A stretch of 64,000 nucleotides of DNA, from positions 1-64,000 of the forward strand of contig NZ_BMJH01000004.1 in NCBI RefSeq assembly GCF_014643175.1, read 5' to 3'. A program made the position numbers and the translations under genes. Origin of the DNA: Hoyosella rhizosphaerae (GTDB lineage Bacteria > Actinomycetota > Actinomycetes > Mycobacteriales > Mycobacteriaceae). A model generated the notes under the pieces. It made no database searches. It was not told the origin of the DNA and saw nothing but the letters and a program-made list of their open reading frames with translations. Shown here one piece after another: positions 1-64,000 of the stretch. The first letter of the stretch is position 1, and each line of letters starts with the position of its first letter.

Positions 1-819
1 CATGTATCCGGCGTCGTTGGCGACGCGGGCCATGGTGAGGATGTAGCCGTCGTCGGCGGTGTTGGCGCCGATGAGGTACCAGGATAAAAGGACAACACCG
101 ACTGTTATATCCAGGGGGCGGAGTTTCCACCAGTTGGCGGGGAGGAAGCGGCGGTGGCGTCGGCCGTCGGTGAGGTCGAGTTTGTGGAGGGCGATCAGCG
201 CGGTGATGGTGGTGAGGACGCCGAGGGTGAGGGCGAGGATTTTGAGTGTGGTGGGGTGGGTGGAGAAGCGGGAGTCGATGTCGATGGTGAGGTTGAGGTT
301 GGTGGGTGCGGTGCCGGTGAGGTCGGTAAACACCCCCACAACGGTGGGCATCTGATTGCCCGGGATAACCACGTCAACATCAGTATCCCCACCGACGCTG
401 GTGATTACAGTGTCGTTCTTTGTGACAACAACTCGCAGCTCGCCGGTGTCCCCGACGGTGTCGAGTGCACCAGACCACAGCACCGAGTTTCGAAGCACAA
501 CCTCAGCGTCCGAATCCGTGGTGCGAACAGATAGCCCAAATCGCTGGGAGTCCGGCGAACCTGGCGGAATCGTGGACGCGATGACACCCGGAGGCGCTTC
601 AGTAATCGTCGACCACGGCACCGTCAGATCAAGATGTTGGGGGTGATACGAGATCAGCGGTGCTTCAATATTGGTGATCTCATCATTCTGAGGCCACGTA
701 ATGCTGGATTTGGTCTGCTCGACGGGTAGCAGCGGTGCTGCCACCGCGAGGAGGAACCCGAGCAAACCTGTGACGATCGCAAAAAGCCTCGTCGTCCCTA
801 CATCACGTTGTTCAACCAC
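1..819 (-). CDS. emb: Arabinosyltransferase Emb (EmbA/B/C family), N-terminal part, runs off the window
   Basis: This is the first 273 codons of a large membrane arabinosyltransferase that extends arabinan in the arabinogalactan or lipoarabinomannan of mycolic-acid bacteria. I translated it directly, because the gene has no stop inside the window. A TM helix lies near residues 11-32. A beta-rich extracytoplasmic region follows, then further helices near 197-217 and 237-252. Next comes the segment ANTADDGYILTMARV (about 252-266), whose paired Asp is the GT-C hallmark of Emb proteins. The GTG start at 819 has no Shine-Dalgarno but sits 8 nt after a TACCAT -10-like hexamer, so a leaderless mRNA is possible. 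Whether this is a single Emb or one of several paralogues cannot be told here. Confidence 0.92.
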   Translation of the reverse strand, partial: MVEQRDVGTTRLFAIVTGLLGFLLAVAAPLLPVEQTKSSITWPQNDEITNIEAPLISYHPQHLDLTVPWSTITEAPPGVIASTIPPGSPDSQRFGLSVRTTDSDAEVVLRNSVLWSGALDTVGDTGELRVVVTKNDTVITSVGGDTDVDVVIPGNQMPTVVGVFTDLTGTAPTNLNLTIDIDSRFSTHPTTLKILALTLGVLTTITALIALHKLDLTDGRRHRRFLPANWWKLRPLDITVGVVLLSWYLIGANTADDGYILTMARVANDAGYM

Positions 820-873
820 AAATGTCGATGGTATTCGCCCTGACCAACAATGTTGCGAGTGGCTCGCGGAACG

Positions 874-1080
874 CTACTCCCGTGGGTAGTCGTCGTTGTC
901 GGGAACTTCAACCATTTGTTCAGCAACATCGGCGAAATTCGCGTCGAAAAGGTCTTCCGTCCGCAATGGTTGAGGCGATGTGGATTGTTCGTCGTCCGAA
1001 GTGAGCGGAGCTTCCTGTTCGAGCCGGTCAGCCTCTGGAACATTTGCAGGATCAGGCAATGTGGGTTTGCGTGCAGTCAT
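874..1080 (-). CDS. Small acidic hypothetical protein upstream of emb
   Basis: A 68-residue protein I do not recognise. It is hydrophilic and acidic, rich in Asp, Glu, Pro and Ser, with no TM segment or signal peptide, and it ends VEVPDNDDYPRE. I chose the ATG at 1080 because a strong AAGGAGGAG lies 4-6 nt upstream; the frame is open further upstream but without a ribosome site. It precedes emb on the same strand with a gap of 54 bp, so the two may share a transcript. There is no evidence for a role in arabinan synthesis. The good ribosome site and clean codon structure make it likely to be real. Confidence 0.6.
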   Translation of the reverse strand: MTARKPTLPDPANVPEADRLEQEAPLTSDDEQSTSPQPLRTEDLFDANFADVAEQMVEVPDNDDYPRE

Positions 1081-1148
1081 CGTGCTCCTCCTTACATCGC
1101 TGCTCGGGGCGAGCCCAGGTGGGCCCGATGGGAGCCTTACCAACCACC

Positions 1149-1352
1149 CTATTCTAGTCCCGCACTGCTCGCGAGGGTCCTACTGAGACACTGCGGCTTC
1201 AGCGCGCTCAAACATTGACCGCTGAGCTCAGGTGGCCCACAAGGCTGCAGGGTTGCTGCCAGTGCCAAAGACTTCTGCTGCTGGGCGATCCGACTTGTCG
1301 TTTCCTCCGGGAGGTCTGCGGCCGTCACGTCCCGGAAAGTTGGCGGGTTCAC
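1149..1352 (-). CDS. Possible small hypothetical ORF or gene remnant
   Basis: A 67-codon frame starting with GTG, 14 bp downstream of the DUF3754 gene on the same strand. The open frame continues about 75 bp further upstream, inside the end of that gene, where the peptide (VLPKVVDDPAGVAGLNIDVF) still looks protein-like although no ATG or GTG start is visible there. This could be a short cotranscribed gene, a remnant of a larger gene, or chance. No domain is recognised and there is no convincing ribosome site. Confidence 0.25.
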   Translation of the reverse strand: MNPPTFRDVTAADLPEETTSRIAQQQKSLALAATLQPCGPPELSGQCLSALKPQCLSRTLASSAGLE

Positions 1353-1366
1353 AAATACATCAATGT

Positions 1367-2731
1367 TCAGCCCGGCGACGCCTGCTGGATCGTCGACGAC
1401 CTTGGGGAGGACAGCTCGGCAGAATCGACTTGTTCATACTGAAACAATTCGTCCCACATCGCGCTCATCCTGCGTTTGCCTTCGCTGAGTTCCACTGCTG
1501 TGAACTGACCTTCATTTGATTCTTCGATCAGATCAAATTCCCGCAGTTTGCGGATGCCGTCCTCAACATCGAAGTCGAAACGGGAATCGAACGCGTCAGT
1601 GAACCAGGACTCAATTCGTTCATCGAGTTCTTCTGCGGTCAAGGGACGGTCGGACGCGCGCAGGAAATGGTAGGCGAGGACAGCTTCTTTCACCTCTGCT
1701 TCTTCTGCGGCATCGAGGAGGTGGAAGAACACACCCGTGTCGTTGTCGAGGTTGCGGAAGTACAAGTTCTCGGACAGCGCCTTCATAAACTGGATTTTTC
1801 GGTTCTTAAACGAATTGAATTGCTTGAAGGCGAAACCGCCTACTGCTGCCAGGCCAGCGCCGATAGTGACTAACGCAGCTTGGTTCAGTTCGACTTCCTC
1901 ATCGCGAACTCCAAGCCAGAATGCGATCAACAACAGCAAGAGGCCTAATGAGGCAATGAGCCTAGTGACAATGATGACGATCCCTGAGACAATGGCGGGG
2001 ACGCCGATAAGCAGTTTATCGATCGTTCGCATACCGACTCGAACATTGGGGAACAGCATTTCCACATCGTGTCGTGGAACATTTTCGAACAGCTTCACGA
2101 TGGTAGCGCCCGGTGTGCAGGGCAAATCATCTACATCGCGGTCAGCAAAGTGGCTTTCGTCCTTGAATCGCACGTAAATCAATACTTTGCCATAACTCAG
2201 GAACTTGATCTCTTTCGACCGGAGACCGAACAATTGTTTCTCAGTGCGCTGGCGGTGTAATTGTCCGCGACTGAACAACATGACACTGTCGATATCGTCC
2301 ATGTCGACATCAAGCTTGACCTTGATGAGTCCTTTTTCGTCGAACGCACGCTGAAGTTCGGCGTCGTCGATGCGGGTGAAATTTGCTTGCTCGGCTAATT
2401 CGATGAGGTCGCGCTCAAGTTGCTTTTGTGCTGCTTCGCGATCGGCCGCGTCAAAATTGATCACCTGACGCATATCAAGCGAAGGGTTGAGCACGTGATA
2501 TGCACTTTTCACCGACTCGATTCGGGAACGAAAACGGTGGTGCAACAGGCTCGACAAAATCTCGGCGAATTCTCGGAACGCTGCGCGTTCTTCTTCAGGC
2601 AGGCGCTGAGCGCAGAGGCTGATGATCGCGCGTTTGCGGAATGGGATGAAGTTTTCATCCTCGGCGACCTTGCGGTGTGACGCGGCCGCTCCTGAATGTG
2701 CTTTGAGGTGAGATGGTCCTGGAGTGCTCAC
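1367..2731 (-). CDS. DUF3754 (TMEM143-like) membrane protein
   Basis: A 454-residue protein of the DUF3754/TMEM143 family, whose function is unknown. The soluble N-terminal part includes ENFIPFRKRAIISLC and a region resembling the family signature around FENVPRHDVEMLFPNVRVGMRTIDKL. Two to three hydrophobic helices follow (LLIGVPAIVSGIVIIVTRL, LGLLLLLIAFWLGV, LVTIGAGLAAVGGFAF), then a cytoplasmic winged-helix-like tail ending near MWDELFQYEQ. The GTG at 2731 is preceded by GGAAGG at suitable spacing, so it is preferred to the more upstream frame start at 2776. It is transcribed towards emb, with the small unrecognised ORFs between. Confidence 0.72.
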   Translation of the reverse strand: MSTPGPSHLKAHSGAAASHRKVAEDENFIPFRKRAIISLCAQRLPEEERAAFREFAEILSSLLHHRFRSRIESVKSAYHVLNPSLDMRQVINFDAADREAAQKQLERDLIELAEQANFTRIDDAELQRAFDEKGLIKVKLDVDMDDIDSVMLFSRGQLHRQRTEKQLFGLRSKEIKFLSYGKVLIYVRFKDESHFADRDVDDLPCTPGATIVKLFENVPRHDVEMLFPNVRVGMRTIDKLLIGVPAIVSGIVIIVTRLIASLGLLLLLIAFWLGVRDEEVELNQAALVTIGAGLAAVGGFAFKQFNSFKNRKIQFMKALSENLYFRNLDNDTGVFFHLLDAAEEAEVKEAVLAYHFLRASDRPLTAEELDERIESWFTDAFDSRFDFDVEDGIRKLREFDLIEESNEGQFTAVELSEGKRRMSAMWDELFQYEQVDSAELSSPRSSTIQQASPG

Positions 2732-2824
2732 GGTTTCGCCTTCCGAACGACGTTCTCCCCACCACCCTAGGCGCAAAGTAGGTTGCGCTTTTTGTAGGGG
2801 GCGGGGAGATGTCTGAGCGTTCGC

Positions 2825-3919
2825 CTAGGCGGAGTGCAGAGGGGCGATCGAACCGATGTGTTGTTCCGACTCGATGAGGCCCTCATCGCTTGGCGTGAGG
2901 CCTTTCCCAAACACTCTGTCGTACTGCTTGGCGCGCATATCCTTGTGCGCATCGTTGGGGGCGTCGAAACCGTATTTTTCCTGGGCCTCGCGGGGTGTCA
3001 TGGTGATGGGGTTAAGCGGAGGGATGCCAAGAAATGCGGGTGCCGCAACCTGGACCGCTTGTGGGGCGATTAGTTCCATAAGCCAGAACTTCAGTGGGTT
3101 GGTGCGGGCTACAACTGCGTGGAAGGGCTTGAGTACTTTCACGGCAAGCTGATCAGTGAGCGGGCTTTGTTTGACGTTCAACAATTCGCGCATGTACTGC
3201 GGGTAGGTGGCGATGACTCCGGCGGAGAGCAGCTCCAACGCAGGGGCAAATGCTAGCTTCTGCCATTTCGGCATGTCTGGTGGAAGTGCAACGTCGAGGC
3301 GCAAGATGAAGTCGACCATGTCTTGTGCGGCTTCGGACGATGCGAGGTGTGGGCGCCAGTCTTCGAAATAGGCGATGACCTCCTCGCGGGTGCGCGGCAC
3401 GGTGTTCGGGTCTATTGTCTGGAGTTCCGCAGCGCGGGCGCATTCCTTCCAGAACTGAGCTTCCTCTTCGGCGGAGAGTCGGCCCGGACCAAACTTTTCG
3501 TAGCAGTAGAGGATCGAATGCCATGCCGTCATGTGAATCCACAGTTGCGACGACGGCTTGTTGGCGTCGTATGTGCTGTTGGTGACGGGATCAGTGCCAA
3601 TGGCTTTGGTGTGCACTTTGACGAGGACGTCGGCGGCGCGGGCCGTTGGTTCGGTGGCGCCAAAGGCGACCATGCCGAAGTAGCGGAGGGTGCGGCCGTA
3701 CCGGGTGTGTGGGCGGTACTTCACGCCACCTGATTGGACAACGGCGGCGGTGAGGTTCGGGTCGAGGTGCTCGATGGTCACTGCTCGCGCGAACCCCAGG
3801 ATGTAGGAAGTGGGGTAGGACCATACTTTCCAGGTCACTGAGTCGGGCCCGAAAAATCCGTAGTCGGCAGCGGGCTCGTACTTTTCAATGAGTTGTTTGG
3901 TCGTGTGGAGTGACGGCAT
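2825..3919 (-). CDS. MpaB-like oxygenase (DUF2236 / latex-clearing-protein superfamily)
   Basis: A 364-residue protein of the oxygenase MpaB/DUF2236 family, haem-containing oxygenases related to rubber oxygenase Lcp and fungal MpaB. Family-typical segments are WKVWSYPTSYILGFARAVTIEHLDP near the N-terminus, TRYGRTLRYFGMVAFG, and a His-containing helix WIHMTAWHSILYCYEKFG near residue 130 that should include haem-ligand residues. The substrate is not predictable. It is divergent from a TetR-family regulator, and the 76-bp intergenic region carries two palindromes, so it is very likely the main target of that regulator. The ATG at 3919 is the first Met of the frame. Confidence 0.8.
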   Translation of the reverse strand: MPSLHTTKQLIEKYEPAADYGFFGPDSVTWKVWSYPTSYILGFARAVTIEHLDPNLTAAVVQSGGVKYRPHTRYGRTLRYFGMVAFGATEPTARAADVLVKVHTKAIGTDPVTNSTYDANKPSSQLWIHMTAWHSILYCYEKFGPGRLSAEEEAQFWKECARAAELQTIDPNTVPRTREEVIAYFEDWRPHLASSEAAQDMVDFILRLDVALPPDMPKWQKLAFAPALELLSAGVIATYPQYMRELLNVKQSPLTDQLAVKVLKPFHAVVARTNPLKFWLMELIAPQAVQVAAPAFLGIPPLNPITMTPREAQEKYGFDAPNDAHKDMRAKQYDRVFGKGLTPSDEGLIESEQHIGSIAPLHSA

Positions 3920-3941
3920 TGTTATTCGAACCTTCCAATTA

Positions 3942-3981
3942 CTACAGCACTGTAGGTTGGTAGGAAACTACAGTGCTGTAG
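3942..3981. promoter_or_regulatory. Paired TetR operators between mpaB-like gene and tetR
   Basis: Two 14-bp sites, CTACAGCACTGTAG at 3942-3955 and CTACAGTGCTGTAG at 3968-3981. Each is a near-perfect palindrome (CTACAG-NN-CTGTAG) and the two are exact reverse complements of each other. Their centres are 26 bp apart. They lie between the divergent starts at 3919 and 3996, the expected place for a TetR repressor controlling itself and its neighbour. Confidence 0.8.
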
Positions 3982-3995
3982 TAATATCGTCAAGC

Positions 3996-4631
3996 GTGCC
4001 ACACGAGTCGCGCGTCTCACCAAGGCGCAAATACGCGCCCCGCATGCCCCTCGAGCAACGCAAAGAACAACTGCTCGACGCAGCACTGCGCGTACTCGTT
4101 CGTGACGGCTATGGAAATGCCTCAATCGACGCAATTGCGCGGGAAGCCAATGTCACCCGACCGGTGGTTTACAGCGCATACGACGGACTCGAACCCCTAT
4201 TGCACGCACTCCTTGACCGCACCCAGCAACGCGCATTCGACCAAGCCATGCGGATCCTCAGCGGACTAGGGGCTCCCGTGAATATCGACAAATGGGTCCT
4301 AGATGGTGCCAGCGCATTAATCGATCAAGTCCAATCTGATCCTGATGTGTGGCGTCCAATTCTTGGCCTCACCAAAGGGGCACCGGTGATGGTTACAGAG
4401 AGAATCGAAACCACACGCGAAGAACTGCGGTCGTACCTCGCATCAGGGCTCCAGGCAGGACTCGAGCTGCGTGGAGGCCCGGCAATCGACGCCGAAGTTT
4501 TGTCCCACCTGCTGCTAGCAACCGCCGAAGAATTTGGTCGGCTCTCGCTCGAAACCCCGCCCCGATTCAGCAAGCAACGGCTAGTCGACACCCTCTCTAC
4601 ACTGCTCGCCGCCGTCCCGCCGGGGCCGTGA
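3996..4631 (+). CDS. TetR/AcrR family transcriptional regulator
   Basis: A 211-residue TetR-family repressor. The N-terminal helix-turn-helix covers roughly residues 18-65 (RKEQLLDAALRVLVRDGYGNASIDAIAREANVTRPVVYSAYDGLEPLL), and the remainder is the ligand-binding and dimer domain. I chose the GTG at 3996; the frame is open upstream, but that stretch contains the operators. It is divergent from the MpaB-like oxygenase and separated from it by two palindromic operators, so it probably represses both itself and the oxygenase until a lipid-like or aromatic inducer binds. The inducer is unknown. Confidence 0.85.
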   Translation: MPHESRVSPRRKYAPRMPLEQRKEQLLDAALRVLVRDGYGNASIDAIAREANVTRPVVYSAYDGLEPLLHALLDRTQQRAFDQAMRILSGLGAPVNIDKWVLDGASALIDQVQSDPDVWRPILGLTKGAPVMVTERIETTREELRSYLASGLQAGLELRGGPAIDAEVLSHLLLATAEEFGRLSLETPPRFSKQRLVDTLSTLLAAVPPGP

Positions 4632-4717
4632 AAGCCTCAGATTTTGTACTGCGTGATGCACCTCACGACCGCGGTCACTATATTAAATCGATATACGAAA
4701 CGACCGAAGGAGTGGCT

Positions 4718-5638
4718 TTGCGGCTTTTGGGGAAAATCTCAGTAGCAGGAATCGGCGTCGCCATTGCGCTTGCCGGGGCTGCACCGGCCGCGGCCAACCC
4801 AATCGATGATCTGTGGAACTCACTGAACCTACCGGGACCCCCACCGGTGTTCGAGATTCCAGACATTCCACTGCCGGAAAGCGACTCGCTGGACTTCATT
4901 CTGCCACCGCCGCCCCCAGCACCACCTGCGCCGACTCCGGGTCCCCAGCAGCAGCCCCCAGCGGAGCGTCCTGGCCCTAATCAAGTCATTGGTGAATTCA
5001 CCACCAGCGGGTTCGCTGCGGATTCGGGCCACAACATTCGGCGCGTTGCACAGCAAGTCAACGGCGCTGTTGTACGCCCAGGGGCAACTTTCTCACTCAA
5101 CGGTTACACCGGGCCACGTGGAACCGCGCAAGGCTACATTGAAGCCGGTGTCATCAGTGACGGGCGCCCGGGCAAAGCAGTGGGCGGCGGCATCAGCCAA
5201 TTCGCCACAACGCTATACAACGCCGCCTACTTCGCAGGAATGCAGGATGTGGAAAGCCACCCTCACAGCTACTACATCTCGCGCTATCCAGCCGGTCGGG
5301 AAGCCACCGTATGGCAGGGTGTGCTCGACCTGAAATTCCGCAACAATTCCCCAGGTGACGTCCGCATCGAGGCGTTTGCGGACAACCACTCAGTCACCAT
5401 CCGCATTTGGGGAACCAAAACCGTCAATGTTGAATCCGTCAACGGCGGCCGGTGGAACTACACCCAGCCACGCACCATCAACTTGACCGCAGGCCCCAAC
5501 TGCATCCCGTCGTCCGGAGCCCCAGGCTTTACGACAAATGACACCCGCATTATTCGCAACGCTCGCACCGGAGCGGAAATATCTCGGCAAACCCGCACGG
5601 TTGTCTACGACCCGATTCCTATTGTGAACTGCCGCTAG
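4718..5638 (+). CDS. Secreted VanW-domain protein
   Basis: A 306-residue exported protein. A signal peptide (MRLLGKISVAGIGVAIALAG, cleaved after APAAA) precedes a Pro-rich linker of about 50 residues and a VanW domain, recognisable by the segments RPGATFSLNGYTGPR, GGGISQFATTLYNAAYFAGM and YISRYPAGREATVWQG. VanW proteins are found with peptidoglycan-modifying functions, but their activity is not established. I chose the TTG at 4718 because GAAGGAG lies 5 nt upstream; the GTG at 4712 would leave no spacing. It is closely downstream of the TetR gene (86 bp) and ends at a strong hairpin terminator shared with the convergent nirD. Confidence 0.8.
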   Translation: MRLLGKISVAGIGVAIALAGAAPAAANPIDDLWNSLNLPGPPPVFEIPDIPLPESDSLDFILPPPPPAPPAPTPGPQQQPPAERPGPNQVIGEFTTSGFAADSGHNIRRVAQQVNGAVVRPGATFSLNGYTGPRGTAQGYIEAGVISDGRPGKAVGGGISQFATTLYNAAYFAGMQDVESHPHSYYISRYPAGREATVWQGVLDLKFRNNSPGDVRIEAFADNHSVTIRIWGTKTVNVESVNGGRWNYTQPRTINLTAGPNCIPSSGAPGFTTNDTRIIRNARTGAEISRQTRTVVYDPIPIVNCR

Positions 5639-5655
5639 CGCCCACAACTGATCGT

Positions 5656-5700
5656 GAGAAACTGCTCCAATCCAGGTTCACTGGTTTGGAGCAGTTTCTC
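5656..5700. terminator. Convergent hairpin terminator between vanW-like gene and nirD
   Basis: A perfect 15-bp stem, GAGAAACTGCTCCAA / TTGGAGCAGTTTCTC, with a 15-nt loop. It lies 18 bp after the vanW-type stop and 15 bp after the nirD stop on the other strand, so it can serve both. Confidence 0.75.
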
Positions 5701-5714
5701 TAGGTCGACTGTGG

Positions 5715-6014
5715 TTAGGCGTCGACGCAGATGGCGTCGCCACGCACCTCAGCCTGATACACACGAATCGCCTCGATCTCCGGTGACGTGCATTCCCCGG
5801 TATCAAGCCGGAATCCGTACTGATGCAGCGGGCAAACCACAACTGCCTCGTCGACTTGACCGTCCGCGAGCGGGCCACCTCGATGCGGGCAAACAGCATC
5901 GGTGGCACGAACAGAACCATCCTGTAGCAAGAACACCGCAATTTGGCGACCATTGACGACGTAGGTGCGCCCTTCCCCCGGCGTCAGGTCAGATACTTGC
6001 CCAACAATCATCAT
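5715..6014 (-). CDS. nirD: Nitrite reductase [NAD(P)H] small subunit, Rieske type
   Basis: A 99-residue Rieske [2Fe-2S] protein, the small subunit of cytoplasmic assimilatory nitrite reductase, which reduces nitrite to ammonium together with NirB. The cluster ligands are visible as CPHRGG (about residues 43-48) and CPLHQYGF (about 62-69). The start is the ATG at 6014, which overlaps the nirB stop by 4 bp (ATGA), so translation is coupled; the frame is open upstream inside nirB but that part is not NirD. It is the last gene of the operon and runs into the hairpin at 5656-5700. Confidence 0.92.
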   Translation of the reverse strand: MMIVGQVSDLTPGEGRTYVVNGRQIAVFLLQDGSVRATDAVCPHRGGPLADGQVDEAVVVCPLHQYGFRLDTGECTSPEIEAIRVYQAEVRGDAICVDA

Positions 6015-8494
6015 CGGACCGGCACCTCCGGAAGTGGCAGCAGCGGCAACGCGGACTTGAACTGGGCGGGAGACTTGGCGGCATCCCGTTCTAGCCACGG
6101 ATCTCGGTAACCCTCTACGGACTTTTGCAGCCGACCATCGAGTTCATCAGCGAGTCCTTCGGCATCCTCAATAAGCACAGCTTGCAGCGTCTCAAGCCCC
6201 ACGCGCGGGACAAAGTCGTAAGTGCGTTCAAGCCACTTCGCGTTTTCCCGGTAGTACTGCACAAAACGTCCCGCGAGTTGCAGCACCTCCTCAGGCGAGT
6301 TCACCGTCGCGAACAGGTCACCCTTCCGGATATGGGCACCAGCCGCACCGCCGATGTAAATCTCCCAACGGCCATCACCCACTGCGACCACACCGAAGTC
6401 CTTGCATAATGCTTCGGAACAGTTCCGTGGGCAGCCAGCAACAGCCATTTTCAGCTTCGCGGGAGTTTCGAGGCCCTGCAGGCGTTCTTCGAGCTGAATG
6501 CCCAACTGTGTTGAATCGCCAAGACCGAAGCGGCAAAAATCGCTACCCACACACGTCTTCACCGTGCGCATAGACTTGCCGTACGCGAAACCGGATGGCA
6601 TTCCCAGATCGCCCCAAACCTTGGGCAGATCTTCCTTTTTGATGCCCAGCAAGTCAATGCGCTGACCGCCCGTCACCTTCACCATCGGCACGTTGTACTT
6701 GTCCGCTACGTCGGCGATCTTGCGCAACTGATCAGGGGTAGTCACGCCGCCCTTCATTTGCGGAACAACAGAAAAGGTGCCGTCGCGCTGAATGTTGGCA
6801 TGAACTCGATCGTTAATAAACAGGGCGCCGCGCTCGTCGACCCAGTCTGGTCCCCAGATAGTGCGCAACAGCGAAGCGAGTGGCATTTTGGCCGTGGCTT
6901 CAGCCTTCCCGTCGATAGCCAGTTCAGCGAAGACCTGCGAAACGGCACGTAGGTTGCGCTCGCGGATCTGACCGATCAATTCAGGCTTGGTCAACGGAAT
7001 GCACGGCACATACCAGTCCGCGGCAGGGTCCCGCTCCAATTGGCCACCAGCAGCGCACGCCACAATATCGCCCACCAGAGCCTTACACGATCCGCAGCCT
7101 TTCCCCGCGCGAGTCTTCGCCATGACATCGGTCAACGACTTTGCACCCTGGCTGACACATTCGACGATCGCGCCTTTGGTGACGCCATTGCAGTTACACA
7201 CCTGAGCGCCATCGGGAAGATCTGCAGCTCCCTGGCCAGACGTTGGCGCACCAAGGTCAAACAAAAGCTGAATGCGTTCCTCAGGCAGCGGTACCTTCTC
7301 GTCGAATGCCTGAGTGAGCAGCCCAACCTTGCTGACATCGCCGAGCAGCATTGCGCCGATCAGTTTGCCGTCGCGCACAACCACGCTTTTGTAGATGCCC
7401 GTGCTCGGTTCATAAAATTGAACGAACTCGTCGTCCTCCCGCTCCGGGCCTTTCACACCCATCGCCGCGACATCAATACCAGCGACTTTGAGTTTTGTAG
7501 TGATACGAGACCCGGTGTACGAGGCGTGCGGATCACTGCCGGTGAGGTGCGCGGCTAGGACAACAGCCTGCTCCCACACCGGTGCCACGAGGCCATACAC
7601 TTCGCCGCGGTGCTGCACACATTCGCCCACCGCGTAGATCGCGCTCTCATCCTCGCACCGCAACTGATCATCAACCACGATGCCGCGTTCAATCACCAGG
7701 CCCCCGGCACGGGCAAGTTCGGTGTTCGGACGAATCCCAGCGGCAACCACCACAAAATCTGCGCTAAGAGTATTCCCATCAGCGAACTCAACACCGGAAA
7801 TGGCGCCTTCGCTATCGCGCAGCACCGAAGTGGTGCGAGTAGATGTATGAATGGAGATGCCGAGCTTCTCGATCTCCTTGCGCAACACCCGCCCGCCGCG
7901 TTCATCAAGCTGCTGGTTCATCAAATGGCTGGGGGAGTGCACAACCGCGACGTCCACGCCCTGCGAGCGCAACCCATAAGCCGCTTCTAGGCCGAGCAAA
8001 CCGCCACCGATCACCACCGCCCGCGCTGAATCACACGACTGCGCCATCTGCAGCATCCCGTTGGTGTCCTCGATATTCCGGAAACCAAAAACACCCTTCA
8101 GGAGATGCCCATCGGAGGCGCGAAGACCATCGATGTTGGGGAAAAAGCTCGTCGAACCCGTCGCGATAATCAACGAGTCATAACTAACCGACCGGCCGCT
8201 TTCGCATTCAACAGTCTTGGCGAACCGGTCAAGACGAGTCGCCCGATCCCCGGCGTAGAGCGTGACCCCGTTCTCGCGGTACCAGCTCATGGGGTTAAGC
8301 AGCAGATCGTCGTCGTCAATACTGGCCTCCCCGGCCAGGACGTGCGACAACATGATGCGGTTGTAATTTCCGTACGGCTCATCGCCGATCATGGTGATGT
8401 CGAAAATGTCGAGCCCGCCACGGTTGATGATCTCTTCCACCGCACGGGCGCCGGCCATGCCGTTGCCGATGACAAGAAGTTGCTTGCGCGTCAT
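6011..8494 (-). CDS. nirB: Nitrite reductase [NAD(P)H] large subunit
   Basis: An 827-residue flavo-sirohaem enzyme that reduces nitrite to ammonium with six electrons from NAD(P)H. The N-terminal FAD/NAD domain has GNGMAGARAVEEI at residues 9-21 and a second Rossmann motif, VIGGGLLGLEAAYGL. A BFD-like [2Fe-2S] domain has CNCNGVTKGAIV and GCGSCKALVG. The sulfite/nitrite reductase domains carry the [4Fe-4S]/sirohaem cysteines in CVGSDFC and GCPRNCSEALC. The length matches the family. It overlaps its upstream neighbour by 4 bp and nirD by 4 bp. No nitrate reductase or nitrite transporter gene is in the window. Confidence 0.96.
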   Translation of the reverse strand: MTRKQLLVIGNGMAGARAVEEIINRGGLDIFDITMIGDEPYGNYNRIMLSHVLAGEASIDDDDLLLNPMSWYRENGVTLYAGDRATRLDRFAKTVECESGRSVSYDSLIIATGSTSFFPNIDGLRASDGHLLKGVFGFRNIEDTNGMLQMAQSCDSARAVVIGGGLLGLEAAYGLRSQGVDVAVVHSPSHLMNQQLDERGGRVLRKEIEKLGISIHTSTRTTSVLRDSEGAISGVEFADGNTLSADFVVVAAGIRPNTELARAGGLVIERGIVVDDQLRCEDESAIYAVGECVQHRGEVYGLVAPVWEQAVVLAAHLTGSDPHASYTGSRITTKLKVAGIDVAAMGVKGPEREDDEFVQFYEPSTGIYKSVVVRDGKLIGAMLLGDVSKVGLLTQAFDEKVPLPEERIQLLFDLGAPTSGQGAADLPDGAQVCNCNGVTKGAIVECVSQGAKSLTDVMAKTRAGKGCGSCKALVGDIVACAAGGQLERDPAADWYVPCIPLTKPELIGQIRERNLRAVSQVFAELAIDGKAEATAKMPLASLLRTIWGPDWVDERGALFINDRVHANIQRDGTFSVVPQMKGGVTTPDQLRKIADVADKYNVPMVKVTGGQRIDLLGIKKEDLPKVWGDLGMPSGFAYGKSMRTVKTCVGSDFCRFGLGDSTQLGIQLEERLQGLETPAKLKMAVAGCPRNCSEALCKDFGVVAVGDGRWEIYIGGAAGAHIRKGDLFATVNSPEEVLQLAGRFVQYYRENAKWLERTYDFVPRVGLETLQAVLIEDAEGLADELDGRLQKSVEGYRDPWLERDAAKSPAQFKSALPLLPLPEVPVR

Positions 8495-8838
8495 ACCAGG
8501 ACCAACCCGAAGTCGATAACAAGCTCACCAACGCACCCCACTGGTGCCGCAACTCGAAGTTCTAACCGTGAGTCCGGATCAACATCCTCGACCACGCGAA
8601 GGGGAATATTCACGCCCTGGTTGGCGCCAATGGCGAAGTGACGCATCACCGTGCCATCGCGATACAAACTGACCACCACAAGTGCGTCACCTGTGTGGCC
8701 GCCGCGAAAGTACAGTGGCTGCGCGATTGCCCCCGCCGGAACCGTGAAGCCCAATGCCTCATCGACCAGATATGGCGCGGTGAGTCCTTTACCCTCGAAC
8801 GGGAAAACGCCCTGCAGGAATCGTGGGGTACTCGACAT
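8491..8838 (-). CDS. Conserved hypothetical protein of the nirBD operon
   Basis: A 115-residue soluble protein (MSSTPRFLQGVFPFEGKGL at the N-terminus) rich in beta-strand-like segments such as GFTVPAGAIAQPLYFRGG and ELRVAAPVGCVGELVIDFGLV. I recognise it only as a conserved protein seen next to nitrite reductase genes in actinobacteria; the function is unknown. Its stop overlaps the nirB start by 4 bp, so it is translationally coupled and is probably an accessory protein for nitrite reduction. Starts at 8850 (ATG) and 8862 (TTG) are also possible. An AAGGA lies 3 nt before the TTG, so the start is not settled. Confidence 0.65.
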   Translation of the reverse strand: MSSTPRFLQGVFPFEGKGLTAPYLVDEALGFTVPAGAIAQPLYFRGGHTGDALVVVSLYRDGTVMRHFAIGANQGVNIPLRVVEDVDPDSRLELRVAAPVGCVGELVIDFGLVLV

Positions 8839-8872
8839 GTAACTGAGCATCGCTTGGGGCAATGTCCTTGTT

Positions 8873-8899
8873 GCTACCCCCGCGTTACGGGACCGTCAG
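8873..8899 (-). promoter_or_regulatory. Possible GlnR binding site upstream of the nirBD operon
   Basis: On the minus strand, CTGAC, GTAAC and GTAGC occur at exact 11-bp steps (CTGAC-6 nt-GTAAC-6 nt-GTAGC), resembling the actinobacterial GlnR half-site array (gTnAC-n6-GaAAC). It lies 35-61 bp upstream of the chosen start. nirBD is a known GlnR target in relatives. The half-sites are degenerate, so this is tentative. Confidence 0.35.
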
Positions 8900-8938
8900 T
8901 ACTTGCTCACGTACGCCGAAGGCCGTGTGTGCGGCTAG

Positions 8939-9460
8939 TCAGTGGCGACTGAAAAGTTGTGCGCCGGTGTCCCACGTCTTGTCGAGGTCCGACCCTGGTG
9001 GATACCGGCCATCAATCTCAAGGATTGCCATACCGTGCGCAAATGACCACAATGCCTGGGCCTTATGTTCGTTGCCGGTAGCGAGGAAAAACGGTGCACC
9101 TGCCCACTCCTCAAGCCCTTCCGGTAGATCGGCTCGTGGCAGTGTTCCCTGGGTGGCAAGGCGATATAGGTGAGGACGCTCGCGGGCAAGCATGCGGTAT
9201 TCCCGCAGCAGGCTTAAGGCTGGCGCATCGTTCTCCAGAGCGCGATGTAGGCGCGTTCCTGTTTCGGTCAATGCGTCCACCAGCAACGCAGTCTTTAGTG
9301 CATCCCGGTTGGCGAAATGTTTGTACAGCGACGGAGCCTTGATGCCGAGTTCGGTCGCGAGATCACGCATGGAGACGTGGTCCCAGCCATGCTCATTAAG
9401 CATCTGGTGGGCGCAATCGACGATCTCGCGGGCACGCGGGGACAGTTCGGTAGGGGTCAT
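8939..9460 (-). CDS. TetR family regulator with WHG-type C-terminal domain
   Basis: A 173-residue TetR repressor. The helix-turn-helix spans about residues 8-55 (AREIVDCAHQMLNEHGWDHVSMRDLATELGIKAPSLYKHFANRDAL). The C-terminal part (ALWSFAHGMAILEIDGRYPP) matches the TetR 'WHG' domain type. Its start overlaps the stop of the preceding SRPBCC gene by 4 bp, so the two are one operon. A pair of palindromes in front of that operon (9975-10016) suggests autoregulation of both genes. Confidence 0.88.
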   Translation of the reverse strand: MTPTELSPRAREIVDCAHQMLNEHGWDHVSMRDLATELGIKAPSLYKHFANRDALKTALLVDALTETGTRLHRALENDAPALSLLREYRMLARERPHLYRLATQGTLPRADLPEGLEEWAGAPFFLATGNEHKAQALWSFAHGMAILEIDGRYPPGSDLDKTWDTGAQLFSRH

Positions 9461-9960
9461 TCGGCGCGTTCCTTCAACGCTCGATTCATCGCATCAAATC
9501 CGTCGCCAACGTCGAGGGCGCCGCTAGCGAAAGGCACAAGGGCACCGCGAAAGTGCTCGCCATGAGTCAAACGAACTTCGCCATTTCCGAGGTCTTCGAT
9601 GAGAAAGTAGTGCTCGCCGTCGACGACGCCAGGAACGATGAACCGGCCCAGCCAGCGAAGCTCACGTTCAGGTTCCGCAACGAGAATAGTTGGGCTGAAC
9701 TGCATAGTTGAACCGTTGTGGTCGATTGTGTTGGTAATGACGCTGCCGACCTCCGCTGCGCCCGTGGACTCGACGATAAACGGATTCCACTCGTGATACG
9801 AGTCAAAGTCGGTGAGTATGTCCCACACTTCGCCTGGTTCGGCGGCGATGGTGATGGTTCGTTCGACACCTGGTTTGGTGACGATTGTCCATAGGTAGCT
9901 TCCAGCGAAAGTGATAGCGACCAGGACGAACAGAATTCCGATGATCTTGACAAATTTCAC
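9457..9960 (-). CDS. Membrane-anchored SRPBCC (START-like) protein
   Basis: A 167-residue protein with one N-terminal TM anchor (about residues 5-25, IIGILFVLVAITFAGSYLW) and an SRPBCC/polyketide-cyclase-like ligand-binding domain (ERTITIAAEPGEVWDILTDFDSYHEWNPFIVES through HGEHFRGALVPF). Such domains bind hydrophobic molecules. I chose the GTG at 9960, preceded by GGGGG at about 5 nt; the frame extends to 9972. It is the first gene of an operon with a TetR regulator, so the regulator's ligand may be what this protein binds. That is inference only. Confidence 0.75.
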   Translation of the reverse strand: MKFVKIIGILFVLVAITFAGSYLWTIVTKPGVERTITIAAEPGEVWDILTDFDSYHEWNPFIVESTGAAEVGSVITNTIDHNGSTMQFSPTILVAEPERELRWLGRFIVPGVVDGEHYFLIEDLGNGEVRLTHGEHFRGALVPFASGALDVGDGFDAMNRALKERAE

Positions 9961-9974
9961 GACTGCCCCCAAGT

Positions 9975-10016
9975 GGCTAACGGTGTTAGCCTCAGTTTAG
10001 GGTAACACCGTTAGCC
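9975..10016. promoter_or_regulatory. Paired operators for the SRPBCC-TetR operon
   Basis: GGCTAACGGTGTTAGCC (9975-9991) is a perfect 7-3-7 palindrome. GGGTAACACCGTTAGCC (10000-10016) is the same site inverted with one mismatch. Centres are 25 bp apart. They lie directly upstream of the SRPBCC-TetR operon and 18 bp past the dprE2 stop, consistent with tandem binding of the TetR protein. Confidence 0.8.
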
Positions 10017-10033
10017 ATGCAAGAGGCTTCGGA

Positions 10034-10789
10034 TCAGATTGGCAGTTTACGGAAAATCGGTCGCGGAACATGCCGCAGCGCCGACATCACAAACCGCAGC
10101 TGCGCGGGCGCCCACACAAGGTCCTTGCCCTTACGTGATGCCTTCACAGCGATACGTGCCACTTCCTCGGCCGTGATCGTCATCGGAGCATCATCCAAAC
10201 CATCAGTCATCTTGGTCCGAACCATGCCCGGGCGCACAACAGTCACACTGACCCCAGCAGGCTTAAGCGCCTCGCCGAGCCCCATGTAGAAACCATCAAA
10301 TCCAGCCTTGCTCGAACCGTAAACAAAGTTCGACCGGCGCACACGTTCACCCGCGACCGACGACAACGCAATAATCCGGCCGAAACCCTGCGCCTTCATC
10401 TTCTCGCCCACAATGACACCCGCCGACACCGCAGCCGTGTAATTCACCGTCGCCAGCTCAACTGCTTTGATCTGGTCCTGCCACATTTCCTCGGGGTCGC
10501 CAAGCAAACCAAACGCGATGACAGCCACATCAATATCGCCACCCGCGAACGCCTCATCTAGGGCCTTCTCGTGTCCGGCGGTATTGACCGCATCAAAATC
10601 GACGACAGAGACGGTGGCACCGTTCTGACGAAGCCGCGCCGCAGCCGCATCACGACGAACTGATGGGCGAGCAGCAACAACTACCCGCAGCGGACCCGCA
10701 GCGAGATACTCGTCAGCAATCGCTAGCGCGATATCAGACGAACCGCCGAGCAGAAGAAGAGATTTCGGATTACCAACAGCATCAATCAC
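10034..10789 (-). CDS. dprE2: Decaprenylphosphoryl-2-keto-ribose reductase DprE2
   Basis: A 251-residue short-chain dehydrogenase that reduces decaprenylphosphoryl-2-keto-ribose to decaprenylphosphoryl-arabinose (DPA), the only arabinose donor for arabinogalactan. A Rossmann motif ([18 protein letters not shown]) lies at residues 11-28. The active-site pair is in YGSSKAG (Tyr and Lys, about residues 156-162), after SSVAGERV. Its start overlaps the dprE1 stop by 4 bp, the expected dprE1-dprE2 operon. The next gene downstream is not aftA or emb as in related genomes but the unrelated TetR/SRPBCC operon. Confidence 0.95.
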
Positions 10790-12219
10790 AACAGTTCCAG
10801 CCTTCTAGCGAGATCGGAAACAAAAACCCCATTGGGGTCAACGGAACGACGGACCTTTATCCATTCGTTGATTCGTGGGTACATCGCATGGAAAGTCTCG
10901 GCCGTCGTCCGCGAATCCTTAGCGAGATACAAACGCCCACCCATATCCAACACACGCCGATCCAGATCAGTCACAAGTTCATGCAAACCAGGCTTGATCG
11001 GGAAGTCCACACAAATGTTCCACCCCGGCATCGGGAACGACAACGGAGCGTCATTGCCATGCCCGAAACGCTTAAACACATTGAGGAACGAATAGTGACC
11101 ACTGTGGGCAATGTCGTGAATGATCGAACGGAACTCATCAACAGCACTGATCGGCACAATGAACTGATACTGCAAGAAACCAGTAGTGCCATACGCTCGG
11201 TTCCACTCACCAAACAGGTCAAGGGGGTGGTAGAACTGCGTCAGATTCTGCACCTTATTGCGGTAAGTGCCCGACTTCTGATACCAAACCTCGCCCAACA
11301 TCCCGAAAGTGAGCTTGTTTCCCATTCCATTAGGGAAAACGTCCGGCAAAGTCATCAACGTCGGAGCATCAAACTTCAACGGATCCTTCTGCAACTTTTT
11401 CGGCAACTGATCAAGCTTTGCGAGCGAACCCCGCGAAATCGCCGCACGACCAAGCCTTGGGCCCTTCGAAATTGCGTCAAACCACCCGGACGAATAGTCG
11501 TACTGATCCTCGCTACCGTCACTGTGCAGAGCGATCGTCTCGTCAAGGTTGCGCGTGCGGTCCCCATCCGCAATGAAGTACGCCGTTTCAGTCGGCGTCA
11601 TCTTGATCACGGCTCGCAGAATGATTCCGGTTAACCCCTGGCCGCCAACTGTGGCCCAAAACAGCTCAGAGTTCTTGCCGTGGGGAGTAAGCGTGCGAAC
11701 CTGACCGTCCGCCGTAAGAAGGTCCATCGACACCACATGGTTGCCGAAACTGCCCGCACTATGGTGATTTTTCCCATGAATGTCAGAACCAATCGCCCCA
11801 CCAACAGTGACCTGCCGAGTACCCGGCAACACCGGCACCCACAGGCCAAATGGCAAAGCAGCCTTCATCAGCTGATCAAGATTCACACCGGCATCAACAT
11901 CAACGAGTTGAGTATCCGAATCAATCGAATGAATCTGGCTCAGCGGGGTCATATCGATAACGAGGCCGCCGCCGTTTTGGGCCGGATCGCCGTACGAGCG
12001 ACCCAACCCGCGCGCGATGATGCCGCGCTTCAAATAGCTCGGTGAACCCTCGGCCTTTTCGTTCGCCAACCGAACAGCATGGGCGATGAGCTCGACATCA
12101 GGTGTCGACAAAACCTGAGCAGTAGTGGGCGACGTACGTGCCCAACCTGTCAGCGTGCGCGTCTGCGTGGGCAACTCCGGCATGAAACCCGGGCCCTCTG
12201 AATTCGTGGTCGTGGACAT
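10786..12219 (-). CDS. dprE1: Decaprenylphosphoryl-beta-D-ribose 2'-oxidase DprE1
   Basis: A 477-residue FAD oxidase that converts decaprenylphosphoryl-ribose to the 2-keto intermediate for DprE2. The FAD-binding region shows [44 protein letters not shown] and [17 protein letters not shown]. The Cys next to Gly in the benzothiazinone-sensitive loop cannot be placed with certainty by eye. I chose the ATG at 12219; the frame is open about 560 bp further upstream, but that part is antisense to gtrA. There is no Shine-Dalgarno, but TAACCT lies 8 nt upstream, so the mRNA may be leaderless. It is divergent from gtrA. Confidence 0.95.
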
Positions 12220-12227
12220 CGAATTAG

Positions 12228-12309
12228 AGGTTACTCGCACCGCAGCTGTTCGGGTACGGCACCGCCGATTCTGCGTGTTGCGTGCGACTCTCGGTTTGCG
12301 CGTTACGCT
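12228..12309. promoter_or_regulatory. Divergent promoters of dprE1 and gtrA
   Basis: The 96-bp gap between the divergent starts has two -10-like hexamers: TAACCT on the minus strand (12233-12228), 8 nt before the dprE1 ATG, and TACGCT on the plus strand (12304-12309), exactly 6 nt before the gtrA GTG. Neither gene has a Shine-Dalgarno, so both could give leaderless transcripts. The -35 elements are not clear. Confidence 0.5.
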
Positions 12310-12315
12310 CAACCG

Positions 12316-12786
12316 GTGACGAACGAACCTGAACACCACCACGAGGTCCCTCTGCCCGTCGAGTTCCCTCTCGACGAGTACACCAGCACTGTCGATGTGG
12401 ACCTCAAAACCCAGGTTTTTCGATTCGGAGTAACGGGTGGGCTGTCCGCAATAGTCGACTTTGGTTCGTTGCTCGTCTTCCTGCATGTTTTCGGCATGCC
12501 GTTCGCGGTGGCCAAATCCATCAGCTTCATTCTCGGCACCACCACCGCCTACATGATCAACCGGCGCTGGACCTTTAAAGCCGCCCACTCCAATGCCAGG
12601 TTCGCCGCCGTCGTTGCCCTGTACGCCGCAACCTTCGCGGTCCAAGTTGGCATCTCGACAGGGCTGTACCACTACTTTCCGGAGGACGTATGGTGGCGCG
12701 TCCCCGTGGCATTCGTCATCGCTCAAGGCGTCGCCACAGTCATCAACTTCATCGTGCAACGCGTGGTTATCTTCAAAATCCACTGA
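12316..12786 (+). CDS. GtrA family membrane protein
   Basis: A 156-residue GtrA-family protein with four TM helices (about 37-57 [17 protein letters not shown], 63-80, 93-112 and 124-145). The mycobacterial homologue next to dprE1 (Rv3789) has been linked to decaprenylphosphoryl-arabinose transport, or to recruiting an arabinosyltransferase. The conserved block INRRWTF is present. It is divergent from dprE1-dprE2, as in related genomes. The GTG at 12316 is 6 nt after a -10-like TACGCT and has no ribosome site, which suggests a leaderless start. Confidence 0.88.
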
Positions 12787-12803
12787 CCTGATGGTTTTTG
12801 GTT

Positions 12804-12854
12804 CGAAGGAGCCTGCATTTCGACCTCATAGCGTGCGAAATGCAGGCTCCTTCG
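12804..12854. repeat. 51-bp hairpin repeat, copy 1
   Basis: A perfect 19-bp inverted repeat (arm CGAAGGAGCCTGCATTTCG) around a 13-nt loop ACCTCATAGCGTG. An identical 51-bp copy, loop included and in the same orientation, lies at 13898-13948. The two flank the DUF559 gene. No T-run follows, so it is not a typical terminator, although it does sit between the ends of gtrA and the DUF559 gene. Confidence 0.9.
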
Positions 12855-12894
12855 ACTGTGCAGGTTCCAGCGCGCCCCGCCCGGAAAGGCCCCG

Positions 12895-13794
12895 TCATCC
12901 GGCCCAACCACCAGTGAGCAGCGCCCGACGAACCAGGTCCGCCACGACGTGCGGTTGATTTCGAATCGCAAACGATGACACCTGCAGAACTCGCCTCCCG
13001 CCTGCTGCGATAGCGCTCTGCCGGTGCAGGTCAGCATCCCAGTGCAGCTGGTCGAGGTGCTGAGCGCCATGAACTTCGACACACGTGCCAAACTCGTCCC
13101 AATCGGCGTCGAGGTAGTAGGCACCGCCAGGTCGGGGCACCACAGCTTGTCTCGTCGGATGAGGTAGGCGGTACCGAATGCACAAGCGAGCGAAGTCTTG
13201 CTCAGGAAGTGATGCGACGCCAACATCGGCATCCGCGATTGCTTCGACAATATGCTTTCGATGTCGCAGCTTCCCGCGTTTTCCTACAGCATCGAGGAGC
13301 TCAACGGGGCGAATGAGCCGCTGTTGAACACTTGCCAAGATCACAGTTGCGGCTCCCCGTGCCGAGTTCATCCACGATGCTGCGTCGACCAGACTCCGAG
13401 GTAGGCGTGTGCGTGGTGGTTGTTTGTTTGGGTGCACGTCGTCTTGGCCTAAGCGGTGCGACCAATGCAGGTGTACGTTGGTGACTGCTGTCCTGCGGGC
13501 ATGTGATGGCACCACGAGGTGGTGACGTTCTGTTTCGAACCCTCGCAATCCGTCGAGGTGCGCGGCGGTGAGGCCACCAAGCGCTGATCCTGGCGGCGCA
13601 GCAAGCACGGTGATCCACAAGTGTTGGTGCGGTGTGGGTTCGCCGTTGTGCGCGAGGTACACGCCGCGATGCGGTGATGACCACCTTCGCGCTCGTACAT
13701 TGCGTCGAACCAGCTTGTATGAGGCGAGATTCGGTAGTTGGCGAGCCGCAACGACGCCGCTTTGCTCGGTGAGCAGGTCATGAAGGTCGCGCAT
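12895..13794 (-). CDS. AbiEi-antitoxin-like N-terminal plus DUF559 (Vsr-like) protein
   Basis: A 299-residue protein. The N-terminal part (MRDLHDLLTEQSGVVAARQL, then RRGVYLAH-like SSPHRGVYLAHNGE) resembles the winged-helix found in AbiEi-type antitoxin-domain proteins. The C-terminal part (AYYLDADWDEFGTCVEVHGAQHLDQLHWDADLHRQSAI) resembles DUF559/Vsr-fold endonuclease-like domains, with Asp, Glu and His in the expected places. Such proteins are common and lineage-variable in actinobacteria; their role is not established. No toxin partner is adjacent. It is flanked by two identical 51-bp hairpins and sits inside the envelope cluster, which suggests an inserted cassette. Confidence 0.7.
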   Translation of the reverse strand: MRDLHDLLTEQSGVVAARQLPNLASYKLVRRNVRARRWSSPHRGVYLAHNGEPTPHQHLWITVLAAPPGSALGGLTAAHLDGLRGFETERHHLVVPSHARRTAVTNVHLHWSHRLGQDDVHPNKQPPRTRLPRSLVDAASWMNSARGAATVILASVQQRLIRPVELLDAVGKRGKLRHRKHIVEAIADADVGVASLPEQDFARLCIRYRLPHPTRQAVVPRPGGAYYLDADWDEFGTCVEVHGAQHLDQLHWDADLHRQSAIAAGGRRVLQVSSFAIRNQPHVVADLVRRALLTGGWAG

Positions 13795-13897
13795 AGCGTC
13801 GATTGTGGCGTGAAAACAACATCGACTGTTCGGGCTAGCGGCGGTGCTGTGGATAACTCCACGTTGTGGACGACTCTGGCTCAGCCCGGGAACTCAC

Positions 13898-13948
13898 CGA
13901 AGGAGCCTGCATTTCGACCTCATAGCGTGCGAAATGCAGGCTCCTTCG
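13898..13948. repeat. 51-bp hairpin repeat, copy 2
   Basis: Identical in arms and loop to the copy at 12804-12854 and in the same orientation (arm CGAAGGAGCCTGCATTTCG, loop ACCTCATAGCGTG). It lies upstream of the DUF559 gene start and downstream of the rmlC stop, in a non-coding gap of about 210 bp that otherwise shows nothing recognisable. Confidence 0.9.
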
Positions 13949-14006
13949 CCGGTGCAGCCAGACCAGGCCATGCCAGGCCCGCACTATGCACCAGAACAAG
14001 CCCAAC

Positions 14007-14594
14007 CTAAGCCTGGTACGTGGGCAGTATTCCCAAGCGTTGCGCCTCAGCGAGGCTGGGCGCGTCTTGGTCCTTCTGTGACAGCACCGGTGTGAGTGGG
14101 CGTCCGGTGTGCCCAATGTGTGGCCAGGTGATGCCGATGTCTGGGTCGAGTGGGTTGATGCCGTGTTCGGCATCGGGGTTGTAGCCACTGGAGCAGAGGT
14201 ACACGACCGTTGCTTGCTCGCTGAGCGCGAAGAAGCCGTGTCCGAGCCCGACGTCGAGGAACACTGCGCGGCGGGACATGTCGTCGAGGTAGACGGAGTC
14301 CCATTGGCCGAATGTCGGCGATCCTGTGCGTATGTCCACGATGACGTCGAGGACTGCACCGCTGACGCAGGTGACGTATTTGGCTTGACCTGGGGGGACG
14401 TCGGCGAAGTGGATGCCGCGGAGGGTGCCTTCGGCTGAGATAGAACAGTTGGCTTGCGCTAGATCAAGCTTGTTGCCGGTGGCTTGTTCGAACTGGTCTT
14501 GTTTGAACCATTCGAGGAATGTTCCGCGTTTGTCGGTGAACAGGCGAGGTGTTATCTCCCACGCGCCGGGGATGGATAGTTCACGAAATTCCAT
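14007..14594 (-). CDS. rmlC: dTDP-4-dehydrorhamnose 3,5-epimerase
   Basis: A 195-residue RmlC epimerase that converts dTDP-4-keto-6-deoxyglucose to the rhamnose precursor used in the arabinogalactan linker. Family motifs are visible: [12 protein letters not shown] near residue 21, [26 protein letters not shown] (about 49-74, with the catalytic-region His), and [27 protein letters not shown]. It overlaps the rmlA stop by 14 bp and starts at the ATG at 14594 after AGGGAAG, so rmlA-rmlC form an operon. Confidence 0.95.
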
Positions 14595-15465
14595 TGCTTC
14601 CCTCTCTGGCGAGAAGTTCCAGAAGGTAGTGGCCGTAGCCGGATTTCAGGACTGTGTGTGCTTGGCGTTCGAGTTGTTCGTTGGTGATGTACCCGCAGCG
14701 CCAGGCGACTTCTTCTGGTGCGCTAATTTTAAGTCCTTGGCGATGTTCGATGGTGCGCACAAAGTTCGACGCTTCGAGGAGCGAGTCGAATGTCCCGGTG
14801 TCGAGCCATGCGGTTCCGCGGCCGAGCTTTTCGACTGTGAGCTTGCCGGCTTCAAGGTAGTGGCGGTTGACGTCAGTGATTTCGTATTCGCCGCGGGCTG
14901 ATGGTTGTAAGTCTGCTGCGATGTTGACGACGTCGTTGTCGTAGAAGTAGAGACCGGGGACAACGTAGTTCGATTTTGGGTGCGCTGGTTTTTCTTCTAG
15001 CGAGATGGCGCGACTGTTGTGGTCGAATTCGATGACGCCGTAGTCGGTGGGGTTTGAGACCCAGTATCCGAATACGGATCCGCCTTCTACTGTCGCAAAG
15101 CGCTTAAGGCTGGTGCCTGTGCCGGGGCCGTAGAAGATGTTGTCACCGAGGATGAGGGCGACGGGGCCAGCGCCGATGTGGTCAGCGCCGAGGGTGAATG
15201 CCTGCGCTAGTCCGTTGGGTTCTGGTTGGACGGTATAGGTGATGTTGATGCCGAAGTGGGAGCCGTCGCCGAGGAGTGCCTCGAACTGATGCCGGTCGTG
15301 GGGTGTGGTGATGATGAGGATGTCGCGCACCCCGGCGAGCATGAGTGTGGACAGCGGGTAGTAGATCATGGGTTTGTCGTACACAGGCATCAGCTGCTTG
15401 CTTACTCCCAGGGTGATTGGGTGCAGCCGCGTGCCTGTGCCGCCAGCCAAGATGATCCCGCGCAT
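14581..15465 (-). CDS. rmlA: Glucose-1-phosphate thymidylyltransferase
   Basis: A 294-residue nucleotidyltransferase that makes dTDP-glucose from glucose-1-phosphate and dTTP, the first step of dTDP-rhamnose synthesis. The N-terminal signature [20 protein letters not shown] lies at residues 7-26, followed by [17 protein letters not shown]. Later motifs are [11 protein letters not shown] and [19 protein letters not shown]. The length is normal. The gene is followed by rmlC with overlap. rmlB lies 2.3 kb away on the other strand, and rmlD is not in the window. Confidence 0.96.
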
Positions 15466-15509
15466 AGGGCAATCGTGTCAGGTTCTCGCGGGAAGGCAAG
15501 GACCGGTGC

Positions 15510-16706
15510 CTACTTTGTGAAGGCTTCTTTCCATGAGACTCGTGCGCCGACTCGGAGTACTGAGTTGGTGTAGATGCGCGCTGCGACGATGGAAATTATG
15601 GCGCACGCAATGATCATGAGTGTTGCTGCTCCCACCATCTCGACGACTGTTGCTTCGCCGATTGCGATGCGGATGGGCATGGCAAAGGCTGAGAGTGGCG
15701 GTATCCATGCTGCGAGTGTCGCGAAGGTGCCTGTTGGGTTGCTGAATGTTGCGACGGATGCACCGATGCAGGCAAACATGAACATCATGATGGGCATTTG
15801 GACGGATTGCACTTCTTCCTGCCGCGACACAAGCGATCCCGCCGCGGCGTAAAGCAATGCGAAGAAGAGGTATCCGAGAATTGCCCAGAACACTAGGGAG
15901 AGGAAGGTGAGGGCTTCGCCCGCTGACACTTCCAGTAGTCCTGTTGCGCGCGCTGTTACGAGTGCGACCACGGCGTAGGTTACGACTTGGACGAGTCCTG
16001 CAGCGCCGATGCCGATGACTTTGCCCCACAGCAGTTGGAGCGGCTTGATTGTGGACAGCAGGATTTCGACTACTCGGCTCGACTTTTCTTCCACCACACC
16101 CATTGCTACGTACATTCCGGACCCGAAGACGAGTCCGAAGATGAGGTAGATGACCGCGATGGCGATGATTGTGCGTTGGCCGGTCTCGGGGTCTGCGGGG
16201 TTCGCCACGTCGACCTGGATTCCGGCGGCGGTGTCTTCGGCGAATGTCGCGGGATCTATGCCTTGGTCGTTCAGGGTTTGTTGAAGTGCGAGCGTGTTGG
16301 CGGCGGATTCGAACAGGATGGCGAGTTCGGTGGAGAGTTCGCTGTCGCTGTACACCTGGATGCTGGTGCCCTCGCGGCCAAGGACTGAGGCATCTACGGT
16401 TCCATCGTCGACGAGAGCGCGGGCTTCGGCGGGCCCGTTGACCTCGTGGAGATCGAGGATCATCCCGAGTGTGGTTGCTGTGGTGTTGAGAACGGATGTT
16501 TCGGCTGACGCTTCCGATGTAACGCCAACGGGGATGGGGTCAGGTTCGCCGTCGCCTCGGAACGCGGCAAACAGCAGCATGCCGCCAATGATCAGTGCCA
16601 AGGTGATGATGTTGCCGATGACGAAAGTTTTGGTTCGTACCTGGGCGCGGAACTCGCGGAGCGCGACGAGGGTGATGATCCTGCGGGTTGTTTGGGGCGC
16701 GCTCAT
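15510..16706 (-). CDS. ABC-2 type exporter permease (NatB-like)
   Basis: A 398-residue ABC-2 permease. One N-terminal TM helix (about 28-48, FVIGNIITLALIIGGMLLFAA) precedes a large extracytoplasmic domain of about 150 residues and five further helices, in the NatB/YhaP style. The start at 16706 overlaps the stop of the ATPase gene by 4 bp; the frame is open upstream but that stretch is inside the ATPase gene. With the ATPase it forms an export or drug/ion efflux system. The substrate cannot be read from the sequence, and neighbouring rml genes do not prove a polysaccharide role. Confidence 0.85.
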   Translation of the reverse strand: MSAPQTTRRIITLVALREFRAQVRTKTFVIGNIITLALIIGGMLLFAAFRGDGEPDPIPVGVTSEASAETSVLNTTATTLGMILDLHEVNGPAEARALVDDGTVDASVLGREGTSIQVYSDSELSTELAILFESAANTLALQQTLNDQGIDPATFAEDTAAGIQVDVANPADPETGQRTIIAIAVIYLIFGLVFGSGMYVAMGVVEEKSSRVVEILLSTIKPLQLLWGKVIGIGAAGLVQVVTYAVVALVTARATGLLEVSAGEALTFLSLVFWAILGYLFFALLYAAAGSLVSRQEEVQSVQMPIMMFMFACIGASVATFSNPTGTFATLAAWIPPLSAFAMPIRIAIGEATVVEMVGAATLMIIACAIISIVAARIYTNSVLRVGARVSWKEAFTK

Positions 16707-17629
16707 GCGGAGACCACCTCTCGGTACATTTCCGTGAGCGAAGGCACGTGGGACGCAAAATGGGTGACTGGTCCGACCTGTAAGGCCTCGTGGAGGACTG
16801 CTTGGTCGTCGACACCAGGGTCGAGTTCGAGGATGATGTGTCGGCCGTTTTCTGCCCGGTGGCCAACGAGCTGAACTCCGGGGGTACTCGGTGCCCATGA
16901 GGCGTCTCCGCCGACGATCCCGATGGCGAGTTGGCGCTTGCCTTGTGACCGAAGCTCGTCAACAGTTCCGTTAGCGCGGATCTTTCCCGCCTTAATGATG
17001 CCGACGCGGTCGCACAGGCGTTGGACAAGATCTAGCTGGTGGCTGGAGAAAATGACCGGTACACCTGCATTTGCTTTGTCGCGCAGCACGTCAGTCATGA
17101 CGTCGACCGCAACGGGGTCAAGGCCTGAGAATGGCTCGTCGAGCACAAGAACTTTGGGATCGTGGATGAGCGCGGCGGCAAGTTGCACGCGCTGCTGATT
17201 ACCGAGGCTGAGGGCTTGTAGTTCCTTGCCGAGCTTGTCTTCGATTTCGAGGCGTTCAGCCCAACGATGGACTGCGGTTTGCGCATCGGCGGGGTTCAAG
17301 CCGTGCAGTTGTGCAAGGTAGGCGAGCTGGTCGCCGACTTTCATCTTGGGGTAGAGGCCGCGTTCTTCGGGCATGTACCCGATGGTCTGTCGGGTGGCGA
17401 AGTCCACAGGTTTGTCGTCGATTCGGACTTCTCCACCATCGCTGGATAGGACGCCAAGGATGATGCGCATGGTGGTCGTCTTGCCGGCACCATTGCTGCC
17501 GACGAATCCGAATAGTTCGCCCGGTGCGACGCTGAAGCTGACACCGTCAAGTGCGACGAGGTCGCCGTAGCGTTTGGTGATGTGGTCGACTGTTAACACC
17601 GTGGATCTCCCATCGTGGGTTTTGCTCAC
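16703..17629 (-). CDS. ABC transporter ATP-binding protein (NatA-like)
   Basis: A 308-residue ATPase. Walker A GSNGAGKTT lies at about residues 44-52, with the signature LSLGNQQRVQLAAALIHDP, Walker B VLVLDEPFSGLD and the switch SSHQLD. A C-terminal extension of about 80 residues follows, as in NatA/DrrA-type exporters. It is the first gene of a two-gene operon with the ABC-2 permease, and is divergent from rmlB across about 125 bp. Confidence 0.9.
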   Translation of the reverse strand: MSKTHDGRSTVLTVDHITKRYGDLVALDGVSFSVAPGELFGFVGSNGAGKTTTMRIILGVLSSDGGEVRIDDKPVDFATRQTIGYMPEERGLYPKMKVGDQLAYLAQLHGLNPADAQTAVHRWAERLEIEDKLGKELQALSLGNQQRVQLAAALIHDPKVLVLDEPFSGLDPVAVDVMTDVLRDKANAGVPVIFSSHQLDLVQRLCDRVGIIKAGKIRANGTVDELRSQGKRQLAIGIVGGDASWAPSTPGVQLVGHRAENGRHIILELDPGVDDQAVLHEALQVGPVTHFASHVPSLTEMYREVVSA

Positions 17630-17668
17630 GCGTTAACCTACCGGTGGTTTCGGCGGTTCGCAGGGTGA

Positions 17669-19194
<1,526 letters not shown>

Positions 19195-19233
19195 GGTAGT
19201 ACCTCCAAGTTGTGGGCGCGTGGGGAGTGGGTG

Positions 19234-20784
19234 CTACGACATCACAGTAGCCCCAGAGTCTGTGAGCCACGCTAGCTGATCATCCGTCACCCGCATCCCC
19301 GTGTGTCTCAGCGGCAGCACTGCTACAGAAGCCATCTGCGTGAGTAGGCCGAGCTGCTCACGTGCCTGGCTGACAGCATCGCCGGGCAGGTCGTTCGAGA
19401 GCTTCACATTTGTGCTCCCGTCAGTTGCGACGACGATGTTGACCTGTGTGTTCTTGCGAGTGGTGTAGGGCAGGCACACCATTCGGGTGAGTTCGAATGC
19501 GGAAGCGAGGGGAGTGCCACCGCCGCTGGGCAACGAGGCGAGCATCGAATGCGCCCGACGGATCCCACGCGTCGGCGGCAATACGAGGCTGGCCTTGCTG
19601 CCGCGTGCACTGATTATCGCCACTTCAGACCGATCGAGATACGCCTGGCCGAGCGCTTGCGTCGCAATGTCGGTGGCTTGTTTGATCCGCAACCTGCCCA
19701 TGGAGTCTGAACGATCCACGATGACCACGGTGAGAGTTTTGGCGCGTGATCGCCGGAGAACCCCCCTCAAGTCAGAGCGGTGAATGAGTTGCTGATCAGC
19801 AACCGTGGAAGCGCGCCGTCGGGCAGCAGCAACCAGCGTCGGAAGAACTGCCACCACGCCGTGTGCTCGCTCGATGGACACCACCCGACCGGCGCGACCA
19901 CGGTCACCATTGATGCGGATGCCCCGGCGTACGGCGCTGCGTATGACGAGCCCACGCAGGCGTTGCGTAGGCGGTGTCGGAAGAATAGTGGTTGCGAACT
20001 CGTCGGAAATTGCGGCCGCATGCTCGGTTTCGTAGTCGGCTGCCTCTTCGTCCATGTCGCTGATTTCGCCGGAATCGAATTCGGCCCCGCCACTCTCGCC
20101 GCTGCCGTCATGCGCTGTCGAATCCGAGCTATCCGAGCCTTGCTGAGTTGTCTCGTCGGCGTCGGTTGCCTCCGACTCGCCGCTTTCGCCGGTTGACGGT
20201 GACTCCTCATCGTCGGCAGATTCTTGCGACATCGGCGAAATGTCTGCCGAATCATCGGTCGATAAGAAATGCACTCGCGGCGCCACAACTGTTCGGTAGA
20301 GCGCTTCTAACGCAGCGTGAGTGTTGCCTGATTCTCGGATGATTGAGGTCACCATGCGCGCAGCGCCAATATCGATGGTGTGGTCATGGATACCGTTCGC
20401 AGCGAGGGCTCGCACACAATCATGCTGGGGAAACCCAGATGCGCTGACACGGGCCGGTTTAGTTTGTGGGCGAACACGAACACCAATAACGCATGTCAAT
20501 TTGGCTGCCAGTGCTCGCGGGACAGACTCGAACTCTGGTGCTGAGGCAAGAACACGGTCGGAAATGGTGGTGAAGTCGATTTGGGCAAGATCTGCGGCTG
20601 GAAATAAATCGGCGCTGGTGTGGGACCGTCGGCAGCGTTCAGCAAGTTCGCGCCACAACTGCTCGCGCCCCCAGCTATCCCCGACGAGCAGAAGGCCGTA
20701 CTGGCCGCCACGCACCCACGTTTCGCACAGGGCCCAGTCATCAGCCACCACGAGTTCCTGTGGCTCAGGCTCGATTGCGGCCAT
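19234..20784 (-). CDS. Magnesium-chelatase subunit D-like VWA protein
   Basis: A 516-residue protein resembling ChlD/BchD. An N-terminal degenerate AAA-like region (about 1-180) is followed by a very acidic Ser/Asp/Glu/Gly linker (about 185-255) and a C-terminal VWA domain. The MIDAS motif is intact: DRSDSMG, then the Thr in GGTPLASAFE and the Asp in ATDGSTN. It starts at the ATG at 20784, which shares one base with the stop of the ChlI-like gene. Together they look like the AAA motor of a metal chelatase. No catalytic H/CobN subunit is nearby, so the metal and substrate are unknown. Confidence 0.82.
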   Translation of the reverse strand: MAAIEPEPQELVVADDWALCETWVRGGQYGLLLVGDSWGREQLWRELAERCRRSHTSADLFPAADLAQIDFTTISDRVLASAPEFESVPRALAAKLTCVIGVRVRPQTKPARVSASGFPQHDCVRALAANGIHDHTIDIGAARMVTSIIRESGNTHAALEALYRTVVAPRVHFLSTDDSADISPMSQESADDEESPSTGESGESEATDADETTQQGSDSSDSTAHDGSGESGGAEFDSGEISDMDEEAADYETEHAAAISDEFATTILPTPPTQRLRGLVIRSAVRRGIRINGDRGRAGRVVSIERAHGVVAVLPTLVAAARRRASTVADQQLIHRSDLRGVLRRSRAKTLTVVIVDRSDSMGRLRIKQATDIATQALGQAYLDRSEVAIISARGSKASLVLPPTRGIRRAHSMLASLPSGGGTPLASAFELTRMVCLPYTTRKNTQVNIVVATDGSTNVKLSNDLPGDAVSQAREQLGLLTQMASVAVLPLRHTGMRVTDDQLAWLTDSGATVMS

Positions 20785-21722
20785 TACGCCACCGAATGCA
20801 AACGCAAAGTTCGTGCCGCGATGTTGTGAACGCGGGCGCTCGCGGTGGTGGGGGACTCAAAAGGTTCGCGCGGAATTCGGTGTCGGAGCGCAGGAACGGC
20901 GACAGTGGCGAGGTCACGGCAGGACATCTCGTCGGCGCCGCGTAGGGCGGCTGCGGCGCGGGCTGCACGAATCAAAACAATCTCCCCGCGGTGGCCAACC
21001 ACATCGCATTCGATGCACAAGCGAATTGCTGCCTCACTGATGTTGTCGGTGACTGTCACGTCCGCCAGTCGTTGTCTGGCCTCGCCGACTGAGCGTGCCA
21101 GTTCGGCTTGCTGAGCACGGAACTGTTCTATAAGTAGGTCCGGTGTTGCGTCGAACAAGAGCCGTCGCCGCACAATCTCGGTGCGTTGCTCAACATCGCG
21201 GATGGTGCTGACGTGTGTTGACAGCCCAAACCGATCCTCAAGCTGTGGCCGCAACTCGCCTTCTTCCGGGTTGCCTGAGCCGATCAGCACAAACTGGGCG
21301 TCATGCTGGTGGCTGATGCCGTCACGCTCGACCCGATTCACGCCGGATGCGGCGACGTCGAGAAGAAGGTCAACAAGGTAGTCGTCGAGCAAGTTCACTT
21401 CGTCGATGTAGAGGAAACCGCGGTGCGCCTCGTGCAGCAGGCCAGGACGAAAGCGAACTTCGCCTTGTGTAAGTGCAGCGTCAATGTCAAGCGCACCTAG
21501 TAGGCGGTCCTCAGATGCTCCCAACGGCAGATCAACCACGGGGGCTTCGATGCGGGCCAATGCCAGCATGTCGGCGAGGGCTCGGACGGTTGTGGATTTT
21601 GCAGTCCCACGGTCACCCATTGCCAACACGCCGCCGATTGCAGGATCGATGGCGGTCAATAGGAGGCAGCGTTTGAGTTCTTCCTGGCCGAGGATGGCGG
21701 TGAAAGGGAACTGCGGTGTCAC
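20784..21722 (-). CDS. Magnesium-chelatase subunit I-like AAA+ ATPase
   Basis: A 312-residue AAA+ ATPase of the ChlI/BchI type. Walker A GDRGTAKST lies near residues 37-45, Walker B GFLYIDEVNLLDD near 102-114, and the sensor-1 region is FVLIGSGNPEEGELRPQLEDRFGL. The GTG at 21722 has AAGGA 6-7 nt upstream. It is the first gene of an operon with the ChlD-like protein and perhaps the SRPBCC gene. In non-photosynthetic actinobacteria such pairs are often assigned to cobalt chelation for cobalamin, but nothing here confirms that. Confidence 0.88.
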   Translation of the reverse strand: MTPQFPFTAILGQEELKRCLLLTAIDPAIGGVLAMGDRGTAKSTTVRALADMLALARIEAPVVDLPLGASEDRLLGALDIDAALTQGEVRFRPGLLHEAHRGFLYIDEVNLLDDYLVDLLLDVAASGVNRVERDGISHQHDAQFVLIGSGNPEEGELRPQLEDRFGLSTHVSTIRDVEQRTEIVRRRLLFDATPDLLIEQFRAQQAELARSVGEARQRLADVTVTDNISEAAIRLCIECDVVGHRGEIVLIRAARAAAALRGADEMSCRDLATVAVPALRHRIPREPFESPTTASARVHNIAARTLRLHSVA

Positions 21723-21899
21723 GTGGGTCCTTTCCTTGGGGGAGCACTACGACACTAGTGGAAAGAGTTATCAATACCACTAACCTCATCGGCGGAACTG
21801 TGCGTGGTGTAAAAAACTCGGCCCCCCAAAAGTGGCGGCGCAAAGTTATACTCCCGACGAACCGAACAATGTGTCATAAACCCAGGGCGGGGAGTGGAG

Positions 21900-23114
21900 A
21901 TGACAAAAAATCTGGCACGCGGGCCAGTGAGTGCACAAGAGCGCGCGCTAGCGCCAGACCTTGCCCGGGGTTTCATGCTCTTGCTCATCGCAATCGCAAA
22001 CACCCCGTGGTACTTATGGGGCCAAGGCGGTGAACGGACATCGGCGCACCCCGGTGGAGGTTCGACGCTCGACCAAATAACGCAGGGCCTCATCGTCACC
22101 ACAGTTGACCTGCGGGTATATCCGATGTTTGCATTCCTTTTCGGATACGGCGTCGTCATGCTCTACCAACGGCAAGTCGCATCAGGGACCTCCGAAAAAG
22201 CCGCATTCAGACTTCTCCAACGCCGCAACCTGTGGTTAGTGGTGTTCGGCTTCGTCCACGCCCTGTTGCTGTGGTTCGGCGACATTCTCGGTGCCTACGG
22301 CCTCGTCGGACTTATTCTCGTCTGGCTTTTCCTCCGACGGAAGAACGGCACACTGCTCGTATGGAGCGGCATCGGCGTGGTGCTACTCCTGCTGCTGACA
22401 GCGTTGACCTTGCTGTCAGCAGTGGCTTTGTCGCCGGAAGAGGGCACGGTTGACACCTTTGATCTGTACTTCATCATTGATGCGGCGAACGGGGAGCCGA
22501 ACTACTTCGCATCCGCACTGGCCCGGATTCCATTTTGGTTGATGCTCATCGCCATCCAAGGATTCATTGGTCTCGCAGTTCCGATCGCGATCCTGCTTGG
22601 GATGTGGGCTGCGCGTCATCGCATCCTCGAACAGCCCGCCGACCACTTGACGTTGTTGCGCATCGCCGCAATCGTCGGCATCGCCATCGGTTGGTCCGGC
22701 GGCGCAGTCCGCGCATCAGCCAAACTTGGCATGTGGGAACCATCCGAGCTCATGGATGGCGCACTTGAAATGGTCCAGCTCAGCACCGGGTTGGCGGGCG
22801 GCATCGGGTACGTCGCATTGTTCGGCCTCATGGGACACTGGCTACGCAACCGCACCACACTCGGCGTCGGAGGAACCGCTGTGGTGGCCGTCGGCAAGCG
22901 ATCGTTGTCGTGCTACCTCGCACAATCGATCCTGTGTGCGCCAGTGTTGGCGGCCTGGGGCTTCGGACTCGGCGAGCACATGCACAGTTTCACCATGGCC
23001 CTCTATGCCGTAGCGGTGTGGGTTGTGATCGGCGTGTGGGCGTTCTACCTGGAGAAGAAATCGCAGCGCGGGCCCTTCGAGGTCGTGCTGCGACGACTCA
23101 CCTACGGCAAATAG
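21900..23114 (+). CDS. DUF418 multi-pass membrane protein
   Basis: A 404-residue integral membrane protein of the DUF418 family, with about 9-10 TM helices. An N-terminal block (ERALAPDLARGFMLLLIAIANTPWYLWG) and a C-terminal block (VGKRSLSCYLAQSILCAPVLAAWGFGLG) are typical; the second resembles a motif of acyltransferase-3-like membrane enzymes. The function is unknown. The ATG at 21900 follows GGGGAG at 5 nt; a GTG at 21894 is in frame. It is convergent with glfT1, 10 bp apart. Confidence 0.82.
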   Translation: MTKNLARGPVSAQERALAPDLARGFMLLLIAIANTPWYLWGQGGERTSAHPGGGSTLDQITQGLIVTTVDLRVYPMFAFLFGYGVVMLYQRQVASGTSEKAAFRLLQRRNLWLVVFGFVHALLLWFGDILGAYGLVGLILVWLFLRRKNGTLLVWSGIGVVLLLLLTALTLLSAVALSPEEGTVDTFDLYFIIDAANGEPNYFASALARIPFWLMLIAIQGFIGLAVPIAILLGMWAARHRILEQPADHLTLLRIAAIVGIAIGWSGGAVRASAKLGMWEPSELMDGALEMVQLSTGLAGGIGYVALFGLMGHWLRNRTTLGVGGTAVVAVGKRSLSCYLAQSILCAPVLAAWGFGLGEHMHSFTMALYAVAVWVVIGVWAFYLEKKSQRGPFEVVLRRLTYGK

Positions 23115-23124
23115 GGGACGGGAG

Positions 23125-24006
23125 CTAGACGCGGCGGAACTGCTCCTGCCGACCCAACTTCCGCAACCGATTCCACTCACGCCACCCAGCAACGTCCCGC
23201 TTCGACACCAAGAAGTACCAGCTGAACCGCACCCATTCCTGCAACAACAGTTTCCGCATGCCACGCTGAGAAAGCAGGTACCCGCGGTTGCGGTACGTGT
23301 AGTACCGCTTCACCTCATTGTCGGGATACTGGGTGTGCATTTTGCCACCGAAGATCGGCTTGAACTCATCAGAACCATCGGGGTGCAAATACGCTGTTTG
23401 CAGGCACGTCCCGAACGGTAACCCCGACTGCACGAGCCGACGGTGAACATCTACCTCGTCACCGCGGACAAACAGGCGAAGATCGGGAACGCCCACCGCT
23501 TCGATCGCCGTAGCAGAGAACAGAGCGCCGTTAAACAAAGAAGCGATGCCGGGTAGCAACTCCTCGTCGCCGAGCTCGTGCCGCCACCTGCGCCACACCA
23601 ATCCACGGCGCAGCGGGAACGCCAACCGGTCAGGTTCACCGATATTGCACACCACGGGCGAAACCTCAGCTAGCTCGTGCTTGATCGCGCAGTCGAGGAG
23701 CTTCTGCAGCACATCTGGCCCCTCAGGTCGCCCGTCGTCGTCAGCAAGCCATACCCAGTCCGCGCCAAGCGCCAAGGCGTGCAGCATGCCGAGCGCAAAA
23801 CCACCAGCACCGCCGAGATTATTCTGCGAACCGATATAGGTGGCCTCAACGGGCTGACCTTCTACAAGTGCCTGGACCGCCGGTTCCGCAGCGTTGTCGA
23901 CCACAATAAGGTGATCAACAGGCCTTGATTGGCCAGCTACCACCTTCAAGGACTCGGTGAGGAGTTCTTGGCGACGGTGGGTGACAACAACTGCAACGAT
24001 CTTCAT
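23125..24006 (-). CDS. glfT1: Galactofuranosyltransferase GlfT1
   Basis: A 293-residue GT2-family enzyme that adds the first galactofuranose residues to the decaprenyl-PP-GlcNAc-rhamnose acceptor of arabinogalactan. The nucleotide-sugar region is VAVVVTHRRQELLTESL (about 4-20) and the metal-binding site is ADDDGRPEGP (about 92-101). SQNNLGGAGGFALGM is typical of GlfT enzymes. It overlaps the wzt stop by 4 bp, forming the wzm-wzt-glfT1 unit seen in relatives, although the order of the three genes differs from what I recall for M. tuberculosis. Confidence 0.92.
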   Translation of the reverse strand: MKIVAVVVTHRRQELLTESLKVVAGQSRPVDHLIVVDNAAEPAVQALVEGQPVEATYIGSQNNLGGAGGFALGMLHALALGADWVWLADDDGRPEGPDVLQKLLDCAIKHELAEVSPVVCNIGEPDRLAFPLRRGLVWRRWRHELGDEELLPGIASLFNGALFSATAIEAVGVPDLRLFVRGDEVDVHRRLVQSGLPFGTCLQTAYLHPDGSDEFKPIFGGKMHTQYPDNEVKRYYTYRNRGYLLSQRGMRKLLLQEWVRFSWYFLVSKRDVAGWREWNRLRKLGRQEQFRRV

Positions 24007-24809
24007 AGGTCTTCGTCCTCAAGTGCCATATCGGCTTGCACCTTGTCCACGATCTTCGCGGCTTCAGGGCCTTTGTAGTGGGTCAGTACGTCCTTGATGC
24101 TGCCGCGTTCACGGATTGTTCCGTGGTCAACCCACATCGCGGTGTCGCACAGTTGCGCCAAGAACTCATCTGAATGGCTTGCGAAAACCAGGATTCCGGT
24201 TCGCGAAACCAGGTCTTGCAACTTGCGTCGTGCTTTGCGCATGAACTCGGCGTCGACGGCGCCGATTCCCTCGTCGAGCAGCAAGATCTCGGGCTCAATG
24301 CTGGTGACAACACCCATCGCGACGCGTACCCGCATCCCCGTGGAGTAGGTGCGCAGAGGCATATCCAAGTAGTCGCCGAGTTCGGTGAAATCGGCGATCT
24401 CATCCATCCGGTCCATCATCTGCTTGCGCGTCATGCCAAGAAACAGTCCACGAATGATGATGTTTTCGTACCCGGAAATCTCCGGGTCCATCCCCACACC
24501 CAAGTCGAAAATTGGTGCTACGCGCCCCTGGATCCGGGCCTTCCCGCGAGTGGGTTCATAGATTCCCGCGAGCAGGCGCAGCAACGTCGACTTTCCGGCA
24601 CCGTTATGTCCAACAAGCCCCACACGGTCCCCCTCGCGGAGGGACATGGTGATGTTCTTCAACGCCTCGACGATCACCACATTCGAATCGGTGCGCCCTA
24701 ATGCACCACCGGCTTTGCCGAGCACAGCCTTCTTCAGGGACCGTGTTTTCGCATCAAAGATCGGAAAATCGACGCACGCGTCGGCTGTATCAATTCTTAC
24801 TTCGGCCAC
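24003..24809 (-). CDS. wzt: Galactan ABC exporter ATPase (Wzt-like)
   Basis: A 268-residue ATPase of the O-antigen/galactan exporter type (M. tuberculosis RfbE, Rv3781). Walker A GHNGAGKST lies near residue 67. The signature is replaced by YSTGMRVRVAMG, as is usual for this class. Walker B is ILLLDEGIGAVDAEF, followed by the switch His in FASHSDE. Only about 35 residues follow the switch region, so there is no carbohydrate-binding C-terminal domain. It lies 10 bp after wzm and overlaps glfT1. Confidence 0.92.
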   Translation of the reverse strand: MAEVRIDTADACVDFPIFDAKTRSLKKAVLGKAGGALGRTDSNVVIVEALKNITMSLREGDRVGLVGHNGAGKSTLLRLLAGIYEPTRGKARIQGRVAPIFDLGVGMDPEISGYENIIIRGLFLGMTRKQMMDRMDEIADFTELGDYLDMPLRTYSTGMRVRVAMGVVTSIEPEILLLDEGIGAVDAEFMRKARRKLQDLVSRTGILVFASHSDEFLAQLCDTAMWVDHGTIRERGSIKDVLTHYKGPEAAKIVDKVQADMALEDEDL

Positions 24810-24819
24810 AAGTAACTCC

Positions 24820-25749
24820 CTATACCCAGTAGGGCACGCGGGCCCGGTAGTTTCGCATCGCCACGAACGTCAACGCCCATCCGATTGCGGTGAATCCGAG
24901 CACGATCAACCAGTGGTACAGGTCAACATGGTTGCCGAGCATTGGCGCACGAATGATCTCAAGGTAGTGGTACAGCGGATTGATCTCGACGATGCGGGCA
25001 CGGTCAGCGGCCTCACCGCCACGGTTGATGAGTCCTTCCGTCGTCCACACGATGGGTGTCATGAAAAACAGCAGCAACGTCAAGCTGTTCAGAATCGGGT
25101 AAATATCGCGGTAACGGGTGGCCAGAATGCCGAAGAACATGATCACCCACACCACGTTGAGGACGATCAGCACAAACGCCGGGAACGCAAGAAGGCTATG
25201 CCAGCCAAGAGGCGGCCTGAAAATCGCCAACATAATGAGATAAATCAGCATGTTGTGGCCAAAGAACAGCACAAGCCGCCAGGTCAGCCGATATACGTGC
25301 ACACTCAAAGCCGAGGGCAGGAACTTAATAAGCCCCTCGTTTTTGATGAACACTTCCGCACCGTCAATGATCGCGCCCTGGATCATCGCCCACACAATAA
25401 GCCCGACCGTGACGTGCGGCAGGAACGACCTCAGCTCCACCTCAAGAAGGACCGAGTACAACAATCCCATCGCCACAGCTTGAACACCCGTGGCGATGGT
25501 GATCCAAAACGGACCGATGACGGATCGACGATACCGCTGCTTGATGTCTTGCCAGCCAAGTTGCCACCACAATTCCCGCTGGGATAGCCCCGTGCGGAGA
25601 TCGAGAATGGCGCGGGAGAACGTACGCGAATCGGAAGTGATTTCGTGCACGTCAACCTGCAAAGCGTGGGCTGTTGGCTGTGAGCTACCACTATCGGAGC
25701 TACCACTATCGGGTTCGCCACTACCTGGTTCAGTCGCTGAGTCGGGCAC
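24820..25749 (-). CDS. wzm: Galactan ABC exporter permease (Wzm-like)
   Basis: A 309-residue ABC-2 permease with six TM helices, homologous to RfbD/Wzm. With Wzt it moves lipid-linked galactan across the membrane. The conserved N-terminal amphipathic part is LRTGLSQRELWWQLGWQDIKQRYRRSVIGPFW. A short Gly/Ser/Asp/Pro low-complexity head (about residues 7-22) precedes it and is probably disordered. I chose the GTG at 25749, 8 nt after TAGGCT with no Shine-Dalgarno, so a leaderless start is possible. The frame is open to 25806. Confidence 0.9.
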   Translation of the reverse strand: MPDSATEPGSGEPDSGSSDSGSSQPTAHALQVDVHEITSDSRTFSRAILDLRTGLSQRELWWQLGWQDIKQRYRRSVIGPFWITIATGVQAVAMGLLYSVLLEVELRSFLPHVTVGLIVWAMIQGAIIDGAEVFIKNEGLIKFLPSALSVHVYRLTWRLVLFFGHNMLIYLIMLAIFRPPLGWHSLLAFPAFVLIVLNVVWVIMFFGILATRYRDIYPILNSLTLLLFFMTPIVWTTEGLINRGGEAADRARIVEINPLYHYLEIIRAPMLGNHVDLYHWLIVLGFTAIGWALTFVAMRNYRARVPYWV

Positions 25750-25859
25750 GGAAGGTAAGCCTAGTCGGGCATAGCTGTTGGTGTGGCAGGTGCCGCGCCG
25801 CGACACACGTGGTTTGCAGATATTTGCGTACGCAGACAGAAACGGACATCGTTGTCGGC

Positions 25860-27086
25860 ATGCCGTTACGCGAACCAGGCCAGGACGTTGTCTATCTCAT
25901 TGCGCCCAGTGGCCACCCCAATTATGGGGACGAATTGATCGCTGCGGCGTGGTTGAAGTTCCTCGCTGCGCGACGGCCGCACTCACTGGTGGTACTGGAC
26001 TGCCACACACCTGGACAGGCATCGGTACTGCTCTCCGGCATCCACCCCAATGTGGTGTTCGTCGACACGGTGTGGCGACTAGCCGTCGAGGCAAGTACCC
26101 GAACACCCGAAGACGCAGATGACTTCCTCCACAATGTTGTTGGGGATCCAGGCCGGGCCTGCCTCATCGTCGACGGAATCAGCATCCTCAGCCAAGCCTC
26201 AAGCATCCACATTCTGGGCGGCGGCTACATCAACGGCGTGTGGCCGCACCACTACGCTCTGCTCACCCTTGTGATGTCGGCGCAACAGCACTCCGGAGCA
26301 CGCATCTACGCGACTGGACAAGGCTTGATGCCCCTGGGCAATGAAGCCGTCGTGAGCAAAGCAGCCGACATATTCGACGTTTTTGACGTCCGTGATGAAC
26401 CTTCCGCACAGATAGCGGGAACCGTATTGACTGGCGACGACGCGTGGCTCGACAAGACCCAGCAGCCGCGCCGTGGTGTCGTCGGAGAAGCCGCACGCCG
26501 ACAGGTGCTCCTCTGCCTCCAAGCGGACCTCACAGGCAGCGACGATGGCGCTGAGACGCTTGCAGGCATGGTGCGGACAATGCTCGACGACTGGGCGGTT
26601 CCCGGAACAGACGTAGCGGTCATCGAAGCAATCCCCGGCACAGATCGAGTGGTGTTTGACCGCCTCGGCGACCGCCTCGATGGCGCTGTGTTCGTACCCT
26701 TCACCGAACTATGGAGATTGGGATTCCCCGCCCGCGCTGACCAAACTTGGATCAGCACCCGATTCCACCCACATTTGCTGGCCGCCGCAACCGGAACCAG
26801 TGGCGTAGCGATCAGTGGGCAACGCGGATACTACGACACAAAACACCAGTCATTGCTCGACCTCGGATCAGGCTGGGAACTCGTCCACGTCGGAGGCGAA
26901 ACGCCCACCACGAAGCCCACAAATGGTGGCTTTGCCCCCGAGCAGGTAGCGGCGCTACGAAAGGCAAAACAAGAACTCGCCCATGCGCTCTACCCGCCAC
27001 GAAGCCTGACGGACACAGCCCGCGACCTAACACCCACGGTGGTTCGTCGCGCGGTAGGACGAGGCAAGCGAGCCCTCAAACTATAG
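25860..27086 (+). CDS. Polysaccharide pyruvyl transferase family protein
   Basis: A 408-residue protein resembling the polysaccharide pyruvyl-transferase (CsaB-like) family: an N-terminal block IAPSGHPNYGDELIAAAWLKFLAARRP, then IHILGGGYINGVWPHHYALL, and a late block TRFHPHLLAAATGTSGVAISGQRGYYDTKHQSLL with the His typical of the family. It may add a ketal pyruvate or a related group to a cell-wall glycan, but the substrate is unknown. The ATG at 25860 is the best Met; there is no clear ribosome site. It is divergent from wzm and overlaps the convergent bpa end by 6 bp. Confidence 0.78.
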   Translation: MPLREPGQDVVYLIAPSGHPNYGDELIAAAWLKFLAARRPHSLVVLDCHTPGQASVLLSGIHPNVVFVDTVWRLAVEASTRTPEDADDFLHNVVGDPGRACLIVDGISILSQASSIHILGGGYINGVWPHHYALLTLVMSAQQHSGARIYATGQGLMPLGNEAVVSKAADIFDVFDVRDEPSAQIAGTVLTGDDAWLDKTQQPRRGVVGEAARRQVLLCLQADLTGSDDGAETLAGMVRTMLDDWAVPGTDVAVIEAIPGTDRVVFDRLGDRLDGAVFVPFTELWRLGFPARADQTWISTRFHPHLLAAATGTSGVAISGQRGYYDTKHQSLLDLGSGWELVHVGGETPTTKPTNGGFAPEQVAALRKAKQELAHALYPPRSLTDTARDLTPTVVRRAVGRGKRALKL

Positions 27087-27611
27087 GTACTGGCCGGTGC
27101 CGTGCCCGTGTGCGTGCTGCTCGCCATCCTGATCAGTCGTGGGATGACTACCGCCTAAACTCATCCCCGGCGGAAGCGCGCCTTGGCGGATTTGCTCAAG
27201 TTGCGCGCGGGCCGTCACCTGCTGCGCGAAGAGCGCAGTTTGGATGCCATGAAAAACGCCTTCAAGCCACCCCACCAACTGCGCCTGTGCGATCCGCAAT
27301 TCTGACTCACTCGGCACCGACGTGTCGCTAAAAGGGAGCGTCAAGCGGTCAAGTTCATCACGCAACTCAGGCGCCAACCCGTCCTGAAGTTCCCGTATCG
27401 ACGAGTCGTGAACCTCACGCAGGCGGCTGCGGCTTGCCTCGTCGAGTGGCGCCGTCCGGACCTCTTCGAGAAGCTGCTTGATCATCGTGCCAATCCGCAT
27501 CACCTTGGCGGGCTGTTCAACCAGTTCCGTCAGCGGTGTTTCAGACCGCTCCACTTCACCTGCACCTTCAGAACCAATCACTTCGATGTCGTCATGCTCA
27601 GGGTGAGTCAT
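27081..27611 (-). CDS. bpa: Bacterial proteasome activator Bpa
   Basis: A 176-residue DUF2587 protein, the ATP-independent proteasome activator (PafE/Bpa, Rv3780). The core is highly conserved (ELVEQPAKVMRIGTMIKQLLEEVRTAPLDE and LRIAQAQLVGWLEGVFHGIQTALFAQQ). The C-terminus keeps the GTGQYL tail that docks into the 20S core. I chose the ATG at 27611 (MTHPEHDD); an in-frame ATG lies at 27620. The position next to the wzt/glfT1/wzm cluster agrees with mycobacteria. No proteasome subunit or pup gene is in this window. Confidence 0.93.
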   Translation of the reverse strand: MTHPEHDDIEVIGSEGAGEVERSETPLTELVEQPAKVMRIGTMIKQLLEEVRTAPLDEASRSRLREVHDSSIRELQDGLAPELRDELDRLTLPFSDTSVPSESELRIAQAQLVGWLEGVFHGIQTALFAQQVTARAQLEQIRQGALPPGMSLGGSHPTTDQDGEQHAHGHGTGQYL

Positions 27612-27654
27612 GCACACCATAATGCTGTGAAAACTCGACGATTCCTAATCGGAG

Positions 27655-28653
27655 TTAACTGACAAACAGCAGCAGTTTCCCCGACACCTCACCCGAGTCG
27701 AGAAGCTTATGGGCACGCCCAGCCTCGCTTACCGCGAGTTCCTCATGAACAACCGGACGCACCAAGCCCGCCTCGATCATCGGCCACACGTGACGCACAG
27801 TGTCCCGAATAATTTCGTCCTTACTCGACTGCCCAGTTGTAGGGCGGCCACGAAGGTTCGTCGCCGTCACAGAAGCCCGTTTCGTGAGAAGTTTTGCCAG
27901 GTCAATTTCAGCGGTTCGGCCGCCCTGCAGCCCAATGATGATGAGATGACCATCAAAACCCAGCACATCAAGGTTGCGATCCAAATACTTCGCCCCCATG
28001 ATGTCCAGAATTATGTCGGCCCCAGGATGCGTGAAGTCCCGCGTGAAACGCGCCATTTCCGACACAAAATCGTCCTGCCGATAATTTATGACGTAACGCG
28101 CCCCAAGCTCATGACACAGTTCAAGCTTCTCCTTCGAGCCAGCCGTCACCGCAACACGAACATTCATAGTTCGGGCCACCTGGATCGCATGAGAACCAAT
28201 CCCACTCGCCCCGCCATGAATCAACAGTGTCTGGCCTCGATGCATGCCTGCCCGCATCCCCAAGTTCGACCACACGGTGCACGCCGCTTCCGGAAGGCAT
28301 GCCGCAACATGCAAATCGATACCCTTCGGAATTGGCATCAACTGCGTTGACGACACCGCCACATACTCGGCATATCCGCCACCGGACAACAGGGCGCACA
28401 CCTCATCGCCCACAGACCAACCCTGAACACCCTCACCGAGTTCGACAATCGTGCCCGAGCATTCCAACCCAAGGATCGGGCTGGCCCCCGGAGGGGACGG
28501 GTAGTGGCCTTGGCGTTGCAAAATGTCGGCACGATTCACAGCGGTCGCAGCAACGTGGATGAGGACTTCGCCGCGTCCCGGCGTCGCATCCGGAACCTCA
28601 TCCCACCGCAACACATCAGGGTCGCCAAACTGTGACATCGTGATAGCCCGCAT
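27655..28653 (-). CDS. NAD(P)H:quinone oxidoreductase (zinc-type alcohol dehydrogenase family)
   Basis: A 332-residue medium-chain reductase of the quinone oxidoreductase class. The catalytic-domain segment is AATAVNRADILQRQGHYPSPPGASPILGLECSG (about 32-64). The NADP motif is IHGGASGIGSHAIQVA (about 145-160). No zinc-ligand cysteine pattern is seen, as in Qor/TP53I3-type enzymes. It corresponds to the Rv3777-type gene that neighbours bpa in mycobacteria. The physiological substrate is not known. It is divergent from the MarR gene across about 130 bp. Confidence 0.9.
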   Translation of the reverse strand: MRAITMSQFGDPDVLRWDEVPDATPGRGEVLIHVAATAVNRADILQRQGHYPSPPGASPILGLECSGTIVELGEGVQGWSVGDEVCALLSGGGYAEYVAVSSTQLMPIPKGIDLHVAACLPEAACTVWSNLGMRAGMHRGQTLLIHGGASGIGSHAIQVARTMNVRVAVTAGSKEKLELCHELGARYVINYRQDDFVSEMARFTRDFTHPGADIILDIMGAKYLDRNLDVLGFDGHLIIIGLQGGRTAEIDLAKLLTKRASVTATNLRGRPTTGQSSKDEIIRDTVRHVWPMIEAGLVRPVVHEELAVSEAGRAHKLLDSGEVSGKLLLFVS

Positions 28654-28781
28654 GTCACTGAGCGTAACCGCACACCCCCAGGTCGCGACGGCCCGGCACG
28701 GGAAGTGTCTGTATAAAAATTGGAAAAAAGGGGACTATTCTCTACATGTCAATACAAGTCGGGGAGAGGACACACCACACA

Positions 28782-29264
28782 ATGGTGGACGATAACGGCG
28801 AGCAACCGAAATGGCTCAGTCGTGATGAACAACAAACGTGGCGAGCGTACATCGACGGTAGTCAACGATTACTTGGGATGCTCAACCGCGACCTCACCGA
28901 CGACGCGAAACTCTCACTAGGGGACTTCCGCATCCTCGTGCTGCTATCTGAATCCCCCACCGGCGCAGTCCGCATGAGCGAACTTGCAGATGGAATCGTC
29001 GCCTCACGCAGCAAACTCACACACCAGGTTCGGCGGATGGAAGAGCAAAACCTCGTCAAACGCGAATCTTGCGCAGACGATGGCCGCGGCGTATTCGCCC
29101 ACATCACCGATCAAGGCCGAGCCGCGCTACGCGACGCAGCATCACACCACGTTTCTAGCGTGCGCGAGTACTTCATTGACCTACTCGACCCCGCCGACCT
29201 CAAGGCGCTCCGCAAAATCTTTGAGAAAGTCGACGCCCATCTGATCGACCAGCAACGCCGATAA
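28782..29264 (+). CDS. MarR family transcriptional regulator
   Basis: A 160-residue MarR-type winged-helix regulator. The DNA-binding part is LGDFRILVLLSESPTGAVRMSELADGIVASRSKLTHQVRRMEEQNLVKRE and the wing is DGRGVFAHITDQGRAAL. I chose the ATG at 28782, after GGGGAGAGGA at long spacing; an in-frame ATG at 28746 is possible. It is divergent from the quinone oxidoreductase, a likely target. No clear palindrome was spotted between them. Confidence 0.85.
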   Translation: MVDDNGEQPKWLSRDEQQTWRAYIDGSQRLLGMLNRDLTDDAKLSLGDFRILVLLSESPTGAVRMSELADGIVASRSKLTHQVRRMEEQNLVKRESCADDGRGVFAHITDQGRAALRDAASHHVSSVREYFIDLLDPADLKALRKIFEKVDAHLIDQQRR

Positions 29265-29310
29265 GCATGCGATTGGCCCGAACCGCGCATCATTAGATAG
29301 GATCATCGAC

Positions 29311-29396
29311 GGAAGCGTGGCAGAGCGGCCGAATGCACTCGCCTTGAAAGCGAGCGTCGTTAAAACCGACCGGGGGTTCAAATCCCTCCGCTTCCG
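29311..29396 (+). tRNA. tRNA-Ser (TGA)
   Basis: The acceptor stem GGAAGCG pairs with CGCTTCC. The anticodon arm CGCCTTGAAAGCG gives anticodon TGA, the long variable arm of a class II tRNA is present, and the T loop is GTTCAAATC. The 3' CCA is not encoded. A terminator follows at 29401-29437. Confidence 0.95.
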
Positions 29397-29400
29397 CTCA

Positions 29401-29437
29401 AAGCCCCGACCTGTTTATGCAGGCCGGGGCTTTTTTG
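29401..29437 (+). terminator. Rho-independent terminator after tRNA-Ser (TGA)
   Basis: An AAAGCCCCGACCTG / CAGGCCGGGGCTTT stem (one mismatch) with a TTTATG loop, followed by a run of T. Confidence 0.85.
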
Positions 29438-29461
29438 TTTGGTGGCGGATGGGTGCTGGGA

Positions 29462-29508
29462 ACTTGTGGTGAGTTTTGTACATCAGGTGTGCAAAACTCA
29501 CCACAAGT
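29462..29508. repeat. Intergenic palindromic repeat, family 2, copy A
   Basis: A perfect 16-bp stem ACTTGTGGTGAGTTTT / AAAACTCACCACAAGT around the loop GTACATCAGGTGTGC. Related copies lie at 43896-43940, 45631-45676 and 46341-46386, sharing the arm core TTGTGGTGA and the loop GTACATCTGAGGTAG (diverged here). Confidence 0.75.
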
Positions 29509-29529
29509 CGCCGGTGCGGGTGTAGTGAA

Positions 29530-29694
29530 CTACTTACCTGAGAAATACACTCCACCAGCAACCATGGTTCCCGCCATAATCCCCGGCGACACAGTGGAAA
29601 CGACACCTTTATTTGGCTTGGCTACGATGCTGCCACCCAGGTTGGACGAACGACGCGAGCGCGCCCGGTCGGAAAGGGCAGATGGGGTCAGCAC
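29530..29694 (-). CDS. Small hypothetical protein, 54 aa, overlapping the lipoprotein stop
   Basis: A 54-codon frame starting with the GTG at 29694, which overlaps the end of the upstream lipoprotein gene by 7 bp. The peptide has a basic N-terminal part (LSDRARSRRSSN) and a Gly/Val/Ala-rich hydrophobic end (VSPGIMAGTMVAGGVYFSG) that could sit in or on the membrane. I do not recognise a family. Overlap suggests translational coupling to the lipoprotein. The coding look of the tail and the tight overlap are the only evidence. Confidence 0.4.
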   Translation of the reverse strand: MLTPSALSDRARSRRSSNLGGSIVAKPNKGVVSTVSPGIMAGTMVAGGVYFSGK

Positions 29695-30506
29695 ACTCCC
29701 GGATCGGGACTGCTCGCCAGCAACGTCAAGGTGAACTCAGCAGGCAGTCGCAGTTGCTGACCTTCATGTCCGACGAGGGAACACGGGGAATTGCCGTGGG
29801 CCATGCCAAGGATCTCGAAACACCCGTCGGGGATGACGACATCAACACGCCCCGCTGCATCGGTTGGCTCACTGTTGAAGCCGGGGCCACCTCCGCCGCA
29901 ACGGCCAAGCACTATAGATGCACCAACAATTGGGCGCTGTGAATCGTGCTCCAGAAGAACGAGTGTGCCAGGTGTGTCGGCGTTTGCAGTAGGTGAAGTA
30001 CCGTCGTAAAACGTCAGGCGCACGTCCGAACGCTGGCCGGGTTCGGTGATTTCACCGCGATGCATTTCGGACTGCTGTTGCGTCCCGCGCGGAACCTCAA
30101 TAAGGCTGAATCCATAGCAACCAGGTGGCACATCAATTGCTGCGGCACCGTCGCTGTCCGTGGTTGTCTTGCCGACAAGACGTGGGTTTAGCGGACGACC
30201 TGGTTCTTCGGAATCACAGTGGTCAAGGCGTGCGACCGCAATCACGGCACTGGGAACGCTGCTGCCTGAGGTGGTTTGTACTGCGAAGTTGAATGTCCCG
30301 CTTCCGGTAGCTGGCGGTTCAAGTGGCGTCGCCGATGCATCGGACGCGCTGGTTGAGGTTGTGGCGTCGCCATCCGAATCGGCGTCAGTTGTCGCTGTTT
30401 GGCCAACTTCATCGAATGGGGTCTGTTGGGTGTTTTCGCAGGCCGATCCGACTAGCGCTGCGATACTCAGGACAGCGGCCGCGAGGTACTTCCGGCTCGA
30501 TTGCAT
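29688..30506 (-). CDS. Secreted, possibly lipid-anchored protein with two prealbumin-like repeats
   Basis: A 272-residue exported protein. The signal peptide (MQSSRKYLAAAVLSIAALVG) ends in SAC at Cys23, an atypical lipobox, so lipidation is likely but not certain. A Thr/Ser/Asp-rich linker follows to about residue 65. Two repeated beta-rich units come next, each with a spaced Cys pair: one with VARLDHC...IDVPPGCYGFSL, the other with VLGRCGGGG...VVIPDGCFEILG. They look like prealbumin/SpaA-like folds used for surface display. I chose the ATG at 30506 because AGGAG lies 6 nt upstream. No enzyme motif is seen. Confidence 0.6.
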   Translation of the reverse strand: MQSSRKYLAAAVLSIAALVGSACENTQQTPFDEVGQTATTDADSDGDATTSTSASDASATPLEPPATGSGTFNFAVQTTSGSSVPSAVIAVARLDHCDSEEPGRPLNPRLVGKTTTDSDGAAAIDVPPGCYGFSLIEVPRGTQQQSEMHRGEITEPGQRSDVRLTFYDGTSPTANADTPGTLVLLEHDSQRPIVGASIVLGRCGGGGPGFNSEPTDAAGRVDVVIPDGCFEILGMAHGNSPCSLVGHEGQQLRLPAEFTLTLLASSPDPGVC

Positions 30507-30654
30507 CATGTGCTCCTTGTTTCGCGGTATGTGTCACAAGGCACATCGTTGGCCGACTGTCGTGGCGTTAGCTGATTTCCTGCACGAATCTAGATCGTTT
30601 CTAGGCTGTTGTGAAGATGACTTCAGATCGTGACCCGAACCACTGCCCCCGCGC

Positions 30655-32301
30655 TTATTCGCTGGTTCGTGAGATTCGTTCGTCGGCGCCCACGGCTACG
30701 GGAGTGTTGCTCTCGATGTAGTTGCGGAGGGCATCGGTGTTGTTCTTGTCGCTGGTGGTTGGTGTTGTTTCGTGCTGGGCGGTGAATCCGCTGGCTGGGT
30801 CGAGGATGTGTGAGTCGACGACGATGCGGTAGGTGTCAGTCGGTGAGATTGGTTCGTCGCCTATGCGTGGGTCGGATACTTTGTGGCCGAGTTCGGCGTC
30901 GTTGTCCACTGTGTAGCTGAGGGCGGCCGATGGCTGGAGTATGACGTCGCTGTCGTCGCGGAATTGTTGCTCGAGTAGGTCGCGTAGTTGCGCCCCGGTG
31001 AGTTCGGTGACTGCCAACGGTGCGGTGGCGATTGCGGCGTGGATGTCTCCGTAGGTGACGACGCGGCGGAGGTCGGCGCGGATGAGCCCTGGGTGGAGCA
31101 GGACGGCGTCGGCTTCCGGGTGTGCGTGTGCGGCCGCGTCAGCGAGGAGTTTGCCGAGTCCGCTTTCGCCTGTCTCTGCTGAGTCGCGGGTGGCTATGTC
31201 GGCGAGTTCGCCTACACGTCGCTCGCTGAGGGCTGAGGCCTTGTTTTCGGCGTCCCGAATGAACTCTTCGACTGTGGGGTCGGGTTCAACATTTCGGGTG
31301 ACGATTTGGTTGAAGGCGCTGACGCGGTCTCGCCGTACTTCGCCGGTTGTGCGGTCGATGTTGAGGTCGGTGACGGCGATGGATTTGCCGAAGCCTGCGG
31401 GGTGAATGAGAACCCGGTCGCTTCCTTCTGGGTCGGCGACGGTGCAGTAGTAGGGCGTGTCGCCGCCGCTGGTGATGATGGCGTCGACTTGTGTGGTGGC
31501 TTGTGATGCGATGGCGTAGGCGCGGGTGTTTTCTGCGCCGCAATCGTTCGGTCCGCGTGGGGATTCGGGGGAGTCTGGGTCGTGGAGGAGCAGGACCATC
31601 GCTTTGACGCCGAAGAATTCGAGTGCTTCGGCTGATCTGGTGATGGATTCGAGTTCGTCGGCGAGGTGAAATGCTGCGCCGTTGTCGGTGCTGCGACTTG
31701 TTACGCCGATGACGCCGACTGGGATGCCATCGAAGTGCCGGATGACAAACGGTGAAGCTACTGCGTCGCCTTCGGGTCCGTCGATGTTCGCGCCCAGGTG
31801 CGGGTATTGCGCACCTTCGAATGGTGGGTCATCGCAGGGGCGGTCGGCGTGACAGCCACCGTTAGATTTGCGCAGTAGTTCAGGAAGCCCGTCAGCTAAT
31901 TCGTGCCCACCAACTGCCGAGGCGTCGACGTTCCATTTGTTAAGAAGGTCAATTGTCGGTTCGTGGTGAAGCAGCGTTGACGTTTCGTCGCCACTGTTGG
32001 GCTGGATGTTGTTGCCCGCGGACAGCAGCATTGATTTATTTGCTTGCCGCCGTAGTTGGTCGAGAAGTGTTCCAACGTAGGCTGCGCCGCCCGCTTCGAT
32101 TCGTGTCCCGTCGGATTGGGTGACGGTTCCTTGGTCGCCCTCCGGGGGCTGCAGTGCACTGTTGAAGTCGCCGATTGTGAGGATGCGAACTTCGAGGTCG
32201 TTGCTGGTTGGGTCCGCTGATGCGATCGGAGCGGCTAGCAACGAAACGGCGAGGACGGAGCTCACTGCAAGGATCGGCATGTGACGTTGTGAGCCATGCA
32301 C
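30655..32301 (-). CDS. Exported 5'-nucleotidase/metallophosphatase-like protein with degenerate active site
   Basis: A 548-residue secreted protein with the UshA/YfkN two-domain layout. The signal peptide is residues 1-29 (cut after PIASA). The N-terminal metallophosphatase-like domain has ILTIGDFNSAL, SAGNNIQPNSG and VGGHELADG; the C-terminal nucleotidase-like domain has HPGLIRADL and VTYGDIHAAIATAPLAV. The family normally shows DxH, GD, GNHEFD, GGHxH and an NPGGxR loop. Most of these ligand positions are changed here (DFN, GN, GGHE, GGDT, HPGL). The GTG at 32301 has AAGGAGG 6 nt upstream. It is probably a binding or structural protein rather than an enzyme. Confidence 0.75.
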   Translation of the reverse strand: MHGSQRHMPILAVSSVLAVSLLAAPIASADPTSNDLEVRILTIGDFNSALQPPEGDQGTVTQSDGTRIEAGGAAYVGTLLDQLRRQANKSMLLSAGNNIQPNSGDETSTLLHHEPTIDLLNKWNVDASAVGGHELADGLPELLRKSNGGCHADRPCDDPPFEGAQYPHLGANIDGPEGDAVASPFVIRHFDGIPVGVIGVTSRSTDNGAAFHLADELESITRSAEALEFFGVKAMVLLLHDPDSPESPRGPNDCGAENTRAYAIASQATTQVDAIITSGGDTPYYCTVADPEGSDRVLIHPAGFGKSIAVTDLNIDRTTGEVRRDRVSAFNQIVTRNVEPDPTVEEFIRDAENKASALSERRVGELADIATRDSAETGESGLGKLLADAAAHAHPEADAVLLHPGLIRADLRRVVTYGDIHAAIATAPLAVTELTGAQLRDLLEQQFRDDSDVILQPSAALSYTVDNDAELGHKVSDPRIGDEPISPTDTYRIVVDSHILDPASGFTAQHETTPTTSDKNNTDALRNYIESNTPVAVGADERISRTSE

Positions 32302-32429
32302 AATGAGCCTCCTTGCGGTTGAGTTGGTCGTGTCGAAAATCTGTTGCATTCAGTGTCGTGCCCGCAGGTGCCTATTTTCATCAAAAAGGCGTCACAGTTC
32401 CGTCACTATCTGGGGCGACGCGTATATTT

Positions 32430-33533
32430 TCAGGCCAAGCTGGTGGCACCCTCGCTGAGTGCGAAGGCGAGGAATGCATCGTTCTCGTCTGGATCGCCGA
32501 TGGTAACGCGCACTCCTTCACTGCTGAAGGGTCGGACGAGGACACCGGCCGCAGCGCAATGCTGGGCGAATTTTTCGGTGCTGTCGCCGAGGTTAATCCA
32601 CACGAAGTTCGCCTGAGTTTCGGGCACCGTGTATCCGGCGCTGAGAAGTGCTTCGCGCACTCGTTCGCGTTCGGCCACGACTTGGTTTGTGCGGGCCAAG
32701 AGTTCGTCCTGTGCGGCCAGTGATGCCAGGGCGGCTGTTTGGGCGAGGCTGTTGCAACTGAAAGGGATGTACACCTTCGAGAGGGTGGCGATGACCTGAG
32801 GTGATCCAACCGCGTATCCGATGCGCAGCCCTGCTAGGCCGTATGCCTTGGAGAATGTGCGCAGAACGATCACGTTGTCTCTGTCGCGGCCAATTGCGAC
32901 ACCATCAGGCATGTCTTCGGGATCGAAGCCGTCAGGCCGGAAGTACTCCACGTAGGCCTCGTCGAGGACGACCAGGATGTGTGGCGGGACGGCATCGAGG
33001 AACTTTTCGAGAGCCGAACGGCCCACTGCGGTGCCTGTGGGGTTGTTCGGGTTACACACAAAAATTAGTCGAGTGCGGTCGGTGATCGCGGCGAGCATCG
33101 CATCCAGGTCGTGACGATGCTCGTTGTCGAGAGGAACCCTCACCGGTGTTGCGCCGGCGACCAACGCGACGAGTGGGTAGGCCTCAAACGAACGCCACGC
33201 AAAGACAACCTCGTCGCCGGGGCTGCACGTGGCAAGCACCAACTGCTGGCACAGACTGACGGAGCCGCACCCCACCGCAATCCGTTCGACAGTAGTTGCG
33301 AACTTGGCCGCTAGGGCCTCACGCACAGCCACAGCGCCGTTGTCGGGGTACCTGTTGACACCTGCAGCGGCCTCTGCGATTGCTGACACAACGCTTGGCA
33401 ACGGTGGCGGTGACGTCTCATTGCTCGCCAGTTTGATCGCACCAGGCCAGGATTTTCCTGGAACATACACCGGGATGGTGGTGAGGTCTGGGCGCAGCTG
33501 CACAGTCGACGGCGAAGAAGCGGAATCGGTCAC
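32430..33533 (-). CDS. Histidinol-phosphate/aromatic aminotransferase (HisC2/Pat-like)
   Basis: A 367-residue fold-type I PLP enzyme. The N-terminal part is IPVYVPGKSWPGAIKLASNETSPPPL. The catalytic region has CNPNNPTG, LDEAYVEYF and the PLP lysine in FSKAYGLAGLRIGYA (about residue 230). Close relatives transaminate histidinol-phosphate or aromatic amino acids; here the second copy (HisC2/phenylalanine aminotransferase) is the likelier reading because no his operon is present. I chose the GTG at 33533, which lies 7 nt after TACCCT with no good ribosome site, possibly leaderless. It is divergent from the hydrolase gene. Confidence 0.88.
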   Translation of the reverse strand: MTDSASSPSTVQLRPDLTTIPVYVPGKSWPGAIKLASNETSPPPLPSVVSAIAEAAAGVNRYPDNGAVAVREALAAKFATTVERIAVGCGSVSLCQQLVLATCSPGDEVVFAWRSFEAYPLVALVAGATPVRVPLDNEHRHDLDAMLAAITDRTRLIFVCNPNNPTGTAVGRSALEKFLDAVPPHILVVLDEAYVEYFRPDGFDPEDMPDGVAIGRDRDNVIVLRTFSKAYGLAGLRIGYAVGSPQVIATLSKVYIPFSCNSLAQTAALASLAAQDELLARTNQVVAERERVREALLSAGYTVPETQANFVWINLGDSTEKFAQHCAAAGVLVRPFSSEGVRVTIGDPDENDAFLAFALSEGATSLA

Positions 33534-33635
33534 CCCAGACAGGGTAGTCGGAACACTCCCGGCGGCGCTGAAAGTGGTCTCAAACAGCGAAATTAGCTCT
33601 CGAAAAACCGACACGACAGTGGGAGAGTAGAGGGT

Positions 33636-34382
33636 ATGTCGGGAATACACATTTCACGTGCCCGGCAGGAACATGCGGCCCTGCCGGATAGCACCATTCA
33701 CGTGCCGCTCACAGTAATTGCGCCGGAGACAAAGCCGCGTGGAGGGCTCGTTTTCCTCCACGAAATGCGCGACTTCCACGAACCGCTCTTGCAGTTCATG
33801 CATGAGCTTGCGGACGACGGTTGGCTCGTCGGTGCGCCCCACCTTTTCCATCGCCAACCACCAGACCAATACTCACCAGTTTTCGGACAAGAACTATTCG
33901 ATGATGCGGAAGCGACGCGCACCTGGCTGAGCGAGCACGGTGTTGATGCAGACTGCGTTGGCATCATCGGGTTCGACAGCGCTGGAACCGCCGCAGCGCA
34001 CGTTGCTACGGAGCGGGCATACGGTGCCGCCGTCAGCATCGCCCCGCACGGTATCCGCGAGCCGCTGACGAATGACGCAACGCCTTTGCTGAAAGTGATC
34101 CCGTATCTTCAGACGCCGTGGCTGGGCATTTTTGGGGAGGATGACCCGAAGACGCCGCCCGACGACGTGCAGGAGCTCCGGAACGCTGCACTCCGCGCGC
34201 CGGTCGCAACCCTTTTGGTTGACTATCCAGGCTTAGCGCACCGACCAGATGATGGATTCGGAATGGAGTCGTGGCACGACGTTGACGACATCGACGAGTT
34301 CGCCAACGAATTCAGCCCAGACAGCTCCGTTACGGCAGCTAAACAGCATATTTTTGAATGGTTTGACAGCAACTTGCGGTAG
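33636..34382 (+). CDS. Dienelactone hydrolase family protein with Asp at the nucleophile position
   Basis: A 248-residue alpha/beta hydrolase of the dienelactone hydrolase (DLH) type. The oxyanion strand is GLVFLHEMRDFHEPLLQFMHELADDGWLVGAPHLFHR. The nucleophile elbow reads GIIGFDSAG (Asp114), where DLH enzymes have Cys or Ser. The expected acid (FGEDDPKTPPDD) and His (YPGLAHRPDDGFG) are present. An Asp nucleophile would be dehalogenase- or epoxide-hydrolase-like, or the protein may be inactive. It is divergent from the aminotransferase. Confidence 0.78.
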   Translation: MSGIHISRARQEHAALPDSTIHVPLTVIAPETKPRGGLVFLHEMRDFHEPLLQFMHELADDGWLVGAPHLFHRQPPDQYSPVFGQELFDDAEATRTWLSEHGVDADCVGIIGFDSAGTAAAHVATERAYGAAVSIAPHGIREPLTNDATPLLKVIPYLQTPWLGIFGEDDPKTPPDDVQELRNAALRAPVATLLVDYPGLAHRPDDGFGMESWHDVDDIDEFANEFSPDSSVTAAKQHIFEWFDSNLR

Positions 34383-34465
34383 CTGAGGCACGCCCGTCGG
34401 AGGCGTGTTTTGCATACACAGGCACACCTGTGTAATCTTTCTCGTGCCCGACGTAAGGGGCCCAG

Positions 34466-34557
34466 GGAGGCGTGCCAGAGCGGCCGAATGGGGCTCACTG
34501 CTAATGAGTTGTTCCTCTAAAAAGGAACCGGAGGTTCAAATCCTCTCGCCTCCGCCA
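34466..34557 (+). tRNA. tRNA-Ser (GCT)
   Basis: The acceptor stem GGAGGCG pairs with CGCCTCC. The anticodon loop ACTGCTAAT gives GCT. It has a long variable arm and the T loop GTTCAAATC. The 3' CCA is encoded (34555-34557). Confidence 0.94.
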
Positions 34558-34588
34558 ACACCTTTGTCGGTGCAAATTTAATAAGCTC

Positions 34589-34661
34589 GCGCTCGTAGCT
34601 CAACGGATAGAGCATCTGACTACGGATCAGAAGGTTAGGGGTTCGAATCCCTTCGAGCGCA
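34589..34661 (+). tRNA. tRNA-Arg (ACG)
   Basis: The acceptor stem GCGCTCG pairs with CGAGCGC. The anticodon arm CTGACTACGGATCAG gives ACG (read as ICG after A34 deamination by TadA, whose gene is at 42374). The T loop is GTTCGAATC. CCA is not encoded. It lies 31 bp after tRNA-Ser (GCT). Confidence 0.95.
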
Positions 34662-34679
34662 CGTCTGGTTGAGACAGTG

Positions 34680-34728
34680 AAACACCCCATTACCAGGGCT
34701 TACGAGCCCAAGGTAGTGGGGTGTTTCT
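34680..34728 (+). terminator. Terminator after the tRNA-Ser/tRNA-Arg pair
   Basis: A long hairpin (AAACACCCCATTACC / GGTAGTGGGGTGTTT with an inner GGGCT-TACG-AGCCC stem) followed by T-rich sequence. Confidence 0.85.
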
Positions 34729-34791
34729 TTTCTCACATGCTGTCGTTCATGGGCGAGCAACCCATTGTCACGACGACGAGAGGCGAATACC

Positions 34792-35031
34792 GTGGAAAGC
34801 ATGCGGCAGATCGACTACGTGTCTGAATCTCAACCGAAGCGTCGCGTGGTCCGAGCGCACGTTCTTACGTGGCTGATACGCGTTTCGCTGTGGGTGGTGT
34901 TCGCCGTTATCGCCACGAATGTCGAGGCGTCCTGGTGGACGCTAGCGCTTCCTGGCATCGCCGTCATGCTGCTGGCTGAACTTGCGATGTATCGCTACAT
35001 TTTGCGGCCGGTGCTCAACCCAACTGCTTGA
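34792..35031 (+). CDS. Small two-helix membrane protein
   Basis: A 79-residue protein with a charged N-terminal part (VESMRQIDYVSESQPKRRVVRAH) and two hydrophobic helices (LTWLIRVSLWVVFAVIATNV; WWTLALPGIAVMLLAELAMYRYIL). No family is recognised. I chose the GTG at 34792, after GAGG at 8 nt; the frame is open to 34765. It converges on the Asp23-cluster end, 10 bp away. Confidence 0.6.
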   Translation: MESMRQIDYVSESQPKRRVVRAHVLTWLIRVSLWVVFAVIATNVEASWWTLALPGIAVMLLAELAMYRYILRPVLNPTA

Positions 35032-35041
35032 GCCTGGAGCG

Positions 35042-35620
35042 TTACTGCACTATTCGTGCCGCATCTTTTTTGGCGACCTTATCTAGTTCGATTCGAACCA
35101 TCTGCTGCGGATCGCCGACCGCATCCTGAATCTGTGCGCAGGTGTTCTGCGCGGCGGTGAGGACGTCGTCGAGGTCGGCGTGCGGTTCGATGGTGCAGGA
35201 AATCAGGATGACGGGCGTTCCCCGGTCAACAAGTGCCTTACCGGTCGCGGAGGCGATGCCATCAGTTTGGGCGAGTGATTCCGCGGCAGCGCTGGCGACT
35301 GTGTCAGGTTTGATTGTGAACATGCCCGTGGAACCTTCGGCTGCGGTGAGGTGCACTGGTGTCATGTGGTGGCGGCGGAAATGCTTTAGGAGCCACCCCA
35401 GAGCGATAAGGCCTAACGCAAGGCCGGTAGCTGCGCTTGCCCAGGGGAACCAGGAAGCGTCAGCTACGTCTTGCAAGCCGGTGGTGTCGACCCGGTTTGG
35501 TGCAACAGCGTCGAGGTGACCGAGTTGCCAGGCGATGAGCGCACCGCCGCTCGCTGCGAGAAGTACTCCGAGGAGCAGAGTTGCGATGCGGTCGACTGTG
35601 GCAAGTGTGCGGCTCATCAT
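35042..35620 (-). CDS. AmaP-like alkaline-shock membrane anchor protein
   Basis: A 192-residue protein with two N-terminal TM helices (about 11-33, TLLLGVLLAASGGALIAWQLGHL, and 60-80, AATGLALGLIALGWLLKHF) and a soluble Asp23-like C-terminal domain (PDTVASAAAESLAQTDGIASATGKAL...VILISCTIEPHADLDDV). This is the layout of AmaP, which anchors Asp23 at the membrane in Gram-positive bacteria. It is the last gene of a six-gene operon and overlaps its upstream neighbour by 4 bp. Confidence 0.75.
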   Translation of the reverse strand: MMSRTLATVDRIATLLLGVLLAASGGALIAWQLGHLDAVAPNRVDTTGLQDVADASWFPWASAATGLALGLIALGWLLKHFRRHHMTPVHLTAAEGSTGMFTIKPDTVASAAAESLAQTDGIASATGKALVDRGTPVILISCTIEPHADLDDVLTAAQNTCAQIQDAVGDPQQMVRIELDKVAKKDAARIVQ

Positions 35621-36147
35621 GAGTTCGCTCCTTCTTGGCGGATACGCACTGCGATCTTGGGGGTGCGCGCAAGTGCGGAAAAGCGTTCAGTAAGCCGTTG
35701 CTTAATGGTGTCGCTTAGGTCGGCGGGCGGTGAGCCGAAGACTGTGGCAGTGACAGTCACTTTTCGTTTGGTGGCTGATGCTTTCGCTTTGACCACTGGC
35801 ACGGTGTCTAGCGCTGTGGTTCGGGCGAGGTCGGCTATAGCTCGGGGCGCAAACCATACTGTTTGCTCGCTTCCTGCGACTCTGGTTGTTGCGCGCGGTT
35901 TCACCGCTAAATAGAGGAAAAGAACACCGAGGACCGCAATGCCAGCGCCGACAGGAACGAACCACGGCTGGGGCGTTTGCCCGTCTAGTGTGGTCAGAGC
36001 CTGCGGGATGACGGTTTGCCCCGTCACCCATTGTTGCGAAACGAGCAGGTCGTTGATGGTGACCGCAGCGATTCCAATAAGTAGTGCGATGACGGTGACG
36101 GCGCCTGCGATTGCTGCGGGCCGTGCTTTAGGTGCGCGAGTGGTCAT
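35617..36147 (-). CDS. DUF6286-like membrane protein of the Asp23 cluster
   Basis: A 176-residue protein with two TM helices (about 14-32, AGAVTVIALLIGIAAVTIN, and 66-82, VPVGAGIAVLGVLFLYLAV) and a soluble C-terminal part with an Asp23-like beta-alpha pattern (TTALDTVPVVKAKASATKRKVTVTATVFG). I chose the ATG at 36147 after AAGGAG at 6 nt. It overlaps the upstream asp23 gene by 20 bp and the AmaP-like gene by 4 bp. The family name is from memory of actinobacterial Asp23 loci; the function is unknown. Confidence 0.7.
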   Translation of the reverse strand: MTTRAPKARPAAIAGAVTVIALLIGIAAVTINDLLVSQQWVTGQTVIPQALTTLDGQTPQPWFVPVGAGIAVLGVLFLYLAVKPRATTRVAGSEQTVWFAPRAIADLARTTALDTVPVVKAKASATKRKVTVTATVFGSPPADLSDTIKQRLTERFSALARTPKIAVRIRQEGANS

Positions 36148-36523
36148 CGTTTTCTCCTTGCAGGATTCGTCGCCGCGGTGGTGCGGTGTCGACAACGTAA
36201 TGAGCCGTGACGTCGACGCGATCAACGGGAAGCCCTGTGAGGTGGGGGACTTCGCTGAGTATGCGGTCGTGAATTGCTTGACATACGGTGTGGGCTGGGT
36301 TCGGCCATGCCACCGCTGCGTGCACCGTGATGCGGGTTCTCTTTCCAGCGGTGACAACAGTGATCCGGGGGAACTCGCGTCCGGTGATGCGGTCAATGGC
36401 GGATGAGGATCGGATGACACCGGAGGTGTCGAGCACGACCCTTTCCGTCACCGTTTCGATAACGCGGTCATGAACGGTGAGTTCACCCAAATCGGCAGGG
36501 TCACCGATTGCAGGGTCACCCAT
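36128..36523 (-). CDS. Asp23/Gls24 family protein (copy 2)
   Basis: A 131-residue soluble Asp23-like protein. The core is LTVHDRVIETVTERVVLDTSGVIRSSS, RITVVTAGKRTRITVHAAVAWPNPAHTVCQAIHDRILSEVPHLTGLPVDRVDVTAHYVV, the usual alternation of beta strand and helix. The ATG at 36523 overlaps the end of the DUF2273 gene by 8 bp, so translation is coupled. Asp23 proteins line the inner membrane face and are linked to cell-envelope stress. Confidence 0.8.
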   Translation of the reverse strand: MGDPAIGDPADLGELTVHDRVIETVTERVVLDTSGVIRSSSAIDRITGREFPRITVVTAGKRTRITVHAAVAWPNPAHTVCQAIHDRILSEVPHLTGLPVDRVDVTAHYVVDTAPPRRRILQGENDDHSRT

Positions 36524-36695
36524 TGTTGCGTCCCCGCAGTAAAGCCCCGAGGTCGATTGTGCCGTCGCGGTGTGCGCCAAGCGCAGTGAATGCTCCACCG
36601 ACGACAATTGCCAGCAGTAATGCGCTCCAGCCGCCGAGGACGATAGCGATGGTCAGGAGAAGGCCTGCGATGAGGCCGGTTTGTGCGTTCGACAT
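36516..36695 (-). CDS. DUF2273-like small membrane protein of the Asp23 cluster
   Basis: A 59-residue protein with two hydrophobic helices separated by a short Gly-Gly-Trp turn (TGLIAGLLLTIAIVLGGW; ALLLAIVVGGAFTALGA) and a short basic tail (LGALLRGRNNG). Small DUF2273 proteins are regular members of Asp23 loci and may help membrane anchoring. The ATG at 36695 follows GGAG. It overlaps the downstream asp23 gene by 8 bp and lies just after the hairpin at 36730-36774. Confidence 0.7.
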   Translation of the reverse strand: MSNAQTGLIAGLLLTIAIVLGGWSALLLAIVVGGAFTALGAHRDGTIDLGALLRGRNNG

Positions 36696-36729
36696 GGTGA
36701 GCAACTCCAATAGGTGAAGGGGTCAATGG

Positions 36730-36774
36730 GCGGCCAGGCCCCAAGGGGTGCGGTTAGCGCAGGGGCCTGGCCGC
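36730..36774 (-). terminator. Internal hairpin in the Asp23 operon (attenuator or processing site)
   Basis: A perfect 13-bp inverted repeat GCGGCCAGGCCCC / GGGGCCTGGCCGC with a 19-nt loop, between the second and third genes of the operon. No U-run follows on the minus strand, so it may attenuate or stabilise rather than fully terminate. Confidence 0.5.
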
Positions 36775-36788
36775 GGTGACTCGACGGA

Positions 36789-37061
36789 TTACACGAGATC
36801 TTCGATGGTGATGCTTATAGGGCCGTCTTCGATACGTGAGACCGCGGCGCGGATGTTGTCGGCGACGCTGTGTATCTGGGAGCCGGTGTGCAGCGACACA
36901 TGAATGTCAATGCCTGTGTCGTCGATCTTCACGCCAACTACTTTTTCACCTGGAAGGTATGTGGCGAGAGTTCCAAAGGTGCCGCCATGAAGGTCAGCGA
37001 CACCGTTGACGTCTAGAACTGTCCGCGCGACTCGACGTACCCGCTCGTCGATTGTTGTCAC
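36789..37061 (-). CDS. Small Asp23-like protein
   Basis: A 90-residue protein (TTIDERVRRVARTVLDVNGVADLHGGTFGTLATYLPGEKVVGVKIDDTGIDIHVSLHTGSQIHSVADNIRAAVSRI) that looks like the minimal beta-alpha core of an Asp23 domain. It has no TM segment. It overlaps the upstream asp23 gene by 4 bp, so the two are translated together. A hairpin follows before the next genes. Confidence 0.72.
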   Translation of the reverse strand: MTTIDERVRRVARTVLDVNGVADLHGGTFGTLATYLPGEKVVGVKIDDTGIDIHVSLHTGSQIHSVADNIRAAVSRIEDGPISITIEDLV

Positions 37062-37522
37062 TGCACTCGTGCCTCAGTGCGTGCGTCTTCTTCGTTATCG
37101 TCTTCGGATTCGATGTAAACGTCGTGGACAGTGACGTTCACTTCGATGACTTCGAGGCCCGTCATTTGCTCGATCGCAGAGATGACGTTGCGCCGGATGC
37201 CTTTGGCAAGTTCGGGAATCGAGACGCCGTAGTCGGCGACAATGTCAGCGTCGACGGCTGCTTGACGCTCTCCGACCTCAACGGAAATGCCTTGCGACAG
37301 GTTGGTGGTGCCACCGGGAATGCGTTCACGGATCGCGCCGAATGCTCGGCTGGTTGCTCCGCCGAGGGCGTGAACTCCGTTGACCTCACGGGCTGCGATC
37401 CCGGCGATCTTTGCCACCACAGTGTCAGCGATAGTGGTGTTTCCCTGCGTGGTTGTCAGGGTTCCGCTCTGTGAAGTGGTGTCGACTTTGTTGGCGGTGG
37501 CCTGGACGTTGCTGGTGGTCAT
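37058..37522 (-). CDS. Asp23/Gls24 family envelope stress protein (copy 1)
   Basis: A 154-residue Asp23 protein and the first gene of the minus-strand cluster. After a Ser/Thr-rich head of about 25 residues comes the classic core: TTIADTVVAKIAGIAAREVNGVHALGG, GISVEVGERQAAVDADIVADYGVSIPELAKGIRRNVISAIEQMTGLEVIEVNVTVHDVYIE. The ATG at 37522 follows AAAGGG at 8 nt. It is divergent from the ECF sigma gene, with 135 bp between, and is likely to be controlled by that sigma factor. Confidence 0.88.
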   Translation of the reverse strand: MTTSNVQATANKVDTTSQSGTLTTTQGNTTIADTVVAKIAGIAAREVNGVHALGGATSRAFGAIRERIPGGTTNLSQGISVEVGERQAAVDADIVADYGVSIPELAKGIRRNVISAIEQMTGLEVIEVNVTVHDVYIESEDDNEEDARTEARVQ

Positions 37523-37607
37523 CGATTTACCCTTTCGTGAAGGACTGTTACGTAAAGTGAGACGGCGCGGCTGGGCGAAACTGCACGAACATTCTCATGT
37601 GATCACC

Positions 37608-37633
37608 ATCACGGCAGTTTTGGTGGCGCTTCC
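37608..37633 (-). promoter_or_regulatory. Possible ECF-type promoter of the Asp23 operon
   Basis: On the minus strand GGAAG (37633-37629) and CGTGAT (37613-37608) are separated by 15 nt, resembling the GGAAC / CGTT pattern of ECF-sigma promoters. They lie about 85-110 bp upstream of the first asp23 gene. The match is partial. Confidence 0.25.
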
Positions 37634-37657
37634 GGTGATCCCCTCTACAGTTGGAAA

Positions 37658-38302
37658 TTGTTGCCAGGGTTGATCACACGAGGCGTGCAGGAAGTGGTGA
37701 GGACATCGGATCGCCAACTAGCGCGTGACCTCCCAGTGCGTGATCGCCCAGTGCATGATCTCAGTGCACTTTCGGACGAGGTGCTTGCCAGGCGGGCAGC
37801 ACTGGGTGCACGTCCTGAATTTAATGAAATTGTGCGCCGACACGGCCCAGCATTGTTCCGGTACGCGAAGAGAATGTTGGCCGACCAAGGTGACGCCGAA
37901 GATGCTGTTCAAGAGGCATTTGTGGCCGCGTGGAAGTCGCTGCCGGACTGGGAAGGCCGTTCCGCATTGCGGACGTGGTTGTTTACGATTGTGGCACGCA
38001 AAGCTACCGATCATTTACGTAAACGGAGGCCGACACCGGCGGAGATCACAACCGATAGCGCGGCAACAGATCCGCATTCCAACCCGGAGCAGAAAGCTCG
38101 ATACAACAACTTGCTGGCAGCACTTGAGCAGGCTTTGACGGCCTTGCCCACCGGCCAGCGATCCGTGTGGTTGCTGCGAGAAGTGGAAGGCCTGTCGTAT
38201 AGCGAGATTGGGGAAGTACTCGCAATGTCGTACGACAGTGTCCGTGGAAACCTTGCCCGCGCACGGTCAACTCTGGGAGGGGCACTCAGCGAATGGCGAT
38301 AG
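37658..38302 (+). CDS. ECF RNA polymerase sigma factor
   Basis: A sigma-70 ECF factor of up to 214 residues. Region 2 is ALFRYAKRMLADQGDAEDAVQEAFVAAWKSLPDW through LRTWLFTIVARKATDHLRKRRP; region 4 is LTALPTGQRSVWLLREVEGLSYSEIGEVLAMSYDSVRGNLARARSTL. The start is uncertain: TTG at 37658 or 37670, or GTG at 37694 or 37697, are in frame and none has a convincing ribosome site. Its end overlaps the next gene by 10 bp, where an anti-sigma gene would be expected. The divergent Asp23 cluster suggests an envelope-stress regulon. Confidence 0.88.
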   Translation: MLPGLITRGVQEVVRTSDRQLARDLPVRDRPVHDLSALSDEVLARRAALGARPEFNEIVRRHGPALFRYAKRMLADQGDAEDAVQEAFVAAWKSLPDWEGRSALRTWLFTIVARKATDHLRKRRPTPAEITTDSAATDPHSNPEQKARYNNLLAALEQALTALPTGQRSVWLLREVEGLSYSEIGEVLAMSYDSVRGNLARARSTLGGALSEWR

Positions 38303-38796
38303 ACGGACCGGCGATGGACGAACCGACGCCCGACGACCCGAGCGCAGAATTCGACGCCTTGCTGCAGCGAGCAGCCCAGGAGGTGCGCGAGGATGACGAC
38401 AACGATTCGTGGTTACGGGTTACTGAAAGCATTTTCGCGAAAGTGCGGGCATCGACTCGCCATTCAGTGCCGCTACGAGCAGAACTTTCAGCGGACCTCG
38501 TTGCGAGAGGCGATCAGCTTTTCATCACCGACATTGTGGTGAAGCAAATCCTTCGTGATGCGTTGGAAGGGATCGGTGGCACAGCACCCCTGCGGATGCA
38601 CTTCGACATCGATAATGGGATCTGTCAGGGTATCGAAATTGACCTGACCGCTGAATACGGAACGGACCTCAAAAAATCTTCCCGCGACATTCGCAATCTC
38701 GTCCATGAAGTGCTGCGGGTAGAACTTGGCTCTGCGGCAACTACCCCAGAAAACATCAAAATACACATCGCAGATGTCACTGACGAACGGTTTTAG
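38293..38796 (+). CDS. Asp23-like protein coupled to the ECF sigma gene
   Basis: A 167-residue acidic soluble protein. The N-terminal half (DDPSAEFDALLQRAAQEVREDDDNDSWLRVTESIFAKVRAS) is helical. The C-terminal half (LFITDIVVKQILRDALEGI, LRMHFDIDNGICQGIEIDLTAEYGTDLKKSSRDIRNLVHEVLRVEL) follows the Asp23 pattern seen in the divergent operon. There is no zinc-binding HxxxCxxC and no TM helix, so it is not a ZAS-type anti-sigma. Start ATG at 38293, 10 bp inside the sigma gene. Position suggests it modulates the sigma factor; this is inference. Confidence 0.65.
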   Translation: MAIDGPAMDEPTPDDPSAEFDALLQRAAQEVREDDDNDSWLRVTESIFAKVRASTRHSVPLRAELSADLVARGDQLFITDIVVKQILRDALEGIGGTAPLRMHFDIDNGICQGIEIDLTAEYGTDLKKSSRDIRNLVHEVLRVELGSAATTPENIKIHIADVTDERF

Positions 38797-38830
38797 CCAG
38801 CAATGATCCGAACGAGTTCGACTAGTTTCG

Positions 38831-38860
38831 TTGCGTAAACACGTACAAGGTCCATACGGT
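38831..38860 (+). promoter_or_regulatory. Promoter of the glycolipid-binding protein gene, probably leaderless
   Basis: TTGCGT (38831-38836) and TACGGT (38855-38860) are 18 bp apart, and the GTG start at 38867 follows the -10 by 6 nt. The only purine-rich site (AGGGG) is too close to act as a ribosome site. Confidence 0.5.
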
Positions 38861-38866
38861 AGGGGC

Positions 38867-39454
38867 GTGACTGCTCTAGAAACCGAGCCGACAGTGTGGC
38901 CAGCTGTGTTGACGTGGAGTTCAGCTTCGGCGCCGCGAATGGAATCGACGCGCATCCAGATAGCGGGCCAACGCGTCAAAGCTGCGGGCCGAATCATCGG
39001 TGGCGCATGCGACGACCACGAAGCATTCAGTGCCTCATATGACCTGGTGACCGACGATGCGGGCGTAACCCGCCGCCTGTCGCTGCGCACCACTGTGTCA
39101 TCGGGAGAGCGGGTCCTGTCCGTCAGCCGCGACCGCGAAGGCTATTGGACGGTACACGAAGGATCAACGTCGAATAGGTCAAAATTTGGCGGAGCACTCG
39201 ATGTTGACGTTATCCTCAGCCCCTTCTTTAATGCGCTGCCCATCCGACGGCTCGGTTTGCACGCGGGAGCCGACGACACCCAAATCTCAGTGGTGTACGT
39301 TTCGCTCCCTGACCTCACCGTTCGCGAGGAAACCCTGACCTACAGTGCGGGCGCTGAAGGCATTCATGTCATTTCCCCGGTGGCGAGCGCAACTGTCACC
39401 GTCGATAACGACGGGTTCCTCATCGACTACCCCGGATTAGGTGAGCGAATCTAG
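38867..39454 (+). CDS. Putative glycolipid-binding family protein
   Basis: A 195-residue protein that fits the putative glycolipid-binding family (PF06475 type): WPAVLTWSSASAPRMESTRIQIAGQRVKAAGRIIGG, LSVSRDREGYWTVHEG, ALDVDVILSPFFNALPIRRLGL, and ISVVYVSLPDLTVREETLTYSAG. It has no signal peptide. The biological role is not established. The GTG start at 38867 has a -10-like box 6 nt upstream, which suggests a leaderless mRNA. Its end overlaps the convergent amidase gene by 18 bp. Confidence 0.78.
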   Translation: MTALETEPTVWPAVLTWSSASAPRMESTRIQIAGQRVKAAGRIIGGACDDHEAFSASYDLVTDDAGVTRRLSLRTTVSSGERVLSVSRDREGYWTVHEGSTSNRSKFGGALDVDVILSPFFNALPIRRLGLHAGADDTQISVVYVSLPDLTVREETLTYSAGAEGIHVISPVASATVTVDNDGFLIDYPGLGERI

Positions 39455-40777
39455 CGCCGACGCCACTGTGAGCGGCACGTCGGCGCTCACGTGCGGCAAT
39501 CCCACAATCTGCACTCCAGACGGCAGCCCGTCGGGGTGCGTAACCGGTGTGGATACCGCCGAGTAGCCGAGCACGCTGAACGGTATGCACATCCGCAGCA
39601 TCTCGGGCCGCACAGGGACCGAAACGCCGTCATCTCCTCCGACAGTCTCCACGCCAACCGTGGTGGCCCTGAGCGGCGTTGTGGCAGTGAGCAATACGTC
39701 GATGTGGGCCTCGCTCAGCCGGTCCGAAATCCGCTTCCGGAGTTCGTCCCGTTCGCGTAGCGCACTGATGTACTCAGTCGCCGACCGGCCGCGCTGAGCT
39801 TCAAGCCTTTCCCTCGTCAAGGGTTGGAACTTTTCAGCGTCGCTCCGCAGCTTCACATCATGGGTGGCGAGAGCCTCCGAACCCGTGATCACGGTGTACA
39901 GCTCCACCAATCGCTGAGCCTCGGGCATTTCGACGTCGACAACCGTGTATCCCGCTGCCCGCAAGTGCTTCTCCGCACGGTCCACTGCAGCCGCGATGGC
40001 GGAGTCATGGATTTCCCACCCCGCGCCGCGCAGCCTACCGACCGAAACCGATTCGGGCCGTTGACCAGCAGTAAGCCCGAGTGCACCCCACACGACCCGT
40101 GCGTCATCAATCGTGGGGGTGAAAAACCCGACATGGTCAAAACTTCCAGACAACGGAAACACGCCCGACGTTGGCAGCGCCCCAAACGGTGGTTTAACAC
40201 CAACAACGCCACACAGGGCGGCGGGTGTTCGCACACTGCAGCCAGTGTCAGTCCCAATGGCGAGAGGTGCCACACCTAGCGCAACCAGACCCGCAGAACC
40301 TGACGACGAACCCCCAGTAATCCGACTCGTGTCATGTGGGTTCAGCGCCGGGCCGTCCACGCTCACCGCCCCTGTGGGGCCATACGCAAACTCATGCAGG
40401 TGCGTTTTTGCGACAACAACAGCGCCAGCGGACCGCAGGAGCCCAACGATGGCGGCATCTTCTGTCGCAGGCTCGCGGCGCGCAAACACCGCGCTCCCGC
40501 ACCGCGTAGGCACACCCTTGACATCAATCAGGTCTTTCACAACCACAGCCAAGCCATGCAGAGGCCCAAGGGCGGCACCGGCCTCCCGTTTGGCATCCAA
40601 TTCCCGCGCCAACAAGAGCGCTTGCGCGCCGAGCACCTGTTGAAAATCCCAATTGACTACCAGGTTTTCCCACGGGCCACCGCGAAGTGACTCAATCCGG
40701 TGAAGCACGGAACTGATGTGGTCAACCGCCGACAGCGATCCGTCCCGCAGATCAGAAATAAGTGTGGAAAGTGTCAT
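39437..40777 (-). CDS. Amidase signature family protein
   Basis: A 446-residue amidase of the AtzF/GatA signature family. The catalytic Ser-Ser-Lys elements are visible: Lys in GLAVVVKDLIDVKGVP (about residue 80), the GGSSSGSAG loop (about 155-163), and the cis-Ser region GTDTGCSVRTPAALCGVVGVKP. Glu/Asp-tRNA amidotransferase partners (GatB, GatC) are absent, so a free amide or urea-derivative substrate is likely. Its start overlaps the tyrA stop by 4 bp. Confidence 0.85.
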   Translation of the reverse strand: MTLSTLISDLRDGSLSAVDHISSVLHRIESLRGGPWENLVVNWDFQQVLGAQALLLARELDAKREAGAALGPLHGLAVVVKDLIDVKGVPTRCGSAVFARREPATEDAAIVGLLRSAGAVVVAKTHLHEFAYGPTGAVSVDGPALNPHDTSRITGGSSSGSAGLVALGVAPLAIGTDTGCSVRTPAALCGVVGVKPPFGALPTSGVFPLSGSFDHVGFFTPTIDDARVVWGALGLTAGQRPESVSVGRLRGAGWEIHDSAIAAAVDRAEKHLRAAGYTVVDVEMPEAQRLVELYTVITGSEALATHDVKLRSDAEKFQPLTRERLEAQRGRSATEYISALRERDELRKRISDRLSEAHIDVLLTATTPLRATTVGVETVGGDDGVSVPVRPEMLRMCIPFSVLGYSAVSTPVTHPDGLPSGVQIVGLPHVSADVPLTVASALDSLT

Positions 40778-41754
40778 GTCTCAGTCCTCGCCGGAAGTTC
40801 AGTCAAAACAGCACCAGTTCGCCCAGCATCTCGGAGCTCCTCAAGCCACCGAGGGGCGCCAGGGGTTATCCCCGTGATGTTGCCGCCACCCCGAGCCAAG
40901 TACTGCTGGTGCGCCTCAAAACCACGGTCCGTGAGGGCGGACGTGGATCCTTCCAATAACGCGTCGCGAGCGTCCGACAATGTTTCCAACGCCTCATCAA
41001 GCACACGGAGAAGAGACGTCGCATTCGCCTCGCACATGGCGTCAACAAGTCGCGGCGCGGTACCTGCCACCCTCGTCCCATCGCGAAACGACCCCGCAGC
41101 TAACCGCAAAGCCAACGCGCCACCGCGTGCGCCAGCCATCGCCAAAGTCTCCGCCAACACATGGGGGAGATGGGAAATGCGTGCCGCAGCATCATCGTGT
41201 TCCGCCGACTCGGCCGGCACCACAGTCGCACCGCAATCCAACGCAAGGCGCGCAACTCGACGCCACACACCAGAATCGCGGCCGTCATCCACACTCACCA
41301 CCCACGTGGCACCGTCAAACAGCGTCGCATCGCTCGCCGCCCACCCCGACTCGGCCGTGCCAGCCATCGGGTGCCCTCCCACATACCGGGCATCAAGCCC
41401 ATGTGAGCGCACAAGATCAGCGACCGGCGCCTTCACGCTCACCACATCGGTCAACGCACACATCGGGGCGTGCTCGGCCACCGCCGCCAACACGTCACTC
41501 ACCGCAGGCATCGGCACCGCAACAACGATCAACGCATCAACATCAGCCGCACGCTGCAGCACAGAAACAAGATCACCATCAGCATCAAACCCATCAGAAC
41601 GGGCAGCATCAACCGCTGAAAGCGACCGGTTATACCCAAAAGCCACCCGGCCACCCGCCTGAGCAGCCCGAAGCACCGAACCACCAATCAACCCCAAACC
41701 GAGCACACACACAGGCGCAGAATCAGACTTCAACACCACAACAGGTTCGCACAC
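40774..41754 (-). CDS. tyrA: Prephenate dehydrogenase
   Basis: A 326-residue prephenate dehydrogenase that oxidatively decarboxylates prephenate in tyrosine synthesis. The Rossmann motif APVCVLGLGLIGGSVLRAA lies near the N-terminus. The catalytic region has DVVSVKAPV and YVGGHPMAGTAESGW with the conserved His, and later SHLPHVLAETLA. I chose the GTG at 41754; the frame is open upstream but that stretch is antisense to the next gene. It resembles the mycobacterial Rv3754 gene, and like it sits divergent from the tadA-associated gene. It is the first gene of a two-gene operon with the amidase. Confidence 0.92.
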   Translation of the reverse strand: MCEPVVVLKSDSAPVCVLGLGLIGGSVLRAAQAGGRVAFGYNRSLSAVDAARSDGFDADGDLVSVLQRAADVDALIVVAVPMPAVSDVLAAVAEHAPMCALTDVVSVKAPVADLVRSHGLDARYVGGHPMAGTAESGWAASDATLFDGATWVVSVDDGRDSGVWRRVARLALDCGATVVPAESAEHDDAAARISHLPHVLAETLAMAGARGGALALRLAAGSFRDGTRVAGTAPRLVDAMCEANATSLLRVLDEALETLSDARDALLEGSTSALTDRGFEAHQQYLARGGGNITGITPGAPRWLEELRDAGRTGAVLTELPARTET

Positions 41755-41846
41755 CGCAACCCGGCAAGCCCAATGACCACACCCGGCCCACCTGCGATTT
41801 CTCAACAGCAGTTCCCACACGCGCAACTCCGCGATAACCTCACGAC

Positions 41847-42377
41847 ATGGCAGCACAGCGCGCTCGCACACAAAGCGACGACGAATACGACATCGACGGG
41901 TTCGGAGTTGGGGTCGTACGTGAAGACGGACGGTGGCGATGCGTACCGCTTTCCGCAAACGCCCTCACCAACCTCAGCGACGCAGAAACCGAACTGCGCG
42001 AACTCCGAAGTTCCGGCGCCACCATCGGACTACTTGACGTCGACGACGAGTTCTTCGTAGTCATCCGACCATCACCAGCAGGCACCCACCTACTGATCTC
42101 CGACGCCACAGCCGCACTCGACTACGACATCGCCGCAGACGTACTCGACGCACTCAACGTCGATATACCTGACCTAGACCCAGACGACCTAGACGACATC
42201 GACCCCTGGGAAGAAGGCGAACTCGGCATCCTCTCTGACCTCGGACTATCCGAAGCCGTCATGAGTGTCATCCTCGCCGAAACCGACCTCTACCCAGACG
42301 AACAACTACAAATGGTCGCCGAACGCCTCGGCTGCGAAAACGAATACCTTACGGTTGTTGACGCACTCCAAAAGTGA
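41847..42377 (+). CDS. tRNA adenosine deaminase-associated protein
   Basis: A 176-residue acidic protein of the family found directly before tadA in actinobacteria. Blocks are GFGVGVVREDGRWRCVPLS, AETELRELRSSGATIGLLDVDDEFFVVIRP and a Asp/Glu-rich stretch (DIPDLDPDDLDDIDPWEEGELGILSDLGLSE). The biochemical role is not known; its conserved pairing suggests help for TadA. The ATG at 41847 is used. It overlaps tadA by 4 bp. Confidence 0.88.
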   Translation: MAAQRARTQSDDEYDIDGFGVGVVREDGRWRCVPLSANALTNLSDAETELRELRSSGATIGLLDVDDEFFVVIRPSPAGTHLLISDATAALDYDIAADVLDALNVDIPDLDPDDLDDIDPWEEGELGILSDLGLSEAVMSVILAETDLYPDEQLQMVAERLGCENEYLTVVDALQK

Positions 42378-42853
42378 GCAGGCTTAATGACGACGCCATG
42401 ATCGCGGCAGCTCTCGAGGCTGCCGCGCTCTCGGGCCCCACCGACGTCCCCGTAGGCGCCGTCATCTTCGACAGTTCGGGGTCCATCCTCGCCCGCGCAG
42501 GCAACCTCCGTGAAAGCACCGGCGACCCCACAGCGCACGCCGAAATCCTCGCCATCCGCGCCGCCGTAAAAATCCACGGCGACGGCTGGCGACTCGAAAA
42601 CACCACCCTCGCCGTCACCCTCGAACCCTGCACCATGTGCGCCGGAGCAATAGTCAACGCCCGCATCGGACGCATCCTCTTCGGCGCATGGGAACCCAAA
42701 ACCGGCGCAGTCGGATCACTCTGGGACGTCGTCCGCGACCGACGCCTCACACACCGCCCAGAAGTACGCGGCGGCATCCGCGAACACCAATGCGCCGCAC
42801 TCCTCACCGAATTTTTCGCCGCACACCGCCCCCGAACTGCAGATTCGGACTGA
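42374..42853 (+). CDS. tadA: tRNA(adenine34) deaminase TadA
   Basis: A 159-residue zinc deaminase that turns A34 of tRNA-Arg (ACG) into inosine. The catalytic signature is HAEILAIRAA (His and Glu, about residues 56-65) and EPCTMCAGAIVNARIGRILFGA (the zinc cysteines, about 86-107). The substrate tRNA-Arg (ACG) gene is in the same window at 34589. It overlaps the upstream associated-protein gene by 4 bp and is followed by tRNA-Ser (CGA). Confidence 0.94.
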   Translation: MSRLNDDAMIAAALEAAALSGPTDVPVGAVIFDSSGSILARAGNLRESTGDPTAHAEILAIRAAVKIHGDGWRLENTTLAVTLEPCTMCAGAIVNARIGRILFGAWEPKTGAVGSLWDVVRDRRLTHRPEVRGGIREHQCAALLTEFFAAHRPRTADSD

Positions 42854-42880
42854 AGAACAACCTCAGGTACAGTTGTCCGC

Positions 42881-42971
42881 GGTGGCGTGTCCGAGCGGCC
42901 GAAGGTGCAGCACTCGAAATGCTGTGACGGGTAACCCCCGTCCGAGGGTTCAAATCCCTCCGCCACCGCCA
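42881..42971 (+). tRNA. tRNA-Ser (CGA)
   Basis: The acceptor stem GGTGGCG pairs with CGCCACC. The anticodon arm CACTCGAAATG gives CGA. It has a long variable arm and the T loop GTTCAAATC. The 3' CCA is encoded (42969-42971). Confidence 0.95.
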
Positions 42972-42972
42972 C

Positions 42973-43009
42973 AACCTCCCACCTGTTCACACAGGTAGGG
43001 AGGTTTTTT
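42973..43009 (+). terminator. Terminator after tRNA-Ser (CGA)
   Basis: The AACCTCCCACCTGT / ACAGGTAGGGAGGTT stem with a TCAC loop (one bulge), followed by a T-run. Confidence 0.88.
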
Positions 43010-43050
43010 CATGTCTGCGGTGTGGTGTCTAGGGTTGGGCGACAAAGGTC

Positions 43051-43842
43051 CTACGTCCGGCGAAGGATGAGGTCCACGGTTTCTTCGGGTTGATCCCACA
43101 TGGGGAAGTGTCCGCATTTTTCAAACCAGTAGATTTCGGCGTCGGGGAACTTTTCCTGTGCGCGTGCCGCTTGGCTCGGTAGTGTGACGCGGTCTTGGCG
43201 TCCCCAACCAATGGTGACGCGGCCAGGGGTTGTACCGGCTGGTGCGCCTTCTTGGAGCGGGCCGTTGACCAAGGCGTTGAGGGTTTCGTTCAGTGCTGTG
43301 GCCTTCGCGAACCCGCGCATTTCACGGACGGCGACGTCCTTGGGGAGCTTCCATGGTGCGGCGGAGAACTGCACCAGCAACGCCGTTCTGCCCACGGGGT
43401 TGCCCAGGATCGTCGGTAGCGCGGGTTGCAACCCGAGGACGAGTGGGAGTGAAGCTTTAAGAGAAAGGCTGAAGAACCGCAGCTCGCCTGGGCTCCAGAA
43501 CCCGCCAGGATCAAGCGCAACGGTGTCGCCGCCCACGCCTCGCCGAGCAAGTTCCAACACAATGCGGGCACCCATCGAACTGCCCACAGTGTCGATCTTC
43601 GTGAGCCCTTCTGAGCGGAGGAATTTTTCCACTGCGTCGGCGAGGGCAGCAATGGTGACCTCCCCATCGAGTGGCGCCGAGTTACCGAAGCCGGGGAGGT
43701 CAATCATGATGAGTTCGCGACTCTTCTCCAGGCCCGCCACGACCGGGAGCCAGGATTCCCAACTCCCGCCCAGGCCGTGTACTAGCAACAGTGGTTTTCC
43801 GGTGCCGCGTCGTTCGACATGGAGTGGTGCATTCGCGCTCAT
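43051..43842 (-). CDS. Alpha/beta hydrolase
   Basis: A 263-residue alpha/beta-hydrolase. The oxyanion motif LLLVHGLGGSWESW is at residues 17-30, the nucleophile elbow VGSSMGARIVLEL gives Ser near residue 88, the acid lies in GWGRQDRVTLP, and the His in KCGHFPMWDQPEE near the C-terminus. All catalytic residues are present, so it should be an active esterase, lipase or related enzyme, with unknown substrate. The start at 43842 follows GGGAAC. Confidence 0.85.
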   Translation of the reverse strand: MSANAPLHVERRGTGKPLLLVHGLGGSWESWLPVVAGLEKSRELIMIDLPGFGNSAPLDGEVTIAALADAVEKFLRSEGLTKIDTVGSSMGARIVLELARRGVGGDTVALDPGGFWSPGELRFFSLSLKASLPLVLGLQPALPTILGNPVGRTALLVQFSAAPWKLPKDVAVREMRGFAKATALNETLNALVNGPLQEGAPAGTTPGRVTIGWGRQDRVTLPSQAARAQEKFPDAEIYWFEKCGHFPMWDQPEETVDLILRRT

Positions 43843-43895
43843 GAGGTTCCCTTCGTAGCGTCACACTCCACGGTACGGACCGAAGGCGTTGGCGT

Positions 43896-43940
43896 CTTGT
43901 GGTGATCTGGGTACATCTGAGGTAGAAAACTCACCACAGG
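43896..43940. repeat. Intergenic palindromic repeat, family 2, copy B
   Basis: Arms CTTGTGGTGA and TCACCACAGG enclose the core GTACATCTGAGGTAG (43911-43925), identical to the core of copy C and, reversed, of copy D. It lies between the hydrolase and arsR genes. Confidence 0.75.
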
Positions 43941-43952
43941 TTGCAACGAGGG

Positions 43953-44312
43953 CTAGGCGTGGGGTGGTTCCCCGGTGACCTTGTGATCAGCGAGGTTCAA
44001 ACCCTCCCGGACAAGGCGCGCGAGGTGGCCGTCGGGGAGGCTATAGATGACGTTGCGGCCTTCTTTGCGGGTATCGACCATTCCGCTGAATCGCAGTTTG
44101 GCTAAGTGCTGGCTCACCGCTGTTCGTGAGGCACTTGATGCGGCGGTCAGTGCAGTGACGTCCGCTGGGCCTTGGCTGAGGAGCCACAAAATGTGCAACC
44201 GGGTGGGATCGGACAGCATCCGAAAGGTGTCACTTGCTGAGGCGAGGCGCGCCGCATCAGGTTCCACCGCGTGGTCGAGGCTGATGTGCTGCTCGGGTTT
44301 CGGCGCTGGCAT
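43953..44312 (-). CDS. ArsR family transcriptional regulator
   Basis: A 119-residue winged-helix regulator: TFRMLSDPTRLHILWLLSQGPADVTALTAASSASRTAVSQHLAKLRFSGMVDTRKEGRNVIYSL. There is no Cys, so no thiolate metal site of the classical ArsR type; sensing is by another residue set or ligand. The ATG at 44312 has GAGG 6 nt upstream and lies 56 bp inside the 3' end of the MFS gene, so both are on one transcript. Confidence 0.87.
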   Translation of the reverse strand: MPAPKPEQHISLDHAVEPDAARLASASDTFRMLSDPTRLHILWLLSQGPADVTALTAASSASRTAVSQHLAKLRFSGMVDTRKEGRNVIYSLPDGHLARLVREGLNLADHKVTGEPPHA

Positions 44313-45567
44313 TGGTTACCTCATCTGATGCGAAGTGTGCGGCGACGTGCGGTCGACTCCACATATGTGCTGCGGACAGTGCCGCAAGTGTAGCCAAGAC
44401 TGCCAGCGTCACCGCGGCCGTGAACTGACTGGCGTGCGCACCGACCCAACCCGCAACCGGGTAGGTGATCAAAAATGCGGCATGAGATAGCGAAAACTGC
44501 GCTGTGTAGATCGATTTCCGGTTCAGGTCAGTCGACTCGCGACGCAAAATCCTCGCCGACGGGGTGCTGATCATCGAAGTTCCAGCGCCGAGCACGAACC
44601 AGACGGTCCCGAGTGCTAGCCATCCCCACACCCCACCCGTGATGGACACTACGGCTGCGGAGGCAGTGCCGACTACGGACACGAAGGCACCGAGCAGCAT
44701 GACGCGACGATCGGAAATGGCCAGCAGAACCCGCGGTATGCACAGCGCCACCGCCATCGACCCAGCACCGTAAATCCCGAGCGCAATCGCCACGGCGCTG
44801 TTTGAGCCGCCGAACAGGTCACGCACGTAGATAACCGTATTAACAACGACAAGGGCGGTCGCGGAGGCGACCACAACATTCAATGCCAGCAGGCCCCGCA
44901 AGACTGGGTTGGCGAAGAATGCGTGCACACCCTTCGTGGCGCGGCTAGCGAACGTGTCTGCGCGTTCCGGGGCAATATGCGTGGGCAGCACGGTTCTCAT
45001 CACCATTGCTGCCGAGATGACAAAACCCACAGCGGTGCCCACGAAGAGTGAGTGAAAGCTAACGACCGTTAGCAATGCCGCAGCCAGCAGAGGGCTTAGT
45101 AAGGATTCGAGGTCATAGGCAAGCCGCGACAACGTCAATGCGCGTGTGTACTGGTATTCGCTGGGGACAATGGACGGAATGACAGCTTGAAACGCCGGGG
45201 TGAATGTTGCTGACGCGGCCTGTAGTACGAAAATCAACACGTAGATCTGCCACACCTGATCGACAAAAGGCAACATCAACGCGGCACCCGCACGGACTGC
45301 GTCTGCGGCAATAAGCACGCCTTTAGTGGGGAGTCGATCAACCAGCGCCGAAGCCACGGGCGCCACGGTGACGTAGGCGATCATCTTGATAGCGAGGGCG
45401 GTGCCCAATACGGCACCGGCGGCATCCCCTGCGAGGTCGTAGGCCAGCAAGGCCAGTGCGACAGTCAGCAACCCTGTTCCGACCAGCGCCACCACCTGCG
45501 CGGCGAACAGTCGCCGGAAGGCTGGGATGGCGAGAACGTGGCTCGGCTCGGCGGTTCCGCTCGGCAC
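44257..45567 (-). CDS. MFS transporter co-regulated with ArsR
   Basis: A 436-residue major-facilitator protein with about 12 TM helices (first block IPAFRRLFAAQVVALVGTGLLTVALALLAYDL). The C-terminal tail (ASDEVTNASAETRAAHQPRPRGGT) is cytoplasmic. The exported compound is unknown; pairing with an ArsR repressor suggests metal or drug efflux. I chose the GTG at 45567; upstream the frame enters a palindromic operator. A TATTTT hexamer lies 6 nt before the GTG, so the mRNA may be leaderless. Confidence 0.85.
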   Translation of the reverse strand: MPSGTAEPSHVLAIPAFRRLFAAQVVALVGTGLLTVALALLAYDLAGDAAGAVLGTALAIKMIAYVTVAPVASALVDRLPTKGVLIAADAVRAGAALMLPFVDQVWQIYVLIFVLQAASATFTPAFQAVIPSIVPSEYQYTRALTLSRLAYDLESLLSPLLAAALLTVVSFHSLFVGTAVGFVISAAMVMRTVLPTHIAPERADTFASRATKGVHAFFANPVLRGLLALNVVVASATALVVVNTVIYVRDLFGGSNSAVAIALGIYGAGSMAVALCIPRVLLAISDRRVMLLGAFVSVVGTASAAVVSITGGVWGWLALGTVWFVLGAGTSMISTPSARILRRESTDLNRKSIYTAQFSLSHAAFLITYPVAGWVGAHASQFTAAVTLAVLATLAALSAAHMWSRPHVAAHFASDEVTNASAETRAAHQPRPRGGT

Positions 45568-45587
45568 ACCTACAAAATACCTTAAAT

Positions 45588-45603
45588 GTGCGCACGTGCG
45601 CAC
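45588..45603. promoter_or_regulatory. ArsR-type operator upstream of the MFS-arsR operon
   Basis: A perfect 16-bp palindrome GTGCGCACGTGCGCAC, 20 bp upstream of the MFS start and overlapping the place of a -35/-10 region. It is itself a double direct repeat of GTGCGCAC. Confidence 0.6.
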
Positions 45604-45630
45604 CTATAGGATTAAGGGGTATGCGCGATC

Positions 45631-45676
45631 CTGTGGTGATCTGAGTACATCTGAGGTAGAAAAGCCGCCACAAGTT
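45631..45676. repeat. Intergenic palindromic repeat, family 2, copy C
   Basis: Arms CTGTGGTGAT and CCGCCACAAG (imperfect) enclose GTACATCTGAGGTAG (45645-45659), the same core and orientation as copy B. It lies between the MFS and methyltransferase starts. Confidence 0.7.
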
Positions 45677-45733
45677 GGCCCGCCCGCCCGGATTCATCCG
45701 GCAGCGCCTGCCCGCCAAGGCAGTATTGGTGCC

Positions 45734-46330
45734 ATGGACCGTATTCAGGCTGCCTATGGTGCGAGAGCGAGTGAGTACGCCAGTGTCCTGGGGCGGGTCG
45801 ATCAGATGCATCCGTGCGACGTTGCGTTGATTTCGTCGTGGGGAGCAGGGGTTTGCGGGCCCATCCTGGACGCAGGGTGTGGGCCGGGCCATTGGACTGA
45901 TCTTCTCCATCAAGCAAACCGGGACGTGACGGGCATCGACGTTGTTCCCGAGTTCATCGCATCAGCTCGTCGAGAGTTTCCTGGGGTTCGATACGAGCTG
46001 ATGGATATGGCACAAATGCCGTTCCCGGATGGCTCGTTTGGTGGGGTAATGGCGTGGTATTCGATGATCCATCTAGATCGTGAGGCCGCGACGAATCTTG
46101 TGGAGTCGTTCTACCAGCTCCTAGGCGACGGGGGCAGTGTGCTCCTCGGGTTTTTTGTGGGGGCCCACTTGGAGTCGTTCCCACACGCCATCACTGACGC
46201 GAACTATTGGGATGTGGATAAGACGTGCGACCTCTTGTGCGCTGGCGGGTTTCGAATCGATGAGGTGCACACGCGTAGGTCTCAAAGCCACCGAACGCAC
46301 GGTGCCATTGTCGCCACCAAGCCCTGCTGA
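45734..46330 (+). CDS. SAM-dependent methyltransferase (class I)
   Basis: A 198-residue methyltransferase. The SAM motif LDAGCGPGHWTDLLH lies at about residues 44-58, then IDVVPEFIASARREFPGVRYELMDMAQMPFPDGSFGGVMAWYSMIHLD. The substrate cannot be inferred. The ATG at 45734 is the first Met of the recognisable domain; there is no good ribosome site and the frame continues upstream. It is flanked by copies C and D of the family 2 repeat. Confidence 0.82.
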   Translation: MDRIQAAYGARASEYASVLGRVDQMHPCDVALISSWGAGVCGPILDAGCGPGHWTDLLHQANRDVTGIDVVPEFIASARREFPGVRYELMDMAQMPFPDGSFGGVMAWYSMIHLDREAATNLVESFYQLLGDGGSVLLGFFVGAHLESFPHAITDANYWDVDKTCDLLCAGGFRIDEVHTRRSQSHRTHGAIVATKPC

Positions 46331-46340
46331 TCCGTCCAAA

Positions 46341-46386
46341 CTTGTGGTGACTTCACTACCTCAGATGTACAAAAGTCACCGCAACC
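46341..46386. repeat. Intergenic palindromic repeat, family 2, copy D (inverted)
   Basis: Arms CTTGTGGTGACTT and AAGTCACCGCAAC enclose CTACCTCAGATGTAC (46356-46370), the exact reverse complement of the core in copies B and C. It lies between the convergent ends of the methyltransferase and histidine kinase genes. Confidence 0.75.
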
Positions 46387-46412
46387 ACTAACCACCAACC
46401 ACAACCACCCCA

Positions 46413-47711
46413 TCACTGAAGTGGTGCGACGAGTTCGACGCAGGTGCCTTCGCCGGGTGCGGAGTCGATGGTTGCGGTGCCGCCGATTTCTGCCATGTAG
46501 GTGTGGATGCAGTGGTTAAGTCCGAATCCGTAAACAGTGGCCTCGGGGTCGAAGCCTTTTCCTCGGTCCACAACGCGGACGGTGAGGGTCTCCCCGTCGG
46601 CGAATGCGGTGAGCCAGGCTTCGTTGGTGTCGGCGTGTTTGGCGACGTTATTGAGGGCTTCGCGAGTGGCTTGTGCGAGTGCTTCGCAGCGCATGCCGGG
46701 GAGTTGGGTTGGGAGGTTTTGTTGTTTGGTGTGGATGGTGAGGCCGAGGGCTTCGGCGGCGGTGATGGTGTCGCGGAGTGTGTTGTGGAGGCGGGATTCT
46801 GCGGCGGTGTTGTCTTCGGTGATGAGGTTGCGTAGGTAGGCGGCTTCGGTGGCGCAGCGTTGCTGGACTTCGGGTGTGCGGTGGTCGAGGCCTCCTCTGG
46901 CGATGGCGGTGAGTGTGGTGAGGACGGTGTTGTGGAGTTTGCGGTATTGGTTGGCGCGTTCGTGGGTGCGGGCTTGGTGGGCTGCGCGTTGTGATTCTGC
47001 GTGGACGTGTTCGGCTTGGATTTCGTCGAGTACGCGGCCTTGTCCGCTGAGGTAGCGGCGTGCGAAGTGTGCGATGACGGCGAACCAGAGGCAGCCGTTG
47101 ACGACTTCGAGGGCTGAACTTGCTGTTAGGGCGTCTGATCCGTCGTGCAGTGGCATTGCGATGAGGAGGACTGCGACTACGGCCGTCCATGGGATGGCGG
47201 CGAGCGCTGGTGCGAATGCTGCTGCGACGAGTGCGCATGTGGCGAGTGCGAGTCGTGTGGGCCAGTTTTGGTGTGAGTAGACGTCGTTTCCGACGTAGTT
47301 CATGGTGCTGGCGATGAGGAGAAGTGCTATTACTCCGCAGTCGGTCCACACCGTCCATTTGGGGAACCATCCGTGTTGGCGGGCGGTGAGGCCGAGGAAG
47401 ACGCTCCAGGCGACGGCTCCGAATAGGAGTGCCGCGTTGAGTCCAGGGTTCCGGTAGGAGGCGGATGCGGTGAAGAGTGTTGCGAGGGCGGGGATGAGGT
47501 AGCTGGCCCGTTGGAGTAGAAGCAGGGCCATGAGGAAGCGTAGTGCACGTTCTTCGCTGGATTTTGAGGCGAGGTATTTTGGGTCGTTCCATGCGAGGAC
47601 TCCGCCGAAGAGCACTCGCCAGGCGGTGTGTGCGCGCTCCCGAAATGGGATGGTGAGTACGGTGCCGTGCGGTGGTTCGAGTTGTTGGATTGTTGCTTCG
47701 GCGCTGCGCAT
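46413..47711 (-). CDS. Sensor histidine kinase (MacS/NarL-partner type), without an adjacent response regulator
   Basis: A 432-residue kinase. The N-terminal half has six TM-like helices (about 58-215), the middle has a HisKA_3-like phosphoacceptor segment QYRKLHNTVLTTLTAIARGGL (His near residue 265), and the C-terminal HATPase has NNVAKHADTNEAWLTAF, VVDRGKGFDPEATVYGFGLNHCI and APGEGTCVEL. The architecture resembles MacS-type actinobacterial kinases. No response regulator gene is adjacent on either side. The ATG at 47711 is used; no ribosome site is visible. Confidence 0.85.
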   Translation of the reverse strand: MRSAEATIQQLEPPHGTVLTIPFRERAHTAWRVLFGGVLAWNDPKYLASKSSEERALRFLMALLLLQRASYLIPALATLFTASASYRNPGLNAALLFGAVAWSVFLGLTARQHGWFPKWTVWTDCGVIALLLIASTMNYVGNDVYSHQNWPTRLALATCALVAAAFAPALAAIPWTAVVAVLLIAMPLHDGSDALTASSALEVVNGCLWFAVIAHFARRYLSGQGRVLDEIQAEHVHAESQRAAHQARTHERANQYRKLHNTVLTTLTAIARGGLDHRTPEVQQRCATEAAYLRNLITEDNTAAESRLHNTLRDTITAAEALGLTIHTKQQNLPTQLPGMRCEALAQATREALNNVAKHADTNEAWLTAFADGETLTVRVVDRGKGFDPEATVYGFGLNHCIHTYMAEIGGTATIDSAPGEGTCVELVAPLQ

Positions 47712-48000
47712 CTACTTATTGTCGGTGGTTTGTTGTGAGCTGCCTAGGTCGGGTTGCGGTAATGGAAGTGCGCTTTGTCGGGTTGCTGTCACGGTGGGGT
47801 GACGATGTGTCCCATGTAACGGTGGCGGGGGTGTCCGCGATTTACGATGAAGTGTGCGGCGCTGAGGCTTTGGCGCGCTGATGGTGGTGAATCGCGAGGG
47901 ATTTTTGGGGCGACGGTGGTCACATCATGCGGTATTGCGGTCGTATGAGTCGTTACGCTCATATCTGTCGCACACGAGGATGTGCCGGAAAGGTGGCGGG

Positions 48001-48651
48001 GTGACTGCGGTTGAACGCGCTGCGAATGCTCGGGCAGGCCGGGACCTCGTTAATTTGTCGAATGTGGATATGGTTGCTGCCGATCCGGTTTTGACTCAAT
48101 TGCTTGACTGGGTGCAGGGTTTTCTTACGAGGCCTCATGTTGACTTGGGTCGGTCGGGCCCGGTGTGCCCGTTTACGGTGCCGTCGTTGAATCGCGAATT
48201 ATTGTGGGCTTCGGTTGTCGCGGGGGACCACCTCAGTGCGGATGACATTGCGTCGGCAACGGAGTCGATGGTGGATGAGTTTTTGCGTCTTGAATCGAGC
48301 GGGAGTGCTGATTCGCTTTATAAGGCGGCGATGGTTGTTTTCCCTGATGTGACGGATTTTGATCTCATTGATCAGGTACAACGTGCGGGGAAGTCGCGCG
48401 CTGTGGAGAACGGCATGATGTTGGGTCAGTTTTATCCGGGGTGTGCTGAGCCTGGTTTGTGGAATGCGGATTTTCGTCCGCTTGATTGTCCGTTGCCGAT
48501 GATCGCGTTGCGGCATATGGTGCCGAGTGATTTTCCGTTTTTGGTGAATGACCCTGAGTGGTTGTCGTCGTATTTGAAGCGTTTTGCTCCGTCAGTTCCG
48601 GCCCAGGTGCGGTCGACGATGGTTGATCGGCTGCTGACGCAGCGGGACTGA
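48001..48651 (+). CDS. DUF6875-like protein
   Basis: A 216-residue soluble protein that matches, from memory, the DUF6875 family: LTQLLDWVQGFLTRPHVDLGRSGPVCPFTVPSLNRELLWASVVAG, YKAAMVVFPDVTDFDLIDQVQRAGKSRAVENGMMLGQFYPGCAEPGLWN and ALRHMVPSDFPFLV. It has conserved Cys and His residues but no known enzyme motif. The GTG at 48001 follows AAGG at 8 nt. It lies 28 bp before the YbaK-like gene on the same strand and is probably cotranscribed. The 290 bp upstream of it, back to the kinase start, contain no recognisable gene. Confidence 0.7.
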   Translation: MTAVERAANARAGRDLVNLSNVDMVAADPVLTQLLDWVQGFLTRPHVDLGRSGPVCPFTVPSLNRELLWASVVAGDHLSADDIASATESMVDEFLRLESSGSADSLYKAAMVVFPDVTDFDLIDQVQRAGKSRAVENGMMLGQFYPGCAEPGLWNADFRPLDCPLPMIALRHMVPSDFPFLVNDPEWLSSYLKRFAPSVPAQVRSTMVDRLLTQRD

Positions 48652-48679
48652 TATGTAGCGCGATTGAGAAGGAAGTACT

Positions 48680-49162
48680 GTGCCGTCTCCCCACGTCAGA
48701 GTTGTTCGAGCGCTCGAAGGTCACGGCGTTGAGCACTGCTTTGTTGATCATGCCGATATGGCAACGGACATTCGGTCTCCGCGGGATTTTGCTGACGCTT
48801 TGGGGTATGACCTTGGTCGGATAACGAAGTCTGTTGTGTTGCGTTCGCGTTCTGACGATGCGGTTGCTGTCGTGGTGTGCGGGATGGATCGAAAGCTAAA
48901 TTTCAAAGCTGTGTCGGCGATTGTGGGCGCTGGTCGGATGGAAATGGCTGACTCGGACTGCTTGGCTGCAGTGGTGGGCTATCCGCGCCATGGGGTTTCG
49001 CCTTTGGGGCTTGAGGGCGGGATCGCCGTTGTGGTGGATCGCAAGTTGCTCGACGAAGCGACGGTGTTGGCGGGTGCGGGTGCGGTTGGTGTGGAAGTAG
49101 AAATGGCACCTGCTGACCTGGTGTCGGCCTGCGGAGCTGTTGTCGCTGATATCTCGGCCTGA
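48680..49162 (+). CDS. YbaK/EbsC family aminoacyl-tRNA deacylase-like protein
   Basis: A 160-residue protein of the YbaK/ProX editing superfamily, which hydrolyses mischarged aminoacyl-tRNAs. The conserved Lys lies in DLGRITKSVVLRS (about residues 45-57), with a second block DRKLNFKAVSAIVGAGRMEMADSDCL and PRHGVSPLG. The specific tRNA is not predictable. It follows the DUF6875 gene closely, so the two may act together. A ribosome site (GAAGGAAG) precedes the GTG. Confidence 0.85.
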   Translation: MPSPHVRVVRALEGHGVEHCFVDHADMATDIRSPRDFADALGYDLGRITKSVVLRSRSDDAVAVVVCGMDRKLNFKAVSAIVGAGRMEMADSDCLAAVVGYPRHGVSPLGLEGGIAVVVDRKLLDEATVLAGAGAVGVEVEMAPADLVSACGAVVADISA

Positions 49163-49208
49163 TCTTGCCGTGGGCTAATGGCCCCAGCCGGCAATGTAGA
49201 CATGGTGT

Positions 49209-49227
49209 TGCAAATCATATGTTTGCA
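49209..49227. promoter_or_regulatory. Possible operator for the TetR-MmpL operon
   Basis: TGCAAA and TTTGCA, separated by 7 nt centred on CATATG, form an imperfect palindrome 38-56 bp upstream of the TetR start. A second TTGCA-rich stretch lies at 49241-49256. A TetR site is plausible; the match is weaker than at the two other TetR loci. Confidence 0.4.
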
Positions 49228-49264
49228 TTGGTCGGAAATATTGCACCCTGTTGCAAAAAGATGA

Positions 49265-49879
49265 ATGATCAGATGTGTGAACACTCCGCCAAGCCTTCGT
49301 GAGCGAAAGAAGGCTGCCACTCGCGCCGCACTCAGCATGGCGGCGGTGCGCATCACCCGCGAACGCGGCATCGATGCGGCCACTGCTGACGCAATTGCAG
49401 CCGAAGCAGGGGTATCCGCGCGAACTTTCCACAACTACTTTGCATCCCGCGAGGACGCCATCGTGCACCACCTCGAAGCATTAGTAGACGGACTCCTCGA
49501 CACGCTCGAACAACTGCCGCGCGAACTGGACGCCTTCGCAGCGCTCAAAGAACTCCTGGTCACCATCGCGGACGAGCGTCAACACGAACTTGCCGACATC
49601 GTCGGGGCTATGGAACTCGTCGAATCGCACCCCGCCGTTGCATCAGGAAACCAGCAGGTTTACACGCGCACCATGCAACGTGCAATTCGCATCATCGAGG
49701 AACGGACAGGAGTCGACGGCGACTCCCACATCTACCCACGGCTCGTCCTCGGAGTCGCTAACGCAGCTTTCAACGCCGCCGCAGAGTTGTGGTCCTGCGG
49801 CAAAGCGACGGAACGAAAACTCAGCGAAATCGTCGCCGAAGCTTTTGACGCCGTATCCGACGGCCTACCAAAACCCTGA
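49265..49879 (+). CDS. TetR family regulator of the MmpL operon
   Basis: A 204-residue TetR repressor: LRERKKAATRAALSMAAVRITRERGIDAATADAIAAEAGVSARTFHNYFASREDAIVHHLEALVDG gives the helix-turn-helix; the rest is the ligand-binding part. The start is the ATG at 49265 or the GTG at 49277; neither has a ribosome site. The MmpL gene begins 33 bp after its stop, so it controls its own operon. Confidence 0.87.
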   Translation: MIRCVNTPPSLRERKKAATRAALSMAAVRITRERGIDAATADAIAAEAGVSARTFHNYFASREDAIVHHLEALVDGLLDTLEQLPRELDAFAALKELLVTIADERQHELADIVGAMELVESHPAVASGNQQVYTRTMQRAIRIIEERTGVDGDSHIYPRLVLGVANAAFNAAAELWSCGKATERKLSEIVAEAFDAVSDGLPKP

Positions 49880-49912
49880 TTTGTCCGATACCAACCCATG
49901 ACAGGAGCCACC

Positions 49913-52243
49913 ATGGCCACCTACCTTTACCGGCTAGGCAAATTCGCCTACCGACGTAAGGGCGTAGTCCTTTCGTTCTGGTTAGCACTTTTGGTGCTCT
50001 CTGGTGTCGCGGCAGCAACATTGTCCGGCCCCACTAAAGACACCTTCTCGATACCTGGTACGCAGGCGCAAGAAGCCCAAGACCTCCTTGCCGAGCGGTT
50101 TCCAGGCTCCAGTGACCGTGACCCGTTCAATTCACTGTCGGCTCGGTTCCTCTTCATCGCTCCAGACGGAACAACATTGGATGACGACGAGAACTTCGCG
50201 GCAGTCGATGCGGCGCTCGCTGACATGCGAGGGCTTGAGCAAGTTTCGGATTTCGCCAAAGGTGAGCCAGGACCAGACAACCCAGGTGCGCTCATCAACC
50301 CAGTTATCGGCAATGATGGGTTGCTGCAACAACTTCTTGACCAAGGCGTCCCCGCAGAGCAAGCCGAAAGCGACGCCGCTGCACTGAGTCCGCTCAGCGA
50401 AGACCGCACTGCCGGCTACGTTGACGTGCCGTTCGATGGTGACTTCTCCATCGTGACGGACGAACTGCGCGCCGAGATCGAGGCTAGCGCGGACGCAGCC
50501 CGTGACGCTGGCGTAGAGGTCTACGTTTCCGGTACGGCCGTCCAGAATATGGATCCTCCGGGTGGCGCAGCTGAACTCGTTGGCCTTGCGGTTGCCGCAG
50601 TGGTCCTCGTCATCACCTTCGGTTCACTCATCGCCGCCGGTATGCCACTGTTCTCCGCCATTGTCGGTGTGGGCATTGGTGTGTCGATGATTACCGCAGC
50701 TACGGGCTTCCTTGATCTCAGTTCGACCGTGTCCACCCTCGCGATCATGATCGGTCTCGCGGTGGCGATTGACTACTCCCTGTTCATCCTGTCCAGGTAT
50801 CGGGCCGAACTTTCCACAGCGCCCAGTCGGGAGGAAGCCGCCGGTCGGGCCGTTGGTACGGCAGGTTCGGCAGTTGTCTTCGCCGGCCTCACCGTCATCA
50901 TCGCGCTTCTTGCGCTGCGTGTGGTCAACATTCCATTCCTCACCGACATGGGCCGCGCTGCCGCGCTCACCGTGACGCTCGCCGTGCTCATCGCGATCAC
51001 GATGCTGCCCGCCGTCCTCGGCATTAGTAAGTCGTGGGCGTTCCGCGGACGGCTCCCATTCCTACGGGAAGTTGATCCCGAGCACCCCGATCGCCTCACC
51101 AATGGGCGTAGGTGGGCAAACGTAGTCACTCGCATTCCTGTCGTCACCATGGTCGGTGCGATCGTCCTGCTTGGTGTGCTCGCAATTCCCGCCGCCAAAC
51201 TCGAATTGGCACTCCCAACACCTGCCACCGAACCTCCCGGAAGCTCCGCTCGTGAGGCCTACGACCGAACAGCAGATGCGTTCGGTGATGGACGCAGCGC
51301 ACAGTTGCTTGTGGTCACGGATGCGCAAGATGTTGCCGACGATCAACGGATGGCCGTGTACGGCGATGTTGTGGCGAAACTCTACGAATTCGACAACGTC
51401 TCCAACGTGCAGATCGTGGGAATCAACGAAAGCGGCGATACTGCCCAGATCCTTGTAACCCCGGCGTCAGGTCCCATTTCTGAGGAGACCAAAGACCTCG
51501 TTAACGCCATTCGTGACGCCGAACCTGGTGTGAATAGCGAACTTGGCGTCAACTACGGTGTGGCAGGTCAGACGGCAATCGAGATTGATGTCTCCGACCG
51601 CCTTCTTGAGGCACTTGTGCCGTACTTGGCCGTCGTGGTTGGACTCGCATTCATCCTGCTCATGCTTGTGTTCCGGTCGATCCTGGTACCGCTGACTGCA
51701 ACGCTTGGGTTCTTGCTCAGCGTGGCCGCAACATTTGGTGCCACAGTTGCGATCTTCCAGCTGAACTGGCTCGGAATCGCCACCAACCCGCAGCCGTTGG
51801 TGAGCTTCCTACCGATCTTCCTCATCGGCGTTGTGTTTGGGTTGGCGATGGACTATCAAGTCTTCCTCGTTAGCCGGATGCGCGAAGCATACGTTCATGG
51901 TGAATCTGCGACTGACGCGATTGTTAGCGGGTTCTCGCACGGTGCCCGTGTGGTTACGGCAGCGGCCGTAATCATGATGTCTGTGTTCGCAGCATTCATT
52001 GCTGAAGATATGGCGTTCATCAAGGTCATGGGTTTTGCGCTCGCTGCAGCAATCCTGTTTGACGCCTTCATCGTCCGCATGGTGCTTATTCCGTCGGTGA
52101 TGGCACTCCTCGGCGACAAAGCCTGGTGGTTGCCGAAGTGGCTTGACCGCATCCTGCCGAACATCGACGTTGAAGGTGAGAAGCTCGCCAAACAACTCGA
52201 ACAACCGCGGGAGCCGGAGAAAGTTACCGTCGCGCAGCACTAG
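49913..52243 (+). CDS. MMPL family RND transporter
   Basis: A 776-residue RND/MmpL-type transporter. The N-terminal helix (KGVVLSFWLALLVLSGVAAATL, about 15-36) precedes a periplasmic domain of about 150 residues, a TM block (AELVGLAVAAVVLVITFGSLIAAGMPLFSAI onward), a second periplasmic domain (about 420-560), and a second TM block (VPYLAVVVGLAFILLMLVFRSILVPLTATLGF). The RND motif IGLAVAIDYSLFILSRYRAEL carries the Asp-Tyr pair, and the second repeat has GVVFGLAMDYQVFLVSRM. The ATG at 49913 follows AGGAG at 6 nt. It may move a lipid, siderophore or drug. It ends at a terminator at 52255. Confidence 0.92.
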   Translation: MATYLYRLGKFAYRRKGVVLSFWLALLVLSGVAAATLSGPTKDTFSIPGTQAQEAQDLLAERFPGSSDRDPFNSLSARFLFIAPDGTTLDDDENFAAVDAALADMRGLEQVSDFAKGEPGPDNPGALINPVIGNDGLLQQLLDQGVPAEQAESDAAALSPLSEDRTAGYVDVPFDGDFSIVTDELRAEIEASADAARDAGVEVYVSGTAVQNMDPPGGAAELVGLAVAAVVLVITFGSLIAAGMPLFSAIVGVGIGVSMITAATGFLDLSSTVSTLAIMIGLAVAIDYSLFILSRYRAELSTAPSREEAAGRAVGTAGSAVVFAGLTVIIALLALRVVNIPFLTDMGRAAALTVTLAVLIAITMLPAVLGISKSWAFRGRLPFLREVDPEHPDRLTNGRRWANVVTRIPVVTMVGAIVLLGVLAIPAAKLELALPTPATEPPGSSAREAYDRTADAFGDGRSAQLLVVTDAQDVADDQRMAVYGDVVAKLYEFDNVSNVQIVGINESGDTAQILVTPASGPISEETKDLVNAIRDAEPGVNSELGVNYGVAGQTAIEIDVSDRLLEALVPYLAVVVGLAFILLMLVFRSILVPLTATLGFLLSVAATFGATVAIFQLNWLGIATNPQPLVSFLPIFLIGVVFGLAMDYQVFLVSRMREAYVHGESATDAIVSGFSHGARVVTAAAVIMMSVFAAFIAEDMAFIKVMGFALAAAILFDAFIVRMVLIPSVMALLGDKAWWLPKWLDRILPNIDVEGEKLAKQLEQPREPEKVTVAQH

Positions 52244-52254
52244 ACTGAGCCGTT

Positions 52255-52291
52255 AGAGTGCCCCGCCGTTATGGTCACGGCGGGGCACTCT
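52255..52291 (+). terminator. Hairpin terminator after the MmpL gene
   Basis: A perfect 15-bp stem AGAGTGCCCCGCCGT / ACGGCGGGGCACTCT with a 7-nt loop, in the gap between the MmpL and tgt genes. Confidence 0.8.
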
Positions 52292-52323
52292 AATGCGACC
52301 CGACAGCGATTGGAACAGTTCAC

Positions 52324-53562
52324 GTGTCACCAACCAAGCCCTACTTCACCGTCAACACTTCACTCGACGGCAAATTGGGGCGCACCGGCACGATCAACAC
52401 CCCACATGGGGAAATCAATACCCCAGCGTTCATTCCTGTCGGAACCAAGGCCACCGTTAAGGCGCTGTTGCCGGAGACTGTGGCAAGTCTTGGTGCCCAA
52501 GCTGTCCTCGCTAACGCTTATCACCTGTACCTTCAGCCGGGGTCGGACATCGTCGATGAAGCGGGCGGGTTGGGCAAGTTCATGAACTGGCCTGGCCCGA
52601 CTTTCACTGACAGTGGGGGATTCCAGGTCCTGTCGATGGGTTCGGGGTTCCGCAAGGTTTTGGCAATGGAGTTGGGGCAGACTAAGCCCGAGGATATCCG
52701 TGCCCACTTCCGCGACCGGCTCGCCCATGTGGACGACGACGGCGTGAATTTCAAGTCGCATATCAATGGGTCGATGCACCGGTTCACCCCAGAGGTATCT
52801 ATCGCCATTCAGCATCGCCTGGGCGCGGACATCATGTTCGCGTTCGATGAACTCACCACACTTGTGGACACCCGTGACTACCAAATCGAATCGGTAGAGC
52901 GCACTCGACTGTGGGCTCAACGCTGTCTTGATGAGCATGAACGTCAGACAATCGAACGCACGCACCGTCCTTATCAGGCACTCTTCGGTGTTGTGCAGGG
53001 TGCACAGTATGAGGACTTGCGTCGGAACGCAGCGAAAGGTTTAGCTGCTCTGAAGTCCTACGAAGGGCGGGCGTTTGACGGCTATGGCATTGGGGGAGCG
53101 TTAGAAAAGCACAACCTCGGAACGATCGTTCGGTGGGTTAACGAGGAACTGCCTTACGAGACGCCCAAGCACATGCTCGGCATTAGTGAACCGAATGACC
53201 TTTTCACTGCGATCGAACACGGTGCGGACACGTTCGACTGTGTGTCGCCGTCACGCGTAGCCCGCAACGCCGCAATCTATTTGCCTACCGGTCGCGTGAA
53301 CATGGACAAGGCCCGGTTCAAACGCGATTTCAACCCTATCGACGACACCTGTGATTGCTACACCTGCGGCCACTACACCCGCGCTTACCTTCATCACCTG
53401 TACAAGGCGAAAGAATTCCTTGCGTCTACTTTGGCGACGATTCACAACGAGCGGTTCATCATCCGCCTAGTGGATCAGATCCGAGCCAGCATCGACGGCG
53501 GGTACTTCAACGACCTCCGTAGCGAAGTGTTGGGCAAATACTACGGTTCCGCTACGGCGTAA
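52324..53562 (+). CDS. tgt: tRNA-guanine transglycosylase
   Basis: A 412-residue Tgt that exchanges G34 for a queuosine base in tRNAs with GUN anticodons. The catalytic segments are TFTDSGGFQVLS (about 97-108) and EHGADTFDCVSPSRVARN with the nucleophilic Asp (about 299-316). The zinc site is CDCYTCGHYTRAYLHHLY (Cys-x-Cys-x2-Cys plus His). The neighbouring yhhQ transporter and gluQRS gene support queuosine salvage. The GTG at 52324 is used. It overlaps the convergent repeat-protein gene by 11 bp. Confidence 0.95.
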   Translation: MSPTKPYFTVNTSLDGKLGRTGTINTPHGEINTPAFIPVGTKATVKALLPETVASLGAQAVLANAYHLYLQPGSDIVDEAGGLGKFMNWPGPTFTDSGGFQVLSMGSGFRKVLAMELGQTKPEDIRAHFRDRLAHVDDDGVNFKSHINGSMHRFTPEVSIAIQHRLGADIMFAFDELTTLVDTRDYQIESVERTRLWAQRCLDEHERQTIERTHRPYQALFGVVQGAQYEDLRRNAAKGLAALKSYEGRAFDGYGIGGALEKHNLGTIVRWVNEELPYETPKHMLGISEPNDLFTAIEHGADTFDCVSPSRVARNAAIYLPTGRVNMDKARFKRDFNPIDDTCDCYTCGHYTRAYLHHLYKAKEFLASTLATIHNERFIIRLVDQIRASIDGGYFNDLRSEVLGKYYGSATA

Positions 53563-53839
53563 TTTTGCGGTGTGATCGCCACCGCAAGGCAGACCACACC
53601 GCGAACCCGGATAGGAATGACCCCGCCGAGAAGAACGATCCCACGGACAAGATGGATGCGAATGACGCTGCCGAACCGATGGACAGCGCCGATCCAGTCG
53701 ACCCGATCGACAGCACCGAACCTGTGGAGCCGATTGATAAAACGGACCCAGTCGAGGCAATTGATAACACTGATCCCGTGGAGCCGATAGACGTACGCGA
53801 GTGGCGCCGTTGCGTGGTCTTTCGTGGCGAAACAGTCAC
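53552..53839 (-). CDS. Gly/Ser-rich 9-residue repeat protein downstream of yhhQ
   Basis: A 95-residue frame with a tandem 9-residue repeat (consensus STGSVLSIG, four clear copies, about residues 20-55), decaying into SxxSxxSFxSxGSF segments, then a Trp-rich tail (WSALRWRSH). Similar Ser/Gly 'GS' repeat ORFs recur in actinobacteria, but I know no function. The GTG at 53839 lies 9 nt after the yhhQ stop on the same strand, so it could be cotranscribed. An acidic, equally open frame exists on the plus strand (53565-53846), so the coding strand is not proven; the yhhQ spacing favours minus. Confidence 0.5.
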   Translation of the reverse strand: MTVSPRKTTQRRHSRTSIGSTGSVLSIASTGSVLSIGSTGSVLSIGSTGSALSIGSAASFASILSVGSFFSAGSFLSGFAVWSALRWRSHRKITP

Positions 53840-53848
53840 ATCGTAAAT

Positions 53849-54571
53849 TTACACCGGCTGGTATGTGGGTTCGTGGCGCTTAACAAATGCCACCACCCGA
53901 TACGTCACAGGAAGTAGCAGCGCTTCGGCAGCTGTCTTGTACAGGAACCCGACAATCAGGTAGTTGAGGAAGTCGCCCGTGGTGGCAATGCCGATAGCAG
54001 TCGCCGCGATAGCGCAGAAGATGAATGTGTCAACAAACTGTCCCACCACAGTCGAGCCCATGAGTCGCGCCCACAGGTGCTTCTCAAGAGTGCGCTCCTT
54101 GATGCGAACGATGATGAATGAGTTGAGCATCAAGCCGACCAGGAATGCAGCCAAGCTGGCTAGCAGAATCTGGGGGTACACACCGACAACAGTGGAGAAC
54201 GCTTCCTGGTTCTCGTAGAAGCTCGCGGGCGGGAGTGCGGCGACGATCCAGAAGCTCAGCGCAGCAAAAACTGCAACACCGAAGCCGACATATACGGCTC
54301 GTCTTGCTGCCTTGAATCCGTACACCTCGGCGAGGATTCCGCCGAGAATGTAGGCCAGCGGGAAGAGGAAGAAACCGCCATCGGTAATGATGGAGAAGTC
54401 ACCAAAAATGGGGCCGAACTCGACGCCCTTGGTCGCGGCGATGTTCGACATAAACAGCAATGACGCAAATACCGCAACGATGACGGCGTATAGGCCGGTG
54501 TTGACCTGGGCAAATGCGACGCCCTGTGGCTTTTCGTCTAGTGAAGTGGTGTTAGACACCAGGGTATCCAA
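53849..54571 (-). CDS. yhhQ: Queuosine precursor transporter (YhhQ/VUT family)
   Basis: A 240-residue membrane protein with about six TM helices (first TGLYAVIVAVFASLLFMSNIAATKGVEFG). The family segments FSIITDGGFFLFPLAYILGGILAEVYGF and GSTVVGQFVDTFIFCAIA are characteristic. YhhQ brings preQ0/preQ1 into the cell for the Tgt reaction, and its position beside tgt fits. The ATG at 54571 is used. Confidence 0.9.
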   Translation of the reverse strand: MDTLVSNTTSLDEKPQGVAFAQVNTGLYAVIVAVFASLLFMSNIAATKGVEFGPIFGDFSIITDGGFFLFPLAYILGGILAEVYGFKAARRAVYVGFGVAVFAALSFWIVAALPPASFYENQEAFSTVVGVYPQILLASLAAFLVGLMLNSFIIVRIKERTLEKHLWARLMGSTVVGQFVDTFIFCAIAATAIGIATTGDFLNYLIVGFLYKTAAEALLLPVTYRVVAFVKRHEPTYQPV

Positions 54572-54580
54572 CCATAAGAA

Positions 54581-55156
54581 TCAGACACGAACCACTTGCG
54601 TGCCGTCGGCGATCTCATCGTGACGTCCTTGACGGCGGGGGCTTTGGTGAATGCTGTAGGCGATTGAGCCAATGGCGAAGAGCGTTATCGCGGCGGCGAT
54701 GAAGCTCACCAGTAAGAACGGCATCATGACGAAAGCTTGCGCGACATAGAACGAATTGCGGCGGAACGCTTCGCTCCTAGATGGGAATCCACCTTGCGGC
54801 CCGAATACTTGCAGTTTCATGATGCGTTTGCCGAGTGTTTCGCCGCTTTCTGATTCCATGATTGTCGCGTAGAGCACCAGCGTGATGCCGTATAGGATCG
54901 CGCCGAGGAATGCGCCAAAAAGCCCGAATCCGTCGGTTAAAACGCGGTAGACAATCAGGGCAGGGATGCCGACGAACAATCCGTCGATAAGCCGCGCGAT
55001 CGCACGTGGGAGCAGGTCAGCGGGACTGTGGCCGGACGGCAAATAGGAGCCGCCAGACCCGTATGCGGCGTCGGGGTTGAAAGCGTGACGGTTGCTGTCA
55101 CCGCTGGGGCGGTTTGCGCGTTTGTCACGTCGAGGGTTCTTGTTTGGCTTGCTCAT
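54581..55156 (-). CDS. RDD family membrane protein
   Basis: A 191-residue protein with a hydrophilic basic head (about 1-45, KPNKNPRRDKRANRPSG) and an RDD domain: LLPRAIARLIDGLFVGIPALIVYRVL (the Arg-Asp region), YGITLVLYATIMESESGETLGKRIMKLQVFG, and a C-terminal helix (FVMMPFLLVSFIAAAITLFAIG). The function is unknown. It lies 10 bp upstream of yhhQ on the same strand. Confidence 0.85.
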   Translation of the reverse strand: MSKPNKNPRRDKRANRPSGDSNRHAFNPDAAYGSGGSYLPSGHSPADLLPRAIARLIDGLFVGIPALIVYRVLTDGFGLFGAFLGAILYGITLVLYATIMESESGETLGKRIMKLQVFGPQGGFPSRSEAFRRNSFYVAQAFVMMPFLLVSFIAAAITLFAIGSIAYSIHQSPRRQGRHDEIADGTQVVRV

Positions 55157-55278
55157 CGCTCAATCCTGGCCTTCGTCACAGCGGTGAACATGGACGACAC
55201 CACAGTACGCGACCAGCTGCTGCCGTATCGGCGCCGCTATGAACTGCGGGACTACTCGCCTGCTCGTAAACTCGGGCT

Positions 55279-55836
55279 ATGTCGAATCCACAGTTTCCGA
55301 ATCCGTCGGAAAACCCAGACAACCAGCCTCCTGGAATGCCTTATCAGCCCATGGGGGGCTACCCAACTCCGGAACAGTCAGAACCCCAAGCAACCCCGCC
55401 GTCAGTGATCCGGTCATTCCAACTCTGGATCGTATCGTTGGTCATCGGCGTTATCAGCGCTGTGGTTGGGTTCCTGACGTTCGATTCAATTCGTGATGAT
55501 CTGATCGCGGACATGCAGGAACAAATGCCGGACATGTCACGCGACCAGATCGAAACAGTCGTCACGATCTCCAACATCGCGTCAGTAGGGTTCTACCTGG
55601 CCATTCTCGGTGCGATTCTGTTCTTGGTATTCCAGATGAAGTCCGGGAAGAACTGGGCCCGAATTACTCTGACCATCGTCGGCGGTATCAATGTTCTCTT
55701 AAGTCTGCTGGCGCTTGCCGGTGGAGGCGTCGGGAGCTTGATCCAGCTCGTGAGCGCCGGTGTCATTGTCGCCGCAATCGTGTTTATGTACCGCGCGGAC
55801 GCTGCGTCGTATTTTCAGAAACGCCCCCAATACTGA
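55279..55836 (+). CDS. Membrane protein with Pro-rich cytoplasmic head
   Basis: A 185-residue protein. A Pro/Gln/Asn-rich head of about 42 residues (NPQFPNPSENPDNQPPGMPY) is followed by four TM helices (about 48-67 WIVSLVIGVISAVVGFLTF, 103-122, 130-148 and 152-170). I recognise no specific family. The ATG at 55279 has no strong ribosome site. It is divergent from the RDD gene across about 120 bp and convergent with uppP. Confidence 0.72.
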   Translation: MSNPQFPNPSENPDNQPPGMPYQPMGGYPTPEQSEPQATPPSVIRSFQLWIVSLVIGVISAVVGFLTFDSIRDDLIADMQEQMPDMSRDQIETVVTISNIASVGFYLAILGAILFLVFQMKSGKNWARITLTIVGGINVLLSLLALAGGGVGSLIQLVSAGVIVAAIVFMYRADAASYFQKRPQY

Positions 55837-55868
55837 TCGCCAGTATTGAATCGTCACCGGCGGTGCGC

Positions 55869-56738
55869 CTATGCGTGCATCGCCGGTTGCACGAGTAGAA
55901 CGACGGCGGCGAGTATCCACACGTATACGGCGAAGTAGCGAAACTTTGCTGCATACAGCAGTTTGAGTACTAGGCCGAGTGCGACCGCGCCGACAGCTGC
56001 CGCAGCAATAAATGCGACGACGTAGGCTGCGATATCAATTTGAAGGTCCGATGCGCCGACGACCGACCAGCCTTGCACTACTGCCGCCGACAGAATTGTG
56101 GGAATCGCGACGAAGAAGCTGAACTGCGCAGCTAGCGGCCGATGTAGACCAAGAAGAAGTGCCATCGCAATGGTGAGGCCGCTGCGGCTGAAGCCGGGTA
56201 CTAGGGCGGCGGCCTGAGCGATACCGATCATGATGGCGACCCAGACGGTGAGTTGACCAACACCGCGCCACCGGGGGCCTACGCTGTCCGTCCACCATAG
56301 GATGCCACCGGTAATGATGAGGGCGATCGCGATGAGCGCAGGGGTCGCGAAAACGTCTGTGCCGTACGCCCGGATGAGAAGTCCAAGAACGCCGGTGACA
56401 CCAACTGTGATGGCACCCAATGCGAATAGGCGCACGAACGTCAATTCGCGGACGGTAGGGCGTTCTGATCCGCCGCGAGCGTAGCGTCCAAGATCTCGGG
56501 CGAAGCCCCTCACGAGGGCGCTGAGTGGCGTCCACATCACAATCACAATCGACACGAGCGTGCCAACGTGAACGATGATGTCGAACAGGATCATCTCTGG
56601 CGAATCGGGCGCGGGCATCGACGACCCGCCGCCGATCATCACGTGCTGCACCAGGGCGAGATGGCTCGTCGAACTGACCGGGACAAACATGAAGACGCCC
56701 TGCACGATCCCAAGGATGAGGGCCTCGAAGATTGTCAC
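55869..56738 (-). CDS. uppP: Undecaprenyl-diphosphate phosphatase family protein, atypical
   Basis: A 289-residue UppP/BacA family membrane protein with about eight TM helices. The PGxSRSGxT-like motif is intact (LVPGFSRSGLTIAMALLLGL, about residues 180-199), and the His of VSSTSHLAL (His26) is kept. The first motif, (E/Q)xxxE, reads QGVFM with Gln13 and Met17, so the second acidic residue, important in E. coli BacA (Glu21), is missing. It may still dephosphorylate a polyprenyl pyrophosphate, or serve as a specialised paralogue. The start is the GTG at 56738. Confidence 0.8.
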   Translation of the reverse strand: MTIFEALILGIVQGVFMFVPVSSTSHLALVQHVMIGGGSSMPAPDSPEMILFDIIVHVGTLVSIVIVMWTPLSALVRGFARDLGRYARGGSERPTVRELTFVRLFALGAITVGVTGVLGLLIRAYGTDVFATPALIAIALIITGGILWWTDSVGPRWRGVGQLTVWVAIMIGIAQAAALVPGFSRSGLTIAMALLLGLHRPLAAQFSFFVAIPTILSAAVVQGWSVVGASDLQIDIAAYVVAFIAAAAVGAVALGLVLKLLYAAKFRYFAVYVWILAAVVLLVQPAMHA

Positions 56739-56810
56739 CGATCATTCCCTTCTGCAATTTGATTCATGGGTGACCCTACCGAATGGTGTTTGTCGCGTCC
56801 GACGGTCGCG

Positions 56811-57710
56811 TTAACCCTCAGGTGAATAGGTCCAAGGGCCTTTCGGTAATGCGGCTGGATCAAATTGGTCGAGCAGATCAGACGGCCAGACATTGTCCAA
56901 TGCTGTGAGGTTCAATGACTGCGACAGCAGCCCGATGACGCGTTGTGGCGGCAATCGAATGTCACTCATGGTGACAGCGCCGTCTCGCTTGGCGAGTCGT
57001 TTTCCAGACGGACCAAGAACCAGCGGAACGTGAGCGTAGGTCGGGGCTTCATGGCCTAAGAGGTGTCCCAGGTGTGCCTGACGCGGTGCGGACGTCAGTA
57101 AGTCGTCTCCCCGGACAACCTGGTCGATCTGCATCTCTGCGTCGTCGATGACGCACACAAAGTTGTATGCGAATGTGCCATCGCCACGCTGGAGCACCAT
57201 GTCGTCGACCGGGCCGGTGAACTTTCCGTGCAGAACATCAGTGACCCGGTGGTGGTCAGTGTTGGTGCGCAATCGGATTGCTGGTGGTCTACCCGATGCT
57301 CGCTTGGCGGATCGGTGCTGCTCGGTGAGGTTTCGACACGTCCCAGGGTAGGAACCTGGAGGCGAATGCGGCGCTGATGCTGCTGCATGAATTTCGCGCC
57401 GAGTGCAGAAGCATTCGAATGTCAACGATGCGTCAGACAGTTGCCGCAGCGCCCGGCTGTAGAGGTCGAGGCGGTCTGATTGATAGACGACGTCGTCGTC
57501 CCAATCGAGGCCGAGCGATGCCAGGTCTGCAATCTGGCGGTCCGCCGAATCCGGTTGCACACGGTCGTCGAGGTCCTCGAATCGGAGGATAAACCGGCGA
57601 CCTGTGGAGCGCGCAAACAGCCACGCAAGCAAAGCGGTGCGCAGGTTCCCTAGATGTAGGTCACCCGTGGGGCTTGGGGCGTATCTGCCCGCGCCGATGC
57701 CTACTGTCAC
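56811..57710 (-). CDS. gluQ: Glutamyl-Q tRNA(Asp) synthetase
   Basis: A 299-residue GluQRS that attaches glutamate to queuosine at position 34 of tRNA-Asp. The HIGH-like motif is YAPSPTGDLHLGNLRTALLAWLFAR (about 10-34), the zinc-binding pattern FECFCTRREI...YPGTC is present, and the KMSKS-like motif is GKRLAKRDG. No anticodon-binding domain follows, as expected. The GTG at 57710 lies 7 nt after TACCAT, possibly leaderless. Together with tgt and yhhQ it completes a queuosine-use set. Confidence 0.9.
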   Translation of the reverse strand: MTVGIGAGRYAPSPTGDLHLGNLRTALLAWLFARSTGRRFILRFEDLDDRVQPDSADRQIADLASLGLDWDDDVVYQSDRLDLYSRALRQLSDASLTFECFCTRREIHAAASAPHSPPGSYPGTCRNLTEQHRSAKRASGRPPAIRLRTNTDHHRVTDVLHGKFTGPVDDMVLQRGDGTFAYNFVCVIDDAEMQIDQVVRGDDLLTSAPRQAHLGHLLGHEAPTYAHVPLVLGPSGKRLAKRDGAVTMSDIRLPPQRVIGLLSQSLNLTALDNVWPSDLLDQFDPAALPKGPWTYSPEG

Positions 57711-57730
57711 TCACACGATGGTAGTAGTTC

Positions 57731-58867
57731 TCAGCACACGCATGACTTATCGCAGCAGGAAACATCCTCAACCCACATGCCTGCGGATTTCCACGCCTTG
57801 AGGGCGGTGGTGTCGTAACCGCCCCGAGTACCAATCACATGGGCGATATGAGCGAAGCGCTGACGGAACTTGTAAATGAAACAGAGGTGAAGGTTCTTGT
57901 GACGGACTGCTGGTCCGCTCAGGAACAGTCCTGGCTGGATTGTCGATTCGTCGTCAGAGTTGAGGAGTGGCCACCCATCGTCGCGACTTTCAAACATGTG
58001 CGCTACCGGCCCGAGGTGGGGGTGGTACCCGGTGGCGAACACTGGCGGATGTTGGGTTTGGTACGTGTTCCCGTTGGATGCTGTAACGACGTACTGGCCG
58101 CCGTCAACGGTGATGCTGGTTGCTGAAGCGTCACCGACCAGTGTCAGCCTGTCGGTCTTCTGGGCTATGCGGAGTCTTTGGCGAGTGCGCGGGGACAGCG
58201 TTAGTGACGGATCAGATCCAACGACCTCCCATGGTGATTTGGGGTCGAGGACCGTCACAGTGTGACCGCGTGAGGTCAGTGAGCAGGCCATGTCGATCCC
58301 GGATTCGTAGCCGCCGATGACTGTTACTTCTGACTGTTCTGCAGGTTCCCACGCCTGGGCCTGTGAACTATGAATGCCGTGCTCAGCGCCGGGGATTTCT
58401 GGGGTATTGGGTGAGGAAAATTCGCCGCCAGCCCACACCACGTTGTTCGCCGTGAGTTCGCCTCGCGCGGTGGTGATGACAAATTCGTTGTTGTCGTTGA
58501 GTGACACTGCTTCTACGGCGGTGTCCTCCACTACGGGGAGCTTGAATAGTTCCGTGACTTTGCGCAGGTAGTGCGCGTACGCCTCGCCTGATGGATAGTC
58601 GGTTTGCAGCAGGAGTGCGGGGGAGGTTTCAGGGTGGATCGCGTTGAGGTCAATTGCCCCAAAAGCGTTTCCAGTGAACGACGGGGTGAGAAACCGTGTC
58701 CACGGGTTCCAATCCATATAGGTCTGGCCGATTCCTCCGCGATCGATGACACCGTAGGTGATGCTGTCGACGGATTGGAGCGCAAGTGCCGCTCCGATAC
58801 CGGCTGGGCCGGCACCGATCACTAGTGCATCGACGGTGGGTAGCGGGGTGGGGTTCGACTCAGACAC
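57731..58867 (-). CDS. FAD/NAD(P)-dependent oxidoreductase with Cys-rich tail
   Basis: A 378-residue flavoprotein. The FAD motif VIGAGPAGIGAALALQ lies at residues 16-31, with a second Rossmann motif VIGGYESGIDMACSL (about 183-197) and the FATGYHPHLGP block. The last eight residues (CCDKSCVC) have four Cys and look like a metal- or thiol-reactive tail. It follows an ACR3/BASS permease by 16 bp, and a Fur/Zur-like palindrome covers that gap (58874-58890). Metal-linked thiol redox is plausible, but unproven. The start is the GTG at 58867. Confidence 0.8.
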   Translation of the reverse strand: MSESNPTPLPTVDALVIGAGPAGIGAALALQSVDSITYGVIDRGGIGQTYMDWNPWTRFLTPSFTGNAFGAIDLNAIHPETSPALLLQTDYPSGEAYAHYLRKVTELFKLPVVEDTAVEAVSLNDNNEFVITTARGELTANNVVWAGGEFSSPNTPEIPGAEHGIHSSQAQAWEPAEQSEVTVIGGYESGIDMACSLTSRGHTVTVLDPKSPWEVVGSDPSLTLSPRTRQRLRIAQKTDRLTLVGDASATSITVDGGQYVVTASNGNTYQTQHPPVFATGYHPHLGPVAHMFESRDDGWPLLNSDDESTIQPGLFLSGPAVRHKNLHLCFIYKFRQRFAHIAHVIGTRGGYDTTALKAWKSAGMWVEDVSCCDKSCVC

Positions 58868-58873
58868 ATTTTA

Positions 58874-58890
58874 ACGATAATCATTATCGT
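58874..58890. promoter_or_regulatory. Fur/Zur-family operator within the permease-flavoprotein pair
   Basis: A perfect palindrome ACGATAATCATTATCGT (8-1-8) that overlaps the permease stop and lies 7 bp upstream of the flavoprotein GTG. It has the form of a Fur/Zur box (GATAATnATTATC). Confidence 0.65.
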
Positions 58891-59906
58891 CGACTTGCGC
58901 TAGCCACCGTCTCCGCGGGGGTTTCCGCAGCGCTCTCTACATCGCCTGGTGCGCACTTGCGAAGGTAGTGCGACACAGCTGTGAGGTGCGGAAACTCCAA
59001 GAGCATGCCCAGAATGATGATGCTATAGACCAAGGGCTGGTCAGGGATGGCCGCCACTGTCAGTGCCAGCATTAACGGTGCGTTGCGCGCACTCGTCGTC
59101 ATCGTCAACGCGGCCCGTTCGGCGTGGTTGAGCGAGAAGGCCTTCCATGCCAGTTGTGAGAGTCCAAAGGACAGCGCAAAGAACGCCACGATCGCCACGG
59201 CGGCTAGCGGAAGTAACGCGCGTTCAGCGACTACCGAATCCAGGTTGCCGGCAAAAATCTGCACGATCATGACGCCTAGAACGAATGGAACAACCGACTC
59301 GGCGACGGACACCACGCGCGCAGTCTGTGCGGCCCCTAGCGTTAGGCGAACGCCTCTTCGGATGGCAGTGGCCACGAGGATGGGCACCGCGAACCACCAC
59401 AGCAACATCTCGACGAGGCTACTTCCGTCAAACGCGGTGGTATTGCTTGTCGAAAAGTACGCCACCACTGGGAACAGGGCGATCTGAGTGACGATATTGA
59501 TTGGAATCAGAGTTGCAGCGAGTGCTGCATCGCCACCAGCGAGACGAGTAAATGCCAGAAACCAGTCTGTGCACGGGGCAATGAAATAGATCATCAGTCC
59601 CGCCATTGCGAGGGGATGCCCGTTGAGGGTGAGCCATGCGATCGCTACGCCAAGCGGAGCTACGACTAGGAAGTTCGCTACCCAGGCGATGGCGGTGAAA
59701 CGGATATTGCGCACAGCCGATAGTGCGGACTCGACATTGATGGGAAGGAACAGTAGGACGATGAGAAGGAAAATCGTGATGTCCAAGCGGCCTTCGATGA
59801 CGCTGCCGAATCCCGGCGTAAAGGCTCCGATAATCAGGCCGATGCCGATCGCGGCTAAAAGGATGGCAGTCGAAGCAGACCCGGCTGAGCGTATGAAGGT
59901 TGGCAT
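58884..59906 (-). CDS. Arsenic-resistance/bile acid:sodium symporter family permease (ACR3-like)
   Basis: A 340-residue membrane protein with ten TM helices of the BASS/ACR3 superfamily. Segments: AILLAAIGIGLIIGAFTPGF, FLPINVESALSAVRNIRFTAIAWVANFLVVAPLGVAIAWL, IYFIAPCTDWFLAFTRLAGGDAALAATLIPINIV (the conserved Cys of ACR3-type arsenite permeases is in APCTDW), and LTMTTSARNAPLMLALT. Arsenite efflux is possible; no arsR, arsC or arsenate reductase is adjacent, and the Fur/Zur-like boxes argue for another metal-linked role. The ATG at 59906 is used. Confidence 0.82.
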   Translation of the reverse strand: MPTFIRSAGSASTAILLAAIGIGLIIGAFTPGFGSVIEGRLDITIFLLIVLLFLPINVESALSAVRNIRFTAIAWVANFLVVAPLGVAIAWLTLNGHPLAMAGLMIYFIAPCTDWFLAFTRLAGGDAALAATLIPINIVTQIALFPVVAYFSTSNTTAFDGSSLVEMLLWWFAVPILVATAIRRGVRLTLGAAQTARVVSVAESVVPFVLGVMIVQIFAGNLDSVVAERALLPLAAVAIVAFFALSFGLSQLAWKAFSLNHAERAALTMTTSARNAPLMLALTVAAIPDQPLVYSIIILGMLLEFPHLTAVSHYLRKCAPGDVESAAETPAETVASASRR

Positions 59907-59947
59907 TTTTACTGTCGTCCTAGGGCAGGTAAGGGGTGTCGCCTAAA

Positions 59948-59966
59948 TTGATAATGAGAATGACAA
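59948..59966. promoter_or_regulatory. Fur/Zur-like box upstream of the ACR3-like permease
   Basis: TTGATAATGAGAATGACAA lies 42-60 bp upstream of the permease ATG and resembles the GATAAT-n-ATTATC Fur/Zur half-site array, with one degenerate arm. The same type of site recurs perfectly at 58874-58890. Confidence 0.5.
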
Positions 59967-60032
59967 CAGTATTCAACTGCGAGGCGGTCTGGCAACCGGA
60001 TCGACTCTGCGAAAAATCGGCGCTCGAACGCA

Positions 60033-60071
60033 AACAGCCGGACCCCCAACAAAAGTGAGGGTCCGGCTGTT
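60033..60071 (-). terminator. Terminator after tRNA-Ser (GGA)
   Basis: A 13-bp stem AACAGCCGGACCC / GGGTCCGGCTGTT with a 13-nt loop (59-60 kb gap). On the minus strand it follows the tRNA-Ser gene; there is a short T-run. Confidence 0.7.
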
Positions 60072-60093
60072 CGGGATCTCCTGAGAGATCATA

Positions 60094-60181
60094 TGGCGGA
60101 GGATAGGGGATTTGAACCCCTGAGGGCGTTAACCCAACCCGCGTTCCAGGCGAGCGCCATAGGCCACTAGGCGAATCCTCC
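60094..60181 (-). tRNA. tRNA-Ser (GGA)
   Basis: Minus strand: acceptor GGAGGAT pairs with ATCCTCC. The anticodon arm GCCTGGAACGC gives GGA. It has a long variable arm and the T loop GTTCAAATC. The 3' CCA is encoded at 60096-60094. Confidence 0.94.
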
Positions 60182-60371
60182 GTCAAGAATGATACCGGTT
60201 TAGAGGGGGCATAACGCAAACTCAGTTGATTGTTGGTTGCGCCCCAAATGGTCAAATACTCTCGCGAACTGCACTTTCTCTGCTTCTGAAAAGTATTCGA
60301 TGTGGGTGATTTCGCCGCGGGGGAGGGGTGGGTTCTGCGAAAGTGGCACTGATGTGGTTACACTATTCCTT

Positions 60372-61767
<1,396 letters not shown>

Positions 61768-61779
61768 TTCGAGGGTCCA

Positions 61780-62559
61780 TTAGTTCGAGGGTTTGGTGGC
61801 GTGGACGTACTGCACCACGCCATATACTTCGCGCGAGATATCGGTTAGCCCTTGCGCTTGGAAGTAATCCGTGAAGTCCGTTAGTTCAAACATGCGTAGA
61901 CCCGTGGCGCCGAGTATCCGCTTTTGCCCAGCCTTAATGACGGGGTAACGCGATGCTCGGCTTGTCATTATGGAGATACGTCCACCTGGTCGGACAAGTC
62001 GGATAAGTTCGTCTACCACTCGGAACGGTTCCGGAATGAGATACAGGGCGGCGTAGCACGAAGCGGCATCAAACACCCCGTCTCCGAACGGAAGTTGCGT
62101 ACCGTCGGCCCGAACGTAGACCGCATTTGGGTGACGGTTGGTACGGACAGCCCGCCGGAGCATCGGTACTGAGACGTCAACGCCGACAGCGACGCCGTCG
62201 GGCGACACAGCTTCGGCGAAGCGCGACGTGAAGTTGCCTGGACCGCATGCCACATCGATCACGGTTGATCCTGGTTGCAACCCCAGCGCGCGAACCGTCT
62301 TGTCGCGCTCAGTGCGAAAATGTTTCACGTTAAACCCCATGAATGCCAAGACGCCAGCGGGTCGCCACAGGTGCTCGTATATGGGGGCCAGGAGGGGGAA
62401 TTCCATCGTTCTTTGCGAAAGAGACTGGTGGCGGGCAGTGGCATCCCGAAGTTCTGACTGTGGGAGAAGATCCACATAGCCAGTATCGATACTGACTGAC
62501 TCTGGGTCGGGAACTTGATCCGTATCGAGCAGGTCGATGAGTTTGGCGGGGACTGGCAT
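61780..62559 (-). CDS. SAM-dependent methyltransferase (class I)
   Basis: A 259-residue methyltransferase. The SAM motif VIDVACGPGNFTSRFAEAV is near residue 103, followed by VGVDVSVPMLRRAV, VRADGTQLPFGDGVFDAASCYAALYLIP and ELIRLVRPGGRISIMT. I chose the ATG at 62559, which has GGAGGTG 9 nt upstream; the frame continues to 62649. The substrate is unknown; a lipid or quinone-like acceptor would fit the type. It is convergent with aspT, 12 bp apart, and divergent from dnaX across about 136 bp. Confidence 0.82.
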   Translation of the reverse strand: MPVPAKLIDLLDTDQVPDPESVSIDTGYVDLLPQSELRDATARHQSLSQRTMEFPLLAPIYEHLWRPAGVLAFMGFNVKHFRTERDKTVRALGLQPGSTVIDVACGPGNFTSRFAEAVSPDGVAVGVDVSVPMLRRAVRTNRHPNAVYVRADGTQLPFGDGVFDAASCYAALYLIPEPFRVVDELIRLVRPGGRISIMTSRASRYPVIKAGQKRILGATGLRMFELTDFTDYFQAQGLTDISREVYGVVQYVHATKPSN

Positions 62560-62695
62560 CTTGCTTAGCACCTCCATAGTGGCCTGCGCCAAGACGGCTG
62601 AGGGGCAAACGGTTGAGGTCCTGGCGGGGCTTATCTCAAATGTAGTCAAGGTCGAGGCGCTAAGCGATGTCGGATTGAGGCGGTAGGCTGACCGC

Positions 62696-64000
62696 GTGGC
62701 GCTTTACCGCAAGTACAGACCGGCATCATTTGCAGAAGTTGTTGGTCAGGAGCACGTGACAGAGCCGCTCAGTGTTGCTCTCAACGCTGGGCGAGTAAAT
62801 CATGCCTACTTGTTTTCGGGACCGCGTGGCTGTGGCAAAACTTCCTCGGCGCGTATTTTGGCCCGATCGCTTAACTGTGTTGAGGGTCCAACGTCCGCCC
62901 CTTGCGGAGTGTGCCCGTCGTGCATTGCGTTAGGTCCAGGTGGCCCCGGCAACCTCGACGTTATTGAGCTTGATGCTGCGAGTCACGGCGGTGTCGATGA
63001 CACTCGCGAGTTACGTGATCGGGCGTTTTATTCTCCTGCGGAGTCGCGGTACAGGGTTTTTATCGTTGACGAAGCACACATGGTCACAAACGCTGGCTTT
63101 AACGCTCTGCTCAAGATTGTGGAGGAGCCACCGGAGCATCTGATTTTCATTTTTGCGACGACAGAACCCGAGAAGGTACTGCCGACAATCAAATCGCGAA
63201 CACACCACTATCCGTTCAGGCTGTTGCCACCGCCGGTGATGCGGGGCCTTGTTGAACGGATTTGTGCGCAGGAAAATGTGCACGTTGATGACGCGGTGTT
63301 CCCGTTGGTCATCCGTTCAGGTGGTGGGTCACCACGAGACACGTTGTCCGTGATGGATCAACTCCTCGCGGGCGCGGGTGAGGACGGTGTCACCTACGAG
63401 CGTGCATTGGCATTGCTGGGTGTCACCGATGTTGCTCTCATCGATGGTGCAGTTGACGCACTGGCCGACGACGACGCTGCGGCGTTGTTCGGCACTGTCA
63501 ATCGTGTAATGGATGCAGGTTTTGATCCGCGTCGGTTTACAGCCGACCTGTTGCAGCGCATCCGTGACCTCATCCTGGTGCAGGCAGTTCCCGATGCGAC
63601 CACGAATGGCCTGGTTGATGAGCCAGCAGAAGCTATTGCCCGGATGCTGCGAGACGTTGAACGATTCGGCCCAGCAACATTGGCCCGATACGCCGAACTA
63701 TTGCACGACGGTCTCGCCGAGATGCGAGGAGCGACAGCGCCACGGTTGCTGCTAGAAGTTCTTTGCGCACGAATGTTGCTTCCGTCTGTTTCTCAGGCTG
63801 AAAGTGCCGTCTTGCAGCGTCTTGAACGTCTTGAGCGCGGTATACCCACGCGTGCACCGCAGGGAGCGGGAGAACCTCAGGCTCAGCCTCCATCCCAGGT
63901 GCAGCCCCCGTCTGATCTTGCGAAACCAGTGTTTGCTAGGCCGTCCCATCGGAGTTCGGGCCCCGAAACACCGGTTAAGCCTCCAACACCTGATACTCCA
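62696..64000 (+). CDS. dnaX: DNA polymerase III gamma/tau subunit, N-terminal part, runs off the window
   Basis: The first 435 codons of the clamp-loader subunit, translated directly because no stop occurs before the edge. The family start VALYRKYRPASFAEVVGQEHV is present, then Walker A SGPRGCGKTSSARILA (about 42-57), the zinc-binding Cys cluster NCVEGPTSAPCGVCPSC (about 61-77), Walker B VFIVDEAHM, and sensor ATTEPEKVLPTIKSRTHHY. A Pro/Gln-rich linker begins near residue 395. The GTG at 62696 lies exactly 6 nt after TAGGCT with no ribosome site, so it is probably leaderless. Confidence 0.95.
   Translation, partial: MALYRKYRPASFAEVVGQEHVTEPLSVALNAGRVNHAYLFSGPRGCGKTSSARILARSLNCVEGPTSAPCGVCPSCIALGPGGPGNLDVIELDAASHGGVDDTRELRDRAFYSPAESRYRVFIVDEAHMVTNAGFNALLKIVEEPPEHLIFIFATTEPEKVLPTIKSRTHHYPFRLLPPPVMRGLVERICAQENVHVDDAVFPLVIRSGGGSPRDTLSVMDQLLAGAGEDGVTYERALALLGVTDVALIDGAVDALADDDAAALFGTVNRVMDAGFDPRRFTADLLQRIRDLILVQAVPDATTNGLVDEPAEAIARMLRDVERFGPATLARYAELLHDGLAEMRGATAPRLLLEVLCARMLLPSVSQAESAVLQRLERLERGIPTRAPQGAGEPQAQPPSQVQPPSDLAKPVFARPSHRSSGPETPVKPPTPDTP

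Follow-up and report, generated by a model that had tools for sequence, protein, structure and literature searches.

Gene content and organization of the locus

The window, a stretch of 64,000 nt from Hoyosella rhizosphaerae (contig NZ_BMJH01000004.1), contains an eight-gene locus in which the six minus-strand genes of an Asp23 operon lie opposite two plus-strand genes. An earlier note had described the six genes as facing an ECF sigma gene that overlaps, at its 3' end, a gene for an Asp23-like protein, and both ORFs and sequence confirm this layout. The latter gene, a weak Asp23-like homologue located 3' of the sigma gene, is here named AslA. Asp23 proteins occur widely among Gram-positive bacteria, where their function is poorly understood.

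The first gene of the operon encodes Asp23a (37058..37522, minus strand; 154 aa), which aligned with PF03780 over the cut-off (E = 2.9e-31); sequence search of solved structures retrieved no convincing relative (best E = 0.31). It is followed on the same strand by mini-Asp23 (36789..37061; 90 aa; PF03780 E = 2.3e-5, below cut-off), a DUF2273-like small membrane protein (36516..36695; 59 aa; PF10031 E = 0.035, below cut-off), Asp23b (36128..36526; 132 aa; PF03780 E = 1.1e-6, over cut-off), a DUF6286 membrane protein with two hydrophobic segments (35617..36147; 176 aa; PF19803 E = 5e-10, over cut-off) and an AmaP-like membrane protein (35042..35620; 192 aa). From the AmaP-like end towards Asp23a, successive genes overlap by 4, 20, 11, none and 4 nt, a 93-nt gap separating the DUF2273-like gene from mini-Asp23. 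The AmaP-like protein was retrieved with the NCBIfam AmaP profile (E = 2.5e-12; 46.9 of 55 bits, below cut-off) and matched DUF6286 in profile comparison (98%). In most related operons, a relative occupies the position of the DUF2273-like gene. Genes for Asp23, an AmaP-like anchor and DUF2273 are found together, as in Asp23/AmaP-type operons, an assignment in which the AmaP and DUF2273 matches both lie under the curated cut-offs.

Hydropathy analysis detected membrane segments in the AmaP-like, DUF6286 and DUF2273-like proteins (residues 2-42 of the last being hydrophobic), in agreement with the three small membrane proteins proposed previously, and none in Asp23a, Asp23b, mini-Asp23, the sigma factor or AslA. 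The Asp23 core that had been noticed in the four soluble products was recovered by profile comparisons with Asp23a, at 99.6% for Asp23b, 96.9% for mini-Asp23 and 96.7% for AslA (over 121 columns; reversed control 0.6%). Homology of DUF6286 to the Asp23 fold was weak in such comparisons (40%), and the AmaP-like protein, another candidate for this fold, was unsupported (1.6%).

ECF sigma factor

The sigma factor is encoded at 37658..38302 on the plus strand and comprises at most 214 aa, its start being uncertain (TTG at 37658 or a later codon). ECF sigma factors are defined by the presence of Sigma70 regions 2 and 4 and the lack of regions 1.1 and 3. Both PF04542 (Sigma70_r2, E = 4.1e-22) and PF08281 (Sigma70_r4_2, E = 1.8e-12) were detected over their cut-offs, with no region 1.1 or region 3 family among nine Pfam families at E ≤ 1.

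Predicted promoter of the Asp23 operon

A predicted ECF-type promoter (CGTGC, an 18-nt spacer and CGTC) is located at 37559..37587 on the minus strand, ending 36 nt before the ATG of Asp23a. Upstream of Asp23a in sigma-linked loci, the consensus is CGTG[CA]-N17/18-CGAC-like. The motif was first noticed on visual inspection of the family set and was counted in that same set, where the strict form CGTGC-N17/18-CG[AT]C precedes Asp23a in 16/21 divergent sigma-linked loci vs 2/32 unlinked ones; the opposite strand gave 1/21, and shuffles a mean of 1.03 and a maximum of 5. When all 4-mer/gap/4-mer patterns were enumerated, GTGC-N17/18-CGAC ranked first, being present in 13/18 deduplicated linked loci vs 1/32 unlinked (shuffled maxima 7-9). 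In a second set, which contains relatives of the first and is not fully independent of it, CGTG[AC]-N17/18-[CT]G[AT]C was found in 20/40 divergent and 7/10 co-directional loci vs 2/27 unlinked ones (shuffle means 3.66, 1.25 and 1.96, respectively). The motif was thus absent from the other 20 of the 40 divergent loci of this set, as well as from all four co-directional family loci. Among class loci, GTGA-N17/18-TGTC was present in 10/15, with shuffled maxima of 8-10. In locus L019, the motif has remained at Asp23a despite a distance of about 6 kb to the sigma gene.

Control of the cluster by the sigma factor had been proposed in the earlier note. The proposal is supported by a promoter-like motif common in sigma-linked loci but seldom found in unlinked ones, and we consider it very likely that the sigma factor drives the Asp23 operon through the predicted promoter. 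Covariation between sigma residues and the -35 bases among 50 sigma factors (loci L126, L128 and L170 were dropped beforehand) provided no clear explanation of the -35 base and is confounded by descent; at the top column, the sigma factor of the window sorts with the other group.

Genome-wide searches with CGTGCN{17,18}CGWCTM detected no excess in the window's own genome (17 matches vs 40 in the backward control), nor did a stricter pattern in five relatives (10 vs 9 in the control). Since the motif lacks enrichment, we make no claim of further sigma targets in this genome. Eight of the 17 sites were viewed, of which two looked intergenic: one lies ahead of an 84-aa ORF (L105) that is J-domain-like by eye, without a family search, and the other ahead of a membrane-like protein (L111).

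CRP-like palindrome

Upstream of the predicted promoter lies a CRP-like palindrome, CGTGATGGTGATCACA (37598..37613, minus strand), with one mismatch to TGTGAN6TCACA. It starts 26 nt upstream of the -35-like element, and in many divergent loci such a palindrome is found 25-26 nt before the promoter motif. Allowing up to two mismatches, the box was detected in 39/40 divergent and 3/10 co-directional loci of the named set. CRP-like boxes are also present in some of the unlinked loci (7/32 and 9/27). In L019, a box with two mismatches is kept at Asp23a.

AslA, a probable soluble anti-sigma factor

AslA (38293..38796, plus strand; 167 aa) is encoded directly 3' of the sigma gene, with which it overlaps by 10 nt. 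Overlap of the two genes was found in 20/25 pairs of the family and in 50/51 real pairs of the named set, by exactly 10 nt in 44. AslA did not reach the PF03780 cut-off (E = 0.027; 15.3 of 28 bits). Helices fall within residues 16-54 and the Asp23-like domain spans residues ~76-163; in the AlphaFold model, two N-terminal helices precede an alpha-beta-beta-alpha-beta C-terminal domain, the order that was considered for a possible fold shared with ring-building-motif or cation-transporter C-terminal domains.

HX3CX2C is the zinc motif of the ZAS anti-sigma factors. It was found ahead of the Asp23-like domain in 29 AslA relatives, 10 in the named set and 19 retrieved by the class search, which include two from the window's family. 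The N-terminal profile of these relatives matched a zf-HC2 profile at 97.2%; masking of H and C lowered the match to 90.5%, and a reversed control gave 2.9%. Both sets had been chosen for possession of the motif. The AslA of the window lacks HX3CX2C, and the N-termini of its group showed no match to zf-HC2 directly (0.2%); the group connects to zf-HC2 by way of the zinc-bearing relatives, which it matches at 69% over 41 columns. The L033 query additionally retrieved HX3CX2C proteins without an Asp23 match, encoded next to ECF sigma genes (L101 and L102). Sequence search of solved structures with the ZAS-type AslA set found no convincing relative (best E = 0.25), and fold searches retrieved no anti-sigma factor among the 50 matches listed for each, which carries no weight.

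Since a ZAS-type N-terminus precedes the same kind of Asp23-like domain in relatives, AslA most likely functions as a soluble anti-sigma factor that would bind and inhibit the sigma factor. The gene overlapping the sigma gene is indeed Asp23-like, as the earlier note stated, although probably not just another scaffold protein.

Distribution of the module

Across the GTDB family, 57 Asp23a loci were examined; the sigma-AslA pair, a conserved unit, was present at 25 of them and absent from 32. The locus is also carried by Hoyosella altamirensis (L123) and Nocardioides alpinus (L148). Of 61 genomes searched, 49 were Asp23-positive, and the pair was co-conserved in 22 of these, so that the expected co-conservation of sigma factor and Asp23 exists but is partial. 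The converse association was strict: each of the 24 clear AslA places in the 61 genomes adjoins an Asp23 operon, and no clear AslA was detected in the 12 Asp23-less genomes. Pair and operon recur together in several orientations across many genera, and the same gene order in other genomes indicates that the arrangement is not due to chance.

At the corresponding tRNA-Arg site, the entire module is missing from two congeners. The DNA absent from them, between tRNA-Arg and a glycolipid-binding gene, extends over approximately 34741..38820, as delimited by eye. This interval also includes an 88-aa ORF (34765-35031) for which tblastn at E ≤ 0.1 retrieved no convincing counterpart in the fetched loci besides its own (L002), with one partial match in L141 (E = 0.009); this ORF was not counted as part of the module.

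A candidate self-contained stress regulon

Gene order, homologies, motif counts and co-location are best explained by a self-contained stress regulon composed of the sigma factor, AslA as its anti-sigma factor and the divergent Asp23 operon, a model that we regard as probable as a whole. The sigma factor would bind the promoter at 37559-37587 and transcribe the operon, whose products may build an Asp23 scaffold linked to the membrane, with the AmaP-like, DUF6286 and DUF2273-like proteins holding it in place. The N-terminal helices of AslA, a putative remnant of a zinc anti-sigma domain, would hold the sigma factor, and its Asp23-like domain would act as the sensor, most likely of the Asp23 assembly state or of the membrane. 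A CRP-family regulator at the palindrome probably supplies a second signal. If this is right, an actinobacterial Asp23 operon acquires a switch of its own, with a named promoter, and what Asp23 senses becomes a sigma/anti-sigma question open to testing.

A more specific version, which we put forward tentatively, is that the anti-sigma factor reads the scaffold: the Asp23-like domain of AslA would join or leave membrane assemblies, so that a scaffold that is lost or under stress would alter the amount of free AslA holding the sigma factor. A structural layer would thereby govern its own supply through a homotypic partner switch, which would have evolved by fusion of a zinc anti-sigma domain with a scaffold domain and, in some lineages, later loss of the zinc site.

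Alternatively, AslA could be an extra subunit of the scaffold, or could activate or chaperone the sigma factor, whose activity would then be set by its own transcription, for instance through the intergenic CRP-like box. The AslA of the window, Asp23-like over most of its length and devoid of the zinc motif, is compatible with such a role, as is the retention of AslA without an intact sigma gene in L036, where the latter is absent, and in L127, where only a fragment adjoins AslA. The prevalence of the box in divergent loci (39/40, vs 3/10 co-directional) would likewise agree with a function of the box at the divergent sigma gene. However, the ZAS-type N-termini of relatives and the fact that the two genes usually overlap argue against this explanation, and in L019 the box has stayed with Asp23a rather than with the distant sigma gene; we consider it unlikely. 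It is still less probable that sigma factor and AslA sense something unrelated and that the Asp23 operon is one target of many in a wide regulon. The 32/57 family loci without a sigma partner indicate that Asp23 does not require the sigma factor, but clear AslA homologues occur only beside Asp23 operons and the motif shows no genome-wide excess. A coincidental neighbourhood, with no regulatory link, would agree with the two congeners lacking the module and with the pair missing from over half of the family Asp23 loci; given the recurrence across many genera in several orientations, and a promoter motif that goes with the pair, it is very improbable.

Comparison with known systems

In staphylococci, proteins of the Asp23, AmaP and DUF2273 families are encoded together in the asp23-amaP operon, which is under the general stress factor SigB, with RsbW/RsbV. 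The present operon unites the same families; unlike the SigB arrangement, an ECF sigma gene and an Asp23-type partner stand opposite it. Zinc anti-sigma (ZAS, zf-HC2) factors, of which RsrA is an example, resemble the AslA relatives that carry HX3CX2C and match the zf-HC2 profile. The AslA of the window differs from them in lacking the motif, and otherwise consists of an Asp23-like domain.

Bacillus YqhY, tied to the control of fatty acid synthesis, shares Asp23 family membership with the proteins of the window; in contrast to them, its operon is described as one with acetyl-CoA carboxylase genes, with no sigma partner mentioned (PMC8144471). The closest parallels are ECF286 and ECF292, whose models come from Streptomyces rimosus and Mycolicibacterium cosmeticum, respectively, and in which, according to a review, the sigma gene adjoins a soluble Asp23-family protein predicted as the anti-sigma factor, the mechanism being listed as unknown (PMC8999054). 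Asp23-type anti-sigma factors are therefore already known as a prediction. A link between Asp23 proteins and ECF sigma factors is drawn in PMC8999054 and was not encountered in PMC9769785, PMC8144471 or PMC10128001. AslA likewise lies next to its sigma gene, the comparison being one of gene neighbourhood. The predicted promoter, the probable ZAS-type ancestry and the one-way association with Asp23 operons come from the present analysis. If right, this ancestry also provides a route by which zinc anti-sigma factors could have given rise to the Asp23-type ones.

Gene content of the locus

The eight genes proposed in the earlier note, carried by a 3.54 Mb genome (window, G000:C4:1-64000), were confirmed at their positions by ORF and sequence reading. 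They comprise a minus-strand operon (35042-37522), beginning with Asp23a and containing mini-Asp23, DUF2273-like, Asp23b, DUF6286 and AmaP-like genes, and a plus-strand pair, an ECF sigma gene (37658-38302) followed by the last gene (38293-38796), for which we coin the name of convenience AslA. Pfam and NCBIfam firmly placed Asp23a, Asp23b, DUF6286 and the ECF sigma factor, and the matches of mini-Asp23, DUF2273, AmaP and AslA were all under curated cut-offs. That the last gene is Asp23-like, as had been claimed, is too weakly indicated by its Pfam score alone (Asp23 family, E 0.027) and was established by profile–profile comparison: over 121 columns the AslA profile (43 sequences) matched that of Asp23a at 96.7%, against 0.6% for a reversed control, and a smaller Asp23a set gave a match of 91.7% over 57 columns. 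Adjoining these genes, an 88-aa ORF (34765-35031) has hydrophobic segments and weakly matches Rv2743c/PspM families, at E 0.032 with Pfam and at E 0.18 with NCBIfam; no convincing counterpart of it was found in other loci.

Conservation of the sigma–AslA pair

The module is real, conserved and of a predicted kind. Among 61 genomes of the GTDB family, 49 had Asp23 over the cut-off. The loci compared numbered 57: that of the window and the 56 with the strongest Asp23a matches, which came from 48 of the 49 genomes. Co-conservation of sigma and Asp23 genes across genomes, whose absence would have counted against the earlier note, is partial: the pair is present at 25 of these Asp23a loci, representing 22 of the 49 genomes with Asp23, and absent from the others; two of the unlinked loci, L041 and L070, have little upstream DNA, so that a sigma gene could have been missed. 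As the AslA profile for these loci drifted toward Asp23 generally, pair calls lean equally on position 3' of the sigma gene. Twenty-one pairs are divergent from the Asp23 operon, like that of the window, and four are co-directional (L024, L033, L057 and L058); in L019 the pair lies ~6 kb away from the operon.

AslA keeps company with Asp23, whereas Asp23 often occurs without AslA: an AslA profile search over the 61 genomes gave 24 clear places, all within ~8 kb of an Asp23 operon, and no match in the 12 genomes lacking Asp23. The remaining rows were Asp23a or Asp23b of operons, or five marginal rows elsewhere (E 0.002-0.008), and the search missed two AslA genes known from the locus survey (L028 and L057). 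Two loci are odd in having AslA without its sigma gene: L036:7793-8323 has none, and in L127:8841-9674 (Mycolicibacterium iranicum) AslA stands beside a sigma fragment. These may reflect a second role of AslA or, in L127, a sequencing error.

An Asp23a-profile scan of named genomes, from which the best 80 of 483 confirmed loci were taken, included Hoyosella, Rhodococcus, Mycolicibacterium, Nocardioides, Aeromicrobium, Kribbella, Nocardia and Amycolatopsis. After three copies of family loci (L124, L133 and L159) were set aside, these best 80 of 483 gave 40 divergent, 10 co-directional and 27 unlinked loci, the last class taking in contigs cut near Asp23a, and L127. One co-directional locus, L185, is a false pair whose 'AslA' is Asp23a. 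Sigma and AslA genes overlapped in 50 of 51 real named pairs (best 80 of 483 loci; copies L133 and L159 included), by exactly 10 nt in 44, and in 20 of the 25 family pairs, although start codons were script-chosen near the sigma stop, somewhat biasing these counts toward overlaps.

A predicted ECF promoter and a CRP-like palindrome

The ECF sigma factor probably drives the Asp23 operon, as the earlier note had supposed; this reading of the sequences rests on an element frequent in linked loci (those with the pair) and rare in unlinked ones. A CGTGC...CGAC repeat was first spotted by eye upstream of Asp23a in divergent linked family loci; in the window the predicted promoter occupies minus-strand positions 37559-37587 and ends 36 nt short of the Asp23a start codon (ATG). 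The strict form, CGTGC-N17/18-CG[AT]C, was found in 16/21 divergent linked family loci versus 2/32 unlinked loci and 1/21 on the other strand (shuffles: mean 1.03, maximum 5), and in 0/4 co-directional family loci. Because the same family set had suggested the motif, all 4-mer/gap/4-mer patterns were enumerated; without the near-copies L031, L043 and L050, the top pattern, GTGC-N17/18-CGAC, occurred in 13/18 linked versus 1/32 unlinked loci, with maxima of 7-9 in 15 shuffles. L019 keeps the element next to Asp23a, although its sigma gene is ~6 kb off.

In the class loci (L103 excluded), a related element, GTGA-N17/18-TGTC, was present in 10/15 versus 0/32 unlinked family loci, which is weak as a discovery since the best pattern in shuffled sequences attains 8-10. 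A more general form, CGTG[AC]-N17/18-[CT]G[AT]C[CT], likewise occurred in 10/15 (shuffle mean 0.73, maximum 6). Among the named loci (best 80 of 483), CGTG[AC]-N17/18-[CT]G[AT]C was found in 20/40 divergent, 7/10 co-directional (7 of the 9 real pairs) and 2/27 unlinked loci, against shuffle means of 3.66, 1.25 and 1.96 and maxima of 9, 5 and 6, respectively. This set is a second rather than an independent one, since it includes family-set relatives, such as Hoyosella L123, close to L020. Nine of the 20 motif-less divergent named loci were viewed and showed, by eye and uncounted, a CGAC-like second half and an altered first half. Elsewhere in the window's genome, a sequence closely resembling the predicted promoter (G000:C1:105306-105334, L105) directly precedes an ORF of 84 aa whose product, judged by eye, looks like a J-domain protein.

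At a fixed spacing from the predicted promoter lies a palindrome (window 37598-37613), TGTGAN6TCACA with up to two mismatches, which we take to be a CRP/GlxR site. With the -35-like element in relaxed form, the palindrome starts 25-26 nt before it in 7/18 family, 5/15 class and 18/40 named divergent loci (best 80 of 483). A palindrome 20-40 nt before the -35-like element was found in 0/10 co-directional named and in 0/32 family and 0/27 named unlinked loci (named, best 80 of 483), where the -35/-10 element itself is mostly absent. Anywhere upstream, it occurred in 15/18 family, 6/15 class and 39/40 named divergent loci, and in 3/10 co-directional named, 7/32 unlinked family and 9/27 unlinked named loci (named, best 80 of 483). 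The palindrome may serve the operon, the sigma gene or both; in L019 it remains with the operon.

AslA as a candidate anti-sigma factor

HX3CX2C is the signature of zinc anti-sigma factors, and it is present in the AslA N-terminus of two family loci, L024 and L033. Searching 296 genomes of the class with the L033 protein matched 34 and gave 30 loci, L024 and L033 again among them. In 19 of the 30, the motif occurred in a protein matching L033 at E up to 1e-9; all 19 had an ECF sigma match in the ~3.5 kb of locus sequence, and 11 an opposite-strand Asp23a. The query also matched HX3CX2C proteins without an Asp23 match that adjoin ECF sigma genes (L101 and L102). Among the 51 real named pairs (best 80 of 483 loci), 10 carried the motif, 9 of them co-directional.

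Pfam alone detected zf-HC2 in one of six sequences tried (E 0.091). A zf-HC2 profile was built from 27 proteins, drawn from 30 loci in 8 genomes, and a profile of 29 HX3CX2C N-termini matched it over 80 columns at 97.2%; both sets being motif-selected, the fairer figure is the 90.5% obtained with the motif H and C masked (reversed, 2.9%). N-termini of the non-zinc AslA group matched their zinc-bearing counterparts over 41 columns at 69% and gave no match to zf-HC2 directly (0.2%). AslA is probably an anti-sigma factor; for the window protein, which has no such motif itself, the case is made by its descent, by where its gene lies and by the overlap with the sigma gene. Our confidence is higher in the link between sigma factor and operon than in this role, and low in what the Asp23-like domain senses. 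Both family AslA genes that encode the zinc motif run in the same direction as the Asp23 operon, an orientation shared by relatives in Nocardia and Amycolatopsis, and non-zinc AslA genes are mostly divergent from it.

The anti-sigma idea for an Asp23-type partner is not new: a 2022 review (PMC8999054) lists ECF286 and ECF292 as sigma groups whose genes adjoin those of soluble Asp23-family proteins, which it gives as predicted anti-sigma factors, and by gene context the window sigma factor most likely belongs with the ECF groups described there. This analysis itself arrived at the predicted promoter, at its composite arrangement with the CRP-like palindrome, at a zinc-domain ancestry for AslA and at a dependence on Asp23 that runs one way.

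Gain or loss of the module

A search for Asp23 in two genomes of the window's genus gave no match. The module may have been gained or lost as a unit, through gain in one genome or loss in the others. Both congeners share the window's order of HisC, hydrolase, tRNA-Ser, tRNA-Arg, glycolipid-binding protein, amidase and dehydrogenase, and the distance from tRNA-Arg to the point where the match to the following gene begins is ~174-178 bp in them versus ~4.1 kb in the window. The ~4.1-kb module (34663-38830) lies next to tRNA-Arg, with flanks intact in both congeners.
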